Of a stretch of 64,000 nucleotides of DNA, positions 1 to 64,000 are shown one piece after another. The position numbers were made by a program, and so were the translations under genes. The notes under the pieces were generated by a model. It worked only from the letters and a program-made list of their open reading frames with translations, did not search any database and was not told the origin of the DNA. Each line of letters begins with the position of its first letter. Position 1 is the stretch's first letter. Source of the DNA: Lachnospiraceae bacterium A4 (GTDB lineage Bacteria; Bacillota; Clostridia; Lachnospirales; Lachnospiraceae); NCBI GenBank assembly GCA_000403215.2, contig KE159528.1, positions 111,293-175,292 on the forward strand. The letters are read 5' to 3'.

Positions 1-237
1 ACCCGCATCAATTTTTAAGCTCTTTATTTCTGTCAGCGAATAGTCTCTTACAAATCCCATACCATTTGTCGTTCGGTCTACGCGTTCATCATGAAGAACC
101 ACCAGCTCACCATCTCTCGTAAGCTGTATATCCAGCTCAATGCCTGTCAATCCCTGTAGCGATGCCGCCTTTTCAAATGCGAGCAGCGTATTTTCTGGAT
201 AACGCTGGCTGCATCCCCTGTGTGCCCAGAGTCTCAT
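1..237 (-). CDS. glycerophosphodiester phosphodiesterase, N-terminal part (cut by window edge)
   Basis: The first 79 codons of a minus-strand gene are present; the rest lies left of the window. The translation opens MRLWAHRGCSQRYPENT and continues with GIELDIQLTRDG and VVLHDERVDRTTNG. These are the HRG, ENT, E-x-D and HD elements of the metal-dependent TIM-barrel glycerophosphodiester phosphodiesterases, which hydrolyse deacylated phospholipid headgroups to glycerol-3-phosphate plus an alcohol. No signal peptide is visible, so a cytoplasmic form is likely. The ATG overlaps the stop of the upstream cytidylyltransferase/oxidoreductase gene in an ATGA, which indicates translational coupling. A link to glycerol-3-phosphate metabolism with the neighbouring TagD-like domain is inference. 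Confidence 0.88.
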   Translation of the reverse strand, partial: MRLWAHRGCSQRYPENTLLAFEKAASLQGLTGIELDIQLTRDGELVVLHDERVDRTTNGMGFVRDYSLTEIKSLKIDAG

Positions 238-1592
238 CTCACTGTCCCGCCTTTCCTGTACTTGCTTTCCTGTATTAAAAATTTCTCCATAATCTCTGCC
301 ATCGCGATCGACTCCCCCCGCGTCAATTTAAACACACTCTTGTCGTCCCCATTGATCATGTTCAGGAAATCGCGAATCTCATAGCGGAGTCCATCGCCAA
401 AAAAGCGTTCTGAATATTTATCCACCTGAGATGCATTTTCATAATGTACTTCAAAGTAGGTGGTTTTCCACCATGGCGCAGATGCTACAATATAGCCCTT
501 TGTACCTGCAATGAGCAGGCGTCCTTCAGATTTGACACCCAGCCCGCATGTAGCTGTCGCGATTCCTCTGGGATAACGAAACGAAACCTTTGTAAAAAGA
601 TCCAGTCCGTTGCTGTCATGAATCGCCTCAAACCGGACATCCTCGTATTTATTTCCAAAAAGCTTGATAATCGGAAGCATGCAGTAACTTCCAAGCTCCG
701 TAAGGCTGCCGCCGCACGCTGTATCTGTCAGTTCTCTCTTGTTCCTGTCCTCGAGCTTTGTAAAACAGGCGTCAATATATTGAACTGTTCCTATAATGCC
801 GCTGCACGCGATGCCAAGTAATTTTTCAAAGCCCGGGCAATATGCTGTCTTAATTCCCTCAAAAAGCACCAGATTTTGCTGTTTTGCATAGTCAAAAAGC
901 TCTTCCGAGTGGCTCTTTTGCAACACCATGGGTTTTTCGCACAGAACATGCTTCCCATGCTGTAGGGATAATTTCACATAATCATAATGTGTTTGATGCG
1001 GCGACGCCACATAAACAGAATCTATTCCTTTAAAAAATGTTTCAATATCATTAAAAAAATCAATCTCCCAAACTTTCGCAAACCGCTCCGCGCTCTCCCA
1101 GTTCGGATTATAAACCCGCTGCACATCAATGCCACTCACCTGCTTTGATTCCGGCACAAACCGATTTGCAATTCTTCCGGTTCCGATGATGCCTACTTTT
1201 TGAATATGCCTGTTCTGCTCGCGCAGCATGGTACTTGATATATTTTTCGTTCTTTCCAGATAGATTACTTGACAATAATCTGAGATGTAATCAAATGCCC
1301 CCATCCAGTCTGAACCGATTGCAAAGATATCAATGTGATATTTCTGCACATCACTGATTTTCTGCCCTACTGTTTCCTCTATAATCACTTCGTCAGCAAA
1401 TCCTGACTTTCTAACATTTTCAATTCGTGTCATAAGGGAGTCCACTACATTGAGTTTTCCCCGCTCCATATCATACTTCTCTGTCGTCACCCCGACGATG
1501 AGATAATCCCCTAATTCTTTCGCCCTCTTGAGTAAACGGTAATGCCCTTCATGAAAGAGGTCAAATGTCCCATATGTAATTACTTTTGTCAT
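234..1592 (-). CDS. fusion of TagD-like cytidylyltransferase and Gfo/Idh/MocA oxidoreductase
   Basis: The 452-residue protein has two domains. Residues 1-130 form a small nucleotidyltransferase domain with the HxGH motif (TYGTFDLFHEGH) and a downstream ISSTMLR, the signature of glycerol-3-phosphate/ethanolamine-phosphate type cytidylyltransferases. From about residue 132 a Rossmann fold begins (GIIGTGRIANRF), followed by the CEKP dinucleotide-binding element typical of Gfo/Idh/MocA NAD(P)-dependent sugar oxidoreductases. A single polypeptide would therefore activate a phospho-polyol with CTP and oxidise or reduce a sugar or polyol, probably for a cell-surface polymer. The start has an AAAGAGGT ribosome binding site. 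The gene is coupled by a 4-bp overlap to the glycerophosphodiesterase. Substrates cannot be read from sequence. Confidence 0.85.
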   Translation of the reverse strand: MTKVITYGTFDLFHEGHYRLLKRAKELGDYLIVGVTTEKYDMERGKLNVVDSLMTRIENVRKSGFADEVIIEETVGQKISDVQKYHIDIFAIGSDWMGAFDYISDYCQVIYLERTKNISSTMLREQNRHIQKVGIIGTGRIANRFVPESKQVSGIDVQRVYNPNWESAERFAKVWEIDFFNDIETFFKGIDSVYVASPHQTHYDYVKLSLQHGKHVLCEKPMVLQKSHSEELFDYAKQQNLVLFEGIKTAYCPGFEKLLGIACSGIIGTVQYIDACFTKLEDRNKRELTDTACGGSLTELGSYCMLPIIKLFGNKYEDVRFEAIHDSNGLDLFTKVSFRYPRGIATATCGLGVKSEGRLLIAGTKGYIVASAPWWKTTYFEVHYENASQVDKYSERFFGDGLRYEIRDFLNMINGDDKSVFKLTRGESIAMAEIMEKFLIQESKYRKGGTVR

Positions 1593-1689
1593 AATACCTC
1601 TTTCCTGCTAAAATCAATATTATTTCACTCCACCCATTCTTAAACTTGTCAAGAAGAATGCAGCCTTTTAAAATTATCATAAGGATTAT

Positions 1690-1905
1690 CGGAACGTTTT
1701 CGTCTGTGATGCTTCTGGTCTTTCACCACAAGCATGCACTTCGCTCCGCGTAAGCCGCGGTCCTGGCATACCCGAAAACAGGTCCATGACATCTGCATGT
1801 AAGGATGCCCGTTTAGCTAATGCCGACTTTTTGCCTTTGGAACTGTTAACAAATAGCTGTTGACAATTCATTGTGATAAGCTATTTGTTAACAGTTCCAT
1901 ATGTC
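1690..1905 (-). ncRNA. structured non-coding region downstream of the tnpB-like gene (candidate omega/reRNA)
   Basis: This stretch lies directly 3' of the TnpB-like gene on the same strand, where TnpB systems encode their guide RNA scaffold. Several stems can be read. One at 1706-1739 has paired GTG/CAC, ATGCTT/AAGCAT and TGGT/ACCA segments closed by a 5-nt loop. One at 1746-1760 pairs CCGCG with CGCGG. A 20-bp perfect inverted repeat lies at 1839-1898. A 61-codon ORF across it has no recognisable product and no good ribosome binding site. If it is an omegaRNA, the guide would begin just past 1706, reading toward lower coordinates. Transcription and boundaries are inferred, not shown. Confidence 0.45.
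1839..1898. repeat. 20-bp perfect inverted repeat with 20-nt loop
   Basis: GGAACTGTTAACAAATAGCT at 1839-1858 is exactly reverse-complementary to 1879-1898. The 20-nt loop can itself pair ACAAT with ATTGT. No T-run follows on either strand, so it is not an ordinary rho-independent terminator. Its place next to the tnpB-like gene suggests an element-end hairpin or RNA scaffold part. Confidence 0.9.
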
Positions 1906-1922
1906 AAATGTACGTTGCTGGG

Positions 1923-1960
1923 ATCCGATATTGGTAAAACCATCACATGATGGTTTATTC
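1923..1960. repeat. short palindrome near the 3' end of the tnpB-like gene
   Basis: AAACCATCA and TGATGGTTT are separated by two bases just downstream of the tnpB-like stop codon. This gives a 9-bp hairpin. Its role is unknown; it may belong to the same folded 3' RNA or mark an element end. Confidence 0.5.
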
Positions 1961-1975
1961 GCAGTTCCATACACT

Positions 1976-3322
1976 TCAACCATTATTATTTTTATTGTAT
2001 TTTATTTTGATATTCCGGGCTGAATTTAGCGGTATCGTTGTCTGGATACCACAGTTTTCACATAAAAAATCTGTTTTTTGCCGTTTTCCTTCTGCGCCGC
2101 AATACGAGCATATGCTGCCCGTTCCCTTGGCGTTGATTGTGTCTAACTCTATGGAATTGATGAGGCATTTGTATGCAAGCCTCTCCCGGATATATCCCCC
2201 AAAACTTCTTGCAAGCCTTCTGTTCACTGTTTTGGAGTAATGTGCCGTCTTATTTCTTGTGACAGGTTTTGTGATAACAATTTTTCTTGGTTTTTCCTCG
2301 CGAAACATTCTATTTATCTCTGAGTTGATATAGGTTGCTGTTCTCAGCCGTTCCCGTTCCTTCTGCCTGTCATATTTTGACTTGCCAAGATTATTGACTT
2401 CGATATTTTCAGCTTTTTGCAGATTTCCGCACGCAGCGTTCTTTTGATAGGTCGCATACATTTTGCTGCGCTCTCTATTTTTTCTGGCAAGTCGTTCTGT
2501 CTCAGGACTGACTAGTTCAGCCAACGCCTTTCCATAGACTGCTCCGCTGGATAAGGTAAACATATCCTGATATCCGATGTAGATATAAAGGGTGTTTTGG
2601 TAGTCGTCGTGCCGCTTAATCTTTGTCTCAGTTGGAACGGCAAGTGCAACATTATTTTCTCTGATCTGCACTTGAATCTGCCTGTCAAATGTGCGTTCAT
2701 CTTTGAGCGGTATCGCTATCCGTTTTCTAGGCACTCTGCACACAATGCGCATCGCGCCGTCTCTGTAAGAATAGCCATTTGGAGAGATGCGAAAGGAATC
2801 TACTGTATCTGAGCTAGGTTGTGTCAAATATTTTCTTGTCAGCCGTCGTAATAAATTGTTTAAGCGATTCACATCAACGTCTAAATCCTTTACCCGTTTT
2901 GGCAGCTCATATTCCTGATACGTTAAAACAGCCGCATACGCACTGTTTACTTTTAGTATCGTTCTTAGATATTGTCTGTCATCGGCACTCAGATTTTCAT
3001 TTGCTGTGATAAGCGCTCTAAGTTTATTTTTGACAATTCCCCAACTTCCCTTGATGTCTGTGACGGCGTCTGCGATGGCAAGTTCATAGTACACAGCCGG
3101 AAGCTTCAGTCGTTCCCGCAGTCCGCAGTAGCGCATCTCGTTCAGTATACTGTACACCGGCGTCAGTCTGTCCAGATTTTTGACCCCGGAATATCTTCTG
3201 TAGACATCATTCTTGACCTTGCAATAATCTGTGGCAATCCCTCTTAGAAACTCCATAGTCTCCTCTGGCAGAGGGTCACTGTACTGCCAGATTGTCTTGG
3301 TCACTGTACTGCCTGTAGACAT
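1976..3322 (-). CDS. TnpB-family protein lacking the RuvC catalytic residues
   Basis: The 448-residue protein matches the C-terminal layout of IS200/IS605-type TnpB (OrfB). The RuvC-I segment reads TLYIYIGYQDMFTLSSG where active TnpB has a GIDLG-type motif, so the catalytic Asp is Tyr (about residue 248). The RuvC-II segment reads KIVITKP instead of IVxEDL, so Glu is Thr (about 351). The final motif reads TTIPLNSARNI instead of HDRDxNAAxNI, so the Asp is gone. The zinc ribbon is intact (CSYC, CENC at about 405-424). ATG 3322 is preferred because GGAGG sits five bases upstream. No TnpA is adjacent. The fold is kept while nuclease chemistry is lost, as in TldR-type RNA-guided repressors; simple decay seems less likely because the frame is fully open. 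Confidence 0.8.
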   Translation of the reverse strand: MSTGSTVTKTIWQYSDPLPEETMEFLRGIATDYCKVKNDVYRRYSGVKNLDRLTPVYSILNEMRYCGLRERLKLPAVYYELAIADAVTDIKGSWGIVKNKLRALITANENLSADDRQYLRTILKVNSAYAAVLTYQEYELPKRVKDLDVDVNRLNNLLRRLTRKYLTQPSSDTVDSFRISPNGYSYRDGAMRIVCRVPRKRIAIPLKDERTFDRQIQVQIRENNVALAVPTETKIKRHDDYQNTLYIYIGYQDMFTLSSGAVYGKALAELVSPETERLARKNRERSKMYATYQKNAACGNLQKAENIEVNNLGKSKYDRQKERERLRTATYINSEINRMFREEKPRKIVITKPVTRNKTAHYSKTVNRRLARSFGGYIRERLAYKCLINSIELDTINAKGTGSICSYCGAEGKRQKTDFLCENCGIQTTIPLNSARNIKIKYNKNNNG

Positions 3323-3403
3323 GCTTTCCTCCAAACCCTGTACAACTGAAATGGGTTCAACTTAGTCTGATATATTAATATTACAGTAGTCTGATTTTTT
3401 CTT

Positions 3404-3425
3404 AGATTTCTGTAATCTACGACAA
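3404..3425 (+). repeat. left copy of 22-bp inverted repeat in the palindromic element
   Basis: This copy begins AGATTTCTG and is exactly reverse-complementary to 3756-3777. Outside it the two arms continue with partial pairing to the TA-flanked ends. Confidence 0.9.
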
Positions 3426-3755
3426 AAAAGGTAACACATTATCAAGTCAGAAAATTTTATTTCTACTGAAGTCTAACATGACCTCTCACTAATCAAAAAT
3501 CGTTTTTTAATTGTCTTACTAATAGCTCTGTTTTAATTTTTTAGTAATATATTGTAATATACATTTTGGTTATTGACCCAGAATCTGACCGGTAAGATTG
3601 TGAGTTACTTTCCAAAATACTTATATGAGTACACTACAACTAAATTTAAACAGAGCTAGTATTAATACATTTATAAATCGATTTTTGAATTGGAATAAAA
3701 CGGATTCTAGTTAAGCCGTAATATAATGTCCTGACTGTGTAACGTGATAATTTTA

Positions 3756-3777
3756 TTGTCGTAGATTACAGAAATCT
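3756..3777 (-). repeat. right copy of 22-bp inverted repeat in the palindromic element
   Basis: Exact reverse complement of 3404-3425, with no length offset between the two halves of the palindrome. Confidence 0.9.
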
Positions 3778-3912
3778 GCGATAAAATTCGACTATAAATG
3801 GTCAAATATCTGATACCAAGATGCAAATAAAAACTTCCAATACAAGATAATTACATATCTTATACTGAAAGTTCACAATATCTAAAATCATTTCCTATTC
3901 AATTTCCAGCCT

Positions 3913-5256
3913 TCAGACGACTGCCTCCACGATGGTCTTATCCCCAATCGTTATTGTTTTTATGCCAATTGCTTTCGCCTTGTTAAAATTAAAGCTAAGC
4001 ATATACCCTTTGTTTTGACGGAAGTATTCAAGATACGCTGCAAGCTGCTGTTCACCCCGTCTGTTGTACTCATCTCCGTACCAAATTTTCAATTCTACGA
4101 TAAATTATTTTCTATCCTGCTTCGCTTTTTTACTCATGATACTCGCAAGCTCTTCTTCGGACAAAAAAAGATTATACAGCCGCATCTCAAAGATTCGGTT
4201 CGCCACTTGAAGGCTGCCGTGATCGTTGACAGTGTATCCAAACATGCATGCAAGATCTATAATTTTGTGATCTGGATTGTATGCGATCTGCTCTCCAAGA
4301 AACAACATGGCATATAACATATCTTTCAAAGCTGGGTACTCGCTGATATGACGCATCATACTGCCAAATAGCGGGATATTTTGATTTAATAACGCTTTGA
4401 CCGCCTCCAAAATACCTGCGCCCGTCCATGCGTCCACAACCTCCTCATCAAGATATTTACAGATTGCTGATACTAAATATGGATAACCTGATGTATATGC
4501 ATAAATATCCTGCGCCACAGATGTCAAATCCATCCCTGTGTGATGTTCTGCCTCATACTCCGTCAACATCGTTCTAATCTGTTCTGCTGAGAAGCTCATC
4601 TCAATTTTAAAATCAGCAGCAATATTCCAAGGACTGTTGTATTGCTGCACTTCATCTGGATGTATCTTTAATTTTAAATTTTTGATATCATAAACACCGG
4701 CAAGAATTACTGAATGGAAAATCGGACTCTTTTTTCGGTTGAGATAGCACTCTCTTAACTTGGACAAAAAATCAACAAAAACCCGATTATTTGTTGCACT
4801 GTCCACCTCATCTATCATTAAAACAATCGGCTTTTTTGCAGTTTCACAAAGCCGGCTTAGACAGCGGAACATCTTTCCTATAGAAATTCTATCCTGTTCT
4901 TTTAAAGACAATAAACTCTCAAAAGCCTGCGTGTCAAGCTCTCCCATAAATGCTTTTTCTTTGACAAATATGTCATTCATATACTCAATAAAGGAGACCA
5001 CAAACGATGGTTCATCTGCAAAATCTATATCACTTATAGCCTGAAAATCCATAGAAATCACAATATAACAATCCTTTAAATACTCCGCCAGTGCTCTGAG
5101 TGTTGTTGTCTTGCCATACTGTCTGCCCCTGTTGATGACAAAGTATTTCCCTCTGTCTACATAAAGAGTCTTGATTTTTTCAAGTCTCTCCTCCAGTCGA
5201 ACCATAAAGTGTTCTTCTGGCTCACATTGCCCCTCTGTGTTGAAATACCTTCGCAT
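3913..5256 (-). pseudogene. AAA-ATPase-like/PD-(D/E)XK nuclease gene with in-frame stop and internal deletion
   Basis: Residues 1-383 form an intact AAA-ATPase-like domain. It has a P-loop variant GRQYGKTTTL, Walker B VLMIDEVDSATN and a C-terminal winged region. The frame stops at TAA 4105-4107 after KKAKQDRK. Reading on in the same frame to TGA 3913-3915 gives FIVELKIWYG, then RRGEQQLAAYLEYF and GYMLSFNF. That is the end of the PD-(D/E)XK domain normally fused to these ATPases (AAA-ATPase_like plus PDDEXK_9). Roughly 90 residues, including the first catalytic acid, are missing between the two parts. The ATPase may still be made, but the nuclease is lost. ATG 5256 is chosen because GGAGG lies just before it. 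Confidence 0.8.
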
Positions 5257-5280
5257 CCTGCCTCCTTCCATATTATTTCA

Positions 5281-7077
5281 TCATTTACTTTCTTTACTCT
5301 TCTTCGTTTTCTTCACCTTGCCAAGATCATACTTCATCTCATACGCCTCATAAATCTCACGGTACATCACATTGTTCATCTCGCGAATGCTCTTCTGATA
5401 CTCATGGGTATCAAAATCCTCCGCCTCAGATTCGAGCAGCGCCACCGCGACATTCGAACAGTGCGCGCCAATCCGCTCAAAATCCGTCAGGATATTGTTG
5501 AACGCAAAGCCCTGTTTCAGCTCACACTTCCCATTGCGAAGTCTTGTGATATGTCTGGATTTCAGCTCATTGCAGAGCACATTGATCAGCTCGCGCAGCG
5601 GTTCCACATGGATTGCCAGATCGACATCATCCTCCGAGAAGGCGTTGACGGTAATCTCAAGAATCTCTCTCACCGTGCCCCCCAGTACAGACAGCTCATA
5701 CGTCGCCTCGTCCGAGAACGAGATTTTCTTTTCATAGAGCTCATTTGCCGACTTTGACAGGTTTACCGCATGATCGCCAAGACGCTCAAAATCACTGATC
5801 GTGTGCAGAAAAATAGATACCTGTCTCGACTGGCTCTCCGTCATATCGCGCCCCGTCAGCTGCATCAGATACGTGCCTAGCTTATCCTCATACTTGTCAA
5901 TCAGATTCTCTTTCTCCTGAACCTTGTTGTAGCGCTCCTCCGTATAATTGTCAAAAAGTCCCATCGCACGCCCAATATTCTTTCTCGCCTTCCTCGCCAT
6001 GCCGTTGATGGCAGTGTGGCTCTGACCGATGGCAAGCGCCGGATATTTTAAAAAGCGTTCTTCTAGCAAGTCGAAATCCGCTTGTTCCTCCCTGTCCTCC
6101 TCAGTGTCCTTCACAAGTGTGAACACCAGCTTTTCAATCCACTTGATAAATGGGAATAAGATCACTACCGTTGCCAGCCGGAACACCGTATTGAGAATCG
6201 CGATCGAGATCGGACTCATGGTCATCTCCATAAAGTCAAAGTGGACAATGGCGTGAACCGAATAAAACATCACTGCCCAGAATATCATGCCGAACAAATC
6301 ATTCATCAGATAGATCAGCGCCGTTCTCTTACCGTTCTTGTTCGTTCCGATAGAGGATAACAGAACCGGACAGGCAGCGCCCACACCGATGCCGAGCGTG
6401 ATCGGAAATGCCGACGCAAACGTGATTGCACCTGTCACCGACAGCGCCTGCAAGATACCAATAGATGCCGACGCACTTTGCAGCACTGCCGTGAACGCAA
6501 TGCCGACCAAGATACCCATAAACGGATTGGAAAACATGGTCAGTGTGTTGACAAAGTGCGGATTTTCCTTCAATGGCGAGACCGCCCCGCTCATACTCTG
6601 CATACCAAACATCAATATGGAAAATCCAAGCATGATATCGCCGACATTTTTATATGTACTCTTCTTGGACACCATCTTAAACAAAATACCGATGATTGAG
6701 ACCACCGCTGAGATTGTCGTGGTAGACAAAAGCTGTGCGATGCCGTTTGATCCCTCAATATATGAAAGACACAAAATCCAGCCCGTGATACTCGTACCGA
6801 TATTTGCCCCCATAATGATACCGATCGCCTGCGCGACCTTCATCATGCCGGAGTTCACAAAGCCGACGACCATGACTGTCGTGGCGGAGGAGGACTGTAT
6901 GATTGCCGTCACTGCCGTTCCCAGCAAAACCCCCTTGATCGGTGTATTGGTGAGCTTGTACAAGATCAGCTCCAGTTTTTCCCCTGCTGCTTTTTTCAGA
7001 CCGTCCCCCATGAGAGACATGCCAAACAGGAAGAGCGCCACGCCGCTAAGTAACGATAAAATTGATGTTATCCCCAT
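5281..7077 (-). CDS. Na/Pi cotransporter family protein with PhoU-like C-terminal domain
   Basis: This is an integral membrane protein of about 598 residues. The first ~330 residues contain two related hydrophobic repeats carrying QSSSATT (near residue 64) and QSASASIG (near residue 200), the QSS-type motifs of the NptA/type II sodium-phosphate cotransporter family. A charged linker follows, and then a helical PhoU-like region of about 200 residues (HTISDFERLGDHAVNLSK; LTDFERIGAHCSNVA). It probably imports phosphate or another anion with Na+. I prefer the ATG at 7077, which opens directly into the first membrane segment with AAGGA 11 bases upstream; a TTG at 7122 would add 15 residues. It is followed closely by the decayed ATPase gene. 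Confidence 0.88.
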   Translation of the reverse strand: MGITSILSLLSGVALFLFGMSLMGDGLKKAAGEKLELILYKLTNTPIKGVLLGTAVTAIIQSSSATTVMVVGFVNSGMMKVAQAIGIIMGANIGTSITGWILCLSYIEGSNGIAQLLSTTTISAVVSIIGILFKMVSKKSTYKNVGDIMLGFSILMFGMQSMSGAVSPLKENPHFVNTLTMFSNPFMGILVGIAFTAVLQSASASIGILQALSVTGAITFASAFPITLGIGVGAACPVLLSSIGTNKNGKRTALIYLMNDLFGMIFWAVMFYSVHAIVHFDFMEMTMSPISIAILNTVFRLATVVILFPFIKWIEKLVFTLVKDTEEDREEQADFDLLEERFLKYPALAIGQSHTAINGMARKARKNIGRAMGLFDNYTEERYNKVQEKENLIDKYEDKLGTYLMQLTGRDMTESQSRQVSIFLHTISDFERLGDHAVNLSKSANELYEKKISFSDEATYELSVLGGTVREILEITVNAFSEDDVDLAIHVEPLRELINVLCNELKSRHITRLRNGKCELKQGFAFNNILTDFERIGAHCSNVAVALLESEAEDFDTHEYQKSIREMNNVMYREIYEAYEMKYDLGKVKKTKKSKESK

Positions 7078-7243
7078 GTCAATATTCATCCTTCGTAATC
7101 GTTCTATATAAAATTCTAACAATGCTTTCTATCATCGTTTTATATTCTGAACAGTTACATTCCTTCTCTTATAAGATTTATGATGTTTCCTCGTCTTAAT
7201 CATAGCAGATTCTGTAAAAAGTGTAAAGCTCGATTCGTTTCTG

Positions 7244-8551
7244 TTAAAACTGCTGCCCATCCAGATAATTGACAAACTGCTGTGCGGTGCGCCCTGAAAT
7301 CCCTCCATGACTCAGCTCCCACTTGTTTGCCTCAGCTTTTAACTCCTCGTCAGACATCACAATCCCCTGCCTGTGCGCAAGCTCAAGCACAATATGAAAA
7401 TACTCCTTCTGAGAAGGTTTCGCATAATTGATCGTGACGCCAAAACGATTCACCAATGACAGCTTCTCCTCCATTGTGTCGGAGCGGTGCATTCCATTGT
7501 CAACTTCGATGTCGCTCCTGTCATTCCATGTCTCCTTGATCAGATGCCTGCGGTTGGAGGTCGCATAGATTAAAATGTTGTCAGGCTTTGTCTCCACACC
7601 GCCCTCAATGACCGCCTTTAAGAACTTGTACTCCACCTCAAACTCCTCAAAAGACAAGTCGTCCATATAGATCACAAACTTATAATTCCTGTTTTTAATC
7701 TGCGCAATGACATTCGACAAATCCTTGAACTGATGTTTGTAAATCTCAATCATGCGCAGCCCCTGCGGGTAAAAGGCATTCACAATCGCTTTGATACTGG
7801 TGGATTTGCCCGTCCCACTATCACCGAACAGCAGTACATTATTGGCTTTTCTGCCCTCCACAAACGCCCTTGTGTTATCGACAAGCTTCTTTTTCTGCAG
7901 CTCATAGCCCACAAGGTCGTCGAGCATCACCTTGTCCATATTGTTGATCGGCAGAAATTCGATCGTGCCCTGTGCCTGCTCACGAATGCGGAATGCCTTG
8001 TTCAGCCCAAACATTCCGACGCCAAAATCCCTGTAAAATGCCGTCACGCAGTCAAAAAATGCATGTTCATCTGCCGCCTGTTCGAGCTGTGCACTCAGGG
8101 CAATGATCTTTTCACTGACATTTTTATTGTACATCAGCTCTTTTTTGCCAATCGCCCTGTAATCGGATAACTGCGAGAAGCAGTCAATTCCTAACGCCTC
8201 CTCAATCGCAGAGAAATCAAAATCAAACAGATTTTTGAACACCCTGAAATCATTCTTTGCAAAATGATTGACACTGCCGTCATTTGCGCCCACTTTTTCG
8301 CACGTAAGGCTAAATGGATTCTCATTTGTCACCATGAAAAAAGTAAGATAATTGTGCCAGAGATTATGGTTGAAGCCATAATCTGTAGCAACGACCAGCA
8401 GCCGCTTTAGCTGGGTGTAAATGTCCTTGATAAGCTCTGGTTTGGTGCTGGATTTCTCGTCAAAGCGGCGGAAAATCTCCCCGAACTGGTACAAAATACA
8501 CTCCCTGTCCAGTTCTCCGTACATGATTAATTTTGCAATCTCGCGGTACAT
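7244..8551 (-). CDS. DUF815-type AAA+ ATPase
   Basis: The protein has about 435 residues. The C-terminal half is a P-loop ATPase with Walker A LLFGDSGTGKS, Walker B KFVIYMDDLSFEE and a sensor-like YATSNRRHLI. This is the pattern of the DUF815 family (PF05673). The N-terminal ~190 residues are helical and unassigned. The cellular role of the family is unknown. The ATG at 8551 follows GGAGGAG by eight bases and is preferred to the GTG-type start six codons upstream. It lies downstream of the unknown protein at 8665-9360 on the same strand, with 113 bp between them. Confidence 0.85.
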   Translation of the reverse strand: MYREIAKLIMYGELDRECILYQFGEIFRRFDEKSSTKPELIKDIYTQLKRLLVVATDYGFNHNLWHNYLTFFMVTNENPFSLTCEKVGANDGSVNHFAKNDFRVFKNLFDFDFSAIEEALGIDCFSQLSDYRAIGKKELMYNKNVSEKIIALSAQLEQAADEHAFFDCVTAFYRDFGVGMFGLNKAFRIREQAQGTIEFLPINNMDKVMLDDLVGYELQKKKLVDNTRAFVEGRKANNVLLFGDSGTGKSTSIKAIVNAFYPQGLRMIEIYKHQFKDLSNVIAQIKNRNYKFVIYMDDLSFEEFEVEYKFLKAVIEGGVETKPDNILIYATSNRRHLIKETWNDRSDIEVDNGMHRSDTMEEKLSLVNRFGVTINYAKPSQKEYFHIVLELAHRQGIVMSDEELKAEANKWELSHGGISGRTAQQFVNYLDGQQF

Positions 8552-8664
8552 AATAACTTCTCCTCCCACTATCGTTTTTTATTCCTATTTTCCTTCATTT
8601 ATCTTCCATGTTCCATAGGCGCTGTTCACCTTGTCTCCTATCTATGTATGGCAGAGGTGTCCAC

Positions 8665-9360
8665 TCACATCTTCACACCGTTTCCATGCCCAAATAAGTC
8701 CGTGACCTCCTCGAGAGACACGCCGTCCTCCCACTCCCCGCAGTAGCGCAGAAACTCCGCCTCCGTACTTAGAAAATTCTTGGCGTTTGGCGGCAGAATG
8801 ATAGGTTCTATCGTATGCTTCATATAATTACAGACATAGATCACTTTCACACAATCCAGAAAAACCCAGTCAAACTGCTGTGCAAAAGCTTTTTGCCGCT
8901 GTCCCATGGCTTCAAATAAACGCTGCACATCTATACTGCATTCGTCAGCCGGATGCAAAAAAAGATAAAGCCCGTTGTATCGTTTTTGCTGATAGCTCGT
9001 ATTCAGTTTTTCAAGTTTTTTGTCAAAGCGGTACTGCGCTTTGTACAGATAATCCTGATGCTCCAGATCATCTGGCAGGACAGCCCAGAACCGCCCATTA
9101 TAAAAATTCAGCCGCTCTCCATAGCGCTCGAGCGCGGCAGGCGGCAGCTCCTCCCTGCGGCAGCCCAGATACTGATCTATAAAATTTTTGGTCTGCCCGT
9201 CGTCTGGCAATAGTGCCTGACTGACCTCCAAGCCGAGGTTCATCGTCTCATTAATCCAATCTGGCGCTTCACTTTTTACAAAAGACGGCTGGTATTCCCG
9301 CCAGAGATACTTTAGGGAAACCACCGCGTAAATTTCATTTAGCAGCTTTTCATATGCCAT
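8665..9360 (-). CDS. hypothetical protein, 231 aa
   Basis: I do not recognise a family. The protein is soluble, with no signal peptide or membrane segment, rich in Tyr, Trp and Leu, and mostly helical by composition. A GGAGGGG ribosome binding site precedes the ATG. It starts 18 bp after the tcdA stop on the same strand, so it is probably cotranscribed with tcdA and the TtcA-LarE fusion. A role related to those genes is only a guess. Confidence 0.75.
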   Translation of the reverse strand: MAYEKLLNEIYAVVSLKYLWREYQPSFVKSEAPDWINETMNLGLEVSQALLPDDGQTKNFIDQYLGCRREELPPAALERYGERLNFYNGRFWAVLPDDLEHQDYLYKAQYRFDKKLEKLNTSYQQKRYNGLYLFLHPADECSIDVQRLFEAMGQRQKAFAQQFDWVFLDCVKVIYVCNYMKHTIEPIILPPNAKNFLSTEAEFLRYCGEWEDGVSLEEVTDLFGHGNGVKM

Positions 9361-9378
9361 ACTTGCCGTTCCCCTCCT

Positions 9379-10104
9379 TCACGCTCTGACCAGCTCACGG
9401 ACCACCTCACCCGCTATGATGAGCCCTGCCACCGGCGGAACAAATGCATTACTCCCCGGTATCCGTTTTGATGCCGGCTCACTTGGCGGCTCCGCAATCT
9501 CACAGGGCATCATCGGAGCCTCCTCTGAGTAGACTACTTTTAAATGCTCTACGCCCCGTTTTTTTAGCTCACGGCGCATCACTTTGGCAAGCGGGCAGAC
9601 TTTTGTCTGAGACAAATCCGCCACCCGGAATGCGGACGGGTCCATCTTATTTCCCGCCCCCATAGAGCTGATAATGGGGGTGTCCGTTCGTTTCGCCTCC
9701 ATGACGAGCTGGATTTTTCCAGTCACGGTATCAATGGCGTCCACCACATAATCATATGCAAAAAAGTTAAACTCCTGTGCTGTTTCCGGCAGAAAAAAAG
9801 TCTTGTAGGTATTGACCACCGCCGCTGGATTGATGTCTAAGACCCGTTTTTTGGCGGCCTCCACTTTGTACTCTCCAAGCGTGCTGTGCGTGGCGATAAT
9901 CTGGCGGTTTAAATTCGACAGGCATACTTTGTCATTGTCAATCAAATCCAGCGTACCGACGCCGCTTCGCGCGAGCGCCTCCACCACATAGCCCCCAACA
10001 CCGCCAATTCCAAACACGGCAACGCGGGCATTCTTGAGCTTGTCAACACCCTCTGTCCCCACAAGGAGAGCTGTCCTTGAAAACTGTTCCATGCTTTGCT
10101 TCAT
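9379..10104 (-). CDS. tcdA: tRNA threonylcarbamoyladenosine dehydratase (TcdA/CsdL-like)
   Basis: This is a ThiF/E1-like protein of 241 residues. It has the nucleotide-binding GIGGVGGYVVEALARSG, then LIDNDKVCLSNLNRQ, the DAIDTVTGK segment and SMGAGNKMDP. These are the hallmarks of TcdA, which uses ATP to dehydrate t6A37 in tRNA to the cyclic form ct6A. The C-terminal SNAFVPPVAGLIIAGEVV is also typical. Its first 62 bp overlap the end of the TtcA-LarE fusion in another frame, so the two are translationally linked. This places three probable sulfur or tRNA-modification activities in one transcript. Confidence 0.9.
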   Translation of the reverse strand: MKQSMEQFSRTALLVGTEGVDKLKNARVAVFGIGGVGGYVVEALARSGVGTLDLIDNDKVCLSNLNRQIIATHSTLGEYKVEAAKKRVLDINPAAVVNTYKTFFLPETAQEFNFFAYDYVVDAIDTVTGKIQLVMEAKRTDTPIISSMGAGNKMDPSAFRVADLSQTKVCPLAKVMRRELKKRGVEHLKVVYSEEAPMMPCEIAEPPSEPASKRIPGSNAFVPPVAGLIIAGEVVRELVRA

Positions 10105-11860
10105 ATTTTTTATCCTCTATTGTCTGGTTCATGCTCCCTGTACGATACCCTTGTAAATCAAATGTCACATAGCTGAAGCCATATTCCGTAAATGCTGCAA
10201 TGATTTCCGCTCTGGTCTCCTCCTGCATGATGCCTTCAAAATCTTCCGCAGGCACTTCAATCCGCGCAAGTGTGCCGTGAAGCCGCACGCGCATCTGGCG
10301 GAACCCTTTTTTCATCAAAAACTGCTCCGCCTGTTCAACCATACGGAGTTTTTCTTTTGTGATCGTCTCCCCGTACACAAAGCGCGATGCAAGGCAGGCA
10401 TAGGACGGCTTTTCCCAAGTGGGAAGCCCATATTCCCGCGACAATTCGCGGATTTCCTGCTTGTACAAGCCTGCCTCCCTGAGCGGACTTTTGATTCCCA
10501 GCTCGGCAATCGCCTGCATACCGGGACGGTAATCGCCCAGATCGTCCATGTTTGAGCCTTCTATGACATGCGCGATGCCATGTGTCCGTGCAATGCGCAA
10601 AATTTCCTCAAAAAGCGCTTTCTTGCACCGGTAACAGCGGTCGGGAGGATTGTCCGTAAAGCCGTCAACGGCGAGCACCTCCGCCTCAAAGCTGTAGAGC
10701 GGAATCTGTTCTTTCTGGCAGAATGCTTCCGCCTCTGCCCATTCATGCTTTGGAAAAACACAGGATTTTGCGGTGACTGCCACCACACGGCTGCCGAGCG
10801 CCTCCCGTGCTGCTTTTAATAAAAACGTGGAATCCACCCCGCCTGAGAATGCCACCGCGACGCTGCCTAGCTCTTGCAGATGCCTCTTGAGGATAAGCAG
10901 CTTCTCCTTCGCTTGTGAACTAGTGGTTTTTAGAACATCTGTTTGTATTCTCTTTTTTTGCGGCTCATTCGGCGTTGTCCTGCACGCTGGCAGGGCATAC
11001 GCATCCAGAAAATGACGCCGCACGCCCTCCTGTTTATAGGCGATGACGGTGCTCAAGTTCACATTTTCCACGCTTTTAAAGATATTGTTCTCCACAAAAG
11101 GATTGATTTTCCTTAACTGCCGTATGAGCTGCTTGATCTCACGGCGCTTCGAGGTATTTTCCAGATCGCCGTGGAAGGCACTGTTTTCTGTAAATTTACA
11201 GGCACATTGCAGAAAATGCAGGTTGTTGTAATCCCGCCACGCCTCGATGTGCTCCTCCCGTATCAGGTACATCGGGCGAATCAACTCCATCCCTTCAAAA
11301 TTGGTGCTGTGCAGCTTTGGCATCATGGTCTGCACCTGCGCCCCGTACAGCATTCCCATCAAGATGGTCTCAATCACATCATCATAATGGTGTCCCAGCG
11401 CAATCTTATTGCAGCCGAGCTCTTTTGCCCTGCTGTACAGATGGCCGCGCCGCATTCTGGCGCACAGATAGCAGGGCGAATTTTCGATCTGAAATACAGA
11501 CTCAAAAATGTCAGACTCAAAGATGTCCAGCGGAATGTTCAAGCGCTTCGCATTAAGCTCAATTAACTGCCTGTTTTCCGCCTTGTAGCCCGGGTCCATG
11601 ACCAGAAATTTCACATCAAACTCAAATTTATTGTGCCGTTTGAGCTCTTGAAACAATTTTGCCATCAGCATTGAATCCTTGCCGCCTGAAATACAGACTG
11701 CAATGCAGTCTCCCTCCTGCACCAGCTCGTACTCGCGTATTGCCTTTGTAAATCTGCACCAGAGGTTTTTCCGGTAGCGCTTGCGCAGATCTTGTTCTAT
11801 TTCGAGATAGTTCTTTTCATGTTCAAGATAATTTTTTTCATTTTCTGACATTTGTGTCAT
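10043..11860 (-). CDS. TtcA-like / LarE-like double PP-loop fusion protein
   Basis: The protein has 605 residues. Residues ~20-290 resemble TtcA-family tRNA thiolases: PP-loop SGGKDS at 58-63, CYLCARMRRG (C130, C133), ALGHHYDD and a third Cys region CAC at 219-221. Residues ~315-590 resemble LarE, the sulfur transferase for the nickel-pincer cofactor: PP-loop SGGVDS at 339-344, DRCYRCK (C409, C412), EGSNMDDLGDYRPGM and SYACLASRF (C489). The three LarE-part cysteines fit the iron-sulfur-dependent LarE type rather than the single-Cys sacrificial type. The linker at 290-315 is charged. No larB, larC or larA is seen here, so the C-terminal half may have another target. The reading frame is continuous. 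Confidence 0.87.
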   Translation of the reverse strand: MTQMSENEKNYLEHEKNYLEIEQDLRKRYRKNLWCRFTKAIREYELVQEGDCIAVCISGGKDSMLMAKLFQELKRHNKFEFDVKFLVMDPGYKAENRQLIELNAKRLNIPLDIFESDIFESVFQIENSPCYLCARMRRGHLYSRAKELGCNKIALGHHYDDVIETILMGMLYGAQVQTMMPKLHSTNFEGMELIRPMYLIREEHIEAWRDYNNLHFLQCACKFTENSAFHGDLENTSKRREIKQLIRQLRKINPFVENNIFKSVENVNLSTVIAYKQEGVRRHFLDAYALPACRTTPNEPQKKRIQTDVLKTTSSQAKEKLLILKRHLQELGSVAVAFSGGVDSTFLLKAAREALGSRVVAVTAKSCVFPKHEWAEAEAFCQKEQIPLYSFEAEVLAVDGFTDNPPDRCYRCKKALFEEILRIARTHGIAHVIEGSNMDDLGDYRPGMQAIAELGIKSPLREAGLYKQEIRELSREYGLPTWEKPSYACLASRFVYGETITKEKLRMVEQAEQFLMKKGFRQMRVRLHGTLARIEVPAEDFEGIMQEETRAEIIAAFTEYGFSYVTFDLQGYRTGSMNQTIEDKKYEAKHGTVFKDSSPCGDRGC

Positions 11861-12044
11861 ATTTTTGTATTCACTCCTTGCCTGATCTTCTATGCCGTAT
11901 CCCTGAAATTATATTACCATAGTTATTCGTTTTTTACAATGCTGTCTGGTTTTCTGGCGCGGCAAACCGTGTATTCCAGTTACAATTCACACCCGCGCCA
12001 GTTTTCCCAGCTCACAAGCTATTGCGGTGTGATACGCAAAACGG

Positions 12045-12593
12045 TCACATCGAATCCAGCATCGACCTAAGCAGCATGATATGATACTGTTCATCCTGAA
12101 TAATCCGCTCTAACACAGCATTCACATAATCGTCCTTGATCATACGGATATGCATGTTGTACTGGCTGATTGCCGCCTGCTCGCTCTCCAGATCTGCCTG
12201 AAGCATCTCCCCGACCTTCTCGGGCAGTGTGAGGCACTGCGGCGACCACATCCACTGCCGCCCTCCCGACTGCTTGGTGACATAGCAGACGCTTCCACCC
12301 AGCAGATGAATCAGCTCTCCCAGCTTCTGCATATGCATCATCTCTCCCATCGCCATTCCCAGAATTGTTTTTCCCATCGGGCAGCGCTCGCAGAACATGC
12401 GGTTCTCATTGTTGATATACTGCATGATGGCAGACATCTCAGACACCATTCCGCAATAACTAATACTCAAAAGCTCTGCATACAATTGATTTTTCTCCCG
12501 CACTTGGAGCGGCGGATAGGGCAAATCCATCATCGCCGGCTTGACCCCTGAGAAATCGCATCCGCTTATAATCTTTTTTACATTCTCCTCCAT
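12045..12593 (-). CDS. ferritin-like diiron protein
   Basis: The 182-residue helical protein has putative metal ligands spaced as in ferritin-like four-helix bundles: GEMMHMQKL (ExxH), ESEQAAISQYN and DEQYHIMLL (ExxH). It also carries a CERC pair near residues 70-73. Ferritin-like proteins store iron or handle peroxide/oxygen, and in spore formers related proteins sit in the coat. The exact subfamily cannot be assigned. It stands alone on the minus strand, divergent from the pyridoxal-type kinase. Confidence 0.7.
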   Translation of the reverse strand: MEENVKKIISGCDFSGVKPAMMDLPYPPLQVREKNQLYAELLSISYCGMVSEMSAIMQYINNENRMFCERCPMGKTILGMAMGEMMHMQKLGELIHLLGGSVCYVTKQSGGRQWMWSPQCLTLPEKVGEMLQADLESEQAAISQYNMHIRMIKDDYVNAVLERIIQDEQYHIMLLRSMLDSM

Positions 12594-12780
12594 AAATACA
12601 CACCTTCATCTGCACCGTTCTTCTTACTACCCAATATATTAGATAGACGACATATCCATGCATTTATTTTCTTTTCATCAAACTGACCTTATAATATTTA
12701 TGAAAATTGTGTATTTTCACACTGACACTTTTTGTGTATAGTGATGTTTATTGCAAATTACTTGAAAGGACGTACCTGCC

Positions 12781-13629
12781 ATGAAGAAAATAGCCCTGAT
12801 TAACGATCTGTCCGGCTTTGGAAAATGCTCGCTGACTGCGGCAATCCCTGTGATTTCTGTGCTTGGGATACAGGCGTGCCCGCTGCCGACTGCCATTTTG
12901 TCCGCGCAGACAGGATTCTCAAGCTACTACTGCGACGACTACACCGACCGCATGAACTTTTTTACAGACGAGTGGAAAAAGATGCAGGAAACCTTTGACG
13001 GCATCTACTCTGGATATCTCGGAAGCGCTGCGCAGATGCACAATGTCCTGTATTTTCTCGAGAAGTTCCAGACCAAAGACACGCTCTATCTCGCAGACCC
13101 TGTCATGGGTGACAACGGACGGCGTATCCGCATATTTACGGACGAACTCTTAGACAGCATGAAGGAGCTGACCCGGCACGCAGGCGTCATCACGCCAAAC
13201 CTGACAGAGCTGTGCCTCCTCGCAGGCGTAGATTACGATGCCCTGACAAGCCATGCCTCAAAGGACGGCTACCTGTCTTATATAGAAGAAACCGCGCGCA
13301 GTCTCCTGCCAAGAGCGTATACAAGCCAGACCATTGTGATTACAGGCATTGTCCGCAGGCAGCCGCAGCAGTCCTTTGTGGGAAATCTTGCCGTCACGCC
13401 AGAGCGCCATTATTATCTGGAAACGCCCTTCATGGGCGAAAGCTATTCCGGCACTGGCGACCTGTTTGCCTCTGTGATCATGGGCAGCCTTGTCAATGGA
13501 CTTTCTGTTGATGCTGCGATGGAAAAAGCTGTCCGCTTTCTGTCACCTGCCATCGAAGATGCCTCGAGAGACAATGTTCCCAGAGAGCATGGTATTTCTT
13601 TTGAGAAATATCTGCATTTATTATTATAA
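12781..13629 (+). CDS. pdxY: pyridoxal/pyridoxamine kinase
   Basis: The 282-residue ribokinase-fold enzyme opens with INDLSGFGKCSLTAAIPVIS and contains SAQTGF, LADPVMGDNGR, VITPNLTELCLLAG and the anion-hole motif GESYSGTGDLFAS. These are conserved in PdxK/PdxY. It phosphorylates pyridoxal, pyridoxamine or pyridoxine to feed PLP salvage. The ATG is preceded by GAAAGGACG. A membrane protein of the ECF S-component type begins 27 bp downstream, which supports a vitamin B6 uptake and trapping pair. Confidence 0.9.
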   Translation: MKKIALINDLSGFGKCSLTAAIPVISVLGIQACPLPTAILSAQTGFSSYYCDDYTDRMNFFTDEWKKMQETFDGIYSGYLGSAAQMHNVLYFLEKFQTKDTLYLADPVMGDNGRRIRIFTDELLDSMKELTRHAGVITPNLTELCLLAGVDYDALTSHASKDGYLSYIEETARSLLPRAYTSQTIVITGIVRRQPQQSFVGNLAVTPERHYYLETPFMGESYSGTGDLFASVIMGSLVNGLSVDAAMEKAVRFLSPAIEDASRDNVPREHGISFEKYLHLLL

Positions 13630-13656
13630 AATCCATGAAGAAGGGAAAATAAGATA

Positions 13657-14187
13657 ATGACACTACGCACACTGCCCAGAACGGGTGAAAAACGGAAAAA
13701 TAAGATGAAATACCGGACACTCACAGGACTTATGGCGGCAATGATTACGCTCATGACTGCCTATATCTGCCATATCCCTATCGGATTGAACGGCGGATAC
13801 CTCCACTTCGGCGATTCTCTAATCTACCTTGCCGCCGCGCTGCTTCCCACACCTTATGCGCTGGCAGCGGCAGCGATCGGCGGCGGGCTTGCAGATTTAC
13901 TGACCGTTCCTTTGTGGCTGCCCGCCACGATTGTGATCAAGCCGCTGATAGCGCTTCCATTTACATGTAAATCCGCAAAAATCATTACACCGCGCAACGT
14001 CGCCGCCTCCGTCACTGCCTGCATCATCTCCTGCACAGGCTACTTTGCCGCCGAATATCTGATCTTTGGCGCATCGGCGGCGCCCATCGCCTCCCTGTCC
14101 GGCAACCTGCTCCAATCCGGCGGCAGCGCTGTATTTTTTATCATTTTTGGGCTTGCGCTCGACAGAACCCATATTAAACGCATCTGA
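13657..14187 (+). CDS. ECF-type S-component-like membrane protein (possible vitamin B6 uptake)
   Basis: A small hydrophobic protein of 176 residues with about five membrane segments. It resembles the TIGR04002/ECF substrate-binding (S) component group: a GGYLHFGDSLIYLAAALL segment, then GGGLADLL and KPLIALPF. Such proteins bind a vitamin and use a shared EcfAAT energy module, which is not in the window. Its position directly after the pyridoxal-type kinase suggests a B6 vitamer as substrate (inference). The start at 13657 has AAGGGA upstream; ATG 13705, just before the first membrane segment, is an alternative. Confidence 0.72.
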   Translation: MTLRTLPRTGEKRKNKMKYRTLTGLMAAMITLMTAYICHIPIGLNGGYLHFGDSLIYLAAALLPTPYALAAAAIGGGLADLLTVPLWLPATIVIKPLIALPFTCKSAKIITPRNVAASVTACIISCTGYFAAEYLIFGASAAPIASLSGNLLQSGGSAVFFIIFGLALDRTHIKRI

Positions 14188-14209
14188 TGCCGCAAAAAAA
14201 ATCAGACAC

Positions 14210-14776
14210 TCACATCCGGCTCCACAGATAGCTGTACGCCTGTGTTCTGGCAGCAAAACGCGCTGTCTTTAACAGCTCTCTAAGCTCTGCCTTGGTGTAC
14301 CAGCCCGGCTCAATCTCCTCCACGGTGGAGGTGCTGGGCTTAAAACTGCCGCGCGCCTTCCCCACCACGCAGACATTAATCTCATTGCTAAAGCCGACTG
14401 CGCTGTAGCTGGGCCCGATAAAATCCTCCATCTCATACAGCTCAAGCCCTGTCTCTTCCCACAGCTCACGCTTTGCGCTCTCTGCGGGCTCCTCGCCCTC
14501 GTCGATCAGCCCTGCGGGGAAATTATAAACCCAGTCCCCCACCGCCATGCGGAACTCCTTGTTGATCAAGAGCTTCTCACCGCTCTCGTCCGTTGCGATG
14601 ATGACGACCGAATCCGGCTTTGTGCCGTTGAGTGACTCGATCGAATCCAGCGCCTTATTGCGGCTGATAATCTCATAAATTTTCTCCTGCTTGTCCACCG
14701 TCTCATACGCAATATCATAGCGTGTGATAAACTTTCCTTCCTCTCTCTTTTGAATATGTTTGAATTTCATATACAC
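14210..14776 (-). CDS. Nudix hydrolase (ADP-ribose pyrophosphatase-like)
   Basis: The 188-residue protein contains a complete Nudix box: G-x5-E-x7-REL-x-EE-x-G-L, read as GLIDEGE then RELWEETGLEL around residues 93-115. The preceding VVIIATDESGEKLLINKEFR strand layout resembles ADP-sugar pyrophosphatases, which hydrolyse ADP-ribose to AMP and ribose-5-phosphate. Substrate is not certain. It converges with the ECF S-like gene, with only 22 bp between the two stops. Confidence 0.82.
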   Translation of the reverse strand: MYMKFKHIQKREEGKFITRYDIAYETVDKQEKIYEIISRNKALDSIESLNGTKPDSVVIIATDESGEKLLINKEFRMAVGDWVYNFPAGLIDEGEEPAESAKRELWEETGLELYEMEDFIGPSYSAVGFSNEINVCVVGKARGSFKPSTSTVEEIEPGWYTKAELRELLKTARFAARTQAYSYLWSRM

Positions 14777-14993
14777 TCCTCCATTTTCCTAATGCAATAT
14801 GTTCCTGATTCCAGCAATCAGTAAACTCCACGTAAAAACTGCAAAGCGGACACGTTTGCTGCACAGATCGTTTTTACAACAATATACCATCATTTTCACT
14901 AAAATGCCAACTTTTTGTTTATCTATATTACGATTTATGTTAAAATCATGATAGAAGTCACATACAACAATACAACTAACAGGAGGACTTTAC

Positions 14994-15887
14994 ATGAAAA
15001 AATATAAGGTATTGCTGGCTGGAAACAGCAAAAAACTCATCAGTAATTTTTTTCTTCAAATGGATTATTCCTTTGAATGTATGACCTCATCCGTGGTCTT
15101 TGACGATCTGAAAACACATGTCCAGTACTTTGAACCGGACATTTTTATCTTTTGTATGCGCGCAGAGACGAGGGAGGATCTCATCACCATCGCAAGCTTT
15201 CATGATGTGCTTGGCAAGAGAGATATTCCCTTTGCCGCCATCGGTGATTCGGTCAGCCTCGATTTCGTTGCCAAGATACCAAACTGCGTGCCAGAGTTGA
15301 GCATCAAACTCCCCATGTCCACCTCGGATATGGAGGACGCGATTATCAAATTCATCAAAAAGCACCAGACCCACCTGTCATCTATGGCGGACTCTCCGCT
15401 CTCTTTGGCTTTAGAGTCCAACGCCAACAGTGTATTCAATACCTTGGCTCAGCTTGACGCAGTATTTGAGGAAGCAGAAAAAGCCCCCGGCGAAGCAGAG
15501 GATACCGGCAGACAGCCCGAAACGGACCGCCGCCGCATTCTTGTCATCGACGATGCCACCATCATACATAAAACGATCAAAGGCTATCTGGACCCCAAAT
15601 ATGAAGTTGCAACTGCCATCAGCGGAAAAATCGCGCTGCGATTCCTCAAAGCCAAGGAGGTCAGCCTGATTCTGCTTGACTATGAGATGCCTGAAATGAA
15701 CGGTCCCGCTGTCCTTGAAGAGCTTCGCGCAGACCCTTACCTCACGACAATTCCGGTTATCTTCCTCACAGGCATCAACGATGTGGAAAAAATCAAGAGT
15801 GCCCTTGCCTTAAAACCACAAGGATATCTGTTAAAACCTGTTGAGAAGGAATCGCTGCTTGCGAAAATCCGCGAAGTAATTGACTAA
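14994..15887 (+). CDS. response regulator with pseudo-receiver and receiver domains, no output domain
   Basis: The protein has 297 residues. Residues ~1-125 have receiver-like alternating strands and helices (KYKVLLAGNSKKLISN) but lack the acidic pocket. After a charged linker, residues ~178-297 form a normal receiver: ILVIDDA, the phospho-acceptor Asp in LILLDYEMPEMNG, a conserved T in VIFLTG and K in LLKPVEK. No DNA-binding or enzymatic output is present. It lies 23 bp upstream of the PocR hybrid kinase (ATG to ATG coupling by a shared transcript) and probably acts as an intermediate or stand-alone receiver for it. Confidence 0.85.
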   Translation: MKKYKVLLAGNSKKLISNFFLQMDYSFECMTSSVVFDDLKTHVQYFEPDIFIFCMRAETREDLITIASFHDVLGKRDIPFAAIGDSVSLDFVAKIPNCVPELSIKLPMSTSDMEDAIIKFIKKHQTHLSSMADSPLSLALESNANSVFNTLAQLDAVFEEAEKAPGEAEDTGRQPETDRRRILVIDDATIIHKTIKGYLDPKYEVATAISGKIALRFLKAKEVSLILLDYEMPEMNGPAVLEELRADPYLTTIPVIFLTGINDVEKIKSALALKPQGYLLKPVEKESLLAKIREVID

Positions 15888-15910
15888 TATCATCAACGGA
15901 GGCATTGTAT

Positions 15911-18604
15911 ATGAACAACGAGATTACTCTTACTGACCTATTTGAAGTGGAGATGCTCCAGCGTCTACAGGACTCCTTTTGCAAAATGACCGGCTTTGCA
16001 GCCATCATCACAGACGCCGAGGGTGTTCCAGTCACCAAAGGAACCAATTTCACCGACTTTTGCAACAAATACACCCGAAATTCACCGATTGGCTGCCTGC
16101 GCTGCCAGCAGTGTGACAAACACGGTGCAGAGCTTGCACTCAAAGTAGGTTCGTCCGTGACCTATTACTGCCATGCAGGGCTTATGGATTTTGCCGCGCC
16201 GATTATGGCGGGCGATAAAATGGTCGGCTGCTTTGTCGGCGGTCAGGTGCTCACCTCTCCCCCGGACATTACACGGATCATGCAGGTTGCCGCCGAGATT
16301 GGTATTGACCTCATCAATTACCTGCAATCTGTCATGAGCGTCCCAGTCATCGAAAAAAACAAGCTGGAGAACGCTGCACTTTTCCTGTACACCCTCACGA
16401 GCGCCCTCTCGAGCATCGCCTATCACAAATATATCATGAAAGAAGCCAACATCGAGATCGAGAAGGCGGCAAACATGAAATCAGATTTTCTGGCAAACAC
16501 CAGCCATGAGCTGCGCACACCCATGAATGCGGTCATCGGTATGGCTGAGATGGCACTCCGCGAGGAGATGAGCCCCACAGCCAAAAATTATCTCAATCAG
16601 ATCAAGGCTGCCGGAAAATCCCTGCTCACCATCATCAACGATATCCTAGACTTCTCCAAGATCGAGTCCGGCAAAATGGACATTGTCGCGGGAGAGTACG
16701 ATCCGGCTTCGTTAATCTACGATGTCGCAACAATTATCAGCACGCGCATTGACCGCGATGATGTGGAGTTTGTACTGGATATCAATCCAAATATCCCACG
16801 AATGCTCTGCGGCGATATGGTGCGCATCAAACAGATTATCACCAATCTGGCAAACAACGCTGCCAAGTTTACGAAGGTGGGGCAAATCTGCCTGAAATAT
16901 GATTATGAGACAGTCTCAGCGGACACCATCAATCTGTTGTTCTCGGTGTCAGACACAGGCATCGGCATCAAACCCGAAGATATCGGCAAACTGTTCAAAT
17001 CCTTCCAGCAGATTGACAGCAAGCGGAACCGCAATATTGAGGGCACCGGCCTTGGACTTGCCATCAGCAAACAGTTGGTCAATCTGATGAACGGCGATAT
17101 TTCCGCGGAGAGCGTGTACGGCGAAGGTTCCACCTTCTCCTTCTCAATCCCGCAGAAGGTAGTGGACGCAGACCCCTGTATCATTTTGACAGAGACGCCT
17201 CCCTGTCCGGCAGCAGGATTTCTCAACAATACCTACGCCAATATCCAGCTCAAACGGGATATGCACAAGCTTGGCATTGAATACACAGACCTCAAAGGCG
17301 CTGATATTTTAACCTTTTTAAAAGAAAATGTGGACTCCTTCAAGGATACCTACCTGTTCATTCCCTATATAGATTTCAGCCCGGAGCTTGAGAATTTTAT
17401 AGGTGCGCATCCGCACCTCAGTGTGATTGTGGTCACCCCTTACGATGTGTCGGCACACTACAATCTCCAGAATGTATCTGTCATGCACAAACCGCTGTCC
17501 GTCCTATCACTGGCAAGTATTTACAATCATGATACATTCATTCAATTTGACAATCCGGCGCCCGACGAGTACTACGACTTTACTGCGGAGACTGCCAAAA
17601 TCCTGATCGTAGATGACAACTCAATCAATCTGACCGTTGCGCAGGGACTTCTCGAACCGCTGAACATGCAGATTGACACTGCCCTCAGCGGCAATGAAGC
17701 CATCAGCAAAATATCAGAGACCATGTATGATCTGGTTTTGATGGACCACATGATGCCGGAGATTGACGGCGTGGAGACGACGCATATTATCCGAAGATTC
17801 CACTCCGAGTACGATGATGTGCCAATTATTGCCCTGACTGCGAACGTGGTCGGCGATGTCAAAAAGATGTTTATCAAAGAGGGCATGAACGACTTTGTCG
17901 CAAAACCGATTGAAGTCCGTATGCTCATCAATACGATTCGCAAATGGCTGCCCGAAGCCAAAATCAAAAAACATTCCGGCGCAGTGCGGCTGGCTGTCCC
18001 CAAAAAGACCGTCACAATCCCGGATATTCCAGAGCTGAATATCAAAGAAGCCCTAAAACTACTGGGCAGCGAAGAGCTTTTTATGACGATTCTTGCAGAT
18101 TACTACCACGCGATTCCCAAAAAGCTCAAGCTGATACAGACCTACATCGAGCGGGAGGACTGGCACAGCTACACGGTCGAAGTCCACGCGCTCAAGAGCG
18201 CTTCAAAGCAAATCGGCGCAGACGAGCTCTCCGACAGGGCAGCAGCGCTGGAAGCTGCTGGAAATGACAACAATGTGGACATCATTCTCCAGAATACAGA
18301 TGAAGCGCTTGCCATGTACCAGCACTACCACGACATATTGAGTCCTTACTTCCCTGAAAAACAGGAGGTGGAGGGCAAACCGCCCATCACCACAGAAATT
18401 CTTATAGATGTCTTTGAGGAAATGAAGCGCGCGATTGACGATCTCGATATGGATAAGATGGACGATGCAATTCATACGCTTGACGGCTACAGCTTCCATG
18501 ATGAAAGCCATGAACTGTATCTAAGGCTTTGCGAAGCCGTGGCAGACATGGACCCTGACGCCTGCGAGGAAGTGATTTCAGACTGGAAACAACTTATAGA
18601 CTAA
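15911..18604 (+). CDS. hybrid sensor histidine kinase with PocR sensor, receiver and Hpt domains
   Basis: Domain order over 897 residues: a PocR sensory domain (~1-165), with conserved GCLRCQQCDKHGAE and YYCHAGL cysteines and no membrane segment; HisKA with NTSHELRTPMNAVIGM; HATPase with DTGIGI and GTGLGLAIS; a degenerate receiver-like stretch (~415-545); an intact receiver with ILIVDDNSIN and LVLMDHMMPEIDG; and an Hpt domain with VHALKSAS. PocR domains bind small metabolites in the cytoplasm. All steps of a phosphorelay are in one chain. GGAGG eight bases before ATG 15911 fixes the start. A strong terminator follows immediately. Confidence 0.9.
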   Translation: MNNEITLTDLFEVEMLQRLQDSFCKMTGFAAIITDAEGVPVTKGTNFTDFCNKYTRNSPIGCLRCQQCDKHGAELALKVGSSVTYYCHAGLMDFAAPIMAGDKMVGCFVGGQVLTSPPDITRIMQVAAEIGIDLINYLQSVMSVPVIEKNKLENAALFLYTLTSALSSIAYHKYIMKEANIEIEKAANMKSDFLANTSHELRTPMNAVIGMAEMALREEMSPTAKNYLNQIKAAGKSLLTIINDILDFSKIESGKMDIVAGEYDPASLIYDVATIISTRIDRDDVEFVLDINPNIPRMLCGDMVRIKQIITNLANNAAKFTKVGQICLKYDYETVSADTINLLFSVSDTGIGIKPEDIGKLFKSFQQIDSKRNRNIEGTGLGLAISKQLVNLMNGDISAESVYGEGSTFSFSIPQKVVDADPCIILTETPPCPAAGFLNNTYANIQLKRDMHKLGIEYTDLKGADILTFLKENVDSFKDTYLFIPYIDFSPELENFIGAHPHLSVIVVTPYDVSAHYNLQNVSVMHKPLSVLSLASIYNHDTFIQFDNPAPDEYYDFTAETAKILIVDDNSINLTVAQGLLEPLNMQIDTALSGNEAISKISETMYDLVLMDHMMPEIDGVETTHIIRRFHSEYDDVPIIALTANVVGDVKKMFIKEGMNDFVAKPIEVRMLINTIRKWLPEAKIKKHSGAVRLAVPKKTVTIPDIPELNIKEALKLLGSEELFMTILADYYHAIPKKLKLIQTYIEREDWHSYTVEVHALKSASKQIGADELSDRAAALEAAGNDNNVDIILQNTDEALAMYQHYHDILSPYFPEKQEVEGKPPITTEILIDVFEEMKRAIDDLDMDKMDDAIHTLDGYSFHDESHELYLRLCEAVADMDPDACEEVISDWKQLID

Positions 18605-18606
18605 GC

Positions 18607-18636
18607 AAAAAAATACCCTGTAAAGGGTATTTTTTT
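18607..18636. terminator. bidirectional rho-independent terminator
   Basis: A 12-bp stem (A-tract, TACCC, loop TGTAAA, GGGTA, T-tract) sits between the convergent PocR kinase and SGNH hydrolase genes. The A/T tracts allow it to act on both strands. Confidence 0.9.
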
Positions 18637-19855
18637 AGCTCACTAACAAGCCGATAATCACAAAATCCGTATTGACCGATGCAGGATTTTTGACGATTTT
18701 CACCACATGGTATGCCTTGCTGCCATCTGGGGACGCAAACAATTCCTCCGCCTCAGTCTCTGTTCCGTAATATTCTATATAATTGCCATCTAACGTCTTG
18801 ACATACTGGTCATCTATATACACATCATACTGGCCAAAAGAGCCCTCCACAGTCCTCTGATACAGGATTCCGATATTGCTCGCCTCCACGATAAAGGAGA
18901 TGTACGAGCCGTCCTGCATCGAATACCAGTTATCGCTGAAATGATAATTGAAGTTATAGACATCATAGCCGAGCACCTCAAGCGGCGTGATGGTCGCTGC
19001 ATTTTCGATGTGTGCATTCTGATAAACCTGCCTTGTCACTGGCGCTGGCAGCTCATACTGCTGCAAGTGTTCCGCATTGATCTCGAGCGTGTCCAGCTTC
19101 GCATAAATGCTCTCAAGATACGTCGTGATCAGTCCCGCAAAAATCGAATGCCCCATATTGTTTGGATGCACGACGTCCTCTGCTATCTGAAACCATGTAA
19201 AACTCCCCGCCTCCACCTCCGGCGTCACTGCCTTCCCATAACTGATCATCGGCAGGTTATAATACTGCCCCAGCGCCGCCTGAACCGCCTGTGAGCTGTC
19301 GCCGACCGCGTTTGTGGCAAACAGCAGCACCAGCGCGGGATTACTCTCAGACAGAAGAATTTTTCGAATCAGGTTCTCATAGCTGTTCATACAAAATTCT
19401 GAGAACGTATCATTCACTGCAAACTCCATAAACACCAGATCCGGCTTATGTACCAGCAGCTCGGCATCGACGCGGTGCACGCCCAGATAGGACGAAGTGC
19501 CGCCCACGCCTGCATTGATCACATTGATCTTCGCAAACGGAAACGCCTCATACCACCACTTGTACACCTGCGAGACATAGCAGTCCTGTACATTCGCGGC
19601 ACCGCGCCCCTCCGTGATCGAGCCGCCTAAAAAGCCGATGGTAATCTCCTCTCCAGCCTGTGCCTTCCTGAGCACCTGCGCAAGCCTCGACAAGTCTCCC
19701 TGCGGAAAATCTACGGCGCGCTGATACATTGAATAGAGCGCCGCGTCTGCCGCCTGAACATGGCCTGCCGGTATCACCAGAAAGCTCACCAGCAGCGCCA
19801 GCACTGCCAAGAACGCACGATGCCTCTTTCTTCGGTTGTCATCATAAAAAAACAT
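18635..19855 (-). CDS. exported SGNH/GDSL-type hydrolase
   Basis: About 406 residues. A charged N-terminus (NRRKRHR) and a hydrophobic stretch (FLAVLALLVSFLVIPAG) ending in VQAADA indicate a signal peptide or anchor. The catalytic part has block I GFLGGSITEG, an N-A-G-V-GGT block, EFAVNDTF and the C-terminal DxxH-like VVHPNNMGH. That is the SGNH order, an esterase or deacetylase fold often acting on surface polysaccharides. The C-terminal ~130 residues form a beta-rich domain. ATG 19855 has AGGAGG nine bases upstream; earlier in-frame codons would overlap the HD-GYP gene. Target substrate unknown. Confidence 0.83.
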   Translation of the reverse strand: MFFYDDNRRKRHRAFLAVLALLVSFLVIPAGHVQAADAALYSMYQRAVDFPQGDLSRLAQVLRKAQAGEEITIGFLGGSITEGRGAANVQDCYVSQVYKWWYEAFPFAKINVINAGVGGTSSYLGVHRVDAELLVHKPDLVFMEFAVNDTFSEFCMNSYENLIRKILLSESNPALVLLFATNAVGDSSQAVQAALGQYYNLPMISYGKAVTPEVEAGSFTWFQIAEDVVHPNNMGHSIFAGLITTYLESIYAKLDTLEINAEHLQQYELPAPVTRQVYQNAHIENAATITPLEVLGYDVYNFNYHFSDNWYSMQDGSYISFIVEASNIGILYQRTVEGSFGQYDVYIDDQYVKTLDGNYIEYYGTETEAEELFASPDGSKAYHVVKIVKNPASVNTDFVIIGLLVS

Positions 19856-19868
19856 AAAAGACTGCCTC

Positions 19869-20987
19869 CTACAATATGATAATACTCGCGTTTTCAATCT
19901 GTGACAAATCATAAGTATTTCCCGACTTTAATCCGATCACCGTGGGGCGCAGCACATATTCGGTATTGTTCTCGATAACTCTTGCGTGCTCTCCTGTGCT
20001 AAGCTCAACGTCCGTCCCAACCGGATACAATATCACACTTTCCAGAAAACTTTTCATAACATCTATATCAAGCTCCTCTGTCAAAGACATAATCATCTCC
20101 ACCGCATCTCTCGGTGAAAACGGCTTTTTATACGGCCGCTCCGTCACCAGCGCATCATAGATATCTGCCACGGAGATAATGCGCGCAAAGAGATTGATCT
20201 TCTCTGAAGGCACGCCCATCGGGTACCCCTTGCCATTCATTTTTTCATGATGCTGGAGAACGCCAAGTTTGATGGAACTGGACAAGTCCTCCTTCTCCTT
20301 CAAAATCTGATACCCAAACAGCGAGTGCTGCTTCATCATCGAGAACTCCTCATCGGTGAGCTTCCCTGCCTTATTGAGCACCTCATTGGGAATCTTGGAC
20401 TTGCCGACATCGTGCAGCAAGCCAGAAATGCCAAGCTCATAGACCTCCTGTTTGTTGAGTCCATGCTTCTTGCCGACGATCATTGCCATCGTCGCCACAT
20501 CAACGCTGTGCTTAAACGTGTACTCGTCGCTGATTTTCAGCGTGCTGATATCCACAGCGATCGCGTCATTGTCCGAGATCGCCTTCATCAGATCATCTGT
20601 AATGCTGCGGGTCGTCGAGGTAAAGCCCTCTGATACGGTATCATTATATAGAAACTGTATGCCCTCCGCCACTCTCGCCTTCACACTCTCGGACAGGTTG
20701 ACCTTTGCCCGGTCCTGCACTGTCCGTTTATCAATCTCCTTCTGTACTGCGGGGGCAATCTCGATGTCCCCCGGCTTCTGATTCTCCGGTTCCTCATCGT
20801 CCTCTCCCTCACGTATATACACACCCGGAATCCCCATCTTAATCAGGGACATAATATGATATGCATCCAGCACTGTATTTCTTGATATCAATATTCTCCC
20901 TGCCCTGTCCACGATCGCCTGATCAATTACCATGTCGTCCTTTAATGAGCGTGACCTCACATATCTTCTCTTTACCAGTGTACTCAC
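19869..20987 (-). CDS. HD-GYP domain protein (probable cyclic-di-GMP phosphodiesterase)
   Basis: Residues ~125-330 form an HD-GYP domain: HSVDVATMAM, LLHDVGKSKIP, KQHSLFGYQIL, HHEKMNGKGYP and DIYDALVTERPYK. All metal-binding His/Asp positions are present, so phosphodiesterase activity toward cyclic di-GMP is likely. The N-terminal ~115 residues resemble the DUF3391-like or unassigned sensory parts of such proteins and contain no receiver or membrane segment. It lies 13 bp upstream of the SGNH hydrolase and may be cotranscribed with it. Confidence 0.88.
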   Translation of the reverse strand: MSTLVKRRYVRSRSLKDDMVIDQAIVDRAGRILISRNTVLDAYHIMSLIKMGIPGVYIREGEDDEEPENQKPGDIEIAPAVQKEIDKRTVQDRAKVNLSESVKARVAEGIQFLYNDTVSEGFTSTTRSITDDLMKAISDNDAIAVDISTLKISDEYTFKHSVDVATMAMIVGKKHGLNKQEVYELGISGLLHDVGKSKIPNEVLNKAGKLTDEEFSMMKQHSLFGYQILKEKEDLSSSIKLGVLQHHEKMNGKGYPMGVPSEKINLFARIISVADIYDALVTERPYKKPFSPRDAVEMIMSLTEELDIDVMKSFLESVILYPVGTDVELSTGEHARVIENNTEYVLRPTVIGLKSGNTYDLSQIENASIIIL

Positions 20988-21083
20988 TCCTTTGTAACTT
21001 TTACGTATTCTATTTTAGTTTACACGAAACGACAGCAAAAGTCTACACAGAACTGACTTTACACAATTATTATTTTTATTTCA

Positions 21084-21112
21084 TTGACGCGTGCAACATA
21101 AGTTGATATAAT
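21084..21112 (+). promoter_or_regulatory. sigma-A type promoter for the small gene at 21149
   Basis: TTGACG at 21084-21089 and TATAAT at 21107-21112 are separated by exactly 17 bp. AAGGAG follows shortly before the ATG. Confidence 0.85.
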
Positions 21113-21148
21113 GGTAACATCTTAGTGTTCTGTTCGAAAGGAGTTTTT

Positions 21149-21370
21149 ATGAGTATATTTAATGATGACCGCTCAACTCTCAACCCGGCTGCGGCTGCAT
21201 TTGATGCAGATCTCTCGGGTACGGGATTTGACACTGCACTTCAGAAGGCATTTGATGCCGGAATGAATCTTGATGAAATCCTGTATGTTGTTTCTTCCCA
21301 TACCGACCGTATTGTAAAGAGATACACCGTACAATATCAGCTAAAAAGAGCTGCCAACAGAGACCGTTAA
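21149..21370 (+). CDS. small hypothetical protein, 73 aa
   Basis: No known family. The protein (MSIFNDDRSTLNP start) is soluble and mainly helical, with a basic C-terminus. A near-consensus promoter at 21084 and a GAAAGGAG ribosome binding site make expression likely. It sits alone between the HD-GYP gene and tRNA-Trp. Confidence 0.7.
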   Translation: MSIFNDDRSTLNPAAAAFDADLSGTGFDTALQKAFDAGMNLDEILYVVSSHTDRIVKRYTVQYQLKRAANRDR

Positions 21371-21410
21371 TCTCTTTGATCAATATTCCATAAAAAAATT
21401 AAAATTTTAC

Positions 21411-21440
21411 TTGATTTTTCATATTAGTGTATGGTATACT
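21411..21440 (+). promoter_or_regulatory. promoter of tRNA-Trp
   Basis: TTGATT at 21411-21416 and TATACT at 21435-21440 with an 18-bp spacer, 37 bp upstream of the mature tRNA. Confidence 0.7.
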
Positions 21441-21477
21441 ATATTTCGTCAGTGAGCAGCACACAACGCTCACCTGA

Positions 21478-21548
21478 AGGGGCATAGTTCAACGGTAGAA
21501 CAGCGGTCTCCAAAACCGTCAATGCGAGTTCGATTCTTGCTGCCCCTG
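21478..21548 (+). tRNA. trnW: tRNA-Trp (CCA)
   Basis: A complete cloverleaf: acceptor AGGGGCA paired with TGCCCCT and discriminator G; D arm GTTC/GAAC; anticodon stem GCGGT/ACCGT closing loop CTCCAAA, which places CCA as anticodon; T arm GCGAG-TTCGATT-CTTGC. CCA is not encoded at the 3' end. Confidence 0.96.
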
Positions 21549-21575
21549 TTCTGTAAAAAATATAATCAAAAGTTT

Positions 21576-21606
21576 AAGAGTATCTATCTTTAGGTACTCT
21601 TTTTTA
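21576..21606 (+). terminator. terminator downstream of tRNA-Trp
   Basis: AAGAGTATC at 21576-21584 pairs with GGTACTCTT at 21593-21601 (one G-T), followed by a T-run. It ends the single-tRNA transcript. Confidence 0.85.
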
Positions 21607-21657
21607 TTGTATCTTCTCCAAAAAAGAAAAATTTTTTATATTTGTATTGACGCCATC

Positions 21658-21704
21658 AGACTATTATGATAGTCTATTATCAAATCCAGACTATTTCAAT
21701 AGTC
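21658..21704 (+). promoter_or_regulatory. tandem BlaI/MecI-type operators
   Basis: Two palindromes lie in tandem: AGACTAT-TATG-ATAGTCT (21658-21675) and GACTATT-TC-AATAGTC (21689-21704). They sit between a TTGACG box at 21647 and the blaI-like start. BlaI/MecI dimers bind such dyads, so autoregulation of the regulator-protease pair is likely. Confidence 0.75.
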
Positions 21705-21744
21705 CATCACAAAAACACATCTATCCAAAAAGGAGGCGTTGAAC

Positions 21745-22128
21745 ATGAAGCTATTTGATTCAGAATTAAAGGTCATGGAAGTTTTGTGGGAACAGAGCGA
21801 TGATTCCGCAGAGGAATTTACTGAAACAAAACGATCTGCAAAGGAAATCGTGGACGTGCTCTCTGCGCGCATTGGCTGGAACAAAAACACGACCTATACC
21901 GTCATCAAGAAATGCATTGAAAAAGGTGCGATCGAGAGAACAGAGCCCGGATTTCTGTGCAAGGCGCTTGTGAGCCGCGACGAAGTCGCCCAGAGCGAGA
22001 CAGAACAGTTGATTGACAAAATGTATGGCGGTTCGAGCGAGCTGTTCTTTTCCTCATTCCTCAAAAACCGGGGAATTTCGGAGGCAGAAGCCACAAGGCT
22101 TGCAAAAATGATTAAGGAGGCGGAATAA
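21745..22128 (+). CDS. BlaI/MecI/CopY-family transcriptional repressor
   Basis: 127-residue winged-helix protein. SELKVMEVLWEQ, SAKEIVDVLS, WNKNTTYTVIKKCIEKGAIERTEPGF and a C-terminal helical dimerisation part match BlaI/MecI. ATG 21745 is eight bases after AGGAGG. It ends two bases before the M56 peptidase-like gene, the usual arrangement in which the membrane sensor triggers cleavage of the repressor. Two matching dyads lie just upstream. No beta-lactamase or penicillin-binding gene is adjacent, so the regulated target is unknown. Confidence 0.9.
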   Translation: MKLFDSELKVMEVLWEQSDDSAEEFTETKRSAKEIVDVLSARIGWNKNTTYTVIKKCIEKGAIERTEPGFLCKALVSRDEVAQSETEQLIDKMYGGSSELFFSSFLKNRGISEAEATRLAKMIKEAE

Positions 22129-22130
22129 AT

Positions 22131-23747
22131 ATGCTGAGTTTTAAAATGAATATGCCCTTTTATCTGATGGTCTTTTACGGAAGTATCATGATCGCTGCCG
22201 TTTTGGTACTGCGCGGTCTGCTTCGGAATAAAGTGCCTAAATTTGTCTTTCCTGTATTATGGAGTGCCGTCTTGCTGCGCCTGCTAGTGCCCTTTTCACT
22301 GAGCAGCCCGCTGAGCCTGAGCGTGCCGGAATTTCTGATGACGCCCTCCCATGAAACCAGTTATGCCGAAGCTGTCGTGGAGGATATCCCCGCAGCCCAG
22401 TCCTCCGCTCTCACAACAGTCACAGAAGGTACCGCAGAGGCCGCTGTTGCATTTGAATCTGAAACCACAGACAACGCCATCATGATTGAGTATCAAGCCG
22501 GAACTGTTATATCCAATACAGCACACTTCAGTGTCTTGATCTATCTCTATGCACTTGGTGGATTGGGCACGGCTGGCATTCTGCTCTTCCAGAAATACCG
22601 TTACACAAAATGCCTGAAGGCTTCGCTGCTGATCGAGCACAATGAGACGATCAACACACTGCTGCGCGAGATGGGAATGGGGCATATTCTGGTCTTTACA
22701 AACGACCACCTTGCCTCCCCGCTGGTATGCGGTCTGAGCGCACCTAAGATTTACCTGCCCACACGGATGGACTTTGGCAACACACAGTTACTGCGCCATA
22801 TCCTCTGCCATGAGACCATGCATATCCGCCGCAGAGATAATATTCTCAAGGCAGTCATGCTTCTTGCGCTCTGTGTATACTGGTTTCACCCACTGGTATG
22901 GCTGATGTCCAAAGCACTGTGCTCTGACTTGGAGACTGCCTGTGACGAGGCTGTCCTTAGGCAGTACAGCGACGAGGACACGCGCAAAGATTATGCGTGC
23001 AGCCTGCTTGCTATGGCGATCACTGGAAACCGCCCCACACTGCTCTACAGCGCCTTTGCCAAGACCGAGGTCGAGCGGCGCATTCAGAGCGTGCTGCAAT
23101 ACCGCAAAGCCTCTGCCTTGATGCTCGTGCTCTCTGTTTGTCTGGTGCTCAGCGGTTCTGTCGTGTTTGCGACCGCTGGACAGGCACCCTTTTCCCCTGA
23201 TCTGACCTCCTTTTGTGCCTCTGACCACTGCCGCTGGGGTGTGCGTGTCAACCTGACACGAGATGTCTCCCTTGGAAAAAATGCACAGGCGCGGGCAGAG
23301 CAGATTATTTTTGATATCCTGCGCACCGATACAACAAACGACCCAGATCTTCTTGAAATGCAGATAACTGCTACGCTTTCCGATGCATTTCATGTAGAAA
23401 AATCAGCTTTTTCGCCTGAGCTCTCGCTGTGTCTGGACCGCGAAGCGCTTTTTGAGGAGTACGCCCGCTGGGGGCTTGTCCGCACAGAAAAGGAGAATGA
23501 CACCATGCTCTACAATGGAGAGACTATCCGCACGTATCATGACAAGACTCTCGGCAGATACCAGTCCCAGCCTAAGGGGGCGGTAGACCTCACGATCGTG
23601 CGCGACCGCCTAGGCTATATCACGGCTGTCGAAGCCTTCCGCGAGGGAGATTCTGTCTATGACGAGCGCACCCGCAGGATTGAACAGGAAAACCGCCAGT
23701 ATGACAGCTTTCCTGTCACAGAAGAAAAAACGACTTCTATTTACTGA
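22131..23747 (+). CDS. BlaR1/MecR1-like M56 family metallopeptidase sensor
   Basis: 538 residues. Several N-terminal membrane segments come first, then a zinc-protease motif HETMH (H227, H231) in LLRHILCHETMHIRRRDN, the HPLVW segment and DLETACDEAVL, all standard for M56 peptidases. A further membrane segment (~330-350) leads to an outside domain of about 190 residues. That domain shows no penicillin-binding STxK or similar motif, so the signal is probably not a beta-lactam. It partners with the BlaI-like repressor just upstream. Its 3' end overlaps the convergent aminopeptidase by 7 bp. Confidence 0.87.
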   Translation: MLSFKMNMPFYLMVFYGSIMIAAVLVLRGLLRNKVPKFVFPVLWSAVLLRLLVPFSLSSPLSLSVPEFLMTPSHETSYAEAVVEDIPAAQSSALTTVTEGTAEAAVAFESETTDNAIMIEYQAGTVISNTAHFSVLIYLYALGGLGTAGILLFQKYRYTKCLKASLLIEHNETINTLLREMGMGHILVFTNDHLASPLVCGLSAPKIYLPTRMDFGNTQLLRHILCHETMHIRRRDNILKAVMLLALCVYWFHPLVWLMSKALCSDLETACDEAVLRQYSDEDTRKDYACSLLAMAITGNRPTLLYSAFAKTEVERRIQSVLQYRKASALMLVLSVCLVLSGSVVFATAGQAPFSPDLTSFCASDHCRWGVRVNLTRDVSLGKNAQARAEQIIFDILRTDTTNDPDLLEMQITATLSDAFHVEKSAFSPELSLCLDREALFEEYARWGLVRTEKENDTMLYNGETIRTYHDKTLGRYQSQPKGAVDLTIVRDRLGYITAVEAFREGDSVYDERTRRIEQENRQYDSFPVTEEKTTSIY

Positions 23748-25054
23748 GCAAAAAACAGTGCCGCAAGACGGGCCAGCGCTGCGATATCCTTCGTGCCGCC
23801 TGTCTCATACGCAGAATGCATGGCAAGCTGCGGCAGCCCAATGTCCGCTGCTGCCATGGAAACCTGCGCCATCACAAGGTTTCCAAGCGTCCTTCCGCCG
23901 GGGATATCCGAGTGGTTTGCATACGTCTGCAACGCTATCCCGTTTTCCCTGCACAATTTTCTCACATACGCCGCGGAACAGGCATCTGTCGCATACTGCT
24001 GTCCGCCGTGGTATTTCAGCACAACACCGCCATTCAAGTAAGGACGGTTTGTCAGGTCTGCCTTTCCTCCCTGATTGGGGTGGCAGGCATGTCCGTTGTC
24101 CGCGCTGAGCATCATACTATCCGCAGCCCACGTGCGGAGGATTCTGCTGTCCACGCCCAGCCCGTCTGCAATATTTTCCAGCGTATCTCTAAAAAATGTG
24201 GAGTCCGCCCCCTGTCTGGTCAGGCTTCCCACCTCCTCGTTGTCAAAGACTGCAAGCACGTCAATATACTGCGAAGGTTTTCCCTTTACCAGCCCTTTGA
24301 GTCCGGCAAAGACACAGGCGAGATCATCATAGCGCGGTGTCATGATAAACTCGTCCTTCGCGCCCGCAAGAACCGCTTTCTCGCAGTTCTCCACATACAA
24401 ATCATACGACAAAATTTCCTGTGTTCCCAAAGCATCTGCGAGGAGTGCACGCAGTATCCCTTTTGCGGTGCTGTCTCTGTGCGCCGGGTCCATCATTGTC
24501 AGAAGCGGCAGCAGATCGCGCTGTGGGCTGAATGCTGTGCTTTTGTTTACATCCCGGTTCATGTGGATTGCAAGACTTGGTATCATACAGAGGTTGTCTT
24601 TTAGCCGAACCGTCTTTGTCACGATCTCGCCCGCCTCCTCCACACAGACCCGCCCTGCGATTGTGAGGGGTCTGTCAAACCATGTAGATAAAAACATGCT
24701 GCCGTACAGTTCAGTATTGATGCTGACATAAACACCCTCTCTGTCAAGCTCTGGATTTTCCTTGACCTTCAATGCGGGCGAATCGGAGTGCGCCGCATAC
24801 ACATGAAACCCTTTGATTTGAGAAATTTCACAGTTTGGCAGCCGAAACGCGAGCACGGACGAACCATTGCGCGTCACAAAATAGCTGCCGCCCTTCTCAA
24901 GCGCCCAGTGCTTTTTCTCAGAGAGCGCTGTAAAGCCCTCCTGCAGCAATGCGTTTTGAATCCCTTCTACCGCATGGTAACTCGTCAAACTGCTGTCCAA
25001 AAACGCCATGAGTTCCTGTATTACTTCCTGCGTCATTTCCATTTCTAATTCCAT
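23741..25054 (-). CDS. apeB: M18 family aminopeptidase
   Basis: About 437 residues, the normal length for M18 aspartyl aminopeptidases. Conserved metal-site segments are AAHSDSPALKVK, DDLACVFAGL, DNEEVGSLTRQGADS, and the C-terminal MHSAYETGGTKD. These cytosolic zinc enzymes remove N-terminal residues from peptides. The start is either GTG 25060 or ATG 25054; the ATG is given. The neighbouring radA begins 47 bp upstream on the same strand. Confidence 0.92.
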   Translation of the reverse strand: MELEMEMTQEVIQELMAFLDSSLTSYHAVEGIQNALLQEGFTALSEKKHWALEKGGSYFVTRNGSSVLAFRLPNCEISQIKGFHVYAAHSDSPALKVKENPELDREGVYVSINTELYGSMFLSTWFDRPLTIAGRVCVEEAGEIVTKTVRLKDNLCMIPSLAIHMNRDVNKSTAFSPQRDLLPLLTMMDPAHRDSTAKGILRALLADALGTQEILSYDLYVENCEKAVLAGAKDEFIMTPRYDDLACVFAGLKGLVKGKPSQYIDVLAVFDNEEVGSLTRQGADSTFFRDTLENIADGLGVDSRILRTWAADSMMLSADNGHACHPNQGGKADLTNRPYLNGGVVLKYHGGQQYATDACSAAYVRKLCRENGIALQTYANHSDIPGGRTLGNLVMAQVSMAAADIGLPQLAMHSAYETGGTKDIAALARLAALFFAQ

Positions 25055-25100
25055 TGTCACAATTTCCTCTCTATTTTATTGAATCACATTTCAATCACTT

Positions 25101-26459
25101 TTATATCACATCGATTGCCTCTCCAATTCCGCCGACGCCAATCACTTTAATCCCCTTCACTGGTTCCATTCCCTCAAGGTTGACACGCGGCATGACGACC
25201 GTCTCATAGCCGAGTTTTCTCGCCTCCTGAAGCCGCTGCTGCGCCATTGTCACAGCGCGCACTTCACCGCTTAACCCAACCTCGCCAAACACGATCATCT
25301 TCTCATCGACGGGACGGTTTTTAAAGCTGGAAACAATCGCCAGAATCAGTCCTAGATCAATTGCCGGCTCACTGATTTTCATACCGCCTGCAATATTCAC
25401 ATAGGCATCAAAGTCCCCAATCTGCAATCCCAGCCGTTTCTCCAGCACTGCCATCAGCAAATTGACTCTGTTAAAATCAGTCCCTGTCGTCTGCCGTCTG
25501 GGGATTCCAAAATTTGTCCTGCACACAAGCGCCTGTATTTCGATTAAGATCGGTCTGGTGCCTTCCACAGAGCACACCACGACAGAGCCGCTCGCGCCTA
25601 CAGGCTTCCCGCTCAGCATATACTCCGAAGGATTTTCCACCTCGATCAGTCCCTCTTTGCGCATCTCAAACACGCCGATTTCGTTTGTCGAGCCAAACCG
25701 GTTCTTGACGCCGCGCAGTATTCTGTAGGAGGCATATCTGTCCCCCTCAAAATACAAGACGGTGTCAACCATGTGTTCCAGCACTCTTGGGCCAGCCACC
25801 GTTCCTTCTTTTGTCACATGTCCCACAATAAAAATCGAAATGCCCAGCCCTTTTGCCAACTGCAGGAATACGTTGGTCGCCTCCCGGACCTGCGAGACAC
25901 TCCCCGGCGCTGAGCTCACTGCCTCCTGATACATCGTTTGGATTGAGTCGATAATGACAACCTCCGGTTTCGTGTGACGAATTGTCTCCTCCACTACGCC
26001 CAGATTTGTCTCGCACAGCAAAAACATCGTATCCTGAAATTCTCCAATTCGAATCGCCCTAAGTTTGATCTGTTTTAAGGATTCCTCCCCGGATATATAG
26101 AGTACGTGTCTGCCCGCATTTGCCAACAGCCTGCACATCTGCAATAACAGTGTCGATTTTCCGATGCCGGGGTCTCCGCCTACCAGCGTCAGCGAACCGG
26201 GCATGATGCCCCCGCCAAGAACGCGGTCCAGCTCTGCGATTCCTGTGTGCATGCGCTCTTCCTCCTGCATGGAGATCGCTCCGAGCTCAACAGGCTTTGC
26301 CGCCTCACGGAAGGGCGTGATCTTCGAGCCTCCCGACACACTGACTTTTTCCTCCACAAAGGTATTCCACTTTTTGCAGGCTGGGCACTGTCCCATCCAT
26401 TTTGATGATTCGTGTCCGCACTCCTGACAGAAAAACACGGTGCTGCTCTTTTTTGCCAT
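25101..26459 (-). CDS. radA: DNA repair protein RadA
   Basis: 452 residues, the full family length. The N-terminal C4 zinc finger CQECG...CPACKKWN is followed by a RecA-like core with Walker A GGDPGIGKST, VVIIDSIQTMYQEA, the RadA-specific KNRFGSTNEIG, and a C-terminal Lon-protease-like domain (AIDLGLILAIVSSF, GEVGLSGEVR). RadA is a helicase that extends recombination intermediates. It follows clpC and a small unknown gene on the same strand; clpC-radA adjacency is common in Firmicutes. Confidence 0.96.
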   Translation of the reverse strand: MAKKSSTVFFCQECGHESSKWMGQCPACKKWNTFVEEKVSVSGGSKITPFREAAKPVELGAISMQEEERMHTGIAELDRVLGGGIMPGSLTLVGGDPGIGKSTLLLQMCRLLANAGRHVLYISGEESLKQIKLRAIRIGEFQDTMFLLCETNLGVVEETIRHTKPEVVIIDSIQTMYQEAVSSAPGSVSQVREATNVFLQLAKGLGISIFIVGHVTKEGTVAGPRVLEHMVDTVLYFEGDRYASYRILRGVKNRFGSTNEIGVFEMRKEGLIEVENPSEYMLSGKPVGASGSVVVCSVEGTRPILIEIQALVCRTNFGIPRRQTTGTDFNRVNLLMAVLEKRLGLQIGDFDAYVNIAGGMKISEPAIDLGLILAIVSSFKNRPVDEKMIVFGEVGLSGEVRAVTMAQQRLQEARKLGYETVVMPRVNLEGMEPVKGIKVIGVGGIGEAIDVI

Positions 26460-26473
26460 TCTTTTCTCCTTAC

Positions 26474-26509
26474 AGAAAGATACCTCCTTATACGAGGAGG
26501 TATCTTTCT
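26474..26509. terminator. 14-bp perfect hairpin between radA and the upstream small gene
   Basis: AGAAAGATACCTCC pairs perfectly with GGAGGTATCTTTCT around an 8-nt loop. The T-tract is weak, so it may attenuate or stabilise rather than fully terminate transcription into radA. Confidence 0.55.
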
Positions 26510-26527
26510 CATGAATCTATTAAATAT

Positions 26528-26941
26528 TTACTTTTTCACAATTTTCACTTCGACTTCGCCCGATCCCTCAAGCTCGACACTGACGCTGAGTTTTCCCGAC
26601 AGATTTGTCCTCATGACGCCCGCGCTCTCTCCGGCTACGATCACCTCATACTCAGAATCATCCGCCGCGCCCACTGTAATCTGTGCATCTTGGCTTCCTT
26701 CTACTGTAAAAGACATGCCGCTCTCGCTCTCACAAAAGTCATGGACAGAAGTACCCGGAACCGATTCATATAAAAATAAACCGTTTTTTTCCAGCTTCGT
26801 CATCGCCTGATAGGTCTTTACCTTGTACAAATCCCCAGCATGCTCATAATCTTCAAGCTTTGCCTTTGCTGCCAACTCATGATTTCCAAAGCTGATATTT
26901 CCGTTACTCTCAGAGCGTAGCAATTCATCAATTACTGCCAT
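26528..26941 (-). CDS. hypothetical protein, 137 aa
   Basis: Not assigned to a functional family. The N-terminal half is helical and acidic; the C-terminal ~60 residues are beta-rich and resemble a small carbohydrate- or polymer-binding sandwich (FTVEGSQDAQITVG to SVELEGSGEVEVKIVKK). It lacks a signal peptide. AGGAGG lies nine bases before the ATG. It sits between clpC and radA on the same strand. Similar Lachnospiraceae proteins are sometimes labelled endosialidase, which I do not consider supported. Confidence 0.7.
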   Translation of the reverse strand: MAVIDELLRSESNGNISFGNHELAAKAKLEDYEHAGDLYKVKTYQAMTKLEKNGLFLYESVPGTSVHDFCESESGMSFTVEGSQDAQITVGAADDSEYEVIVAGESAGVMRTNLSGKLSVSVELEGSGEVEVKIVKK

Positions 26942-27030
26942 TTCATTTGTCCTCCTAAAAAGTTCATAAGAATTAATTATTACCCTACTCTATCATCATA
27001 TACTATATTTTAAACTTTTTCCAGAAATTT

Positions 27031-29490
27031 TTAAACTTCTTTTGGCTCTTTGACCGTGAAAGTCACTTTGTCACCGCGCACGCCGGCGGACACGGCATCT
27101 CCCCGCTTGACCCTGCCCTCAAGAATTGCTGTGGCAAGCTCATTCTCCACCACATTCTGAATCGCGCGCTTGAGGGGTCTGGCGCCCATCTTTAACTCTG
27201 AATAATTTTTCACGAGATATTCTTTTAGCGTATTGGTGAAGGACAAGTCAATATCCATCTGTGTCCTGCACCGCTCACATAAGTTTTTGGAGAGCAGTGT
27301 GACAATCTGCTTCATATCCTGTTCTGTCAACGGATGGAACACCATAATCTCATCAATCCGGTTGATAAACTCGGGTTTGAACAGACGCTTCACTTCCTCC
27401 ATCACACCAGATTTCATTTTATTGTAATCTGCCTCCGCGTCCCGCTTGGCGGCAAAGCCAAGATTCTTGGGGTCCACAATGCGCTGCGCCCCCGCATTGG
27501 AGGTCATGATCAGAATGGTATTCTTAAAGCTCACTTTTCTGCCCTTAGAATCCGTGATATGGCCATCGTCGAGCACTTGCAGCAAAATATTGAACACGTC
27601 TGGATGTGCCTTCTCAATCTCATCAAACAGCACGACAGAGTACGGCGATCTGCGCACCTTCTCGCTGAGCTGCCCGCCTTCCTCAAAGCCTACATACCCC
27701 GGCGGTGAGCCTACCATCTTAGAGACGGAGTGGGACTCCATATACTCTGACATGTCAACCCGGATCAGGGCATTTTCAGAGCCAAACATCGCCTCCGCAA
27801 GCGCCTTGGACAGCTCTGTCTTGCCGACACCTGTCGGGCCTAAAAACAGGAAAGAGCCGATGGGCCTGTTGGGGTCCTGCAAGCCCACGCGGCCGCGCTT
27901 CATGGTCTGTGCGACGGCGGTGACTGCTTCCTCTTGGCCGATCACGCGCTTGTGCAGGATAGACTCTAGTTTGAGTAAGCGCTCACTCTCTTTCTGCGTC
28001 AGCTTTTTCACCGGAATCTTTGTCCAGTTTGCCACGACCTCTGCGATTTCGTTCTCCGTCACAACCAGCGTCTTTTCCTCTTGATTTTTCTCATATTTGC
28101 TCACTGCCTTGTCATATTTCTTGATCAGCTCATCCTGTGCCTTGCGAAGCTCTGCCGCCTGCGTGTAGGCTTCCATGCGGATAGACCGTTCTATCTGAAG
28201 ATCGTATTTTTTGATCTGCGCTGTCATCTCCTTAAAGCTGTCTGGCACATTCATATTTTTGAGCCGGATTGCCGCCGATGCCTCGTCGATAAGGTCAATC
28301 GCCTTGTCTGGAAGATTTCTGTCATTGATATAGCGGTCCGAGAGCTTCACCGCAGCTTCGATGGCGTCCTGCGTGATCGTCACTTTATGATGTTCTTCAT
28401 ATTTGTATGCCACGCCGTTCAAGATCTCAACCGCTTCGCTCTCCGTCGGCTCCTCCACCATAACTGGCTGAAAACGGCGCTCCAGCGCTGCATCTTTCTC
28501 GATATACTTGCGGTACTCCGCGATGGTCGTCGCGCCAATAAGCTGGATTTCGCCCCTTGAAAGAGACGGTTTGAGTATGTTGGAGGCATCAATCGCCCCC
28601 TCCGCGCCGCCCGCGCCGATCAAGGTGTGTATCTCATCCAAAAACAAATAGATATTTCCGTCGTCAATCACTTCCTTGATCACCCGCTTGATGCGCTCCT
28701 CAAACTCACCGCGGTATTTTGAGCCTGCCACCATTCCTGCGAGGTCGAGCGTCACAACACGCTTGTTGCGGACAGTGTCGGGCACATCGCCATTGACAAT
28801 GCGAAGCGCCAGCCCCTCTGCGATGGCGGTCTTGCCCACACCGGGCTCACCGATCAGACACGGATTATTCTTCGTGCGTCTTGACAGAATCTGCACGACA
28901 CGCATGATCTCGGTCTCTCTGCCCACGACGGGGTCGAGCTTGCCCTCCTTTGCCAGATAGGTCAGATCCCGGCTGTACTGGTTTAGTGTCTGGGTCGTGC
29001 CATAGCTTTTCTTTTTGTTTCTGTTTTTATTCAGATCGTCCTTATGCTGGTTAATGTCCTCCCCCATCGCAATCAGCGTGTCCATGTACAGCTTCTGCAC
29101 ATTCACACCGATGGTATTTAAGAGCCTGAGCCCTACATTCTCGCCCTCTCTCAAGATCGCAAGCAAGATGTGCTCGGTCCCTGTCTGCTGGCTCTTAAAT
29201 TTCTCTGCTAGTCTGTGGCTGTCCTCGAGCACCTTCGCTGCCCTTGGCGAATATCCGTCCCGCTCAAGCAGGGCAACATTTCCCTCCGGTGCGATCAGCT
29301 CCTTGATCATGCTGATGAGCTGTACTTCATCTACACCATTATCAGAAAGCACTCTCGCTGCGACTCCTGTCTTTTCCTTCAATAGTCCTACCAAGATATG
29401 CTCGCTTCCAATATAGCTTTGATGCAAGTCCTTTGCCGCCTTTGCCGCCTTCTGCAATGCCACCTTCGCCTTATCTGTAAACTGCTGCAT
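27031..29490 (-). CDS. clpC: ATP-dependent Clp protease ATP-binding subunit ClpC
   Basis: 819-residue Hsp100 unfoldase: two N-terminal repeats (~1-145), AAA1 with [13 protein letters not shown] and [14 protein letters not shown], a middle coiled-coil/UVR-like region (~415-470), AAA2 with [16 protein letters not shown] and [12 protein letters not shown], and the D2 small domain. It unfolds substrates for ClpP and refolds proteins under stress. GGAGG precedes the start. A GntR-type regulator gene ends 31 bp upstream in place of the ctsR-mcsA-mcsB genes of bacilli. Confidence 0.96.
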
Positions 29491-29521
29491 TTTCCCTATG
29501 CCTCCATGTTATATTTCATTT

Positions 29522-29899
29522 TTATAATTCTGTCTCATAGCCCTCGTAAATTTCGTCAATCAGCGCATGCACTTCCTCCCTTGAGATCTGCTTGCAACTG
29601 CTTTTGGCTAACAGCACCTGCATACCCCGCTTCAAGTCCTCCTTCGCCTGCATTTTGTCAATATCTATGGCAATCACAGCGCCTTTTCTCCTGTCCACCT
29701 TCACAAAGCCCTCCTGTTTTAGAACAGAATATGCCTTATTTACAGTATGCATGTTAATGCCGATTGTATCCGCAAGCTGTCTCACCGAGGGAAGCGTGTC
29801 CCCCTCCTGAAACTGAGACGTGGCAATCCCGATAATTATCTGATTGCGCAGCTGTAGATAAAGAGCTTCGTCACTGTTAAAATCAATCTCTATATACAT
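29522..29899 (-). CDS. GntR-family (YtrA-like) transcriptional regulator
   Basis: 125 residues. An N-terminal winged helix (PLYLQL-type EALYLQLRNQIIIGI, GDTLPSVRQLADTIGINMHTVNKAYSVLKQEGFV) and a short helical C-terminal tail fit the YtrA subgroup, which lacks a large effector domain. YtrA-like regulators usually control neighbouring transporter genes. Here the gene leads directly into clpC, so clpC is the only visible candidate target. AAGGAGTG precedes the ATG. Confidence 0.87.
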   Translation of the reverse strand: MYIEIDFNSDEALYLQLRNQIIIGIATSQFQEGDTLPSVRQLADTIGINMHTVNKAYSVLKQEGFVKVDRRKGAVIAIDIDKMQAKEDLKRGMQVLLAKSSCKQISREEVHALIDEIYEGYETEL

Positions 29900-29966
29900 A
29901 ACTATCTACACTCCTTCACCTGCTGTTATATAGATTGTAGCACAATGAACTTGTGTATACAAGAGT

Positions 29967-30011
29967 TTTTTAAAAAGAACCTGTCTGACAATTCTGTCCA
30001 GACAAGTCCTT
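29967..30011 (-). terminator. terminator after the SH3b/proline-repeat gene
   Basis: On the minus strand a 13-bp stem (29999-30011 paired with 29975-29987, two mismatched or G-T positions) is followed by a U-run. It lies 15 bp after the stop of the gene at 30026. Confidence 0.75.
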
Positions 30012-30025
30012 TTATCTTATACGCT

Positions 30026-31591
30026 CTATTCTATATCCATAAAATCCATATCTTCATCTTCCAGAAGATTTTTTGCCTTATATCCCTGTCCGGGCTGCGG
30101 TCCTGCGCCCGGCTGCGGGCGTCTTGCGGGCTGCGGGCTTCCCTGTGGACGCCTTGCGGGCTGCGGCCCCTGTCCCGGCTGTGGTCTCGCACCGCTGCCT
30201 GATGGTCCTGCGCCCGGCTGCGGACGCCTTGCGGGTTGTGGCTCCTGCGGTGCCGGCCCCGGCTGCGGGCGTCTCATTGGCTGCGGCCCTGCGCCGGACT
30301 GCGGATGTCTCATCGGCTGTCCCCCCTGCGGCATCGCTGCGCCTGATGGCCCCGGCTGCGGGCGTCTCATTGGCTGCGGCCCTGCGCCCGGCTGCGGGCG
30401 TCTCACCGGCTGCGGGCCTGCGGACTGCGGACGCCTGATTGGCTGCGGTTCCTCCTCCATCTCCTCCAAGTCCTCGATGTCATCCTCCGAATCCTCATCG
30501 TCGTCATCATAGCCTTTGTAAGAGACACTGTGCTCTCTGGATTTTAGCAGCAGCAAGCCGATCACTGCCACCAGTATAATGATAATCACAACTAACACAA
30601 TGACGGAGACAAGCCCACCCGGCACCCGTGTCGGTATGTCTATCCCTTCCATCGCATAGACATATGGCTGGCAGATTCCCATAGAGATATTCACAAGTGC
30701 CCAGCCCTGCTCACCGGTCGGCATCTGTGCGTAGCAGATAATATACCCTGCTTCATTTTGATAGCCTTTATACTCCTGCCCGTCATTTGGCAGCGTGAAC
30801 TTAAACTCCTTAAATCCCTGCATCACATAAGGCGGCTCCTCCTCCACATTGATCGGCTGGAAGGTGCTTGGCTGCGGAGCTGGCTCTGGCTGCTCGTCCG
30901 GCTGCGGTTCTGGCTCTGGCGCGGTTTCCTCCGGCTGCGGCTCATCAGGATTGACCTCACCGTTAATCTCAGAGGACGCCGGGTCAGAGGGCACATTCTC
31001 AAATGTCACCAAGTCTGAACGGACATATCCTGTCACTTCTTTCTCCTGATATGTAAAAGACACCTGATACCACTTCATCTTATCGCTGCCTGTCGTTTCG
31101 CCCTTTATCGTCAGAACCGTTCCACGGTTTTGGGTTCCCACAAGCTCACTGTCTGCGGAGGCTTCTTTGCGGATATTTGCCTTGTTGATCACTACTGCTT
31201 TTTTGGTATCTGTAGCGGTGTCTGGCGGCGCAGCGGTATCTGTCCCCGCAGAACTTGCCCCCCCGTCAACAGTCTTTAACGACGCTCCGTCCTTGAGCTT
31301 TATCAGATTTGCCCTGATATACCCCTTGGTGTTTGCATCTACATAAACCTGATACCACACTTGTTTGTCCGTGCCCGTCGTCTGGCCTATGATATCAACC
31401 GTCTTGCCCTTCGCCACGCTTCCGAGCTGCTCGCTGTTTTGATCTGCCGCTGCCCTGATTCTTGCACTTTCCACAATTACTGTTCCCTGCTCATCGGCAA
31501 AACAGATCATACCGATGCTCATTACCATGCAAAACAGCAACACGATAGATGCTGCAATGTGCTTAAACCTGTTTCTTCTGTTCTCTTTCAT
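30026..31591 (-). CDS. membrane protein with two extracellular SH3b domains and an intracellular proline/arginine repeat tail
   Basis: 521 residues. A signal segment (~10-32) precedes two bacterial SH3 (SH3b) domains (~36-100 and ~132-198), each with a W-Y-Q-V core. A Pro/Glu-rich spacer (205-245) and an unassigned outside region follow. The membrane segment is at ~326-350, then a very acidic patch (DDDDEDSEDDIEDLEEMEEE), then about 115 residues of imperfect RRPQPGAGPQP repeats. SH3b domains usually bind peptidoglycan or peptides. The cytoplasmic tail looks like a disordered scaffold. No neighbouring partner is evident. Confidence 0.82.
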   Translation of the reverse strand: MKENRRNRFKHIAASIVLLFCMVMSIGMICFADEQGTVIVESARIRAAADQNSEQLGSVAKGKTVDIIGQTTGTDKQVWYQVYVDANTKGYIRANLIKLKDGASLKTVDGGASSAGTDTAAPPDTATDTKKAVVINKANIRKEASADSELVGTQNRGTVLTIKGETTGSDKMKWYQVSFTYQEKEVTGYVRSDLVTFENVPSDPASSEINGEVNPDEPQPEETAPEPEPQPDEQPEPAPQPSTFQPINVEEEPPYVMQGFKEFKFTLPNDGQEYKGYQNEAGYIICYAQMPTGEQGWALVNISMGICQPYVYAMEGIDIPTRVPGGLVSVIVLVVIIIILVAVIGLLLLKSREHSVSYKGYDDDDEDSEDDIEDLEEMEEEPQPIRRPQSAGPQPVRRPQPGAGPQPMRRPQPGPSGAAMPQGGQPMRHPQSGAGPQPMRRPQPGPAPQEPQPARRPQPGAGPSGSGARPQPGQGPQPARRPQGSPQPARRPQPGAGPQPGQGYKAKNLLEDEDMDFMDIE

Positions 31592-31606
31592 CTCTATACT
31601 CCCCGT

Positions 31607-32881
31607 CTACGCCTCATCTATCGCTTTTCCGATATCATGGCGCATATACTTATTGTCAAAGTCAACCCACGCCGCCGCCGCGTAAGCGTTCGCCCGTGCT
31701 TCTTTCAAATCAGCACCCTTTGCCGTCACGCCCAGCACGCGTCCTCCGTTTGTGACAAATCTGCCGTCCGCATCTAGTTTTGTGCCCGCGTGGAAACAAT
31801 AATACCCTTCTTTGTTGTCAAAGTTTTCCAGCCCTCTGATCTCAAGCCCCTTTTCATAGCTGACAGGATAGCCGTCACTTGCAAGCACAACGCAGACTGC
31901 TGCATTGTCCTCAAACTGGAGATCAACCGTGTCAAGTTTCCCATCAATACACGCTTCCATGACATCAATGATATCATTTTTCATGCGGGGAAGCACGACC
32001 TGCGCCTCCGGGTCGCCGAATCTGGCATTGTATTCTAGCACTTTTGGTCCGTTTGGCGTCAGCATCAGGCCAAAGAAGATAATCCCCTGAAATGGCCTGC
32101 CCTCTGCTGCCATCGCATCCACTGTCGCCTGATAAATGTGCTCTTGGCAGTACTTATCCACCTCCGCCGTGTAGAACGGGCTTGGCGAAAATGTTCCCAT
32201 GCCGCCCGTATTCAATCCTTGGTCGCCGTCCTTTGCGCGCTTGTGGTCCTGCGCGGAAGTCATGGTCTTGATCGTCCTGCCATCTACATAAGACAGCACG
32301 GACACCTCGCGGCCCGTCATAAACTCCTCGATAACCATGCGGTTTCCCGCCGTGCCAAACTGTTTGTCCAGCATGATCGAGCGGACACCGTCCCTTGCCT
32401 CCTCCAGTGTATTGCAGATCAGCACGCCCTTCCCGAGCGCCAGACCGTCCGCCTTCAGCACAATTGGAAACTGCGCAGTCTCCAGATAGGCAAGCGCCTG
32501 CCCGGCGTCCTCAAAATTCTCATATGCCGCCGTCGGAATATGGTACTTTTTCATCAAATCCTTGGAAAACGCTTTAGAGCCCTCAAGAACCGCCGCATTT
32601 TTCCGCGGTCCAAACACTCTCAGCCCAGCAGCCTCGAACGCATCGACCACGCCGCCCACCAAGGGATCATCCATGCCGATGATCGTGAGATCAATCTGCT
32701 GCTCGACCGCAAAGGCGACAAGTTTGTCAAACTCCATCGCGCCAATCGCCACACACTCCGCAATCTGCCCAATTCCGGCGTTGCCGGGTGCACAGTAGAT
32801 TTTGTCAACCTTTGGGCTTTTGGAAACGCTCGTGGCAATCGCATGTTCCCGTCCGCCGCTTCCTACGATTAAAACTTTCAT
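31607..32881 (-). CDS. purD: phosphoribosylamine-glycine ligase
   Basis: 424 residues. The N-terminal VLIVGSGGREHAIA, ATP-grasp core with VLKADGLALGKGV, EEFMTGREVSVLSYVDG, GGMGTFSP and EYNARFGDPEAQVVLP are diagnostic of PurD (GAR synthetase), step two of purine synthesis. The ATG overlaps the purN stop by 4 bp (ATGA). It is the last gene of the purE-M-N-D unit. Confidence 0.96.
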   Translation of the reverse strand: MKVLIVGSGGREHAIATSVSKSPKVDKIYCAPGNAGIGQIAECVAIGAMEFDKLVAFAVEQQIDLTIIGMDDPLVGGVVDAFEAAGLRVFGPRKNAAVLEGSKAFSKDLMKKYHIPTAAYENFEDAGQALAYLETAQFPIVLKADGLALGKGVLICNTLEEARDGVRSIMLDKQFGTAGNRMVIEEFMTGREVSVLSYVDGRTIKTMTSAQDHKRAKDGDQGLNTGGMGTFSPSPFYTAEVDKYCQEHIYQATVDAMAAEGRPFQGIIFFGLMLTPNGPKVLEYNARFGDPEAQVVLPRMKNDIIDVMEACIDGKLDTVDLQFEDNAAVCVVLASDGYPVSYEKGLEIRGLENFDNKEGYYCFHAGTKLDADGRFVTNGGRVLGVTAKGADLKEARANAYAAAAWVDFDNKYMRHDIGKAIDEA

Positions 32882-33516
32882 TCTGGTATTTTGTCCTTTC
32901 TATATAAATCACCGGACAACTCATCGACCTGTCCGTTCGCTATCATATGAATCGCCTGCGGCAGTATCACCCACTCTGCCTGTTCCATCACACGCTGCTG
33001 AAGCGCTTGGGGCGTATCACCGGGCAGTACCTCCACTGCCTTCTGCAACAAAATCGGCCCTGTGTCAGTCCCCTCATCTACAAAATGAACGGTGGCGCCC
33101 GTCACCTTGACGCCCCTTTCCAAAGCCGCCTCATGTACCCGCAGTCCATAATAGCCTTTCCCGCAAAAAGAAGGAATCAGTGCTGGATGAACATTAATGA
33201 TGCGCCCCTCGTACCGCTGGATCATCGCTGGGGGAAGCACCACCAAAAATCCCGCAAGCACGATCAAATCGGGTCTTGCCTCGTCCACGCACCGCAGAAA
33301 CGCCTCGTTAAACAGCGCTCTGTTTTCATAGTCCTTCGGCGACACGCAGGCAGTGTCTATCCCTTTATTTTTTGCCCGCTCAAGCGCATAGGCGCCCTTG
33401 TTGTTGCTGATCACGCTGACAAGCTGCGCATTGGTAATCCTGCCCGCATCTATGGCATCTATAATAGCCTGTAAATTGGTGCCGCCGCCTGACACGCACA
33501 CACATACTCTCAGCAT
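32878..33516 (-). CDS. purN: phosphoribosylglycinamide formyltransferase
   Basis: 212 residues with [14 protein letters not shown], the catalytic [10 protein letters not shown] segment, [29 protein letters not shown] and the [10 protein letters not shown] tail. It transfers formyl from 10-formyl-THF to GAR. It overlaps purM by 7 bp and purD by 4 bp, so translation is coupled. Confidence 0.95.
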
Positions 33517-34535
33517 ATTGTTACTCCTTTTTCGCCGTCTTTGATCTCACCGATGACAAAACATGTCTCTCCGGCATCTTGTACAGCCTGCACCGCCTTG
33601 TCCACCATTTCAGCCTCGACGGCGACAATCATGCCTATGCCCATATTGTACGTGTTGTACATCATATGCTCCTCGATTCCGCCCTTTTCCTGCAACAGCT
33701 TAAAGATTGGCGGCACCTCATAACTGTCCTTGTGAATGACAGCATGTACACCGTCGTGCAGCATTCTCGGCACATTCTCATAAAAACCGCCGCCTGTGAT
33801 ATGGCTGCATGCCTTGATGGTGACACCGGCGTCCTTAATGTTCTTTAATGCCTTGACATAGATGATCGTCGGCTCAAGCAGCGTCTCCCCAAGTGTCCTG
33901 CCCAGCTCTTCATAGTACGTATTCAGACTTTCCTTTGTCATCTCAAACACTTTTCTGATAAGGGAAAATCCATTGCTATGCACCCCGCTTGACGCGATGC
34001 CAAGCAGCACATCTCCCGCCTTGAGATCCGCCCCTGTGATCAGTTCCTTCTCGTCAACCACACCGACTGCAAACCCTGCAAGATCGTATTCATCTTCGGG
34101 CATCAGCCCCGGATGCTCTGCGGTCTCGCCGCCAATGAGCGCTGCGCCGCACTGCTTGCAGCCCTCAGCCACCCCCTTGACAATCGTCGCAATCTTCTCG
34201 GGCTCATTCTTTCCACACGCAATATAATCAAGGAAAAACAATGGCTCACCGCCTGCACAGGCAATATCATTGACACACATTGCCACACAGTCAATGCCGA
34301 CTGTGTCATGCCGGTCCATCAAAAATGCCAGCTTTATTTTCGTTCCAACCCCGTCTGTCCCAGAGACAAGCGTCGGCTTTTCCATGTTCTTGATCTTTTC
34401 CAGTGAAAAAGCCCCTGAGAACCCGCCGATTCCGCCGAGCACCTCCGGGCGCATCGTCTCTTTTACATAGTTCTTCATCAGCTCAACAGACTGATATCCG
34501 GCTTCTATATCAACACCTGCGTTCTTGTAATCCAT
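33510..34535 (-). CDS. purM: phosphoribosylformylglycinamidine cyclo-ligase
   Basis: 341 residues from [65 protein letters not shown] and [13 protein letters not shown] are conserved AIR synthetase elements. The ATG at 34535 is five bases after GAAGGAGG; the longer ORF start is unlikely. It converts FGAM to AIR and follows purE by 20 bp. Confidence 0.96.
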
Positions 34536-34555
34536 AATTTCCTCCTTCATTCTGT

Positions 34556-35065
34556 TTACTTTTTCAAATATTCCTGACAGCCAGTTTCCTGAAGTCTTGC
34601 GTCCTTTGCCTCAACCTGCGCCTTGAGTTTCGCACTGTACTCCTTTAATTTTGCAAGCAGGCTGTCATCTGATACCGCAAGAATCTTTGCCGCCAAAAGT
34701 CCCGCGTTTGCACCGCCGTTGATTGCCACGGTCGCCACTGGAATGCCTGATGGCATCTGCACAATGGAATACAGTGAATCGCGGCCGCCAAGCGATGTCG
34801 TGTGCATCGGGATGCCAATCACGGGCAATGGGAAAATCGCCGCACACATGCCCGGCAGATGGGCAGCCATTCCCGCCCCGGCAATGATCACCTTCAAGCC
34901 TCTCTCCTCCGCAGTCTTTGCATACTCAAAAAACACATCCGGCTCTCTGTGGGCTGAGATAATCCTCATCTCATAGGAAATGCCCAGCTCATCTAAGATT
35001 TCCGCCGCCTTCGCCATAATGGGCATATCTGAATCAGACCCCATTACAATACCAACCTGTGCCAT
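34556..35065 (-). CDS. purE: 5-(carboxyamino)imidazole ribonucleotide mutase
   Basis: 169 residues, normal for class I Pur[38 protein letters not shown] and the SLLSIVQMP-like [23 protein letters not shown] are characteristic. AAAGGAGGAG before ATG 35065 decides the start over an upstream in-frame ATG. It is first in the pur unit and has its own promoter. Confidence 0.95.
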
Positions 35066-35094
35066 AACACTCCTCCTTTTCTTCAATCTCTTAT

Positions 35095-35123
35095 AGAGTA
35101 CAAACAATACCTTCATATGTCAA
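35095..35123 (-). promoter_or_regulatory. promoter of the purE-M-N-D unit
   Basis: On the minus strand TTGACA (35118-35123) and TACTCT (35095-35100) are 17 bp apart, about 30 bp upstream of the purE ATG. No purine riboswitch fits in the short leader. Confidence 0.75.
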
Positions 35124-35159
35124 TAAATTCTTCTAAATTTTGACAAATTTTCATAATTC

Positions 35160-37232
35160 TCAATGCTCAAACGGCGCATTCAGCTCCTGCGTGCCCTCCA
35201 GCACAAACCTGCCGTTCTCGATAATCGTGTACGCCGTGCCTGCCTTGTCATACGCTGTGATGGACCCCAGCTCGTCATAAGGAATGGTGATATCCGTATG
35301 ACATGCAAAATATGCCTTGGACGGGTCTGTCTTTCTCAGGACAGAGATGGCGTTATCCTTTGCCACGATCTCCTTTCCGTCCTCGTTGTACACCCTGACT
35401 TCCTCGCTTCTGCAATAACAGGTATCTCCCACTGCAAAATGCGGTCCTGTCTTTTCGGCGATCAGGATTGGGAAAAGATTGGCGATATTATACTTTTTGG
35501 CAGTCATATAGGCTGTCGTGTTGGTTCCGATTGCAAATTCTCCCATCGGCAGCGCATCGTGGTTGTGCAGTACATTTTCCTTTATATACGCCTTGTTTTT
35601 CTCCTCATCTTCGAAATTCTTGCAGGTGTATGCCGCCGTCATGCCATCTTGAAAATCAATCTCTAAGTCATGGTATTCGAGTTCATTCAAAAATACGCGG
35701 CTGACATGAAGTTTGCCGTTTGTGCCCTCAAGCACCGGTGAGGTGAACACTTCCCCAACTGGAATATTGACATCGGCAACACAGTTTTCAAAAATAGATT
35801 CCTTATCGGGATTTTCGAGCGGGTAAAGCGCAACGCGCAGATCAGTCTTATTCCCCTTCATGCCCTTGATTTCCACATAAGACGCCTTGTCCAGCGTGTT
35901 GATGATCGTCGCCTGTATGCGCTCATACGTCTTATAATCCAATGTGTTTAACCGTATGGTCTCATCAAATATCTCTGTAAAATGCGCTCCGATGTTCGGA
36001 ACAGGGAAAGCGATAATCGTAAAACTCCGCTCCTCGTAATTGATATAGCTGCTGAGAATATCCTGTGATGCCCCCTGCAATTCTACGGACATTTTCTGCT
36101 GCTCCGGGCTGAGCTTACATACTTCATTTTTGGGCGCCGGCGCAAACGGGCACTCGCCAAACACCTCGATCACTGCGGGGCCTGCATACACGCAAGCCTT
36201 CTCCTTCACCTGCTCACACGCAAGGCGGAGTACTTCTAGTTTCCTGTTCATCAGTTTTTTGTCCAGAAACAGTGCATTGTCGTCCTTGTGGTCGTACAAA
36301 AACTGCTTGCTGGCATCCGCACCAAAATAACCCCTTTTGCGAACGACAGATTTGTTAAAAATGGTGTTCAGGCATCTGTAAATCGTCGGATTCAGTCCCA
36401 TTTTCTCAAAATTTTTGACTGCTGCCCGCACCACGCGCTCAAAGCCCAGCATATAATGAAGGTCCACTGTCTGCTTCGTGCTCAGATCTATATGTGCCTT
36501 GACGAATCCCAGACGGTACCCCTCTGTGTACGTGTCCGCCATGAGCTGAATGCGGTTCTCCGGCAGTGAATTTAGATACCGCGCCATCTCCTCGATCTCT
36601 GGTGACACATACTCCCCGTACTGGTATAAATATGACAAATCGTTCAAATCACTGTCCATCACGATTCTGACAGCAAAATCAAAATCTGGATCAACCAGCT
36701 TGCCCATCTTTTCACGGTAAGCATTCTCTGAATAATCACTCACAAACCAGTACATTGTATCCCGTATATCATCTACGCTCGGCACTGCCGTCTCCTCCGG
36801 CAGCGTGAGCAGCTCTGTCTCGGATTCGAGATAGGCAAACGCATTATAAATCTCCACAAACAGCTCCATGCGAATGACCATGCCCTCATAGTCGGACTCA
36901 AAAGCACACGGAATCATCGCCCGCATCTCTGTGTACAAAAACGAGAGCAGCCTGCCCATCTCAAGGCCAAACTTCTCACAGGCAAATGCCGGATTGGCAT
37001 AGCTGCGCTCATAGTTCGTGCCGCAGATATCTTCGTACAGTGCCTTGTTCTGCGCCCGCAGCTCCTCCAAGCTTTTTTTCTTCGCTTTGTTATCACAAGT
37101 ATCTATCACCAGCAGGATAAAATCTGCCGTCTTTTTGAAATAATCCTTATAATCCAGCGCCACATCCTGCAATGCCGCAATTTCTCTGACTCTGCCGCAG
37201 GAAAGCGCATATCTCTCTTCTATAATATCCAT
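35160..37232 (-). CDS. M29-like aminopeptidase with long N-terminal extension
   Basis: About 690 residues from MDIIEERYAL. The C-terminal ~330 residues resemble thermophilic-type (M29) aminopeptidases: GEVFTSPVLEGTNG, DFQDGMTAAYTC, MGEFAIGTNTTAYM and GPHFAVGDTCY, carrying the Glu/His/Asp metal ligands. The N-terminal ~350 helical residues are not part of classical M29 enzymes (about 400 residues). Codons before 37232 run through the upstream membrane-protein gene in another frame, have no coding appearance, and are excluded. AGGAG is ten bases before this ATG. It probably trims cytosolic peptides. Confidence 0.82.
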   Translation of the reverse strand: MDIIEERYALSCGRVREIAALQDVALDYKDYFKKTADFILLVIDTCDNKAKKKSLEELRAQNKALYEDICGTNYERSYANPAFACEKFGLEMGRLLSFLYTEMRAMIPCAFESDYEGMVIRMELFVEIYNAFAYLESETELLTLPEETAVPSVDDIRDTMYWFVSDYSENAYREKMGKLVDPDFDFAVRIVMDSDLNDLSYLYQYGEYVSPEIEEMARYLNSLPENRIQLMADTYTEGYRLGFVKAHIDLSTKQTVDLHYMLGFERVVRAAVKNFEKMGLNPTIYRCLNTIFNKSVVRKRGYFGADASKQFLYDHKDDNALFLDKKLMNRKLEVLRLACEQVKEKACVYAGPAVIEVFGECPFAPAPKNEVCKLSPEQQKMSVELQGASQDILSSYINYEERSFTIIAFPVPNIGAHFTEIFDETIRLNTLDYKTYERIQATIINTLDKASYVEIKGMKGNKTDLRVALYPLENPDKESIFENCVADVNIPVGEVFTSPVLEGTNGKLHVSRVFLNELEYHDLEIDFQDGMTAAYTCKNFEDEEKNKAYIKENVLHNHDALPMGEFAIGTNTTAYMTAKKYNIANLFPILIAEKTGPHFAVGDTCYCRSEEVRVYNEDGKEIVAKDNAISVLRKTDPSKAYFACHTDITIPYDELGSITAYDKAGTAYTIIENGRFVLEGTQELNAPFEH

Positions 37233-37234
37233 CT

Positions 37235-37564
37235 CTAACTCACTCCTAAATATAATATTATACCACTTGCCGCCATCGTCACCACATTTAATAAAATGCC
37301 TATAATCGGAAACACTCTGAAAATATCCTTCTCTGTCAGTGAACGTATTCCCAAAGCCAGCCCTGCCGCCGCATAGATCATGGCAAGCAGCACGACCGCG
37401 CCATACTGCATGAAGGCAGTCCCTCCGTTCAGATAGGTCAGATGCACCGCCAGACAGACGGAAACACCGGCGATCAGCCCCAGTATGGACGACATAATCC
37501 CCCACTTGGGATTTTTCTTATCTGTAAAAATATATCCTTCCTTGCCAAATATCTTAAACATCAA
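37235..37564 (-). CDS. small membrane protein (DUF6142-like)
   Basis: 109 residues with three hydrophobic segments (~25-42, 50-70, 80-107) after a short YIFTDKKNPKWGIMS lead. It resembles the DUF6142 group seen in Lachnospiraceae. Its function is unknown. Its stop lies two bases before the aminopeptidase ATG, and it follows another small membrane protein and pyrE on the same strand. Confidence 0.72.
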   Translation of the reverse strand: MMFKIFGKEGYIFTDKKNPKWGIMSSILGLIAGVSVCLAVHLTYLNGGTAFMQYGAVVLLAMIYAAAGLALGIRSLTEKDIFRVFPIIGILLNVVTMAASGIILYLGVS

Positions 37565-37633
37565 ATCCCCCCGCTATATCTGCATGGGAAATGGGCATTC
37601 CGTCTGAAATGCCCACCCTGCTAAGGAATTGTC

Positions 37634-37786
37634 CTAAAATAATATCTTTGATTTGCCGGTCAGAAGCCTGCCGCCGCTGATTAGAAGCATCACGCCGCTC
37701 GTCAATCCCACGACAATGGATACCACCCCCAGCACAATCGAGAGCGCACCCGAACGCCCCATCGTCTTATAAATCCTCTCGTCCAT
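37634..37786 (-). CDS. small membrane protein, 50 aa
   Basis: MDERIYKTMGRSGAL is followed by one long hydrophobic stretch (SIVLGVVSIVVGLTSGVMLLISGG) and a basic tail. The family and function are unknown. The start at 37786 leaves 16 bp after the pyrE stop; GGGGGATCAAG precedes it. A longer ORF start inside pyrE is unlikely. Confidence 0.65.
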   Translation of the reverse strand: MDERIYKTMGRSGALSIVLGVVSIVVGLTSGVMLLISGGRLLTGKSKILF

Positions 37787-37802
37787 CTTGATCCCCCGTT
37801 TC

Positions 37803-38477
37803 TTATTTTGCGCCATACTGGGCATAATAGGTGTCAATCGCTTCTTTCATCTTATCATCAATGAGCACCCTGCCATTATATTTTCTATTGTACAAGTGTT
37901 CGACAACCTCTTCCATCGTGACGATCGCGCCCGTCTCAATCCCGTATACCTCCCTGATTTCTGCGAGCGCATTCTTCTGTGTCCTGCCGCGCTCCTGACG
38001 GTTTAAGCTCACCATCAGTCCCACCACGTCCACATTTGCCTGCTCTTTTAGTATTGGAAAGGTTTCCTCGATGGATTTTCCAGAAGTGGTGACATCTTCA
38101 ATAATCACAACCCTGTCCCCGTCATTGAGATCGCTTCCAAGAAGGATTCCCACATCGCCGTGGTCTTTGATCTCCTTCCTGTTTGAGCAGTAGCGGATAT
38201 CCCTGCCGTAGAGTTCACTGAATGCCATCGTCGTTGCCACCGAGAGCGGAATGCCCTTGTACGCCGGGCCAAACAGCACGTCAAAATCCGTGCCGTAATT
38301 GTCATGGATCGCCTGCGCATAGTATGCGCCGAGCCGCCTTAGCTGGGAGCCTGTGATATAGGCACCTGCGTTCATGAAAAAGGGGGACTTTCTCCCGCTC
38401 TTTAGCGTGAACTCACCAAACCGCAGCACATTGCTGTCCACCATAAACTCAATAAATTCTTTCTTGTATTGTTCCAT
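37803..38477 (-). CDS. pyrE: orotate phosphoribosyltransferase
   Basis: 224 residues. FTLKSGRKSPFFMNAG, GPAYKGIPL, RKEIKDHGD and the PRPP-binding VVIIEDVTTSGKSI are diagnostic. It makes OMP from orotate and PRPP. It sits 23 bp after pyrF on the same strand, and the two perform consecutive final steps of UMP synthesis. Confidence 0.96.
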   Translation of the reverse strand: MEQYKKEFIEFMVDSNVLRFGEFTLKSGRKSPFFMNAGAYITGSQLRRLGAYYAQAIHDNYGTDFDVLFGPAYKGIPLSVATTMAFSELYGRDIRYCSNRKEIKDHGDVGILLGSDLNDGDRVVIIEDVTTSGKSIEETFPILKEQANVDVVGLMVSLNRQERGRTQKNALAEIREVYGIETGAIVTMEEVVEHLYNRKYNGRVLIDDKMKEAIDTYYAQYGAK

Positions 38478-38500
38478 TTCCCCTTTACCTCCGTATCTGT

Positions 38501-39457
38501 TTATCTGCCGGCATTTGCAAACGCCTGATCTATATCTGCAATCATATCCAGCACTGCCTGTCTGGATGCATCTGCAAAATTCTCTGCGCCAAATGCGCTG
38601 TACTTCTCATTCTGATATGCTGCGATAATTCCTCTTGAAGAATTGACAATCGCACCAAGCCGGTTCTCGTCAAAAAAGTGTATCAGGTCTTTTCCAGATG
38701 CGCCCTGTGCACCATACCCCGGCACAAGAATAAAAGCGTGCGGCATGACTTTGCGCAGCACCTTTCCCTGCTCGGGATACGTCGCGCCAACCACTGCGCC
38801 CACACTGCTGTAGCCCTTCCTGCCCATGAGCTGTCCGCCCCACTCTTCCACCTTCATGCCGACAAGCTCATACAAAGCCTGCTCTGAAAAAGTGATGCCT
38901 CCAGTGCTTACCATGCGGTCCTGAAATTCGCCGCTGCTTGGATTCGAGGTCTTTACCAGCACAAAAATCCCCTTTTGTTCCTCCCGGCAGACATCAATAA
39001 AGGGCTGTACCCCGTCTGAGCCCAGATAGGGATTGACTGTCACAAAATCCTCGTCAAAGCCCGCACACAGGCTGCTGCCCACCTGCACTTTTCCAAGATG
39101 CGCTGCTGCATACGCCGCAGAAGTCGAGCCGATATCGCCCCGCTTGATATCGCCGATCACGACAAGCCCTTTCTCTTTACAGTACGCAACTGTCCGCTTG
39201 AACGCGCAAAGCCCCGGTATTCCAAACTGCTCATACATCGCAATCTGCGGTTTGACTGCCGGAATCAGATCATACGTCTTGTCAATAATCTCCTTATTGT
39301 ACAGCCAGACTGCCTCCGCTGCCCCCTCAAGCGTCTCACCTTTTTGTGTAAATGCAGTCTTTTTGATGTGATCCGGCACAAACTTCATCATCGGGTCGAG
39401 CCCCACCACGATCGGCGCACCGGTCTTTTGAATTTTTTCAATGAGTTTATCAATCAT
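38501..39457 (-). CDS. pyrF: orotidine-5'-phosphate decarboxylase (long type)
   Basis: About 318 residues, the longer PyrF subgroup. IVVGLDPMMKFVP, VKPQIAMYEQFG and the catalytic VIGDIKRGDIGSTSAAYA are present, with a later ILVPGYGAQG. It decarboxylates OMP to UMP. AGGAG eight bases before ATG 39457 (MIDKL) is preferred to the GTG three codons earlier. Confidence 0.95.
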   Translation of the reverse strand: MIDKLIEKIQKTGAPIVVGLDPMMKFVPDHIKKTAFTQKGETLEGAAEAVWLYNKEIIDKTYDLIPAVKPQIAMYEQFGIPGLCAFKRTVAYCKEKGLVVIGDIKRGDIGSTSAAYAAAHLGKVQVGSSLCAGFDEDFVTVNPYLGSDGVQPFIDVCREEQKGIFVLVKTSNPSSGEFQDRMVSTGGITFSEQALYELVGMKVEEWGGQLMGRKGYSSVGAVVGATYPEQGKVLRKVMPHAFILVPGYGAQGASGKDLIHFFDENRLGAIVNSSRGIIAAYQNEKYSAFGAENFADASRQAVLDMIADIDQAFANAGR

Positions 39458-39479
39458 GTTCCCCACTCCTATTGTTTTA

Positions 39480-41852
39480 TCATTCTGCTTTTAAAAGTTC
39501 TGCATATTTCCTTATATTAGATACATTAACATACTTTTGCTCTGATTGTCCAGCAACAATTACAAGAGTCGGTGCCTGTCTGACGCCAAAACGGACTGCA
39601 AGGTCCATATTTTCCTCGGCATCTACGATGGTATAGTCCACATTTTGCAGGTATTTTTTTGCCAGACTGCAATTTGGACAGGTCTTTGTCGTAAACAGAT
39701 AGGTATTATTTTTTTCCGAAGGTACTGCCTCTGACAATGCTTCCTCGCGCTTCTTGCTGTGCGGCGCTACGCTCCTGACCAGATTCCCAATCCGGTATTC
39801 TGTTCTGTTTTGATACTCTTGCAGCTTGCCGTCATTCCAGTTCTGTACGGGTCTGTAGTAGCCTGTGATGCGGCTGTAAATCTCCGTCACACTGCCGCAC
39901 TTAGGACAGGTCTTTTGTTCTCCTGCAAGATAGCCATGCTCGCGGCAGACCGAGTATGTGGGGGACATCGTATAATACGGCAGCTTGTAATGCTCTGCGA
40001 TCGTCCGCACCAGATTTGCCGCCGCCTTCCAGTCCGGGAGCTTCTCTCCCAGAAACGCATGGAACACTGTCCCAGAAGTATAGAGCGTCTGAAGCTCGTC
40101 TTGAATGTCGAGCGCATCAAAGATATCGGTCGTATAATCCACCGGCAGATGGGAGGAGTTTGTATAATATGGCTGGTCCCCCGCATGGCCCGCGGTAATG
40201 ATGTCACACCACTTCTCCCTGTCATGCTTTGCAAGCCTGTAGGTCGTGCTCTCCGCCGGCGTCGCCTCGAGATTATACAAGTCGCCATACTGCTCCTGAT
40301 AATCAGAAAGACGTTCACGCATATGGTTTAGCACTTCTTTTGCAAACTGTTGTGCTTCCTTGTGCGAGAGATCTTTTTGAAGCCATTTTGCATTGAGCCC
40401 CGCCTCATTCATGCCGATGAGCCCAATCGTCGAAAAATGGTTGTCAAACCTGCCCAGATACCGCTTTGTATACGGATACAGCCCTTCCTCCAAAAGCCTT
40501 GAGATCACGTTTCTCTTGATTTTGAGCGAGCGTGCGCTAATGTCCATCAGCCTGTCAAGCCTTCTGTAAAAATCCGCCTCATCTGACGCAAGATACGCGA
40601 TGCGCGGCATATTGATTGTGACAACCCCCACACTCCCAGTGCTTTCTCCTGAGCCAAAGAAGCCGCCTGTTTTCTTGCGCAGCTCGCGCAGGTCCAGACG
40701 GAGCCGGCAGCACATGCTGCGGACATCCGAAGGCTCCATGTCGGAGTTGATATAGTTTGAAAAATACGGTGTCCCGTACTTTGCAGTCATCTCAAATAAC
40801 AGGCGGTTATTCTCGGTGTCTGACCAGTCGAAATCCCGCGTGATCGAATATGTCGGAATCGGATACTGGAAGCCTCTGCCGTTGGCATCGCCCTCGATCA
40901 TGGTCTCAATAAACGCCCTGTTGACCATATCCATCTCCGCCTTGCAGTCCCCGTACGTGAAATCCATCTCTTTGCCGCCCACCACCGCCGGAAGTCTGGC
41001 AAGGTCACTGGGCACCGTCCAGTCGAGCGTGATATTGCTAAAGGGCGCCTGCGTGCCCCAGCGGCTCGGCGTATTCACCCCGTAAATAAACGCTTCAATA
41101 CACTTTTTCACCTCGCTGTACGCAAGATGGTCCGCTTTTACAAAGGGTGCAAGGTAGGTGTCGAAGGAGGAGAATGCCTGCGCGCCCGCCCACTCATTCT
41201 GCATAATTCCCAGAAAATTGACCATCTGGTTGCAGAGCACGGACAAATGCTTTGCCGGCGCCGAGGTGATCTTGCCTGTAATCCCGCCAAGCCCCTCCTG
41301 AATCAACTGTTTCAGCGACCAGCCTGCACAGTACCCCGTGAGCATCGAGAGGTCATGAATGTGGATATCCGCATTTCTGTGCGCGCTGGCAATCTCCTCA
41401 TCATAGATTTCAGAGAGCCAGTAGTTTGCGGTGACTGCCCCCGAGTTGGACAATATCAGCCCGCCCACAGAGTATGTAACCGTCGAGTTTTCCTTCACGC
41501 GCCAGTCCTCCACCTTCACATAGCTGTCCACGACCTCCTTGTAGTCGAGTATCGTAGACTTCATGTTGCGCATCCGCTCGCGCTGCTTTCTGTACAGGAT
41601 AAACGCCTTGGCTGTATCCGTATAGCCAGCCTGCTCCAACACCTTCTCCGCACTGTCCTGAATGTCCTCCACATGGACACTGCCGTCCTTCATCTTGCCC
41701 TGTATATCCGCTGTCACCCGCAGCGCAAGCAGATCAATGATATCTTGGTCATACTGCATCTGCGTCGCCTCAAACGCCTTGACCAGCGCCCCGCTGATTT
41801 TGTCCAGACAAAACTTTGCCACACTGCCATCTCTTTTTATAACTTGAACCAT
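39480..41852 (-). CDS. nrdD: anaerobic (class III) ribonucleoside-triphosphate reductase fused to a C-terminal redoxin
   Basis: 790 residues. An ATP-cone (VIKRDGSVAKF, ~1-95) precedes the glycyl-radical core (SVGGLILSNSGAVTANYW, IGLIGMNEAGLNAKW), a zinc site (CREHGYLAGEQKTCPKCG) and the radical loop SRITGYYRPVQNW. Residues ~712-790 form a glutaredoxin/thioredoxin-like domain with TKTCPNCSLAKKYL and a cis-Pro QAPTLV. The built-in CPNC redoxin suggests that electrons come through a thiol route rather than formate. No nrdG activase gene is adjacent. AAGGAG precedes the ATG, and two NrdR-like boxes lie upstream. Confidence 0.93.
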   Translation of the reverse strand: MVQVIKRDGSVAKFCLDKISGALVKAFEATQMQYDQDIIDLLALRVTADIQGKMKDGSVHVEDIQDSAEKVLEQAGYTDTAKAFILYRKQRERMRNMKSTILDYKEVVDSYVKVEDWRVKENSTVTYSVGGLILSNSGAVTANYWLSEIYDEEIASAHRNADIHIHDLSMLTGYCAGWSLKQLIQEGLGGITGKITSAPAKHLSVLCNQMVNFLGIMQNEWAGAQAFSSFDTYLAPFVKADHLAYSEVKKCIEAFIYGVNTPSRWGTQAPFSNITLDWTVPSDLARLPAVVGGKEMDFTYGDCKAEMDMVNRAFIETMIEGDANGRGFQYPIPTYSITRDFDWSDTENNRLLFEMTAKYGTPYFSNYINSDMEPSDVRSMCCRLRLDLRELRKKTGGFFGSGESTGSVGVVTINMPRIAYLASDEADFYRRLDRLMDISARSLKIKRNVISRLLEEGLYPYTKRYLGRFDNHFSTIGLIGMNEAGLNAKWLQKDLSHKEAQQFAKEVLNHMRERLSDYQEQYGDLYNLEATPAESTTYRLAKHDREKWCDIITAGHAGDQPYYTNSSHLPVDYTTDIFDALDIQDELQTLYTSGTVFHAFLGEKLPDWKAAANLVRTIAEHYKLPYYTMSPTYSVCREHGYLAGEQKTCPKCGSVTEIYSRITGYYRPVQNWNDGKLQEYQNRTEYRIGNLVRSVAPHSKKREEALSEAVPSEKNNTYLFTTKTCPNCSLAKKYLQNVDYTIVDAEENMDLAVRFGVRQAPTLVIVAGQSEQKYVNVSNIRKYAELLKAE

Positions 41853-41946
41853 CTCGAAAACTCCTTCGCCTATTCATTTGCTTTTCACACCAAAGCATTG
41901 ATGAATAAATCATAGCAGATTGGAAAATCGAAGTCAATCGAACACT

Positions 41947-41992
41947 ACTAAATATCATGTGTTTGTTTCGATCTAAATACAATATCTAGTGT
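41947..41992 (-). promoter_or_regulatory. paired NrdR boxes upstream of nrdD
   Basis: Two 16-bp sites resemble the consensus acaCwATATaTwGtgt: 41977-41992 (ATACAATATCTAGTGT, 14 of 16) and 41947-41962 (ACTAAATATCATGTGT, about 12 of 16). Their start-to-start distance is 30 bp, close to three helical turns, as usual for NrdR pairs. NrdR would repress nrdD when dATP is high. Confidence 0.75.
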
Positions 41993-42001
41993 TTTGGCAA
42001 T

Positions 42002-44059
42002 TTAGCGCGTTTTTAAAAATTCGTTTTCTTTTTTCGCCCGCGCGTCATCAGGATATGCCTGCAAGTACTCCTGCATCAGCTTCTTCGCCTGTGCAAAGTC
42101 CCCCGAATACTCATTGGCGACGATCATATTAAACTTTAATTCCTGCAAATAATCCGAGGCGCCCATACCGATGCCGCTCTCAAACGCCTTGACTGCCTCC
42201 TCATACTTCTCCTGCTGCATCAGGCAGACACCGAGGCTGTTGTAAATCGCCGCATTCGGTTCATTGGCGTCCAGATAGCTCTGGTATACGATCGCCGCAT
42301 AGTTCTTATTGTCAAGTTTTTCGTAAGTCTGCCCTAAAATTAACGAGAGTTTGGAGTCGTTTCCGCTGATGGACGAATCCAGATAAATCCGCGCATTCTC
42401 ATAGTCCCCCAAATAATAATACAGAATGCCGCGCTCACCCTCTGACAGCTTTTTCTCCTTCTCCGCCATAAATTCCTTCAAATATGTCTGCCCCTGCTCG
42501 CCAAATCCCGCCGCCTGCATCTCCACATAGGCATCCGTCAGGAGCTCCAGGTTATCCTTATCAAAGGAAAACGCCTGCTCAAAGTCGGCCACAGCCTCGT
42601 CATACCGGTTCTGCCGCAGGCGCGCGCAGGCGCGCAGATAATACGCATCCATCTCCTTTTTTTTGAGCGCGAGCACTGCCGAGTAGATTTCCTCCGCCTG
42701 TGCATACTTGCCCTGCTTCATGTACGCAGATGCCAGATAATAGTTCGTATCATACTCTAGCGCGGTGAGCTGTCTCCCTGCATTCTCGATTGATTTGAGA
42801 AACGCGGTCTCCGCGTCTGCATAATTGCCCAGTCCCATACAGGCAATCCCCTGCCCCCTGTAGGCAAGCTCGAAATCCTCATTGTTTAAAAGCGCCTGCT
42901 CGAAAAAGGACATCGCGCCCTGAAAGTCATACTGCTCTACCAGCTCCATGCCAGAAGCAATATTTTTATTTTCTGGCTTCTGGCCGCAGCCGCTGGCAGA
43001 CAGCATCATACAAAGCAGCATTGCCCCTGTTTTGACAGTCCGAATCCGCCTTTTCCCTGCACCCATTCCTGCCTTCAATGAAAAATATCTCCTCAGCCGT
43101 TCTGTGTTTCCGCCCCTGAACAGACGGTACTCATGTTTTTTGATTGCAAAGCGGAGCCTGCGCGCGTCCACCCCTTTGAGAATCTTTTGCACCGTGCTGT
43201 CTGCCAGCGCCTTCTGGTAATTCTCCGCCAGCGCCTTTTGGTTGTGGCGGTACAGGTCTGCGTACTCTGCAAACAATGCTGACAGCACCTTTAGATAATG
43301 CACCTGCGCCCCCTCCTCCAATGTGCGGTCATTGCAGCGTCTCACGGCGTTCATATGAAAGTCATACAACTCGCCAAGAAAACCAAGACGCTCTGTCATG
43401 CTGTAGTTTTGGAATTGACGCCTGCCCTGCGGCATACAGTACAAAATCATCGCCTTGGTCAGCAGAACAGTCTCACAATGCTCAAAATACTCCACTACAA
43501 AGAAAAAATCCATACTGCCCGGCACATCGTTTCGAAATGTGATATGGTTGTCCCGGATAATATCGCTGCGAAACAGCTTGCCGCAGCAGCTCCCCAGCAC
43601 AACGTCCACATACATCAGCCTTCTGGCCTCCTTTGCATCTGTTGAAATCACTTGGCGGAGGGGCAGCATCCGCGCCTTGAGCTTCCCCCTGCGGTTCATC
43701 GTGATGTGGCTGAATGCCACAAAATCCGCATACTCCTCCTCCACAGCCGCCTCAAGCTGCTCCCATGCGTCCTCACACAGCCTGTCGCATGCCTCCATAA
43801 ATAAGATATAGCTTCCCCGCGCCGACTCTATCCCCGCGCTGCGCAAATCCGCTATGCCCCCGTGCGCCCTGACCAGTTTGATGCGGCTGTCCCGCTCAAA
43901 ATACCGGTTGACAATGGCGGCAGTCTCATCAGTGCTGCTGTGATGGACGACAATGCATTCCATTTCTATGGTATCCCTTGGACATCTGGTGACACTCCGA
44001 AGGCACGCCGCGATATACCTCTGCATATTTGGTGCAGAGATGATTACACTCAAATCCAT
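42002..44059 (-). CDS. family 2 glycosyltransferase fused to a TPR lipoprotein-like region
   Basis: 685 residues. Residues ~1-330 are a GT-A glycosyltransferase (LSVIISAPNMQRYIAACLRSV, IVVHHSSTDETAAIV, ARGSYILFMEACD). A basic stretch and hydrophobic segment (~338-357) follow, ending in the lipobox LSAS-GC at residues 353-358. The rest (~365-680) is tetratricopeptide repeats with A-x-x-x-G/Y-x-x-L patterns. The second half therefore has its own lipoprotein signal. An internal GAGGAG followed ten bases later by an in-frame TTG (codon ~328) could start it independently. The product may be a fusion with a central membrane anchor, or two products from one frame. Confidence 0.8.
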   Translation of the reverse strand: MDLSVIISAPNMQRYIAACLRSVTRCPRDTIEMECIVVHHSSTDETAAIVNRYFERDSRIKLVRAHGGIADLRSAGIESARGSYILFMEACDRLCEDAWEQLEAAVEEEYADFVAFSHITMNRRGKLKARMLPLRQVISTDAKEARRLMYVDVVLGSCCGKLFRSDIIRDNHITFRNDVPGSMDFFFVVEYFEHCETVLLTKAMILYCMPQGRRQFQNYSMTERLGFLGELYDFHMNAVRRCNDRTLEEGAQVHYLKVLSALFAEYADLYRHNQKALAENYQKALADSTVQKILKGVDARRLRFAIKKHEYRLFRGGNTERLRRYFSLKAGMGAGKRRIRTVKTGAMLLCMMLSASGCGQKPENKNIASGMELVEQYDFQGAMSFFEQALLNNEDFELAYRGQGIACMGLGNYADAETAFLKSIENAGRQLTALEYDTNYYLASAYMKQGKYAQAEEIYSAVLALKKKEMDAYYLRACARLRQNRYDEAVADFEQAFSFDKDNLELLTDAYVEMQAAGFGEQGQTYLKEFMAEKEKKLSEGERGILYYYLGDYENARIYLDSSISGNDSKLSLILGQTYEKLDNKNYAAIVYQSYLDANEPNAAIYNSLGVCLMQQEKYEEAVKAFESGIGMGASDYLQELKFNMIVANEYSGDFAQAKKLMQEYLQAYPDDARAKKENEFLKTR

Positions 44060-44075
44060 AATTTTTCTCCTTTGA

Positions 44076-46148
44076 TCACTTGTGAAAATGCGTCAGAACA
44101 TTCCTGATGGTTTCTTGGAGTTCTTCGAGCTTAATCGGTTTGGGGATATGCGCATCCATTCCAGCCTCAATGGACCTTTTGTAATCCTCCTCAAAGGCAT
44201 TCGCCGACAGCGCGATAATCGGAATCCGTGCCAGTTCCTTGTCTTCCAGACTGCGGATTGCCTTTGTCGCTGTATGCCCGTCCATGACTGGCATCTGAAT
44301 ATCCATCAGAATCAGCGAATAGTACTGCGGTGCTGAATTTTTGACCATCTCCACCGCGACGCTGCCATCGTTGGCCGTCTCAACGACATATCCCTCATCA
44401 CTGAGCAGTTCCTGTGCAATCTCACAGTTAATCTCATTGTCCTCAACCAGCAGAATCCGTTTTCCTTTGAGATTGATTCTTTTAGAAAGCTCGATCTCCT
44501 GTTCTTGTTTGGACGGCTCACTGTGAACTCGCAGAAGCAAATTGACAAGAAACCTGCTCCCCTTTCCCTCCGCACTCTCTACCTCAATGCTTCCCTCCAT
44601 CAAATCCACAAGGTTTTTCACCACACTTAGCCCCAGTCCGGTCCCTAACACCCCGCTCATTGTCGTATTGCGCTCCCGCTTGAAGGGCTGAAACAACTCC
44701 TTCTTGAAGGCGTGCGAAATTCCTCTGCCATTATCCTCCACAATAAACTGAAACGGCGCATACTGGTTCAGCTTCATCTCCTTCTCCACAACCGTCAGCT
44801 TCACACTGCCATTGGGCTCCGTATATTTCACGGCATTGTCGAGCAGTTGAAACAGCATCTCCTTCATTCGGAGAAAATCCATATGTACCGCATTGTGCTG
44901 TACCTTCGCGCTGTCAATTGTAAACTGTATGGATTTCACCTCCACAGGCTCCTTGACCGCCTTCTCAAGCTCTGCCAGCAAATCGTCTATCATTGCGACA
45001 CTCTCCACCAGATACGCCTTGCCAGATTCCATGCGCGTGACCTCCAGCGATTCGTTCACGATCATAAGCAATTGTTCACTCGCCACGCGGATTTTGTTCA
45101 GATAAGAGTCAACCTTGTCGTGATCCGGCAAATGTTTTTCGGCAAGCTCTGTATATCCGATAATCGCATTAATTGGCGTGCGGATATCATGTGACATGTT
45201 CTGCAAAAACGTCGTCCTTGCTATATTGGCGGTCTGTGCCTGATTCAGTGCAGATTTCAGCAGATTCTGCCGCTGGACCTGCTCTGTCATATCCTTTGTG
45301 ATTGCCATTGTCACCACATCGCCTGTGTACTCATTCCGCCCCAGCAAAAAGGCATAGTGATACAGATGCCTGTCCCCCGCCGCATCTGTCATCCAGCCGT
45401 CATAAGTCTGCTCCAGCTCTCCTTTGCTGTAGCACCGTATCAGCCGGTCTGCATCAATAAACCGTGCATACTCCTCGGACTCCTCCGAACTCATGTCCTT
45501 TATCCAGTATTGGACATATTCTGAGTATTTCTCAAAAGGCGGGATTTTCCAATACTCAAAAAAGTCCCTGAACTGTCCGTCTGGCATCTGGATATAAGCC
45601 GACAGGAACTTGTCCCGCGTCAGATTTACCTCAAAAAAAGAAATGGCATCATACAGAATTGCCTTCCGGTACTGCGTCTCTCTCGCATAGATGCTACGTA
45701 GCTCCTCATTCATCTTTTCCAGCTCGCTCATACGGTTTTTCAGCCGCTCTGTACTGTCATCTATAAATACATAAAAGATATCGCCGAACATCTCTGTGTG
45801 CATAAAATGCCCATAGTCCTCAATCCAGCGGATTGTGCCGTCCTTTTGTATAATCCGGTACTCCACATAGTCAAAATCATAGATACTGTTTGCGATTTGA
45901 ATCTGAATGCTCTGCTCCACCTCGTCGAGATCCTCCGGGTGCACCATACCCTTAAAGGTGTATCCCGTAAGCGTGCGAAACTCCTCCTCTGTCTCACAGC
46001 CAAAAATCCGCAGCACAGCGCTGTTGGTGTACAACAATTCCTCCGTCTCATCTGCGCGGTACATAAACAGCCCTCCCGGCATACCCTCCAGTATCGGTTC
46101 AATTTTCGCCAATGTATGTTCCTTAAAAGCCATCACTTTCTGATTCAT
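44076..46148 (-). CDS. PAS-containing hybrid sensor histidine kinase
   Basis: About 690 residues, no membrane segment. Order: PAS domain (~15-145, with a PAC-like YRIIQKDGTIRWIEDYG), a second PAS-like stretch (~160-290), HisKA with NMSHDIRTPINAIIGYTEL, HATPase with LDNAVKYTEPNG and GTGLGLSVV, and a C-terminal receiver with LLVEDNEINCEIA and LILMDIQMPVMDG. ATG 46148 follows GGAGG; the longer ORF start is not supported. Signal and output partner are unknown. Confidence 0.9.
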   Translation of the reverse strand: MNQKVMAFKEHTLAKIEPILEGMPGGLFMYRADETEELLYTNSAVLRIFGCETEEEFRTLTGYTFKGMVHPEDLDEVEQSIQIQIANSIYDFDYVEYRIIQKDGTIRWIEDYGHFMHTEMFGDIFYVFIDDSTERLKNRMSELEKMNEELRSIYARETQYRKAILYDAISFFEVNLTRDKFLSAYIQMPDGQFRDFFEYWKIPPFEKYSEYVQYWIKDMSSEESEEYARFIDADRLIRCYSKGELEQTYDGWMTDAAGDRHLYHYAFLLGRNEYTGDVVTMAITKDMTEQVQRQNLLKSALNQAQTANIARTTFLQNMSHDIRTPINAIIGYTELAEKHLPDHDKVDSYLNKIRVASEQLLMIVNESLEVTRMESGKAYLVESVAMIDDLLAELEKAVKEPVEVKSIQFTIDSAKVQHNAVHMDFLRMKEMLFQLLDNAVKYTEPNGSVKLTVVEKEMKLNQYAPFQFIVEDNGRGISHAFKKELFQPFKRERNTTMSGVLGTGLGLSVVKNLVDLMEGSIEVESAEGKGSRFLVNLLLRVHSEPSKQEQEIELSKRINLKGKRILLVEDNEINCEIAQELLSDEGYVVETANDGSVAVEMVKNSAPQYYSLILMDIQMPVMDGHTATKAIRSLEDKELARIPIIALSANAFEEDYKRSIEAGMDAHIPKPIKLEELQETIRNVLTHFHK

Positions 46149-46248
46149 GACGAGTCCTCCGCTTTTATTACTTTTATCAGTTTTAACCTGCCTGCCGTTG
46201 TTTTTTTTATTATATAACATTTTTGACAGCAAAAAAACCATAAAATAC

Positions 46249-46297
46249 AAAAAATCTCTGATAATCTATCAGAGATTTAATCTATCAGAGATTTTTT
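46249..46297. terminator. bidirectional terminator after lacI-type gene
   Basis: AAAAAATCTCTGATA pairs with TATCAGAGATTTTTT (15 bp) around a 19-nt loop that contains a third copy of the same half-site. The stem overlaps the last codons of the regulator gene. Confidence 0.85.
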
Positions 46298-47331
46298 GTG
46301 CGTAAACTTTTCGTTGATTCTTTAATCTTGAGTTCCGCCTCATATATAATATGCTGGTGTTGTGTCTTTCCTGCAATAATGTCAAACAGCAGTCTCGTCG
46401 TGTGCTTTGCCATCTCCTCCACCGGCTGACGCATCGTCGTCAGGCTTGGCACTGTATAATTTGCCATGTCAATACCATCGTACCCCGCCAGTGAGATATC
46501 GTCCGGCACACGCAGCCCCGCCTCATACAGCGCCCTCAGCGCACCGATGGCAAGTGCATCTGCCACTGCATACAGCGCTGTGAAGGCTTCGCCGCACTCC
46601 AGTAATTTCTTTGTGGACTGATATCCATTCTCCATGGAAAAGTGATTTAGTTCATCCTTCGTCTCACAGATGAGCTTAGGATTTACCTCAAGCCCGTGCG
46701 CCCTCAGCGCATCACAGTAGCCTTCCAGACGCAGCAGACCGATACTCTGCTCCTCCGCCTCCGCCACGAGAATTGCAATCCTTGTGTGTCCCAGACTGAT
46801 CAGATAATCTACAATCTTTGCACTTTCCCTGCGGTCATCTACGCTGATGCTCGAATAGACATTCCTGCTGATATTTTCAGGAATAGAGCCCGCTGTACTA
46901 AACACAAATGGCACGCTTAATTTTTTTAACTTCTCGTCCGAATGCGAGAACAGGCCGCCCAAAAAGATAATTCCCCGCAGCCGCTTCTCCTTGACGACCT
47001 TCTGTGCCACATCTACTTCGTCCTCGTCCGCCTCAATATGAGACAATTCCATCGCGTAATGCTTTCGCTTGCACTCCTGCTCGATCACTTTGATCATACT
47101 AGTGAAAAACGGGTTCGCGATTCCCTTGATAAGCACTGCAATCGCCTTTGCATCCGACCGTTTCAGATTTCTCGCACTGTTGTTTGGTATGTACCCATAT
47201 TCCTTGATCGTATCCATGATCTTCTCTTTCGTCTCCGGATTGATATCCGGATGATCATTGATCGCTCTCGAAACAGTACTGACACCCACACCGCATAGCT
47301 TGGCTATGTCCTTAATTGTCGGCTCAAACAC
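46285..47331 (-). CDS. LacI-family transcriptional regulator of the maltodextrin locus
   Basis: 348 residues. The N-terminal HTH is TIKDIAKLCGVGVSTVSRAINDHPDINPETKEKI, with a hinge near SARNLKRSD and a periplasmic-binding-type effector domain (AIAVLIKGIANPF, ISLAGYDGIDMANYTVPSLTTMRQP). Start is GTG 47331 after GGTGGTGGAAG. It is the last gene of the malE-F-G-Q run, so it probably controls it through the dyads upstream of malE, in the manner of MalR. The IS in malG may lower its expression. Confidence 0.9.
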   Translation of the reverse strand: MFEPTIKDIAKLCGVGVSTVSRAINDHPDINPETKEKIMDTIKEYGYIPNNSARNLKRSDAKAIAVLIKGIANPFFTSMIKVIEQECKRKHYAMELSHIEADEDEVDVAQKVVKEKRLRGIIFLGGLFSHSDEKLKKLSVPFVFSTAGSIPENISRNVYSSISVDDRRESAKIVDYLISLGHTRIAILVAEAEEQSIGLLRLEGYCDALRAHGLEVNPKLICETKDELNHFSMENGYQSTKKLLECGEAFTALYAVADALAIGALRALYEAGLRVPDDISLAGYDGIDMANYTVPSLTTMRQPVEEMAKHTTRLLFDIIAGKTQHQHIIYEAELKIKESTKSLRTKNL

Positions 47332-47360
47332 CTTCCACCACCCCTGTCGATGATTCTATT

Positions 47361-48860
47361 TCATTTTTTCCTGCTGCGCTCACGAACGGTTCTGCCATAA
47401 ATCCGTGCCAGCTCCAGCATGTGCTTCGAAAGCTCTTCTGTGCACGCATCCCTCTCCATGCGCCACTCCCAGTTTCCGCCTAATGTTGATGGTGTATTGA
47501 TTCTCGCCTCACCTCCAAGCCCCAGATAATCCTGCATCGGTATAATTGCCGTGTCTGCCACAGACCCCAGCGCAGTCCGGATCAGCGTCTCACACAGCTC
47601 CGGCGTTCTCTTGGCATTGACATATTTCTTGACAAACGCCAAATCCTTTTTGTTCAATGTAGCAAGCCAGCCATTTACCGTATCATTGTCATGCGTTCCC
47701 GTGTACACAACACAGTTGTTCGGATACTTGTGCGGCAGATAGTCGCTCTCCCCCGTGGCATCAAAGGCAAACTGCAGGATTTTCATACCGGGATAGCCTG
47801 TCTTTTTCACAAGTTTTAGCACGCTGGGCGTCAAAAAGCCCAAATCCTCCGCGATTACGGCACGGTTTCCGAGGGTTTTCTTCATCACCTCAAAGAGCTT
47901 GTAGCCCGGTCCGGGCTTCCACTCGCCGTTCTCTGCCGTCTCGTCGCCATAGGGCACCGCCCAGTACTCGTCAAAACCACGGAAGTGGTCAATGCGCACA
48001 ATGTCATAGATGTCAAAGCAGTGTGCAAGTCTCTGCATCCACCACGCAAAGCCTGTCTCCTCATGGTAGTCCCATCTATACAGCGGATTTCCCCAGAGCT
48101 GTCCTGTCGCGGAGAACGCGTCGGGCGGACAGCCTGCGACCGCGGTTGGCACGTTCTTTTGATCAAGCTGAAACAATTCAGGCTTCGCCCAAGTATCCGC
48201 ACTGTCAAACGCCACATAAATCGGGATATCTCCCACGATCTGAATCCCCTTTTTGTTGGCGTATTCCTTGAGTGCACTCCAGTGTTTTGAGAAAAGGTAC
48301 TGCTGATAGCTATAGAATGCGATATCGTCCGCGAGTTCCTTCTCGTACTTTTTCATCGCTTTAGGCTTTCTGAGCCGGATTTCCTCGTCCCATTCAATCC
48401 ACGACACACCGCCCAAGGAGTCTTTGACAGCCATGTACATAGCATAGTCTTTCAGCCACAGTTCATTCTCCTTGACAAATGCGCTATAGTCCGCATCATC
48501 GCTTCTATTCGCCCTCTCAAACGCTTTTCGAAGAAGCTCGAACCTCGTATAATAGATCTTCTCGTAATCTACCCGCTTGGTATCGTTACCAAAATCGACC
48601 GACGCGCACTCCTCCTCCGTGAGCAGCCCCTCCTCAATCAATGCATCCAGACTGATGTAGTACGGACTGCCTGCAAAGGTTGAAAAAGACTGATACGGTG
48701 AATCTCCATATCCCGTGGGTCCCAGCGGTAAAATCTGCCATAACGACTGTCCTGACGCTGCCAAAAAGTCCACAAAGTCATAGGCTTCTTTCGAAAAGCC
48801 GCCTATTCCAAATCTTGACGGTAAGCTGGATACCGGCATCAATACGCCACTTCTTCTCAT
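47361..48860 (-). CDS. malQ: 4-alpha-glucanotransferase (amylomaltase, GH77)
   Basis: 499 residues. SSLPSRFGIGGFSKEAYDFVDFL, IVGDIPIYVAFDSADTWA, RIDHFRGFDEYWAVP (catalytic Asp), AEDLG (acid/base Glu) and YTGTHDNDTVNGW are the GH77 core. It disproportionates maltooligosaccharides in the cytoplasm to make longer chains for phosphorylase and free glucose. It lies 34 bp downstream of malG, so the IS insertion in malG is likely to be polar on it. Confidence 0.96.
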   Translation of the reverse strand: MRRSGVLMPVSSLPSRFGIGGFSKEAYDFVDFLAASGQSLWQILPLGPTGYGDSPYQSFSTFAGSPYYISLDALIEEGLLTEEECASVDFGNDTKRVDYEKIYYTRFELLRKAFERANRSDDADYSAFVKENELWLKDYAMYMAVKDSLGGVSWIEWDEEIRLRKPKAMKKYEKELADDIAFYSYQQYLFSKHWSALKEYANKKGIQIVGDIPIYVAFDSADTWAKPELFQLDQKNVPTAVAGCPPDAFSATGQLWGNPLYRWDYHEETGFAWWMQRLAHCFDIYDIVRIDHFRGFDEYWAVPYGDETAENGEWKPGPGYKLFEVMKKTLGNRAVIAEDLGFLTPSVLKLVKKTGYPGMKILQFAFDATGESDYLPHKYPNNCVVYTGTHDNDTVNGWLATLNKKDLAFVKKYVNAKRTPELCETLIRTALGSVADTAIIPMQDYLGLGGEARINTPSTLGGNWEWRMERDACTEELSKHMLELARIYGRTVRERSRKK

Positions 48861-49368
48861 AACTATCTCCTTTTCTCCACAATACGTTAAACAATTACCC
48901 TTTTACAGCACCTGCTACAACACCTTCAATGATGTATTTCTGACAAGCGATATAAAATACAATGATTGGGATAATTGCCAAGATAATCATCGCCATCATC
49001 GCACCCATGTCAATTGCACCATAACCGCCTTTCAGGTACTGAATTGCAATGGGAATGGTCTTGTATTTCTTGATGTCCAGCACGAGATAAGGAAGCAGAT
49101 AATCGTTCCACACCCACATCGCTTCAAGAATTGCCACGGAGATTGCCGTCGGCTTCATCACCGGGAACACAATTTTGAAGTATGTCTGAATCGGAGTACA
49201 GCCGTCGATCATGGCAGCCTCCTCGATCTCTAGCGGAATGGATTTCACAAATCCGCAGAACATAAAGACCGCAAGCCCTGCCCCAAATCCCAGATACACA
49301 ATCACGATGCCGACAGGGTTCCCTAAGTGTAGTATATCAGCTATTTTGGATAATGTAAACATTACCAT

Positions 49369-49378
49369 TTGAAAAGGT
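49369..49378 (+). repeat. 10-bp target site duplication, left copy
   Basis: TTGAAAAGGT directly adjoins the left end of the IS and is identical to 51390-51399. Confidence 0.95.
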
Positions 49379-49396
49379 CAGGGTTGTTTCACGAAG
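49379..49396 (+). repeat. left terminal inverted repeat of the IS
   Basis: 18 bp, exact reverse complement of 51372-51389. Confidence 0.95.
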
Positions 49397-49569
49397 GCTT
49401 CCAAACGACATCATTTATTATGAACTTGCTGTCAGTCTGTTCGGAATCTGGACATCCTGCCGCCTTCACAGCTTTTTTTCTTTTCAGTTGTCCACATCTG
49501 AAAAAATGCGCAAAACATCCCCTCTATCTTATTTACACTTTTTTTCAAATCCTATATACTTATTTTATA

Positions 49570-50940
49570 TCAATAAAAACTCTCAATTCCGCTGAAGACA
49601 TATTTCTTTCTCAAAAGAAGGTCATCGCTGAAATCATCCATGGCTTCTGTCATGATCTCCGCACAGTCACCATACAGTATGGCTATCCGCAGGATGTTAT
49701 AGGCAAACTTCCTGATCAGCGCCAGATTGTGCTTTGATTTCTTTGCCGGTGACCTGTCTTCACGGAATGCATCATCCAGTACATGGTGCAGACGGTTCTC
49801 AACCGCCCAGTGTTCCCTTTTTATCCTCCCCATTTCTTCTGCTGTCAGTTCCATGTCCGAGATCATCCCTGTTTCCTGGATATCTTTCCCTGTCTCTTCA
49901 TCCTGGACCGGTTTCGGCCTCCGCCTTGAACCTTTTTCCAGAAAAGTTTTTATATCCGGCGTAATGTCGTTTCCCTGCCCGTCCCTTTCTACTGGTATCC
50001 GTATCTGCCTGGCTAATCCCACTGTTTTTACAAAGGGCCATTCTTTCTGCGTCTTTGTCAGGAGGCTGCATTCCCGGCATACGCTGTACCACCGGTATTC
50101 CTGTCTGTCACGGTTCCTCTCCTTCCGGCTGATTTCTTCATATTTCTCCTGCATCCCGGGATATCTTGGTCTGTAGTTCTCGTCCTCCTTCGTTCTTTTA
50201 TGGTCTTCTGACATTTCCCCGAAATATTTTACGATCTCCTCATAAGACTGCGGTTGGTTCTTTTTGACCATCAGTACAAAATGCCCCTCCTGGGACAGGA
50301 TCTGTTCCATGATCTGCGTCTGGGTTCCCACCGCGTCTGCCGTGACGACGCTTCCCTTGATATCCAACAGTTTCAACAACTCCGGTATCGCTTTGATCTC
50401 ACAGTCCTTATTCTTTATGGGCATCTGCGCTGCCACCAGCCCCGTTGCCGCATCCACCGCATTCAGAATCATCGGTGCCCGGAAATTCTTCACTTTCTCC
50501 ATTCCAGCCCGCAGTGCCTTCCCGTCAACCGCAAGGTGGATCCCTTTCGTATCCATGATTTCCCCGATCCATTCCATGAATTCCAGCGCAAACAGTTCCT
50601 CATCGATCCCTGACAGGAGACGGCATGCTGTGGATGGGGAGGCGATGCCATTCTTTAATGGAAGATATTCCCTCAATTCTTCCAAATGCTTTTTACACCA
50701 TTTCAGGCTCCGGCGTATGGTCGTCCTCCCCGCCAGGAAACCGGCCACCAGGCATACCAGCACTTCCGCATGGTCATGTTTTGTTTCCCTGCCACACCTG
50801 GGGTCCGGCACCGCCCTCATATATTCCACAAGCGGCTTTGTCCGGAATCCGTTTTCAGCACATGGAAAGGTCCACTCCCGTTTTTCCCAACAACTGTTCC
50901 TGTTCCGGGCTGATCTTTGATACCGCCCTTTCTTTTCCAA
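49570..50940 (-). CDS. ISAs1-family DDE transposase
   Basis: 456-codon frame. The recognisable transposase begins around residue 30 (KPLVEYMRAVPDPRCGR) and includes ASPSTACRLLSGIDEELF, IHLAVDGKALR (first Asp), VVTADAVGTQ (second Asp) and KREHWAVENRLHHVLDDAFREDRS (Glu). These are the ISAs1 DDE features. The first ~25 residues overlap the end of the accessory ORF in another frame and may not be translated; a start nearer the PDPR motif is possible. The frame is intact, so the element may be active. Confidence 0.93.
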   Translation of the reverse strand: MEKKGRYQRSARNRNSCWEKREWTFPCAENGFRTKPLVEYMRAVPDPRCGRETKHDHAEVLVCLVAGFLAGRTTIRRSLKWCKKHLEELREYLPLKNGIASPSTACRLLSGIDEELFALEFMEWIGEIMDTKGIHLAVDGKALRAGMEKVKNFRAPMILNAVDAATGLVAAQMPIKNKDCEIKAIPELLKLLDIKGSVVTADAVGTQTQIMEQILSQEGHFVLMVKKNQPQSYEEIVKYFGEMSEDHKRTKEDENYRPRYPGMQEKYEEISRKERNRDRQEYRWYSVCRECSLLTKTQKEWPFVKTVGLARQIRIPVERDGQGNDITPDIKTFLEKGSRRRPKPVQDEETGKDIQETGMISDMELTAEEMGRIKREHWAVENRLHHVLDDAFREDRSPAKKSKHNLALIRKFAYNILRIAILYGDCAEIMTEAMDDFSDDLLLRKKYVFSGIESFY

Positions 50941-51226
50941 TGTACAGCAGGTAAATGCTTTTCAGCACCTGCAGTTCCTGCAGCCCCACTCCGTGTTCTT
51001 TATACATACGCCTGCTCAGGGATATTTTTTTCTTTCCGCTTTTTATGACCCCTTCTGGTGTGATGATACCAATATAGGTATCTACCGGCTGGGGGTATTT
51101 CTTTCCGGGGACGCGCCTGGATGTCCGCTTATAGAGATAATAGGTATCCCCTTTCTTTTTCACTGTAGTTCCCCGTGTCCGCTGCTCCTGCACCCAATCC
51201 GGGTATCTTTTTTCTGCTGCTGTCAT
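50855..51226 (-). CDS. IS accessory ORF, 123 aa
   Basis: A basic protein whose middle (DTYYLYKRTSRRVPGKKYPQPVDTYIGIITPEGVI) resembles the N-terminal beta-strand region that begins some IS4/IS1634-type transposases. AAAGGAGG lies before the ATG. Its last 86 bp overlap the transposase frame, which is +1 relative to it. Role unknown; it could assist end binding or be translationally coupled to the transposase. Confidence 0.65.
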   Translation of the reverse strand: MTAAEKRYPDWVQEQRTRGTTVKKKGDTYYLYKRTSRRVPGKKYPQPVDTYIGIITPEGVIKSGKKKISLSRRMYKEHGVGLQELQVLKSIYLLYIGKERAVSKISPEQEQLLGKTGVDLSMC

Positions 51227-51371
51227 AATATCCTCCTTTCTATATAGGTAGCATATACCTATATTATATAAATATTATACCTCTACAGGGCGAAAAAGTC
51301 GAGGGATATGGAAAATATGTATAGCTTCCATATCCCTCGTAAAAATGCCGTGTCTATTAGTTTCAATTATT

Positions 51372-51389
51372 CTTCGTGAAACAACCCTG
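51372..51389 (-). repeat. right terminal inverted repeat of the IS
   Basis: 18 bp, exact reverse complement of 49379-49396. Confidence 0.95.
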
Positions 51390-51399
51390 TTGAAAAGGT
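51390..51399 (+). repeat. 10-bp target site duplication, right copy
   Basis: TTGAAAAGGT, identical to 49369-49378; it encodes the PFQ of malG on the minus strand. Confidence 0.95.
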
Positions 51400-51757
51400 A
51401 TAATCATTGAGAACGCAAACAGCATATACATCGCGGAAGTGACCTTATTTTTCACGCGTGTAATGTACCATGCACACATCGAAGTACACAGGATAATCAC
51501 AAACACAGACGCCACGGTGATAAACAGCGAGTAGCCAAACGCCTTGGGAAGCTCGATCTTCTCAATACCGCTGATGTAGTTTTCCATTCCCACAAAAGAT
51601 TTGCCGTCCGGCAGTGCAAATGGTCTCTTGCTGATAAAGATTTTTTTCTTGAACGAATTATATAATACAATAATAATCGGCATGACATAGATCACTGAAA
51701 TAATTGAAAATAATGCGGTCAACAATCCGCCGTGTTTTGCTTTTCTCACCTCTGACA

Positions 51758-52600
51758 TTATGCCTGCACCTCCTTATCTCTTGTCGCTCTGAGCTGTACG
51801 ATCGCTATGAGCGCCACCAATATAAAGAACACTACTGCCTTCGCCTGTCCGACACCTTCCCATCCGTTTCTGCCATAGAAAGTATTGTAGATATTCAGCG
51901 CGAGCATTTCTGATTTGTTGCTCGGCTCACCGGCAGTGAGCGCTAAGTTCTGGTCAAATAATTTGAAGGAGTTTGTCAGTGTCAGGAACGAACAGATGGT
52001 GATGGAAGGCATAACCATCGGAAGTGTCACATGTCTCAAAAGCTGTGTGTTGTTCGCGCCGTCAATCTTTGCCGCCTCGATCAAATCTCCCGGAATATTC
52101 TGTATGCCTGCAATGTAAATGATCATCATATAGCCGACCTGCTGCCAGCACATCAGAATGACAAGTCCCCAAAAACCATAGGCGGAATTATAGGTGAGCG
52201 TGCGCTCCATGTTTGCCAGAATGCCGTTTAAGATTAGCTGCCAGATATAACCAAGGATAATTCCTCCGATTAAGTTTGGCATGAAAAATACAGTTCTGAA
52301 TATATTCGTTCCCCTGATCCCCTTTGTCAGCAGCATTGCCACTGCAAAGGCTAGGATATTAATCGCCAGCACTGACACGATGGTAAACAGTGCAGTATAC
52401 CAGAGCGAGTGTGTAAAGGTCTCATCGCCCCAGATTCTGATATAGTTTTTAAAACCTACAAACTTTGCATCTGTAACGGTTGTAAATTCACAAAAAGATA
52501 AATAGACACCCAGTATGAACGGCAGTATAAAACCGATGGTGAACGCCAGAAGCGTCGGTAGTGCAAATATTGGGAAATATCTCTTGATCGCCTTATCCAT
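51758..52600 (-). CDS. malF: maltodextrin ABC transporter permease (MalF type)
   Basis: 280 residues with six predicted membrane segments (FALPTLLAFTIGFILPFILGV onward). The coupling loop is DLIEAAKIDGANNTQLLRHVTLP, the EAA-type motif of sugar permeases. It lacks the long extra domain of enteric MalF, as in other Firmicutes. It follows malE after an intercistronic hairpin and overlaps malG by one base. Confidence 0.94.
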   Translation of the reverse strand: MDKAIKRYFPIFALPTLLAFTIGFILPFILGVYLSFCEFTTVTDAKFVGFKNYIRIWGDETFTHSLWYTALFTIVSVLAINILAFAVAMLLTKGIRGTNIFRTVFFMPNLIGGIILGYIWQLILNGILANMERTLTYNSAYGFWGLVILMCWQQVGYMMIIYIAGIQNIPGDLIEAAKIDGANNTQLLRHVTLPMVMPSITICSFLTLTNSFKLFDQNLALTAGEPSNKSEMLALNIYNTFYGRNGWEGVGQAKAVVFFILVALIAIVQLRATRDKEVQA

Positions 52601-52665
52601 AATCTCATCCTTTCTATATATAATATCTCATAAAAAAATATTAAAAATATGAAAATGTCCTGTGC

Positions 52666-52699
52666 AAAAAAGGTGCAGCCAGATGCCTCCGGCTGCACC
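52666..52699 (-). terminator. intercistronic terminator-like hairpin between malE and malF
   Basis: GGTGCAGCC (52672-52680) and GGCTGCACC (52691-52699) form a 9-bp GC-rich stem with a 10-nt loop. On the minus strand it is followed by six U. It probably lets malE be made in excess over the permeases. Confidence 0.85.
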
Positions 52700-52712
52700 C
52701 AAAATCCATTGA

Positions 52713-54143
52713 TTAGTTGTTTGATGCCGCGTATTCAGAAGCCCATCCGTCAACAAATGCGCTCTCCACTGCGGACCAGTCGCCCGTTCCCTGTGCATAC
52801 TCTAACAGGGCGCTTCCCACACCATTCTTCCAGTTCTCAGAAGGCATTGTCGTGAAAGTCCAAGCAACCGGAGTCTTGCCTGCTGAAACATAGTCATTTG
52901 CGATACCTACCAGCGGATTTGCTGCCGGATAGTTCTCAAACTCCTTGAACGGGCATACAAATCCCATCACGTAAGACAGGGTATCGCATCCATCATGGGA
53001 AGTCACACACCAGTTCATAAAGTCAAGTGTCGCCTGAATATCCTCCTCCGACGCATTCTTGTTGACACACCAGTAGTTCTCGCTGCCTGTGCAAAGTCCC
53101 TGATTCTCCTCGCCGTCTGCACCAATATAAATAGGAAGCATTCCAAGGGATTCATCTTCCATACCGTTTGCGCTCAGATCCGTATACGCCCATGTGCCGT
53201 TCTGATAAAAAACGGACTCTCCCAGAGCGAAGTCTGCTGTTGCATCCTCACCGGTCTTGCTCGATAACATTGACGGTGCGCAGACAGAATCCGTGATGTA
53301 CATATCCCACACGTTTTTGTAGTTCTCAAGGTAAGTACCCTTGATCGCCTCTGTCGAGCTGATGCCGTCAGCCTGATACTCATAATAAATCGGAAGGTTT
53401 GCAAGATGCGTCTTGAATCTCCAGTCAGAGCTTGAATCCATGCCTGCGGATGTGAATGCACCTTTTACGCCAAGATCGTCTGCATTCTCCTGAATGCTGT
53501 CTGCAACTGCCTTGAGATTGTCAAAGGAGTTGATCTCCTCCACACTCTTCACCACCGCATAATCCTTTGTAAAATAATCGTTTAAAATATCAGCATTGTA
53601 GATCAGGCCATATGTCTCTACCACATATGCGATTCCCTTTACCTCATCGCCGTCCTTCAATGCAAACTCATCGCTTGTGAGCTGCCCATAAACCTCTGAG
53701 CCTGAGAGATCATAGCAGTAATCCTTCCACGTCGCAAGTCCCACCGGTCCGTTTACTTGGAACATGGTCGGTGCCTCAGACTTTGCCATCTCGGACTTTA
53801 AAGTGGACTCATATGTACCAGAAGCCGCAGTCTGCACGACAACCTCCACGCCTGTCTCAGCAGTGTAAGTTGCAGCCAGTTCCTCCCAGTCGGCTGCCTG
53901 CTCTGGCTTGAAGTTCAAATAATAAACCTTGCCGCTTCCTGATGCTGCACTTGCATCTGCCTGTGTGTCATCTGCCTGCGCAGCGTCGGCTGCATTGTCT
54001 GCGCTGTCATCTGCATTTGCAGCGTCGTTTGTCTTCGTATCTGCCGCCGGTGCCTGTGTTGAATTATCACCGCCGCCGCAGCCTGTAAGCATGGCTGCCA
54101 TCATCGCTGCACTGAGTACTGCACTTAATAACTTTTTTTTCAT
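52713..54143 (-). CDS. malE: maltodextrin-type ABC transporter solute-binding lipoprotein
   Basis: 476 residues. Signal peptide and lipobox MLTGC near residue 22; a low-complexity Ala/Asp/Asn linker (~25-70) spaces the domain from the membrane. The rest is a family 1 extracellular sugar-binding fold (TAETGVEVVVQTA, APTMFQVNGPVG, KGIAYVVETYGLIYN, FYQNGTWAYTD). It would capture malto-oligosaccharides for MalFG. It is the first gene of the operon, with promoter and LacI-type dyads just upstream. Sugar specificity is inferred from malQ. Confidence 0.92.
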   Translation of the reverse strand: MKKKLLSAVLSAAMMAAMLTGCGGGDNSTQAPAADTKTNDAANADDSADNAADAAQADDTQADASAASGSGKVYYLNFKPEQAADWEELAATYTAETGVEVVVQTAASGTYESTLKSEMAKSEAPTMFQVNGPVGLATWKDYCYDLSGSEVYGQLTSDEFALKDGDEVKGIAYVVETYGLIYNADILNDYFTKDYAVVKSVEEINSFDNLKAVADSIQENADDLGVKGAFTSAGMDSSSDWRFKTHLANLPIYYEYQADGISSTEAIKGTYLENYKNVWDMYITDSVCAPSMLSSKTGEDATADFALGESVFYQNGTWAYTDLSANGMEDESLGMLPIYIGADGEENQGLCTGSENYWCVNKNASEEDIQATLDFMNWCVTSHDGCDTLSYVMGFVCPFKEFENYPAANPLVGIANDYVSAGKTPVAWTFTTMPSENWKNGVGSALLEYAQGTGDWSAVESAFVDGWASEYAASNN

Positions 54144-54195
54144 AAAAATACCTCATTTCTTCTCACTACATGAATATTTGTAACTTCTGCCTGTT

Positions 54196-54231
54196 GGAAA
54201 CGTTATCGGTAACGTTGTCGGTAACGTTTCC
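54196..54231 (-). promoter_or_regulatory. overlapping LacI/MalR-type operators upstream of malE
   Basis: Three AACGTT cores are spaced by 12 bp within a 36-bp near-palindrome running from GGAAACGTT to AACGTTTCC. They lie between the promoter and the malE start. Such dyads bind LacI-family proteins, here most likely the regulator encoded at the end of the operon; CcpA is an alternative. Confidence 0.78.
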
Positions 54232-54244
54232 AATGAACAAACTT

Positions 54245-54273
54245 ATAATATCACTTTGCAACATAATACGCAA
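54245..54273 (-). promoter_or_regulatory. promoter of the maltodextrin operon
   Basis: On the minus strand TTGCGT (54268-54273) and TATTAT (54245-54250) have a 17-bp spacer. The operators begin 14 bp downstream of the -10 box, a position suited to repression. Confidence 0.75.
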
Positions 54274-54346
54274 GGAAATTTTTTACATTCTTCAAACTTT
54301 AGCGAAATTATCCGAATTATTTCCATTATTTTACAGCAAAATCAAC

Positions 54347-54388
54347 AAAAGAGCTTGGGATTCTTCGACGCAAATCCTAAGCTCTTTT
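54347..54388. terminator. bidirectional-type terminator downstream of ugd
   Basis: A 16-bp stem (AAAAGAGCTT...AAGCTCTTTT plus inner GGGATT/AATCCT, one G-T) with a 10-nt loop. A- and T-tracts lie on both sides. It follows the UDP-glucose dehydrogenase gene and insulates the mal promoter. Confidence 0.85.
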
Positions 54389-54421
54389 GACAGTTTCACT
54401 ATATTTTTTCTACAGGCAAAA

Positions 54422-55588
54422 TTAATCCCTTCCGTAGATATCCCGCGTGTAAATCTTCTCCTCCACGTCCTTTAATTCCTCCGTCAGACGGTTCGCGATA
54501 ATCACGTCTGACATTTCTTTGAAGGCTGCAAAATCCTGTATCACTCTCGAGCGGAAAAAGTGGCTCTCTTTTAATGTCGGCTCATACACCACCACCTCGA
54601 CGCCCTTTGCCTTGATGCGCTTCATAATCCCCTGTATGGACGACTGGCGGAAATTGTCGGAGTCCGTTTTCATCGTAAGCCTGTACACCCCTACAATCTG
54701 CGGCTTCTTTGCCAGTATCATGTCTGCGATATGATCCTTTCTCGTCCGGTTTGCATCCACGATCGCGGAGATAATATTATTGGGCACATTCTCGTAATTT
54801 GCCCTTAGCTGCTTTGTGTCCTTAGGCAGACAGTACCCGCCGTATCCAAAAGACGGGTTGTTATAATGCTTCCCAATACGCGGGTCGAGCCCAACGCCCT
54901 CGATAATCTGCTTTGTGTTGAGACCTCTCATCTCTGCATACGTATCCAGCTCATTAAAATATGCCACGCGCAGCGCCAGATACGTATTGGCAAACAACTT
55001 AATCGCCTCCGCCTCTGTCGTATCTGTAAACAATGTCGGAATATCCTGCTTTATCGCCCCCTGCTTCAGCAGGTCAGCAAACACCTCGGCGCGCTCGGAC
55101 TGCTCTCCCACAATAATTCGCGACGGGTAAAGATTATCATACAATGCCCTTCCCTCGCGCAGAAACTCGGGTGAAAAGATAATCCTGTCAATGCCAAACC
55201 GTTTTCTGACAGACTTTGTATAGCCAACCGGCACCGTCGATTTGATAATCATCACGGCGTCCTTGTTCACCTTCATGACAAGCTCAATCACCGCCTCAAT
55301 CGAGCTCGTGTCAAAATAGTTCCTGTCCGGGTCATAGTTGGTGGGCGTCGCAATGATAATGTACTGCGCATCCCTGTATGCAGCTTCACCGTCCGTCGTC
55401 GCCGTGAGGTTCAACTCCTTGTTTGCAAGATACTCTTCAATCTCCCTGTCGATAATCGGCGATTTTTTATTGTTGATAAGATCTGCCTTTTCCTGAAAGA
55501 TATCCACCGCTGTCACTTCGTTGTGCTGCGCTAATAATATGGCATTGGAAAGTCCGACATATCCGATACCTGCCACTGCAATCTTCAT
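54422..55588 (-). CDS. ugd: UDP-glucose 6-dehydrogenase
   Basis: 388 residues, the shorter Gram-positive form. N-terminal [19 protein letters not shown] (NAD site), [33 protein letters not shown] and the catalytic Cys in [14 protein letters not shown] are present. It oxidises UDP-glucose twice to UDP-glucuronate for surface polysaccharide. GGAGG precedes the ATG. It is a single gene followed by a strong terminator; no capsule genes adjoin it. Confidence 0.94.
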
Positions 55589-55672
55589 ACTGTACCTCCA
55601 TTTTATCCTGTTTCAAACAATTTTCAGTATAACACACTCATTTTTACAATTCAATCCAATAAATGATTTTTC

Positions 55673-58102
55673 CTACAGCCACTCATTCCAGAACTGTTCG
55701 AGCCGCCCTGCGATTCCCGACACGCTCACCACCTCGTACTGGCTCCACTCCCGCGGAAACATGCGCCTGTACTGCGGCTCCAGAAAACGCTCATCGAGCA
55801 GCGCCACCACGCCGATATCCTCCGCGGTGCGGATCACGCGCCCCGCCGACTGAAGCACCTTGTTCATGCCCGGATAGCGGTAGGCATAGTCAAAACCGTT
55901 CTCCCCCTGCGCATCAAAATGCTGTCTCAAGAGCTCGCGCTCACAGCCTACCTGTGGAATGCCTGTTCCGACTATGACTGCGCCGATCAGACTGTCATGC
56001 TTTAGATCAATGCCCTCCGAAAAGATTCCGCCCATGACGCAAAAGCCAAGCAGAACCGTTGTGTCTGCTTGTTTTTCTTTTTGGTTCAGATTTTTATGAA
56101 AACGAAGCAGAAATTCCTCCCGCTTTGCCTCGCTCATATGGTCCTCCTGAACAATGCACTCCATAAAACCTGCATCATAAAACCCCTCCATAAAACAGCG
56201 GTACACCTGCTCCAGAAACAGATGAGACGGCAGAAACACCATATAATTACCATGGCGCTGACGAACCATATTATAAATATATTCTGCAATGCGCAGAAAC
56301 TCGCCCTCGCTCCGTCTGCTGTACTTGCTTGTCACATCATTTGCGATCAAAAGCGCCTTCTTCCTTTCATCAAACGTTGACTTTGCATAGACCTCATAGT
56401 CTGACGGCTCTCCGCCTAAGAGCTTCTTATAGTATTGAATCGGCAGCAGCGTCGCTGAGAACAGTATCGTACTCCGCCCCTTCTGCATACACTGCCGCAG
56501 GTTCCGCGCTGGGTTGACGCAAAAGAGCTTGAGCATAAAATCCCCATCATCTAAAAGCTGGCTGTACACCACATAATTTTCGTCCATGATTTCGTAAATA
56601 TTTAGAAAATGCGCTGCCTCGAAGTAAAAATCCAGCAGTTCTTTTTTATTTGGAAATGTATCATATTCATCCAAGAAGTCGTCGATTGCCGCATACAGAC
56701 GGTTCAGCGTCATCACAAAGCCGTCGATCGCCTCCTCTCTGCGATAGGTTTCGCACTGCCGCTTCATCACAAGCAGCTCCCTGTTGCACTGGTCTAACAG
56801 TTTTGCAATCTTAGGCGATAGCTCTTTCATCAGGCGCTTTGTACTTAGAAAGGAGTCCTTGAGCAGCGCGGCACTGTACATCTCCCTGCCGCGGTCCAGC
56901 AGATTGTGCGTCTCATCAATCAGAAATACATAGTCCCGTTTTCCGAGTCCGTCCGCAAAAAAGCGCTTGAGATACACCCGCGGGTCAAACACATAATTGT
57001 AATCGCAGATCACCACGTCTGAAAAGAGGCTCATGTCAAGGCTCAGCTCAAACGGGCATACTTGATGTTTCGCCGCATACGCCTGCACAGTTTCCCTTGT
57101 AAAGTTCTCCTCATGCGTGAGCAAATCATACATGGCATCGTTGATGCGGTCAAAGTGTCCATCTGCATAAGGGCACGCCTCCGGGTTGCACTCTGCCTCC
57201 TCCTTTGCCGCCTCCCCCTGTCTCATAAAACAGATTTTGTCCTTTGCCGTCAGTACAATCGTCTTGATGTGCAGTCCATTTTGCTGCAAAAGCCCGAAGC
57301 ATTCCTGTGCCACAGTGCGGGTGATGGTCTTTGCCGTGAGATAAAAAAGCTTCTCCGTCATGCCCTCTCCCATAGATTTCACCGCGGGAAAAACTGTTGA
57401 TATGGTCTTTCCAACCCCTGTAGGCGCCTCCAAAAACAGCTTCCTTTTGTGATAGACCGTCTGATAGACATAGGTGACAAGCTCTTTTTGTCCCTCGCGG
57501 TACGGAAAGGGAAATGCAAGCTGCTTGATGGAGGCTGTGCGGACAGTACTCCATGTAAACTGAAAATCTGCCCATTTTTTATATTCCAGCATCAACTCCT
57601 CAAACCATCTTTGTAATTCTTCAAAGGTAAAGTCCTCGTGAAAATATTTTATCTCCTCCGACTCAATCTGGCAGTACGTCATGCGCACGCCAATCTGGTC
57701 CAGATGATGCTGCGACGCGTACATAAACGCATAGCATTTTGCCTGTGCAAGATGAACGCCCACCGGTGTTGTGATGCGCTTTAAATCCCGATAGGTTCCT
57801 TTGATTTCATCAATGACAACCTTGTTTTCCTTTTTTATATCCTCCTGTGCGCGCGCCTCCCAGTTGGAATCAATGATTCCGTCTGCTCTTCCTTCTATTA
57901 TAATGTCGTACTCCGCGCACACCCATGTATATTTTAGTCCAGCCTCAGCGTGATAGTCACTGCCCATGCGGCGCTGAAGCATCTTATGAATGCGGCTTCC
58001 CTCCTGCATCGCGGTGTCCGGGCCGCCCGATTTTCTATTGTCGATACTGCCTTCGCGCAGTATAAATTCCACAAGCTGACGGACTGATACGCGTAATTCC
58101 AT
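55673..58102 (-). CDS. PD-(D/E)XK nuclease fused to a Rad3/DinG-type iron-sulfur helicase
   Basis: 809 residues. The N-terminal ~170 residues read as a Cas4/RecB-like nuclease: GRADGII, then VIDEIKGT (E-x-K) and HLAQAKCYAF (the Q motif). From ~190 an XPD-type superfamily 2 helicase begins: EAPTGVGKTIST (Walker A), a cysteine cluster (CFMRQG, CNPEACPY, CPFELS) able to hold a 4Fe-4S cluster, DETHNLLDRGR (motif II) and a C-terminal QSAGRVIRTAED (motif VI). It is likely a 5'-3' DNA helicase-nuclease for repair or defence. AAAGGGGA precedes the ATG. No CRISPR array or cas genes are near. Confidence 0.9.
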   Translation of the reverse strand: MELRVSVRQLVEFILREGSIDNRKSGGPDTAMQEGSRIHKMLQRRMGSDYHAEAGLKYTWVCAEYDIIIEGRADGIIDSNWEARAQEDIKKENKVVIDEIKGTYRDLKRITTPVGVHLAQAKCYAFMYASQHHLDQIGVRMTYCQIESEEIKYFHEDFTFEELQRWFEELMLEYKKWADFQFTWSTVRTASIKQLAFPFPYREGQKELVTYVYQTVYHKRKLFLEAPTGVGKTISTVFPAVKSMGEGMTEKLFYLTAKTITRTVAQECFGLLQQNGLHIKTIVLTAKDKICFMRQGEAAKEEAECNPEACPYADGHFDRINDAMYDLLTHEENFTRETVQAYAAKHQVCPFELSLDMSLFSDVVICDYNYVFDPRVYLKRFFADGLGKRDYVFLIDETHNLLDRGREMYSAALLKDSFLSTKRLMKELSPKIAKLLDQCNRELLVMKRQCETYRREEAIDGFVMTLNRLYAAIDDFLDEYDTFPNKKELLDFYFEAAHFLNIYEIMDENYVVYSQLLDDGDFMLKLFCVNPARNLRQCMQKGRSTILFSATLLPIQYYKKLLGGEPSDYEVYAKSTFDERKKALLIANDVTSKYSRRSEGEFLRIAEYIYNMVRQRHGNYMVFLPSHLFLEQVYRCFMEGFYDAGFMECIVQEDHMSEAKREEFLLRFHKNLNQKEKQADTTVLLGFCVMGGIFSEGIDLKHDSLIGAVIVGTGIPQVGCERELLRQHFDAQGENGFDYAYRYPGMNKVLQSAGRVIRTAEDIGVVALLDERFLEPQYRRMFPREWSQYEVVSVSGIAGRLEQFWNEWL

Positions 58103-58227
58103 TCAAATCCCCTTTATCTATCGAATGTCTGTTCAAATGAAAACTCTCTCTAAATGACAGTTTAACCCATCCTCCAGAGAGAGTCAATCGAATGCTTTGA
58201 ATGTACTTTTTTAGAATCTTGAAATTG

Positions 58228-58452
58228 TTATGCTATGGCCAATCTGCTCACATAGCGCTCAAACTCGTCATTGTGCCCCGCGTACTGCAAGGTCAGAATT
58301 GAACGGAAATCCAGTCCCATCACGCCAAGAATGGATTTGGCATCCACAATATAGTGATTGTAGGAAATATCGATATCAAAGTCGCACTTTGATGCCTCAT
58401 TTACGAAATTCTGAACTTCCGCAGGTGTCATTTTGATTTTGCGTTCTCTCAT
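58228..58452 (-). CDS. HPr-like protein without the phosphorylatable histidine
   Basis: 74 residues. VDAKSILGVMGLD aligns with the KSIMGVMSLG region of HPr, so the regulatory Ser46 position is kept. The usual GIHARPA is replaced by KIKMTPA, so the PTS phosphorylation site His15 is absent. This is like Bacillus Crh, which acts in CcpA catabolite control only through Ser46-P. It is therefore probably regulatory rather than a sugar phosphocarrier. AAAGGACG precedes ATG 58452; the longer frame is not needed. Confidence 0.78.
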   Translation of the reverse strand: MRERKIKMTPAEVQNFVNEASKCDFDIDISYNHYIVDAKSILGVMGLDFRSILTLQYAGHNDEFERYVSRLAIA

Positions 58453-58934
58453 AATATCAACGTCCTTTCTACACATATTTTTCATATTCGCTGTGCGCAG
58501 GCAATGCCTGTCTGCATCAAACAAAAGATCACTGCTTTCCAGTATCTTCCGTTTCAGGTATTATAGTATACTATATGTTCAAAGTAAAGCGTTTTGCCGT
58601 TTTTTGGCACTTTTCGTCAATTTAAAGAAACACTCTTTTTGGGCTTTGTGTAATCTATATAATTCATTGTTTCCATATTATTTATCTTTATACACTTTTC
58701 ATCTTCATTATTTTTCAATGTCTATTTTCCTCTTTCGCAATTTTCAGTAAAATGCCTCCACAGCGCTATACGACAATATTATCGTTCAAAATTCTCATCA
58801 ATAATGTTGTTCAACTATTCCTAAGAGAATTTGACAATTATTGTATTCATTTATACTACATTTTCTACCGTTTTAGATTATACTGAACTGAATAGCTGTA
58901 AATCACAATACCAATGAAAAGTGAGGTGCAAAAC
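58453..58934. promoter_or_regulatory. AT-rich intergenic region with a promoter for the ABC exporter
   Basis: Nearly 480 bp without a gene, very AT-rich. A TTGACA box at 58831-58836 with TATACT at 58852 (15 bp) or TACTAC (17 bp) is the best promoter toward the exporter. I see no tRNA, riboswitch or ORF with coding character. Confidence 0.5.
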
Positions 58935-60719
58935 ATGACTGCTATGAGGTGGTTCTACTCTTTTCTCAAAAAACACAACAAAAGTATGGCACTGGGACTT
59001 GTGCTGGTGACGGTCATCTCCGTCCTCGCCATTGTCAAGCCGATTGTGTCCGGCTCGATTGTGGACGACGTTATCACCGCGGGAGACTACAGCCTGCTGC
59101 CGGGACTGATCGCACTTTTGATACTCATCACGATACTTCGGGGCGTGCTGCGCTACTGGTCGCAGGTCATCTTTGAAACCTGCTCGCAGGATGTGCTGTA
59201 CTCGATGCGGGATACAGTCTACCGCAAGCTCTTGCAGGAGGATTTTAATTTCTATAACAAAAAGCGGACTGGGGACTTGCTGAGCCGCCAGACTGGGGAT
59301 ATGGATGCCATACGGCACTTTATCGCCTTTGTGATCTATCAGGTGTATGAAAATGTCTTTCTGTTTTTCTTCGCGCTGGTCATGATCTTTACAGTCAGTT
59401 GGAAGCTTGCGCTCTGTATGTGCGTGGTGCTGCCCTTCGCGCTGCTTGTGACGCTGAGCCAGACCAAAAACGGGCGTCCCTGCTTCCAGAAAATACGCGA
59501 GCAGTTCTCGTCCCTCAACACCTTTGTGCAGGAGAATGTCAGCGGAAACCGCGTCGTCAAAGCATTTTCCAAGGAGGAGTACGAAATCGGAAAATTTAAT
59601 AAAGAAAATGACGGCTACAGGGATGCCGAGCTTGCCGCCGCTGAAATCTGGACAAAGTACGTGCCGCAATTTGAGTTTCTCTCCAACATGCTCACGGTGA
59701 TACTCATGCTTGTCGGCAGCATCATGGTCATTCAGGACAGTATGACACTTGGAAATTACGTGACAATCAACGGCTATCTGTGGATGCTCATGAACCCGCT
59801 GCGCCAAATCGGATGGCGCATCAACGACATTCAGCGCTTTACGACCTCCGTAGAAAAAATCTATGCCACCTACAGCGAAGAGCCCGCCGTCAAGCACCCC
59901 AAAAAGGCAATCCCCTGCCGCAAGCTGCAAGGCGATGTCGAGTTTCGAAATGTCTCCTACAGCGCCGATGACGAGGACATTATCCACAATGTCAGCTTCA
60001 ACGTAAAGAGCGGCCAGACGGTCGGAATCCTCGGCTCGACAGGTTCCGGCAAATCTACTATCATGAACCTGCTCTGCCGCTTCTATGATGTCACAGACGG
60101 CGAAGTGCTGGTGGACGGCAGAAATGTAAAAGACCTTGACCTCTACAACCTCCGCCAGAATATTGGTATGGCGATGCAGGATGTCTTTCTCTTCTCGGAT
60201 ACCGTCGAGGGAAATATCGCCTACAGCAAACCCGACTGTCCCTTTGAGGAGGTACAGAAAGCTGCAATCATGGCAGATGCGGACGGCTTTATCCGCGAGA
60301 TGCCAGACGGATATGACACGATTGTCGGTGAACGAGGTGTCGGGCTCTCCGGCGGTCAGAAGCAGCGCATCTCATTGGCAAGAGCGCTTTTAAAACAGCC
60401 TTCGATCTTGATTCTCGACGACACCACATCCGCCGTGGATATGGAGACCGAGAGTTATATCCAACAACAGTTAAACAAGATTGACCACGCCTGCACCATC
60501 TTTATCGTCGCCTACCGCATCTCCTCCATCAAGGATGCTGATCTGATACTGGTGCTAAATGATGGTAAGATCGTGGAGCAGGGAACACATGATACACTTC
60601 TTCAAAATAACGGTTATTATGCCACAGTATTTCGCCATCAGTATGGCGACTATGAACGATACATTGGCGAAATCAGCCAGACTACACGCAAAGGAGGCGG
60701 CAGACATGGCACGAAATAA
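58935..60719 (+). CDS. heterodimeric ABC exporter, subunit with degenerate ATP site
   Basis: 594 residues: six-helix membrane domain (~15-310) then a nucleotide-binding domain. It has Walker A GSTGSGKST and signature LSGGQKQRIS. Walker B reads ILILDDTTSAVD with Asp in place of the catalytic Glu, and the H-loop reads VAYRIS with Tyr in place of His. Such changes mark the non-hydrolysing half of heterodimeric exporters (BmrCD/TM287-288 type). ATG 58935 has TGAGGTG upstream and is preferred to 58914. It overlaps the partner gene by 14 bp. Confidence 0.92.
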   Translation: MTAMRWFYSFLKKHNKSMALGLVLVTVISVLAIVKPIVSGSIVDDVITAGDYSLLPGLIALLILITILRGVLRYWSQVIFETCSQDVLYSMRDTVYRKLLQEDFNFYNKKRTGDLLSRQTGDMDAIRHFIAFVIYQVYENVFLFFFALVMIFTVSWKLALCMCVVLPFALLVTLSQTKNGRPCFQKIREQFSSLNTFVQENVSGNRVVKAFSKEEYEIGKFNKENDGYRDAELAAAEIWTKYVPQFEFLSNMLTVILMLVGSIMVIQDSMTLGNYVTINGYLWMLMNPLRQIGWRINDIQRFTTSVEKIYATYSEEPAVKHPKKAIPCRKLQGDVEFRNVSYSADDEDIIHNVSFNVKSGQTVGILGSTGSGKSTIMNLLCRFYDVTDGEVLVDGRNVKDLDLYNLRQNIGMAMQDVFLFSDTVEGNIAYSKPDCPFEEVQKAAIMADADGFIREMPDGYDTIVGERGVGLSGGQKQRISLARALLKQPSILILDDTTSAVDMETESYIQQQLNKIDHACTIFIVAYRISSIKDADLILVLNDGKIVEQGTHDTLLQNNGYYATVFRHQYGDYERYIGEISQTTRKGGGRHGTK

Positions 60720-62490
60720 ATATGATATTGATGAATTGATCGAAGATAAATTTGACTTAAACCAGTTAAAACGTGTCTTTCAATATGTGAAGCCCTACCG
60801 AAGCCAGCTTGCACTCGCGCTGTTTCTCATGCTGTCCGCCTCCGCACTCACCATGCTCTTTCCCCTGTTTATCAGCAAGATCATGGACACCTATATTCCA
60901 GAAAAAAATATCCGGGCGATTGTCATCATCACACTGCTGTCCCTTGTGATCGTACTGTACACTTGTGTATGTATCCGTCTCAAGATACGCATCACCAGCC
61001 GCATCGGCCAGACCATCGTGCACCAGCTCCGCGCTGATATCTTCTGTCATTTGCAGGAGCTTCCGTTCTCTTACTATGACGACCGTCCCCACGGCAAGAT
61101 ACAGGTGCGCGTGGTCAACTATGTAAACAGCCTGAGCGACCTGCTCTCCAACGGTATCATCAACACCATCACGGACATGTGCAACCTGATTTTTATCTTG
61201 ATATTCATGTTTTTGCTTCATGTGCGGCTCACCCTGATCTGCCTGTGCGGACTCCCTGTGCTCATCGGCGTCATTATTTTCGTCAAGAAGCGCCAGCGGC
61301 GCGCGTGGCAGATTCAGAGCAACAAGCAGTCCAACCTCACTGCCTATATAGCAGAGAGCATCAACGGAATCCGGGTCACGCAGTCCTTTGTGCGCGAGCG
61401 TGAAAATACATCTATTTTCAACCACCTCAGCGACAGTTACCGCAGTGCATGGATGCGCGCTGTCAAGTACAACTTCATCATGTGGCCCTGCATAGATTCC
61501 ATCTCCACTGTCACCACTGCCCTGATCTATGTGATTGGCATCAGTTGGATTTCCGGTGACATTTATGGTGTGAGTGTCGGCATCTTGATCGCGTTTACTT
61601 CCTACATCTCAAGATTCTGGGAACCGATCAACACACTCGCCTCCTTTTACAATTCACTGCTCACTGCCATCGCTTACTTAGAGCGCATTTTTGAGACAAT
61701 TGATGAGCCTGTGAAGGTAAAAGACGCCGCGGACGCTGTGGAGATGCCGCCCATCGACGGCACGGTCGCCTTTCAGGATGTCTGCTTTAGCTACGAAGAT
61801 GGCGTACAGATTCTCAACAAAGTAAGCTTCACCGCAAATCCCGGTGACACCTACGCCATCGTCGGCCCTACAGGCGCCGGCAAGTCCACCATCGTCAACC
61901 TGATCAGCCGCTTTTACAACGTAGACTCTGGCACCATTCTCATTGACGGCACCGATATCTCCCGTGTGACACTCAAATCCCTCCGCCGCCAGATGGGAAT
62001 CATGATGCAGGACAGCTTTATCTTCTCCGGGACTATCATGGACAATATCCGTTACGGCAATCTGACCGCAACGGACGCGGAGGTCATCGCCGCCGCCAAG
62101 ACAGTATGCGCACACGACTTTATCATGGAGATGGAAAACGGCTACCAGACACAGGTGAACGAGCGCGGAAGCCGTCTCTCGGCAGGACAGCGCCAGCTGA
62201 TCAGCTTCGCGCGCGCACTGCTCGAAAATCCGGCAATCCTGATTCTCGACGAGGCGACCTCCAGCATTGACACTGAAACCGAAATATTATTGCAGAAGGG
62301 ATTAAATAAACTGTTGGAGGGGCGTACCTCCTTCATCATCGCGCACCGTCTCTCGACCATCAAGAATGCCTCCTGCATCATGTATGTCGATAAGGGAAAC
62401 ATTCTTGAAGCTGGAACGCACGAGGAGCTGCTCGCCCAGAAGGGGGAGTATTACAAACTGTTTATGTCACAATATGAATTTTTGAGTTGA
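60706..62490 (+). CDS. heterodimeric ABC exporter, catalytic subunit
   Basis: 594 residues: a charged lead (MARNKYDIDELIEDKFDLN), six membrane helices (~30-325) and a nucleotide-binding domain. Walker A GPTGAGKST, Walker B ILILDEATSSID (Glu present) and IIAHRLSTI (His present) are canonical, while the signature is LSAGQRQLIS. This subunit supplies the catalytic site. AAGGAGG eight bases before ATG 60706 sets the start inside the end of the upstream gene. Exported compound unknown; a drug, lipid or peptide is possible. Confidence 0.93.
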   Translation: MARNKYDIDELIEDKFDLNQLKRVFQYVKPYRSQLALALFLMLSASALTMLFPLFISKIMDTYIPEKNIRAIVIITLLSLVIVLYTCVCIRLKIRITSRIGQTIVHQLRADIFCHLQELPFSYYDDRPHGKIQVRVVNYVNSLSDLLSNGIINTITDMCNLIFILIFMFLLHVRLTLICLCGLPVLIGVIIFVKKRQRRAWQIQSNKQSNLTAYIAESINGIRVTQSFVRERENTSIFNHLSDSYRSAWMRAVKYNFIMWPCIDSISTVTTALIYVIGISWISGDIYGVSVGILIAFTSYISRFWEPINTLASFYNSLLTAIAYLERIFETIDEPVKVKDAADAVEMPPIDGTVAFQDVCFSYEDGVQILNKVSFTANPGDTYAIVGPTGAGKSTIVNLISRFYNVDSGTILIDGTDISRVTLKSLRRQMGIMMQDSFIFSGTIMDNIRYGNLTATDAEVIAAAKTVCAHDFIMEMENGYQTQVNERGSRLSAGQRQLISFARALLENPAILILDEATSSIDTETEILLQKGLNKLLEGRTSFIIAHRLSTIKNASCIMYVDKGNILEAGTHEELLAQKGEYYKLFMSQYEFLS

Positions 62491-62571
62491 TTTTAGATTG
62501 ATTATATGTTATAGTATACATGAAAAGGCAATACCTATAGACGGTTAGCCCAAAATTAATAGTTGCATAAT

Positions 62572-62612
62572 AAAAATAACCGCAACTTTTTCAGGGTTGA
62601 GCGGTTATTTTT
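62572..62612. terminator. bidirectional terminator between the exporter and phosphorylase genes
   Basis: AAAAATAACCGC (62572-62583) pairs with GCGGTTATTTTT (62601-62612), 12 bp with a 17-nt loop, between convergent genes. Confidence 0.88.
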
Positions 62613-62634
62613 ATGCTTATCTATTATTAGCGTC

Positions 62635-64000
62635 TTATCTCAGTTTCCAGATATCTCTGTTGTATTCCTCGATCGTTCTGTCTGATGAGAAGAATCCTGC
62701 CTTTGCAATGTTGACAAGCATCATGCGTTTCCACTTCGCCTCGTCCTTGTAGTCCTCAAACATCTTGTCTTTTGTTGCGATATAGTCCTCAAGGTCTAAG
62801 AGGGTCATAAACCAGTCTTTGTTGATCAGCTCATTCTTGAGTCTGTTGAGACGCTCCTGATTGCCTACCTTTACGACCTCCTCACTTGTGATGAAGTCAA
62901 TCGCCTCCTTGATCACACTGCTCTTCTCATAGAAGCTCTTTGAGACATAATCTGCCTTTGCATAGTGCTCGATTACCTGCTCAGACTTCTCACCGAAAAT
63001 ATAGATATTGTCATCGCCTACAAGCTCATGAATCTCCACATTCGCACCGTCGCTTGTGCCGAGTGTCACAGCGCCGTTGAGCATAAACTTCATGTTGCCA
63101 GTACCGCTCGCCTCCTTGGAAGCCAGAGAAATCTGCTCAGAGATATCACATGCCGGAATCAGCTTCTCCGCATAGCTCACGTTGTAGTTCTCGACCATAA
63201 CAACCTTCATGTAATCCTTCACGTCTGGATCGTTGTTGACAATCTCCTCCAAGCACAGCAGCAGGTGAATGATATCCTGTGCGATCACATACGCCGGTGC
63301 TGCCTTTGCGCCGAAGATAAACGTAATCGGTGTAGAAGGCTTCTTGCCGCCCTTGATCTCCAGATACTTGTGAATGATGTAGAGAGCATTCATCTGCTGG
63401 CGCTTGTACTCATGAAGTCTCTTAACCTGAATATCAAAGATGGAGTCTGGATTGATATCCTGATTCTCATTCTCCTTGAGATATGCCACAAGCTCTTCCT
63501 TCTTGGTTCTCTTGATCGCCTTGATCGCTGTCAAAAGCGCTTCATCATCCAAGTGTTCCATCAGCTTCTCAAGCTCTGCTGCGTCCTTCTTGTACCCTGT
63601 CCCGATTGTGTCTGTGATACATGCTGCAAGCTCTCTGTTGCATGACAGAAGCCATCTTCTAAAGGTGATACCGTTTGTTTTATTGTTAAATTTCTCAGGA
63701 TAGATCTTATAAAAATGATTCAGCTCAGTATCCTTCAAAATCTCTGTATGAATCGCCGCAACACCATTTACGGAGAAGCCGTAATGGATATCAATATGTG
63801 CCATATGCACACGCATGTTGTCATCAATGATCTGTACCTTCGGGTCTTTATACTTGATCGACGCTCTCTTATCAAGCTCCCAGATAATCGGCATCAACTG
63901 TGGAACAACCTTCTGCAAATACTTCACAGGCCACTTCTCAAGCGCTTCTGCAAGAATGGTGTGGTTTGTGTATGCGCAGGTTCTGCTCACCACATCAATT
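62635..64000 (-). CDS. glgP: glycogen/maltodextrin phosphorylase, C-terminal part (cut by window edge)
   Basis: About 454 C-terminal residues; the start lies beyond position 64000 and the frame is open to the edge. [64 protein letters not shown], and the PLP-lysine segment [14 protein letters not shown] with [10 protein letters not shown] identify a GT35 alpha-glucan phosphorylase. It releases glucose-1-phosphate from glycogen or maltodextrin and fits functionally with MalQ and MalEFG. Confidence 0.95.

What the first reader, a model, noticed from the sequence alone, without database searches (positions are those of the whole stretch)
1976..3322. TnpB homologue with all three RuvC catalytic acids replaced (candidate domesticated RNA-guided DNA binder)
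Seen: RuvC-I has Tyr where TnpB has Asp (LYIYIG for VGIDLG), RuvC-II has Thr for Glu (IVITKP for IVxEDL), and RuvC-III has Pro/Thr for Asp (TIPLNSARNI for DRDxNAAxNI). The zinc ribbon and the whole 448-codon frame are intact, and no TnpA is next to it. Known: TnpB-like nuclease-dead repressors (TldR) have lost exactly these residues and use short guides to silence promoters. Inference: this may be a member of such a group in Lachnospiraceae, or a conserved dead TnpB lineage with another role.
Basis: partly seen in the sequence, partly recalled or inferred. Interest (0 to 1): 0.8.

Follow-up and report, generated by a model that had tools for sequence, protein, structure and literature searches.

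The report
RNA-guided silencer of rival glycan genes
Gut bacteria of one genus seem to have turned a dead DNA-cutting enzyme into an RNA-guided off-switch that, from a flippable promoter at the head of one surface-sugar operon, silences the matching gene of another such operon.

Summary
The frame at 1976-3322 (minus) encodes a TnpB/Cas12f-like protein with Y248, T351 and T429 in place of the three RuvC acids. It is not a lone decayed copy: in 51 related frames compared (window included) the RuvC-I Asp and RuvC-II Glu are always absent, and dN/dS of close pairs is 0.04-0.26. (1) Right after the gene lies a conserved, covarying RNA (window 1981-1673, minus) ending in AATCCTTATGATAAT. (2) In 46 of 51 loci the gene adjoins c1, a CDP-glycerol-transferase-like gene of a glycan operon. 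That 15-nt end matches a codon-frozen site, behind ACAT, in paralogous c1 genes elsewhere in the genome, while the adjoining c1 has diverged. A consensus site occurs in 22 of 23 genomes with this dead TnpB clade and 2 of 9 where none was found. Upstream of the gene lie inverted repeats, often with a recombinase, as in phase-variable promoters. Best reading: a TldR-like RNA-guided repressor that switches surface glycan; flagellin TldRs with invertible promoters are the closest known. Transcription, binding, repression and inversion are inferred, not shown.

The parts
1976..3322 (-). Nuclease-dead TnpB-like protein (dTnpB), 448 aa; Y248/T351/T429 for the RuvC acids; intact C4 zinc ribbon
1673..1981 (-). 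Omega-RNA-like structured RNA directly after (and just overlapping the end of) the dTnpB gene; covariance-model core 1674-1837
   Evidence: 5' block starting GGTT at 1981 and conserved blocks in 14 loci, window included; covariation; model match 118 bits (the window is one of the sequences the model was built from)
1673..1687 (-). Putative guide AATCCTTATGATAAT (preceded by an invariant T at 1688)
   Evidence: target tests
1826..1911 (.). Variable long hairpin inside the RNA (42-nt arms, 81%); several other loci have different but self-complementary sequence here
   Evidence: sequences printed, compared by eye
3404..3424 (+). Left arm of 21-nt perfect inverted repeat, proposed recombinase site of an invertible segment upstream of dTnpB
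   Evidence: same layout in relatives
3757..3777 (-). Right arm of the 21-nt perfect inverted repeat (332 nt between the arms)
3387..3794 (.). Whole proposed invertible block, itself an imperfect palindrome (204-nt arms, 71%)
234..1592 (-). First protein gene of the downstream operon: cytidylyltransferase + Gfo/Idh oxidoreductase (Pfam). The operon continues outside the window to a PF04464 glycerophosphotransferase gene (L088); the names of the genes between are my reading of the sequences

Best explanation
A domesticated, nuclease-dead TnpB works as an RNA-guided repressor at the head of phase-variable surface-glycan operons. Shown by sequence: the gene is followed by a structured RNA whose 3' end matches, at 11-15 of 15 positions and in some genomes over 16-17 nt without a mismatch, a codon-frozen site behind an ACAT-like motif about 200 codons into paralogous c1 genes elsewhere in the genome, while the c1 beside the dTnpB has diverged from it. 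Also shown: inverted repeats, often with a tyrosine or serine recombinase, lie upstream of dTnpB in most loci where enough DNA is held. Inferred: inversion puts a promoter behind dTnpB and turns its own operon on; dTnpB binds the RNA, and the complex binds the template strand inside the rival c1 gene without cutting and blocks RNA polymerase. The cell then swaps one surface glycan for another instead of making both. The own c1 escapes through mismatches and in a third of cases a changed ACAT motif.
For: Dead site, and dN/dS 0.04-0.26 in 45 of 47 pairs above 78% identity, the other two saturated. RNA: 16 pairs, 97.6% of cells paired against 85.2% shuffled, covariation 0.489 against 0.228 (0 of 500 shuffles) and at most 0.141 when slid; model hits only at dTnpB loci, four of them held out, none at 35 of the 36 c1 loci without dTnpB. 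Exact AATCCTTATGATAA in 10 genomes: 11 sites, 6 RNAs and 5 in c1 paralogues away from dTnpB; backwards control 0. 35 guides in 23 genomes: best non-adjacent c1 13.17/15 against 11.07/15 for the guide's own adjacent c1; of 28 pairs 26 higher, 2 tied, 0 lower; at least 14/15 with wobble plus CAT in 19 of 35 against 1 of 28. Own genome against permuted genomes p=0.00095, 21 genomes. In 36 non-adjacent c1 genes the site is the most codon-conserved of 39 windows (CAT .94, AAT .97, TAT .94, GAT .94; gene mean .59); no such peak in 51 adjacent c1 genes. Site of the form CAT-AATNNNTATGATAAT in 22 of 23 genomes with clade-A dTnpB against 2 of 9 with none found (p=8e-5). A at -4 in 26/36 against 16/51. 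Inverted repeats above shuffles in 24 of 39 loci.
Against: No experiment: no transcript, binding, repression or inversion seen. In the own genome the best non-adjacent target has 1 mismatch of 15, and the adjacent c1 of L045 matches as well (14 of 15), differing by CAC for CAT. G007 has no consensus site. With G-U wobble the gap narrows (13.5 against 12.3). Against the adjacent c1 the 15 nt match no better than elsewhere in that gene (10.8 against 10.4) and do not follow the locus (p=0.72), so the match is not striking in itself. Two of 51 frames (L057, L084) are cut short by a stop. Sister clades B and C carry other ends: a possible site for B (3 genomes, 11-12 nt), none found for C beyond one 1-mismatch site in a coding region of G026. 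At G013 and G018 the genes after the target c1 are not clearly glycan genes. No comparison is corrected for phylogeny. For L176, L193, L195 and L207 the contig starts just before c1, so absence of an upstream dTnpB is unverified. 15 of 39 loci have no clear inverted repeat. The window's own locus has no c1.
Confidence: 0.78

Rival explanations
1. Cis leader: the RNA is a 5' regulatory leader of the glycan operon, and dTnpB is an RNA-binding autoregulator (attenuator or translation control) that does not act on DNA in trans.
For: The RNA lies between dTnpB and the next operon gene on the same strand; in L045 it ends about 20 nt before the c1 start with its ribosome-binding site; self-complementary sequence follows the conserved end in several loci (seen by eye).
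Against: In nine loci c1 lies upstream of dTnpB, so the RNA is not its leader; the 15-nt end tracks c1 genes elsewhere in the genome and not the adjacent one.
Confidence: 0.1
2. dTnpB helps the neighbouring site-specific recombinases, as an accessory or directing factor of DNA inversion, and has no role as a repressor.
For: Recombinase-cluster genes within about 3 kb upstream of 23 of 51 dTnpB genes and inverted repeats in 24 of 39 loci; recombinase types and repeats differ while dTnpB stays.
Against: The guide does not resemble the repeats (by eye); 8-10-mers of it recur in the 1.5 kb upstream only at coding matches in c1; the frozen site is inside c1.
Confidence: 0.06
3. The guide-c1 match is chance or codon bias in a conserved protein motif (HNPYDN); dTnpB binds some other, unfound DNA.
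For: Only 15 nt with variable positions; adjacent c1 genes match 7-14 of 15; a CotH-like gene in the own genome holds an exact 14-mer.
Against: Codon freezing only in c1 genes away from dTnpB; presence/absence across genomes; class covariation of guide and target (CC guides 11 of 11 CC targets, GC guides 7 of 10 GC targets, p=0.001); in two genomes not used to find the pattern, guides fit at 14/15 (G060) and 17/18 (G061), though two further G061 guides fit at 13/15 and 11/15.
Confidence: 0.06

Closest known systems
csrA-associated TldRs of gut bacteria (Oscillibacter, Flavonifractor), PMC13418256
   Same: Nuclease-dead TnpB with adjacent gRNA; guides inside open reading frames of alternative copies of the associated gene; four cross-targeting loci in one Oscillibacter strain; hin and ~120-bp inversions with a promoter upstream (section 11 read)
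   Different: Target is flagellin, with a csrA partner. Here the target is a glycan-operon gene; the own genome's only CsrA match is on another contig; recombinases are of two kinds, segments 0.1-1.5 kb; other host family (Lachnospiraceae)
fliC-associated TldR of prophages (PMC13418256, introduction)
   Same: Dead TnpB beside its own isoform gene represses the resident paralogue by an RNA guide and swaps a surface structure
   Different: Prophage-borne, promoter-targeting, flagellin
TnpB of IS200/IS605 elements (ISDra2, ISFba1)
   Same: Fold class and zinc ribbon; RNA encoded at the 3' end of the gene (recalled for TnpB)
   Different: RuvC acids gone, no TnpA near, match to host coding DNA; element ends were not looked for
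Cas12m (type V-M) silencers
   Same: RuvC-fold effector that silences without dsDNA cleavage (start of abstract in listing)
   Different: CRISPR-encoded guides, immunity
Phase-variable capsule loci of Bacteroides with UpxY/UpxZ (recalled; one search found no paper)
   Same: Invertible promoters and a regulator at the operon head that shuts rival loci
   Different: Protein anti-terminator/inhibitor pair, not RNA-guided

Membership tests
TldR (TnpB-like nuclease-dead repressor) | TnpB homologue with inactivated RuvC | tested here: met
   0 of 51 RuvC-I and RuvC-II acids; 0 of 38 RuvC-III acids in the window's clade; activity itself not assayed
TldR (TnpB-like nuclease-dead repressor) | Kept by selection, linked to a non-transposon gene, no TnpA | tested here: met
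   dN/dS 0.04-0.26; c1 adjacent in 46 of 51 loci; no Y1 transposase near the three own-genome copies (other genomes not searched for it)
TldR (TnpB-like nuclease-dead repressor) | Guide RNA scaffold encoded directly downstream | tested here: met
   Conserved covarying RNA; transcription not tested
TldR (TnpB-like nuclease-dead repressor) | Guide matches a host gene next to a TAM | tested here: met
   c1 paralogues behind ACAT; computational only
TldR (TnpB-like nuclease-dead repressor) | RNA-guided DNA binding and repression | not testable with these tools
   needs RIP-seq, ChIP-seq, reporter
TldR (TnpB-like nuclease-dead repressor) | Descends with a published TldR clade | not tested
   no published TldR sequence was compared; PMC13418256 reports multiple independent inactivations (section 3)
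Active IS200/IS605 TnpB | Intact RuvC triad | tested here: not met
Phase-variable (invertible) promoter | Inverted repeats flanking the upstream region | tested here: met
   21-nt perfect pair in window; 24 of 39 loci
Phase-variable (invertible) promoter | Both orientations observed and promoter inside | tested here: inconclusive
   Recombinase in opposite orientation in L061; both orientations side by side across an N-run in L046; no read data; promoter scan not above shuffles (10 found, 7.7 expected)

The most novel reading that the evidence does not exclude
RNA-guided mutual exclusion of surface-glycan operons: several phase-variable loci in one genome each carry a dead TnpB with nearly the same guide against a shared, codon-frozen site in c1 of the default glycan operon (and of other c1 copies, including those of sister-clade loci), so that one DNA inversion both turns on one surface polymer and turns off the others by CRISPRi-like elongation roadblock.
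Probability: 0.6. Interest if true: 0.92.

Novelty: new variant of a known kind. Interest (0 to 1): 0.86.

Why it matters
It would extend RNA-guided transcription control by domesticated TnpB from flagellin to the surface glycans of gut commensals, and tie it to DNA inversion in one circuit. It makes a direct, testable link between phase variation and exclusive expression of surface polymers, a question in gut ecology, phage resistance and immune recognition. It also shows that such systems can be found from codon freezing at the target.

Tried and rejected
Adjacent c1 as the target: matches of the guide to it (7-14 of 15, 35 loci) are no better than elsewhere in the gene and do not follow the locus (permuted p=0.72). 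Rejected. A long variable guide after the conserved end (as in mobile TnpB): in several loci that stretch holds self-complementary sequence or the ribosome-binding site; it was not searched genome-wide. Guide target in the upstream promoter region: no 8-10-mer enrichment except coding matches in c1. Full-length targets of the clade C end: 7 sites in five genomes at up to 1 mismatch, 6 the RNAs themselves and 1 in a coding region of G026. Of the clade B end: 16 sites in three genomes at up to 3 mismatches, 3 the RNAs and 13 three-mismatch sites not inspected, with 11 for the backwards control. A shorter site for B is only suggestive. Known RNA family: no Rfam match above gathering in window 1580-2100, only hairpin look-alikes on the other strand. 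Viral contigs: no relative; phage records 25-26% identity; plasmids 23-31%, all but one over less than 60% of the query. c1 identity: Pfam PF04464 below cut-off in one of three, NCBIfam nothing meaningful. Literature: two papers in the library hold both TldR and TnpB, of which only PMC13418256 treats them; searches for TnpB with polysaccharide plus 'invertible promoter', with glycosyltransferase plus nuclease-dead, or with phase variation plus polysaccharide gave 0, 0 and 4 papers, the 4 unrelated by title; capsule plus inversion plus Lachnospiraceae gave 0. These searches cover open-licence PMC only. The 2024 paper that first described TldR, the Bacteroides Upx system and the strand preference of dead Cas12a are recalled, not read (one search gave a listing only).

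Rows left out of counts: L086 (ordinary TnpB) from the 51. Eight clade-A loci from genome contigs (L035, L036, L037, L039, L040, L041, L043, L044) from the guide-target counts, because their genomes were not searched for other c1 genes. L040 from the RNA alignment (near-identical to L039). Ten loci with short upstream DNA from the inverted-repeat count. In the guide/target class table, two genomes whose guides are of neither class and the targets L170, L175, L188. Four partial c1 matches (in G016, G022 twice, G060) were not fetched; five of 38 genomes had no c1 match, and G030 has only an adjacent c1. An earlier count said 28/36 same-genus genomes; the right figure is 26 of 36.

Full report
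What is there. The frame at 1976-3322 on the minus strand encodes a 448-aa protein whose C-terminus is a Cas12f1-like/TnpB zinc-ribbon domain (Pfam E=2.2e-9) and which matches the NCBIfam TnpB model below its cut-off. Aligned with an intact TnpB from a related genome (L086), the RuvC-I Asp is Y248, the RuvC-II Glu T351, the RuvC-III Asp T429. A ten-sequence AlphaFold2 model is modest (pLDDT 61, pTM 0.42); its best PDB matches are TnpB, Cas12f and Fanzor, at TM-scores of 0.2-0.4. No Y1 transposase lies near any of the three own-genome copies.

A conserved lineage. The own genome has three copies (100, 69 and 57% identity). Of 60 genomes searched (the own one included), 28 have a match, and 26 of these are among the 36 of the same genus. 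With 13 loci from genome contigs and after removing duplicates, 51 homologous frames were compared, the window's included. They fall into the window's clade (A, 39 frames) and sister clades at 32-40% identity (B and C, 12 frames). None has the RuvC-I Asp (Y/H, rarely P/F, in A; S/A in B/C) or the RuvC-II Glu; the RuvC-III acid is absent in 38 of 38 A frames that reach it and present in 5 of 11 of B/C. L057 and L084 are cut short by a stop. The four zinc Cys are kept in all 49 frames that reach them. dN/dS of 45 pairs above 78% identity is 0.04-0.26, with dS above 1 in many. In the family at large 8 of 200 genomes gave a match, the own genome included; six frames from four other genera also lack the first two acids. 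Of 13 named relatives one is 'uncultured Acetatifactor sp.', the others 'uncultured Lachnospiraceae' or Clostridia.

The neighbourhood. In 46 of 51 loci a gene that I call c1 lies beside dTnpB on the same strand: within about 1.3 kb downstream in 37 (in L056 and L058 after small ORFs), directly upstream in 9. The five others are the window, L047, L057, L044 and L084; L047 and L044 lie at contig ends. c1 resembles CDP-glycerol glycerophosphotransferases (PF04464, E=2.3e-4, below cut-off, in one of three tested). Its neighbours include cytidylyltransferase/oxidoreductase fusions (Pfam) and, by my reading of the sequences, GDPD-, LicD-, sugar-nucleotide and glycosyltransferase-like genes. In the window the operon starts at once with the fusion gene (234-1592) and runs on outside the window to a true PF04464 gene.

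The RNA. Immediately after dTnpB, 14 loci (window included) align over about 250-300 nt of non-coding sequence with invariant blocks. In 37 loci of clade A the 3' domain folds with 16 consensus pairs, 8 with changes on both sides; 97.6% of cells pair against 85.2% in shuffles, covariation 0.489 against 0.228, 0 of 500 shuffles reaching it, and at most 0.141 in slid versions. A covariance model hits 10 places in 68 sources (nine distinct, as L088 holds the window locus again), all at dTnpB loci; L204, L205, L209 and L211 were not in the model. None lies at the 35 of 36 c1 loci without dTnpB that were included (L170 was not). It misses most clade B and C loci. In 200 genomes of the family it hits the own genome only, under strict filters. 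Rfam has nothing above its cut-offs. The RNA ends, after a last hairpin, in an invariant T and AAT-NNN-TATGAT-like sequence, then variable sequence.

The target. A search of the own genome for AATCCTTATGATAA gave five exact sites: three RNAs, the c1 of the L045 locus and a CotH-like gene; and 12 one-mismatch sites, one of them in a further c1 at contig C12. In ten further genomes it gave eleven exact sites: six RNAs and five c1 paralogues away from dTnpB, at the codons for HNPYDN; the backwards control gave none. I then searched c1 in 38 genomes (33 with a match) and fetched the full-length copies not already beside a known dTnpB (42 stretches; four partial matches were left). Six of them did have a dTnpB and were moved to the adjacent class, leaving 36 non-adjacent and 51 adjacent c1 genes.

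Four tests agree. First, 35 guides in 23 genomes match their best non-adjacent c1 at 13.17 of 15 positions and their own adjacent c1 at 11.07 (28 pairs: 26 higher, 2 tied; Wilcoxon p=7e-6), 13.5 against 12.3 with G-U wobble; guides match c1 of their own genome better than of other genomes (13.43 against 13.04, p=0.00095, 21 genomes). Second, in non-adjacent c1 genes the site is the most codon-conserved of 39 windows (CAT .94, AAT .97, CCA .62, TAT .94, GAT .94, AAT .89; gene mean .59), while adjacent c1 genes show .67 (His).70 (Asn).82 (Tyr).53 (Asp). Third, CC-type guides occur with CC-type targets (11 of 11 genomes) and GC-type guides with GC-type targets (7 of 10), p=0.001. Fourth, a site of the form CAT-AATNNNTATGATAAT is present in 22 of 23 genomes with a clade-A dTnpB and in 2 of 9 where none was found, both of these incomplete assemblies of 74 and 86%. 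The flank reads ACAT (A at -4: 26 of 36 against 16 of 51, p=2e-4; T of CAT: 34 of 36 against 34 of 51, p=0.003), a candidate TAM. None of these tests corrects for relatedness of the genomes, and four non-adjacent c1 genes (L176, L193, L195, L207) start so near a contig end that a dTnpB could be hidden. An earlier test against the adjacent c1 was negative, as this model expects.

Of 12 larger non-adjacent c1 loci, 10 carry downstream genes of clusters also found in dTnpB-linked operons; at G013 and G018 the next gene is an ATPase and the rest are not clearly glycan genes. The same chromosomal site can hold either state: beside an RNase J-like gene, G032 has dTnpB and RNA before c1, G013 and G018 have c1 alone; beside the c25/c48/c49 genes, G020 and G028 have recombinase, dTnpB and c1, G017 c1 alone (gene names by my reading).

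The switch. In the window, a 21-nt perfect inverted repeat (3404-3424 and 3757-3777; no shuffle of 100 had two matches) bounds a 332-nt segment that ends about 80 nt before the dTnpB start. Of 39 loci with at least 300 nt upstream, 24 have inverted repeats scoring above all five shuffles each (L081's lies 1.5 kb away and may be unrelated, L046's top score is an assembly duplication, though it also has 27-nt repeats); 15 have none, among them the loci where c1 is upstream. There are three layouts: roughly 300-nt segments without a gene; 1.4-kb segments enclosing a tyrosine recombinase; and 100-160-nt segments, 7 of 9 beside a serine recombinase. Pfam confirms one of each enzyme. In L061 the enclosed recombinase is inverted relative to its relatives, and in L046 both orientations are assembled side by side across an N-run. 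Promoters inside are not shown.

Mechanism. The guide has the sequence of the coding strand, so it would pair with the template strand inside the gene, which for dead Cas12a is reported as the effective strand (recalled). The most likely action is an elongation roadblock. The self/non-self logic and the operon identity suggest switching between surface glycans. Shown: anatomy, conservation, covariation, target constraint. Inferred: transcription of the RNA, binding, repression, inversion, glycan phenotype.

Comparison. PMC13418256 (sections 3 and 11 and found passages read) reports TldRs that silence flagellin paralogues, including csrA-linked TldRs of gut bacteria with guides inside fliC reading frames and hin with ~120-bp inversions upstream. 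This is the closest parallel; word searches of its main text for 'glyco', 'capsul' and 'polysaccharide' gave 0. The own genome's only CsrA match is on another contig. The present system meets every TldR feature that I could test by sequence, but descent from a known TldR clade was not tested, so I call it TldR-like: a new variant of a known kind.

Noticed in passing
L046:5669-8530 (own genome, contig C23): A tyrosine recombinase gene appears twice, head to head, as a perfect 1431-nt inverted repeat with an N-run between the copies; this looks like both orientations of one invertible segment scaffolded together.
   Followed up: partly
L075, L076, L025, L077 and L227, L229 downstream of dTnpB: Sister-clade (B) RNAs end in CCAAT(A/G)T(G/A)CCTTATT-like sequence, shared with other genera; in the three same-genus genomes with both (G009, G025, G019) a c1 paralogue carries ATATACCTTATT at the LVYIPYYS codons, a possible second target site.
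   Followed up: partly
L078-L083, L085 downstream of dTnpB: Clade C RNAs end in (G/A)TTCC(C/T/A)TAT(T/G)TATCC; no target was established.
   Followed up: partly
window:4105-5271: AAA-ATPase-like gene (PF14516/PF09820) upstream of the invertible block; related genes (cluster c14) also follow c1 in G013 and G018.
   Followed up: no
L088:5753-7498: A transposase-like gene (by my reading) sits inside the operon downstream of the window's dTnpB.
   Followed up: no
plasmid hits H6-H21 and H23: Acinetobacter plasmids carry proteins, many annotated as TnpB-related accessory proteins, at about 28-31% identity to the central part; their RuvC residues were not checked.
   Followed up: no
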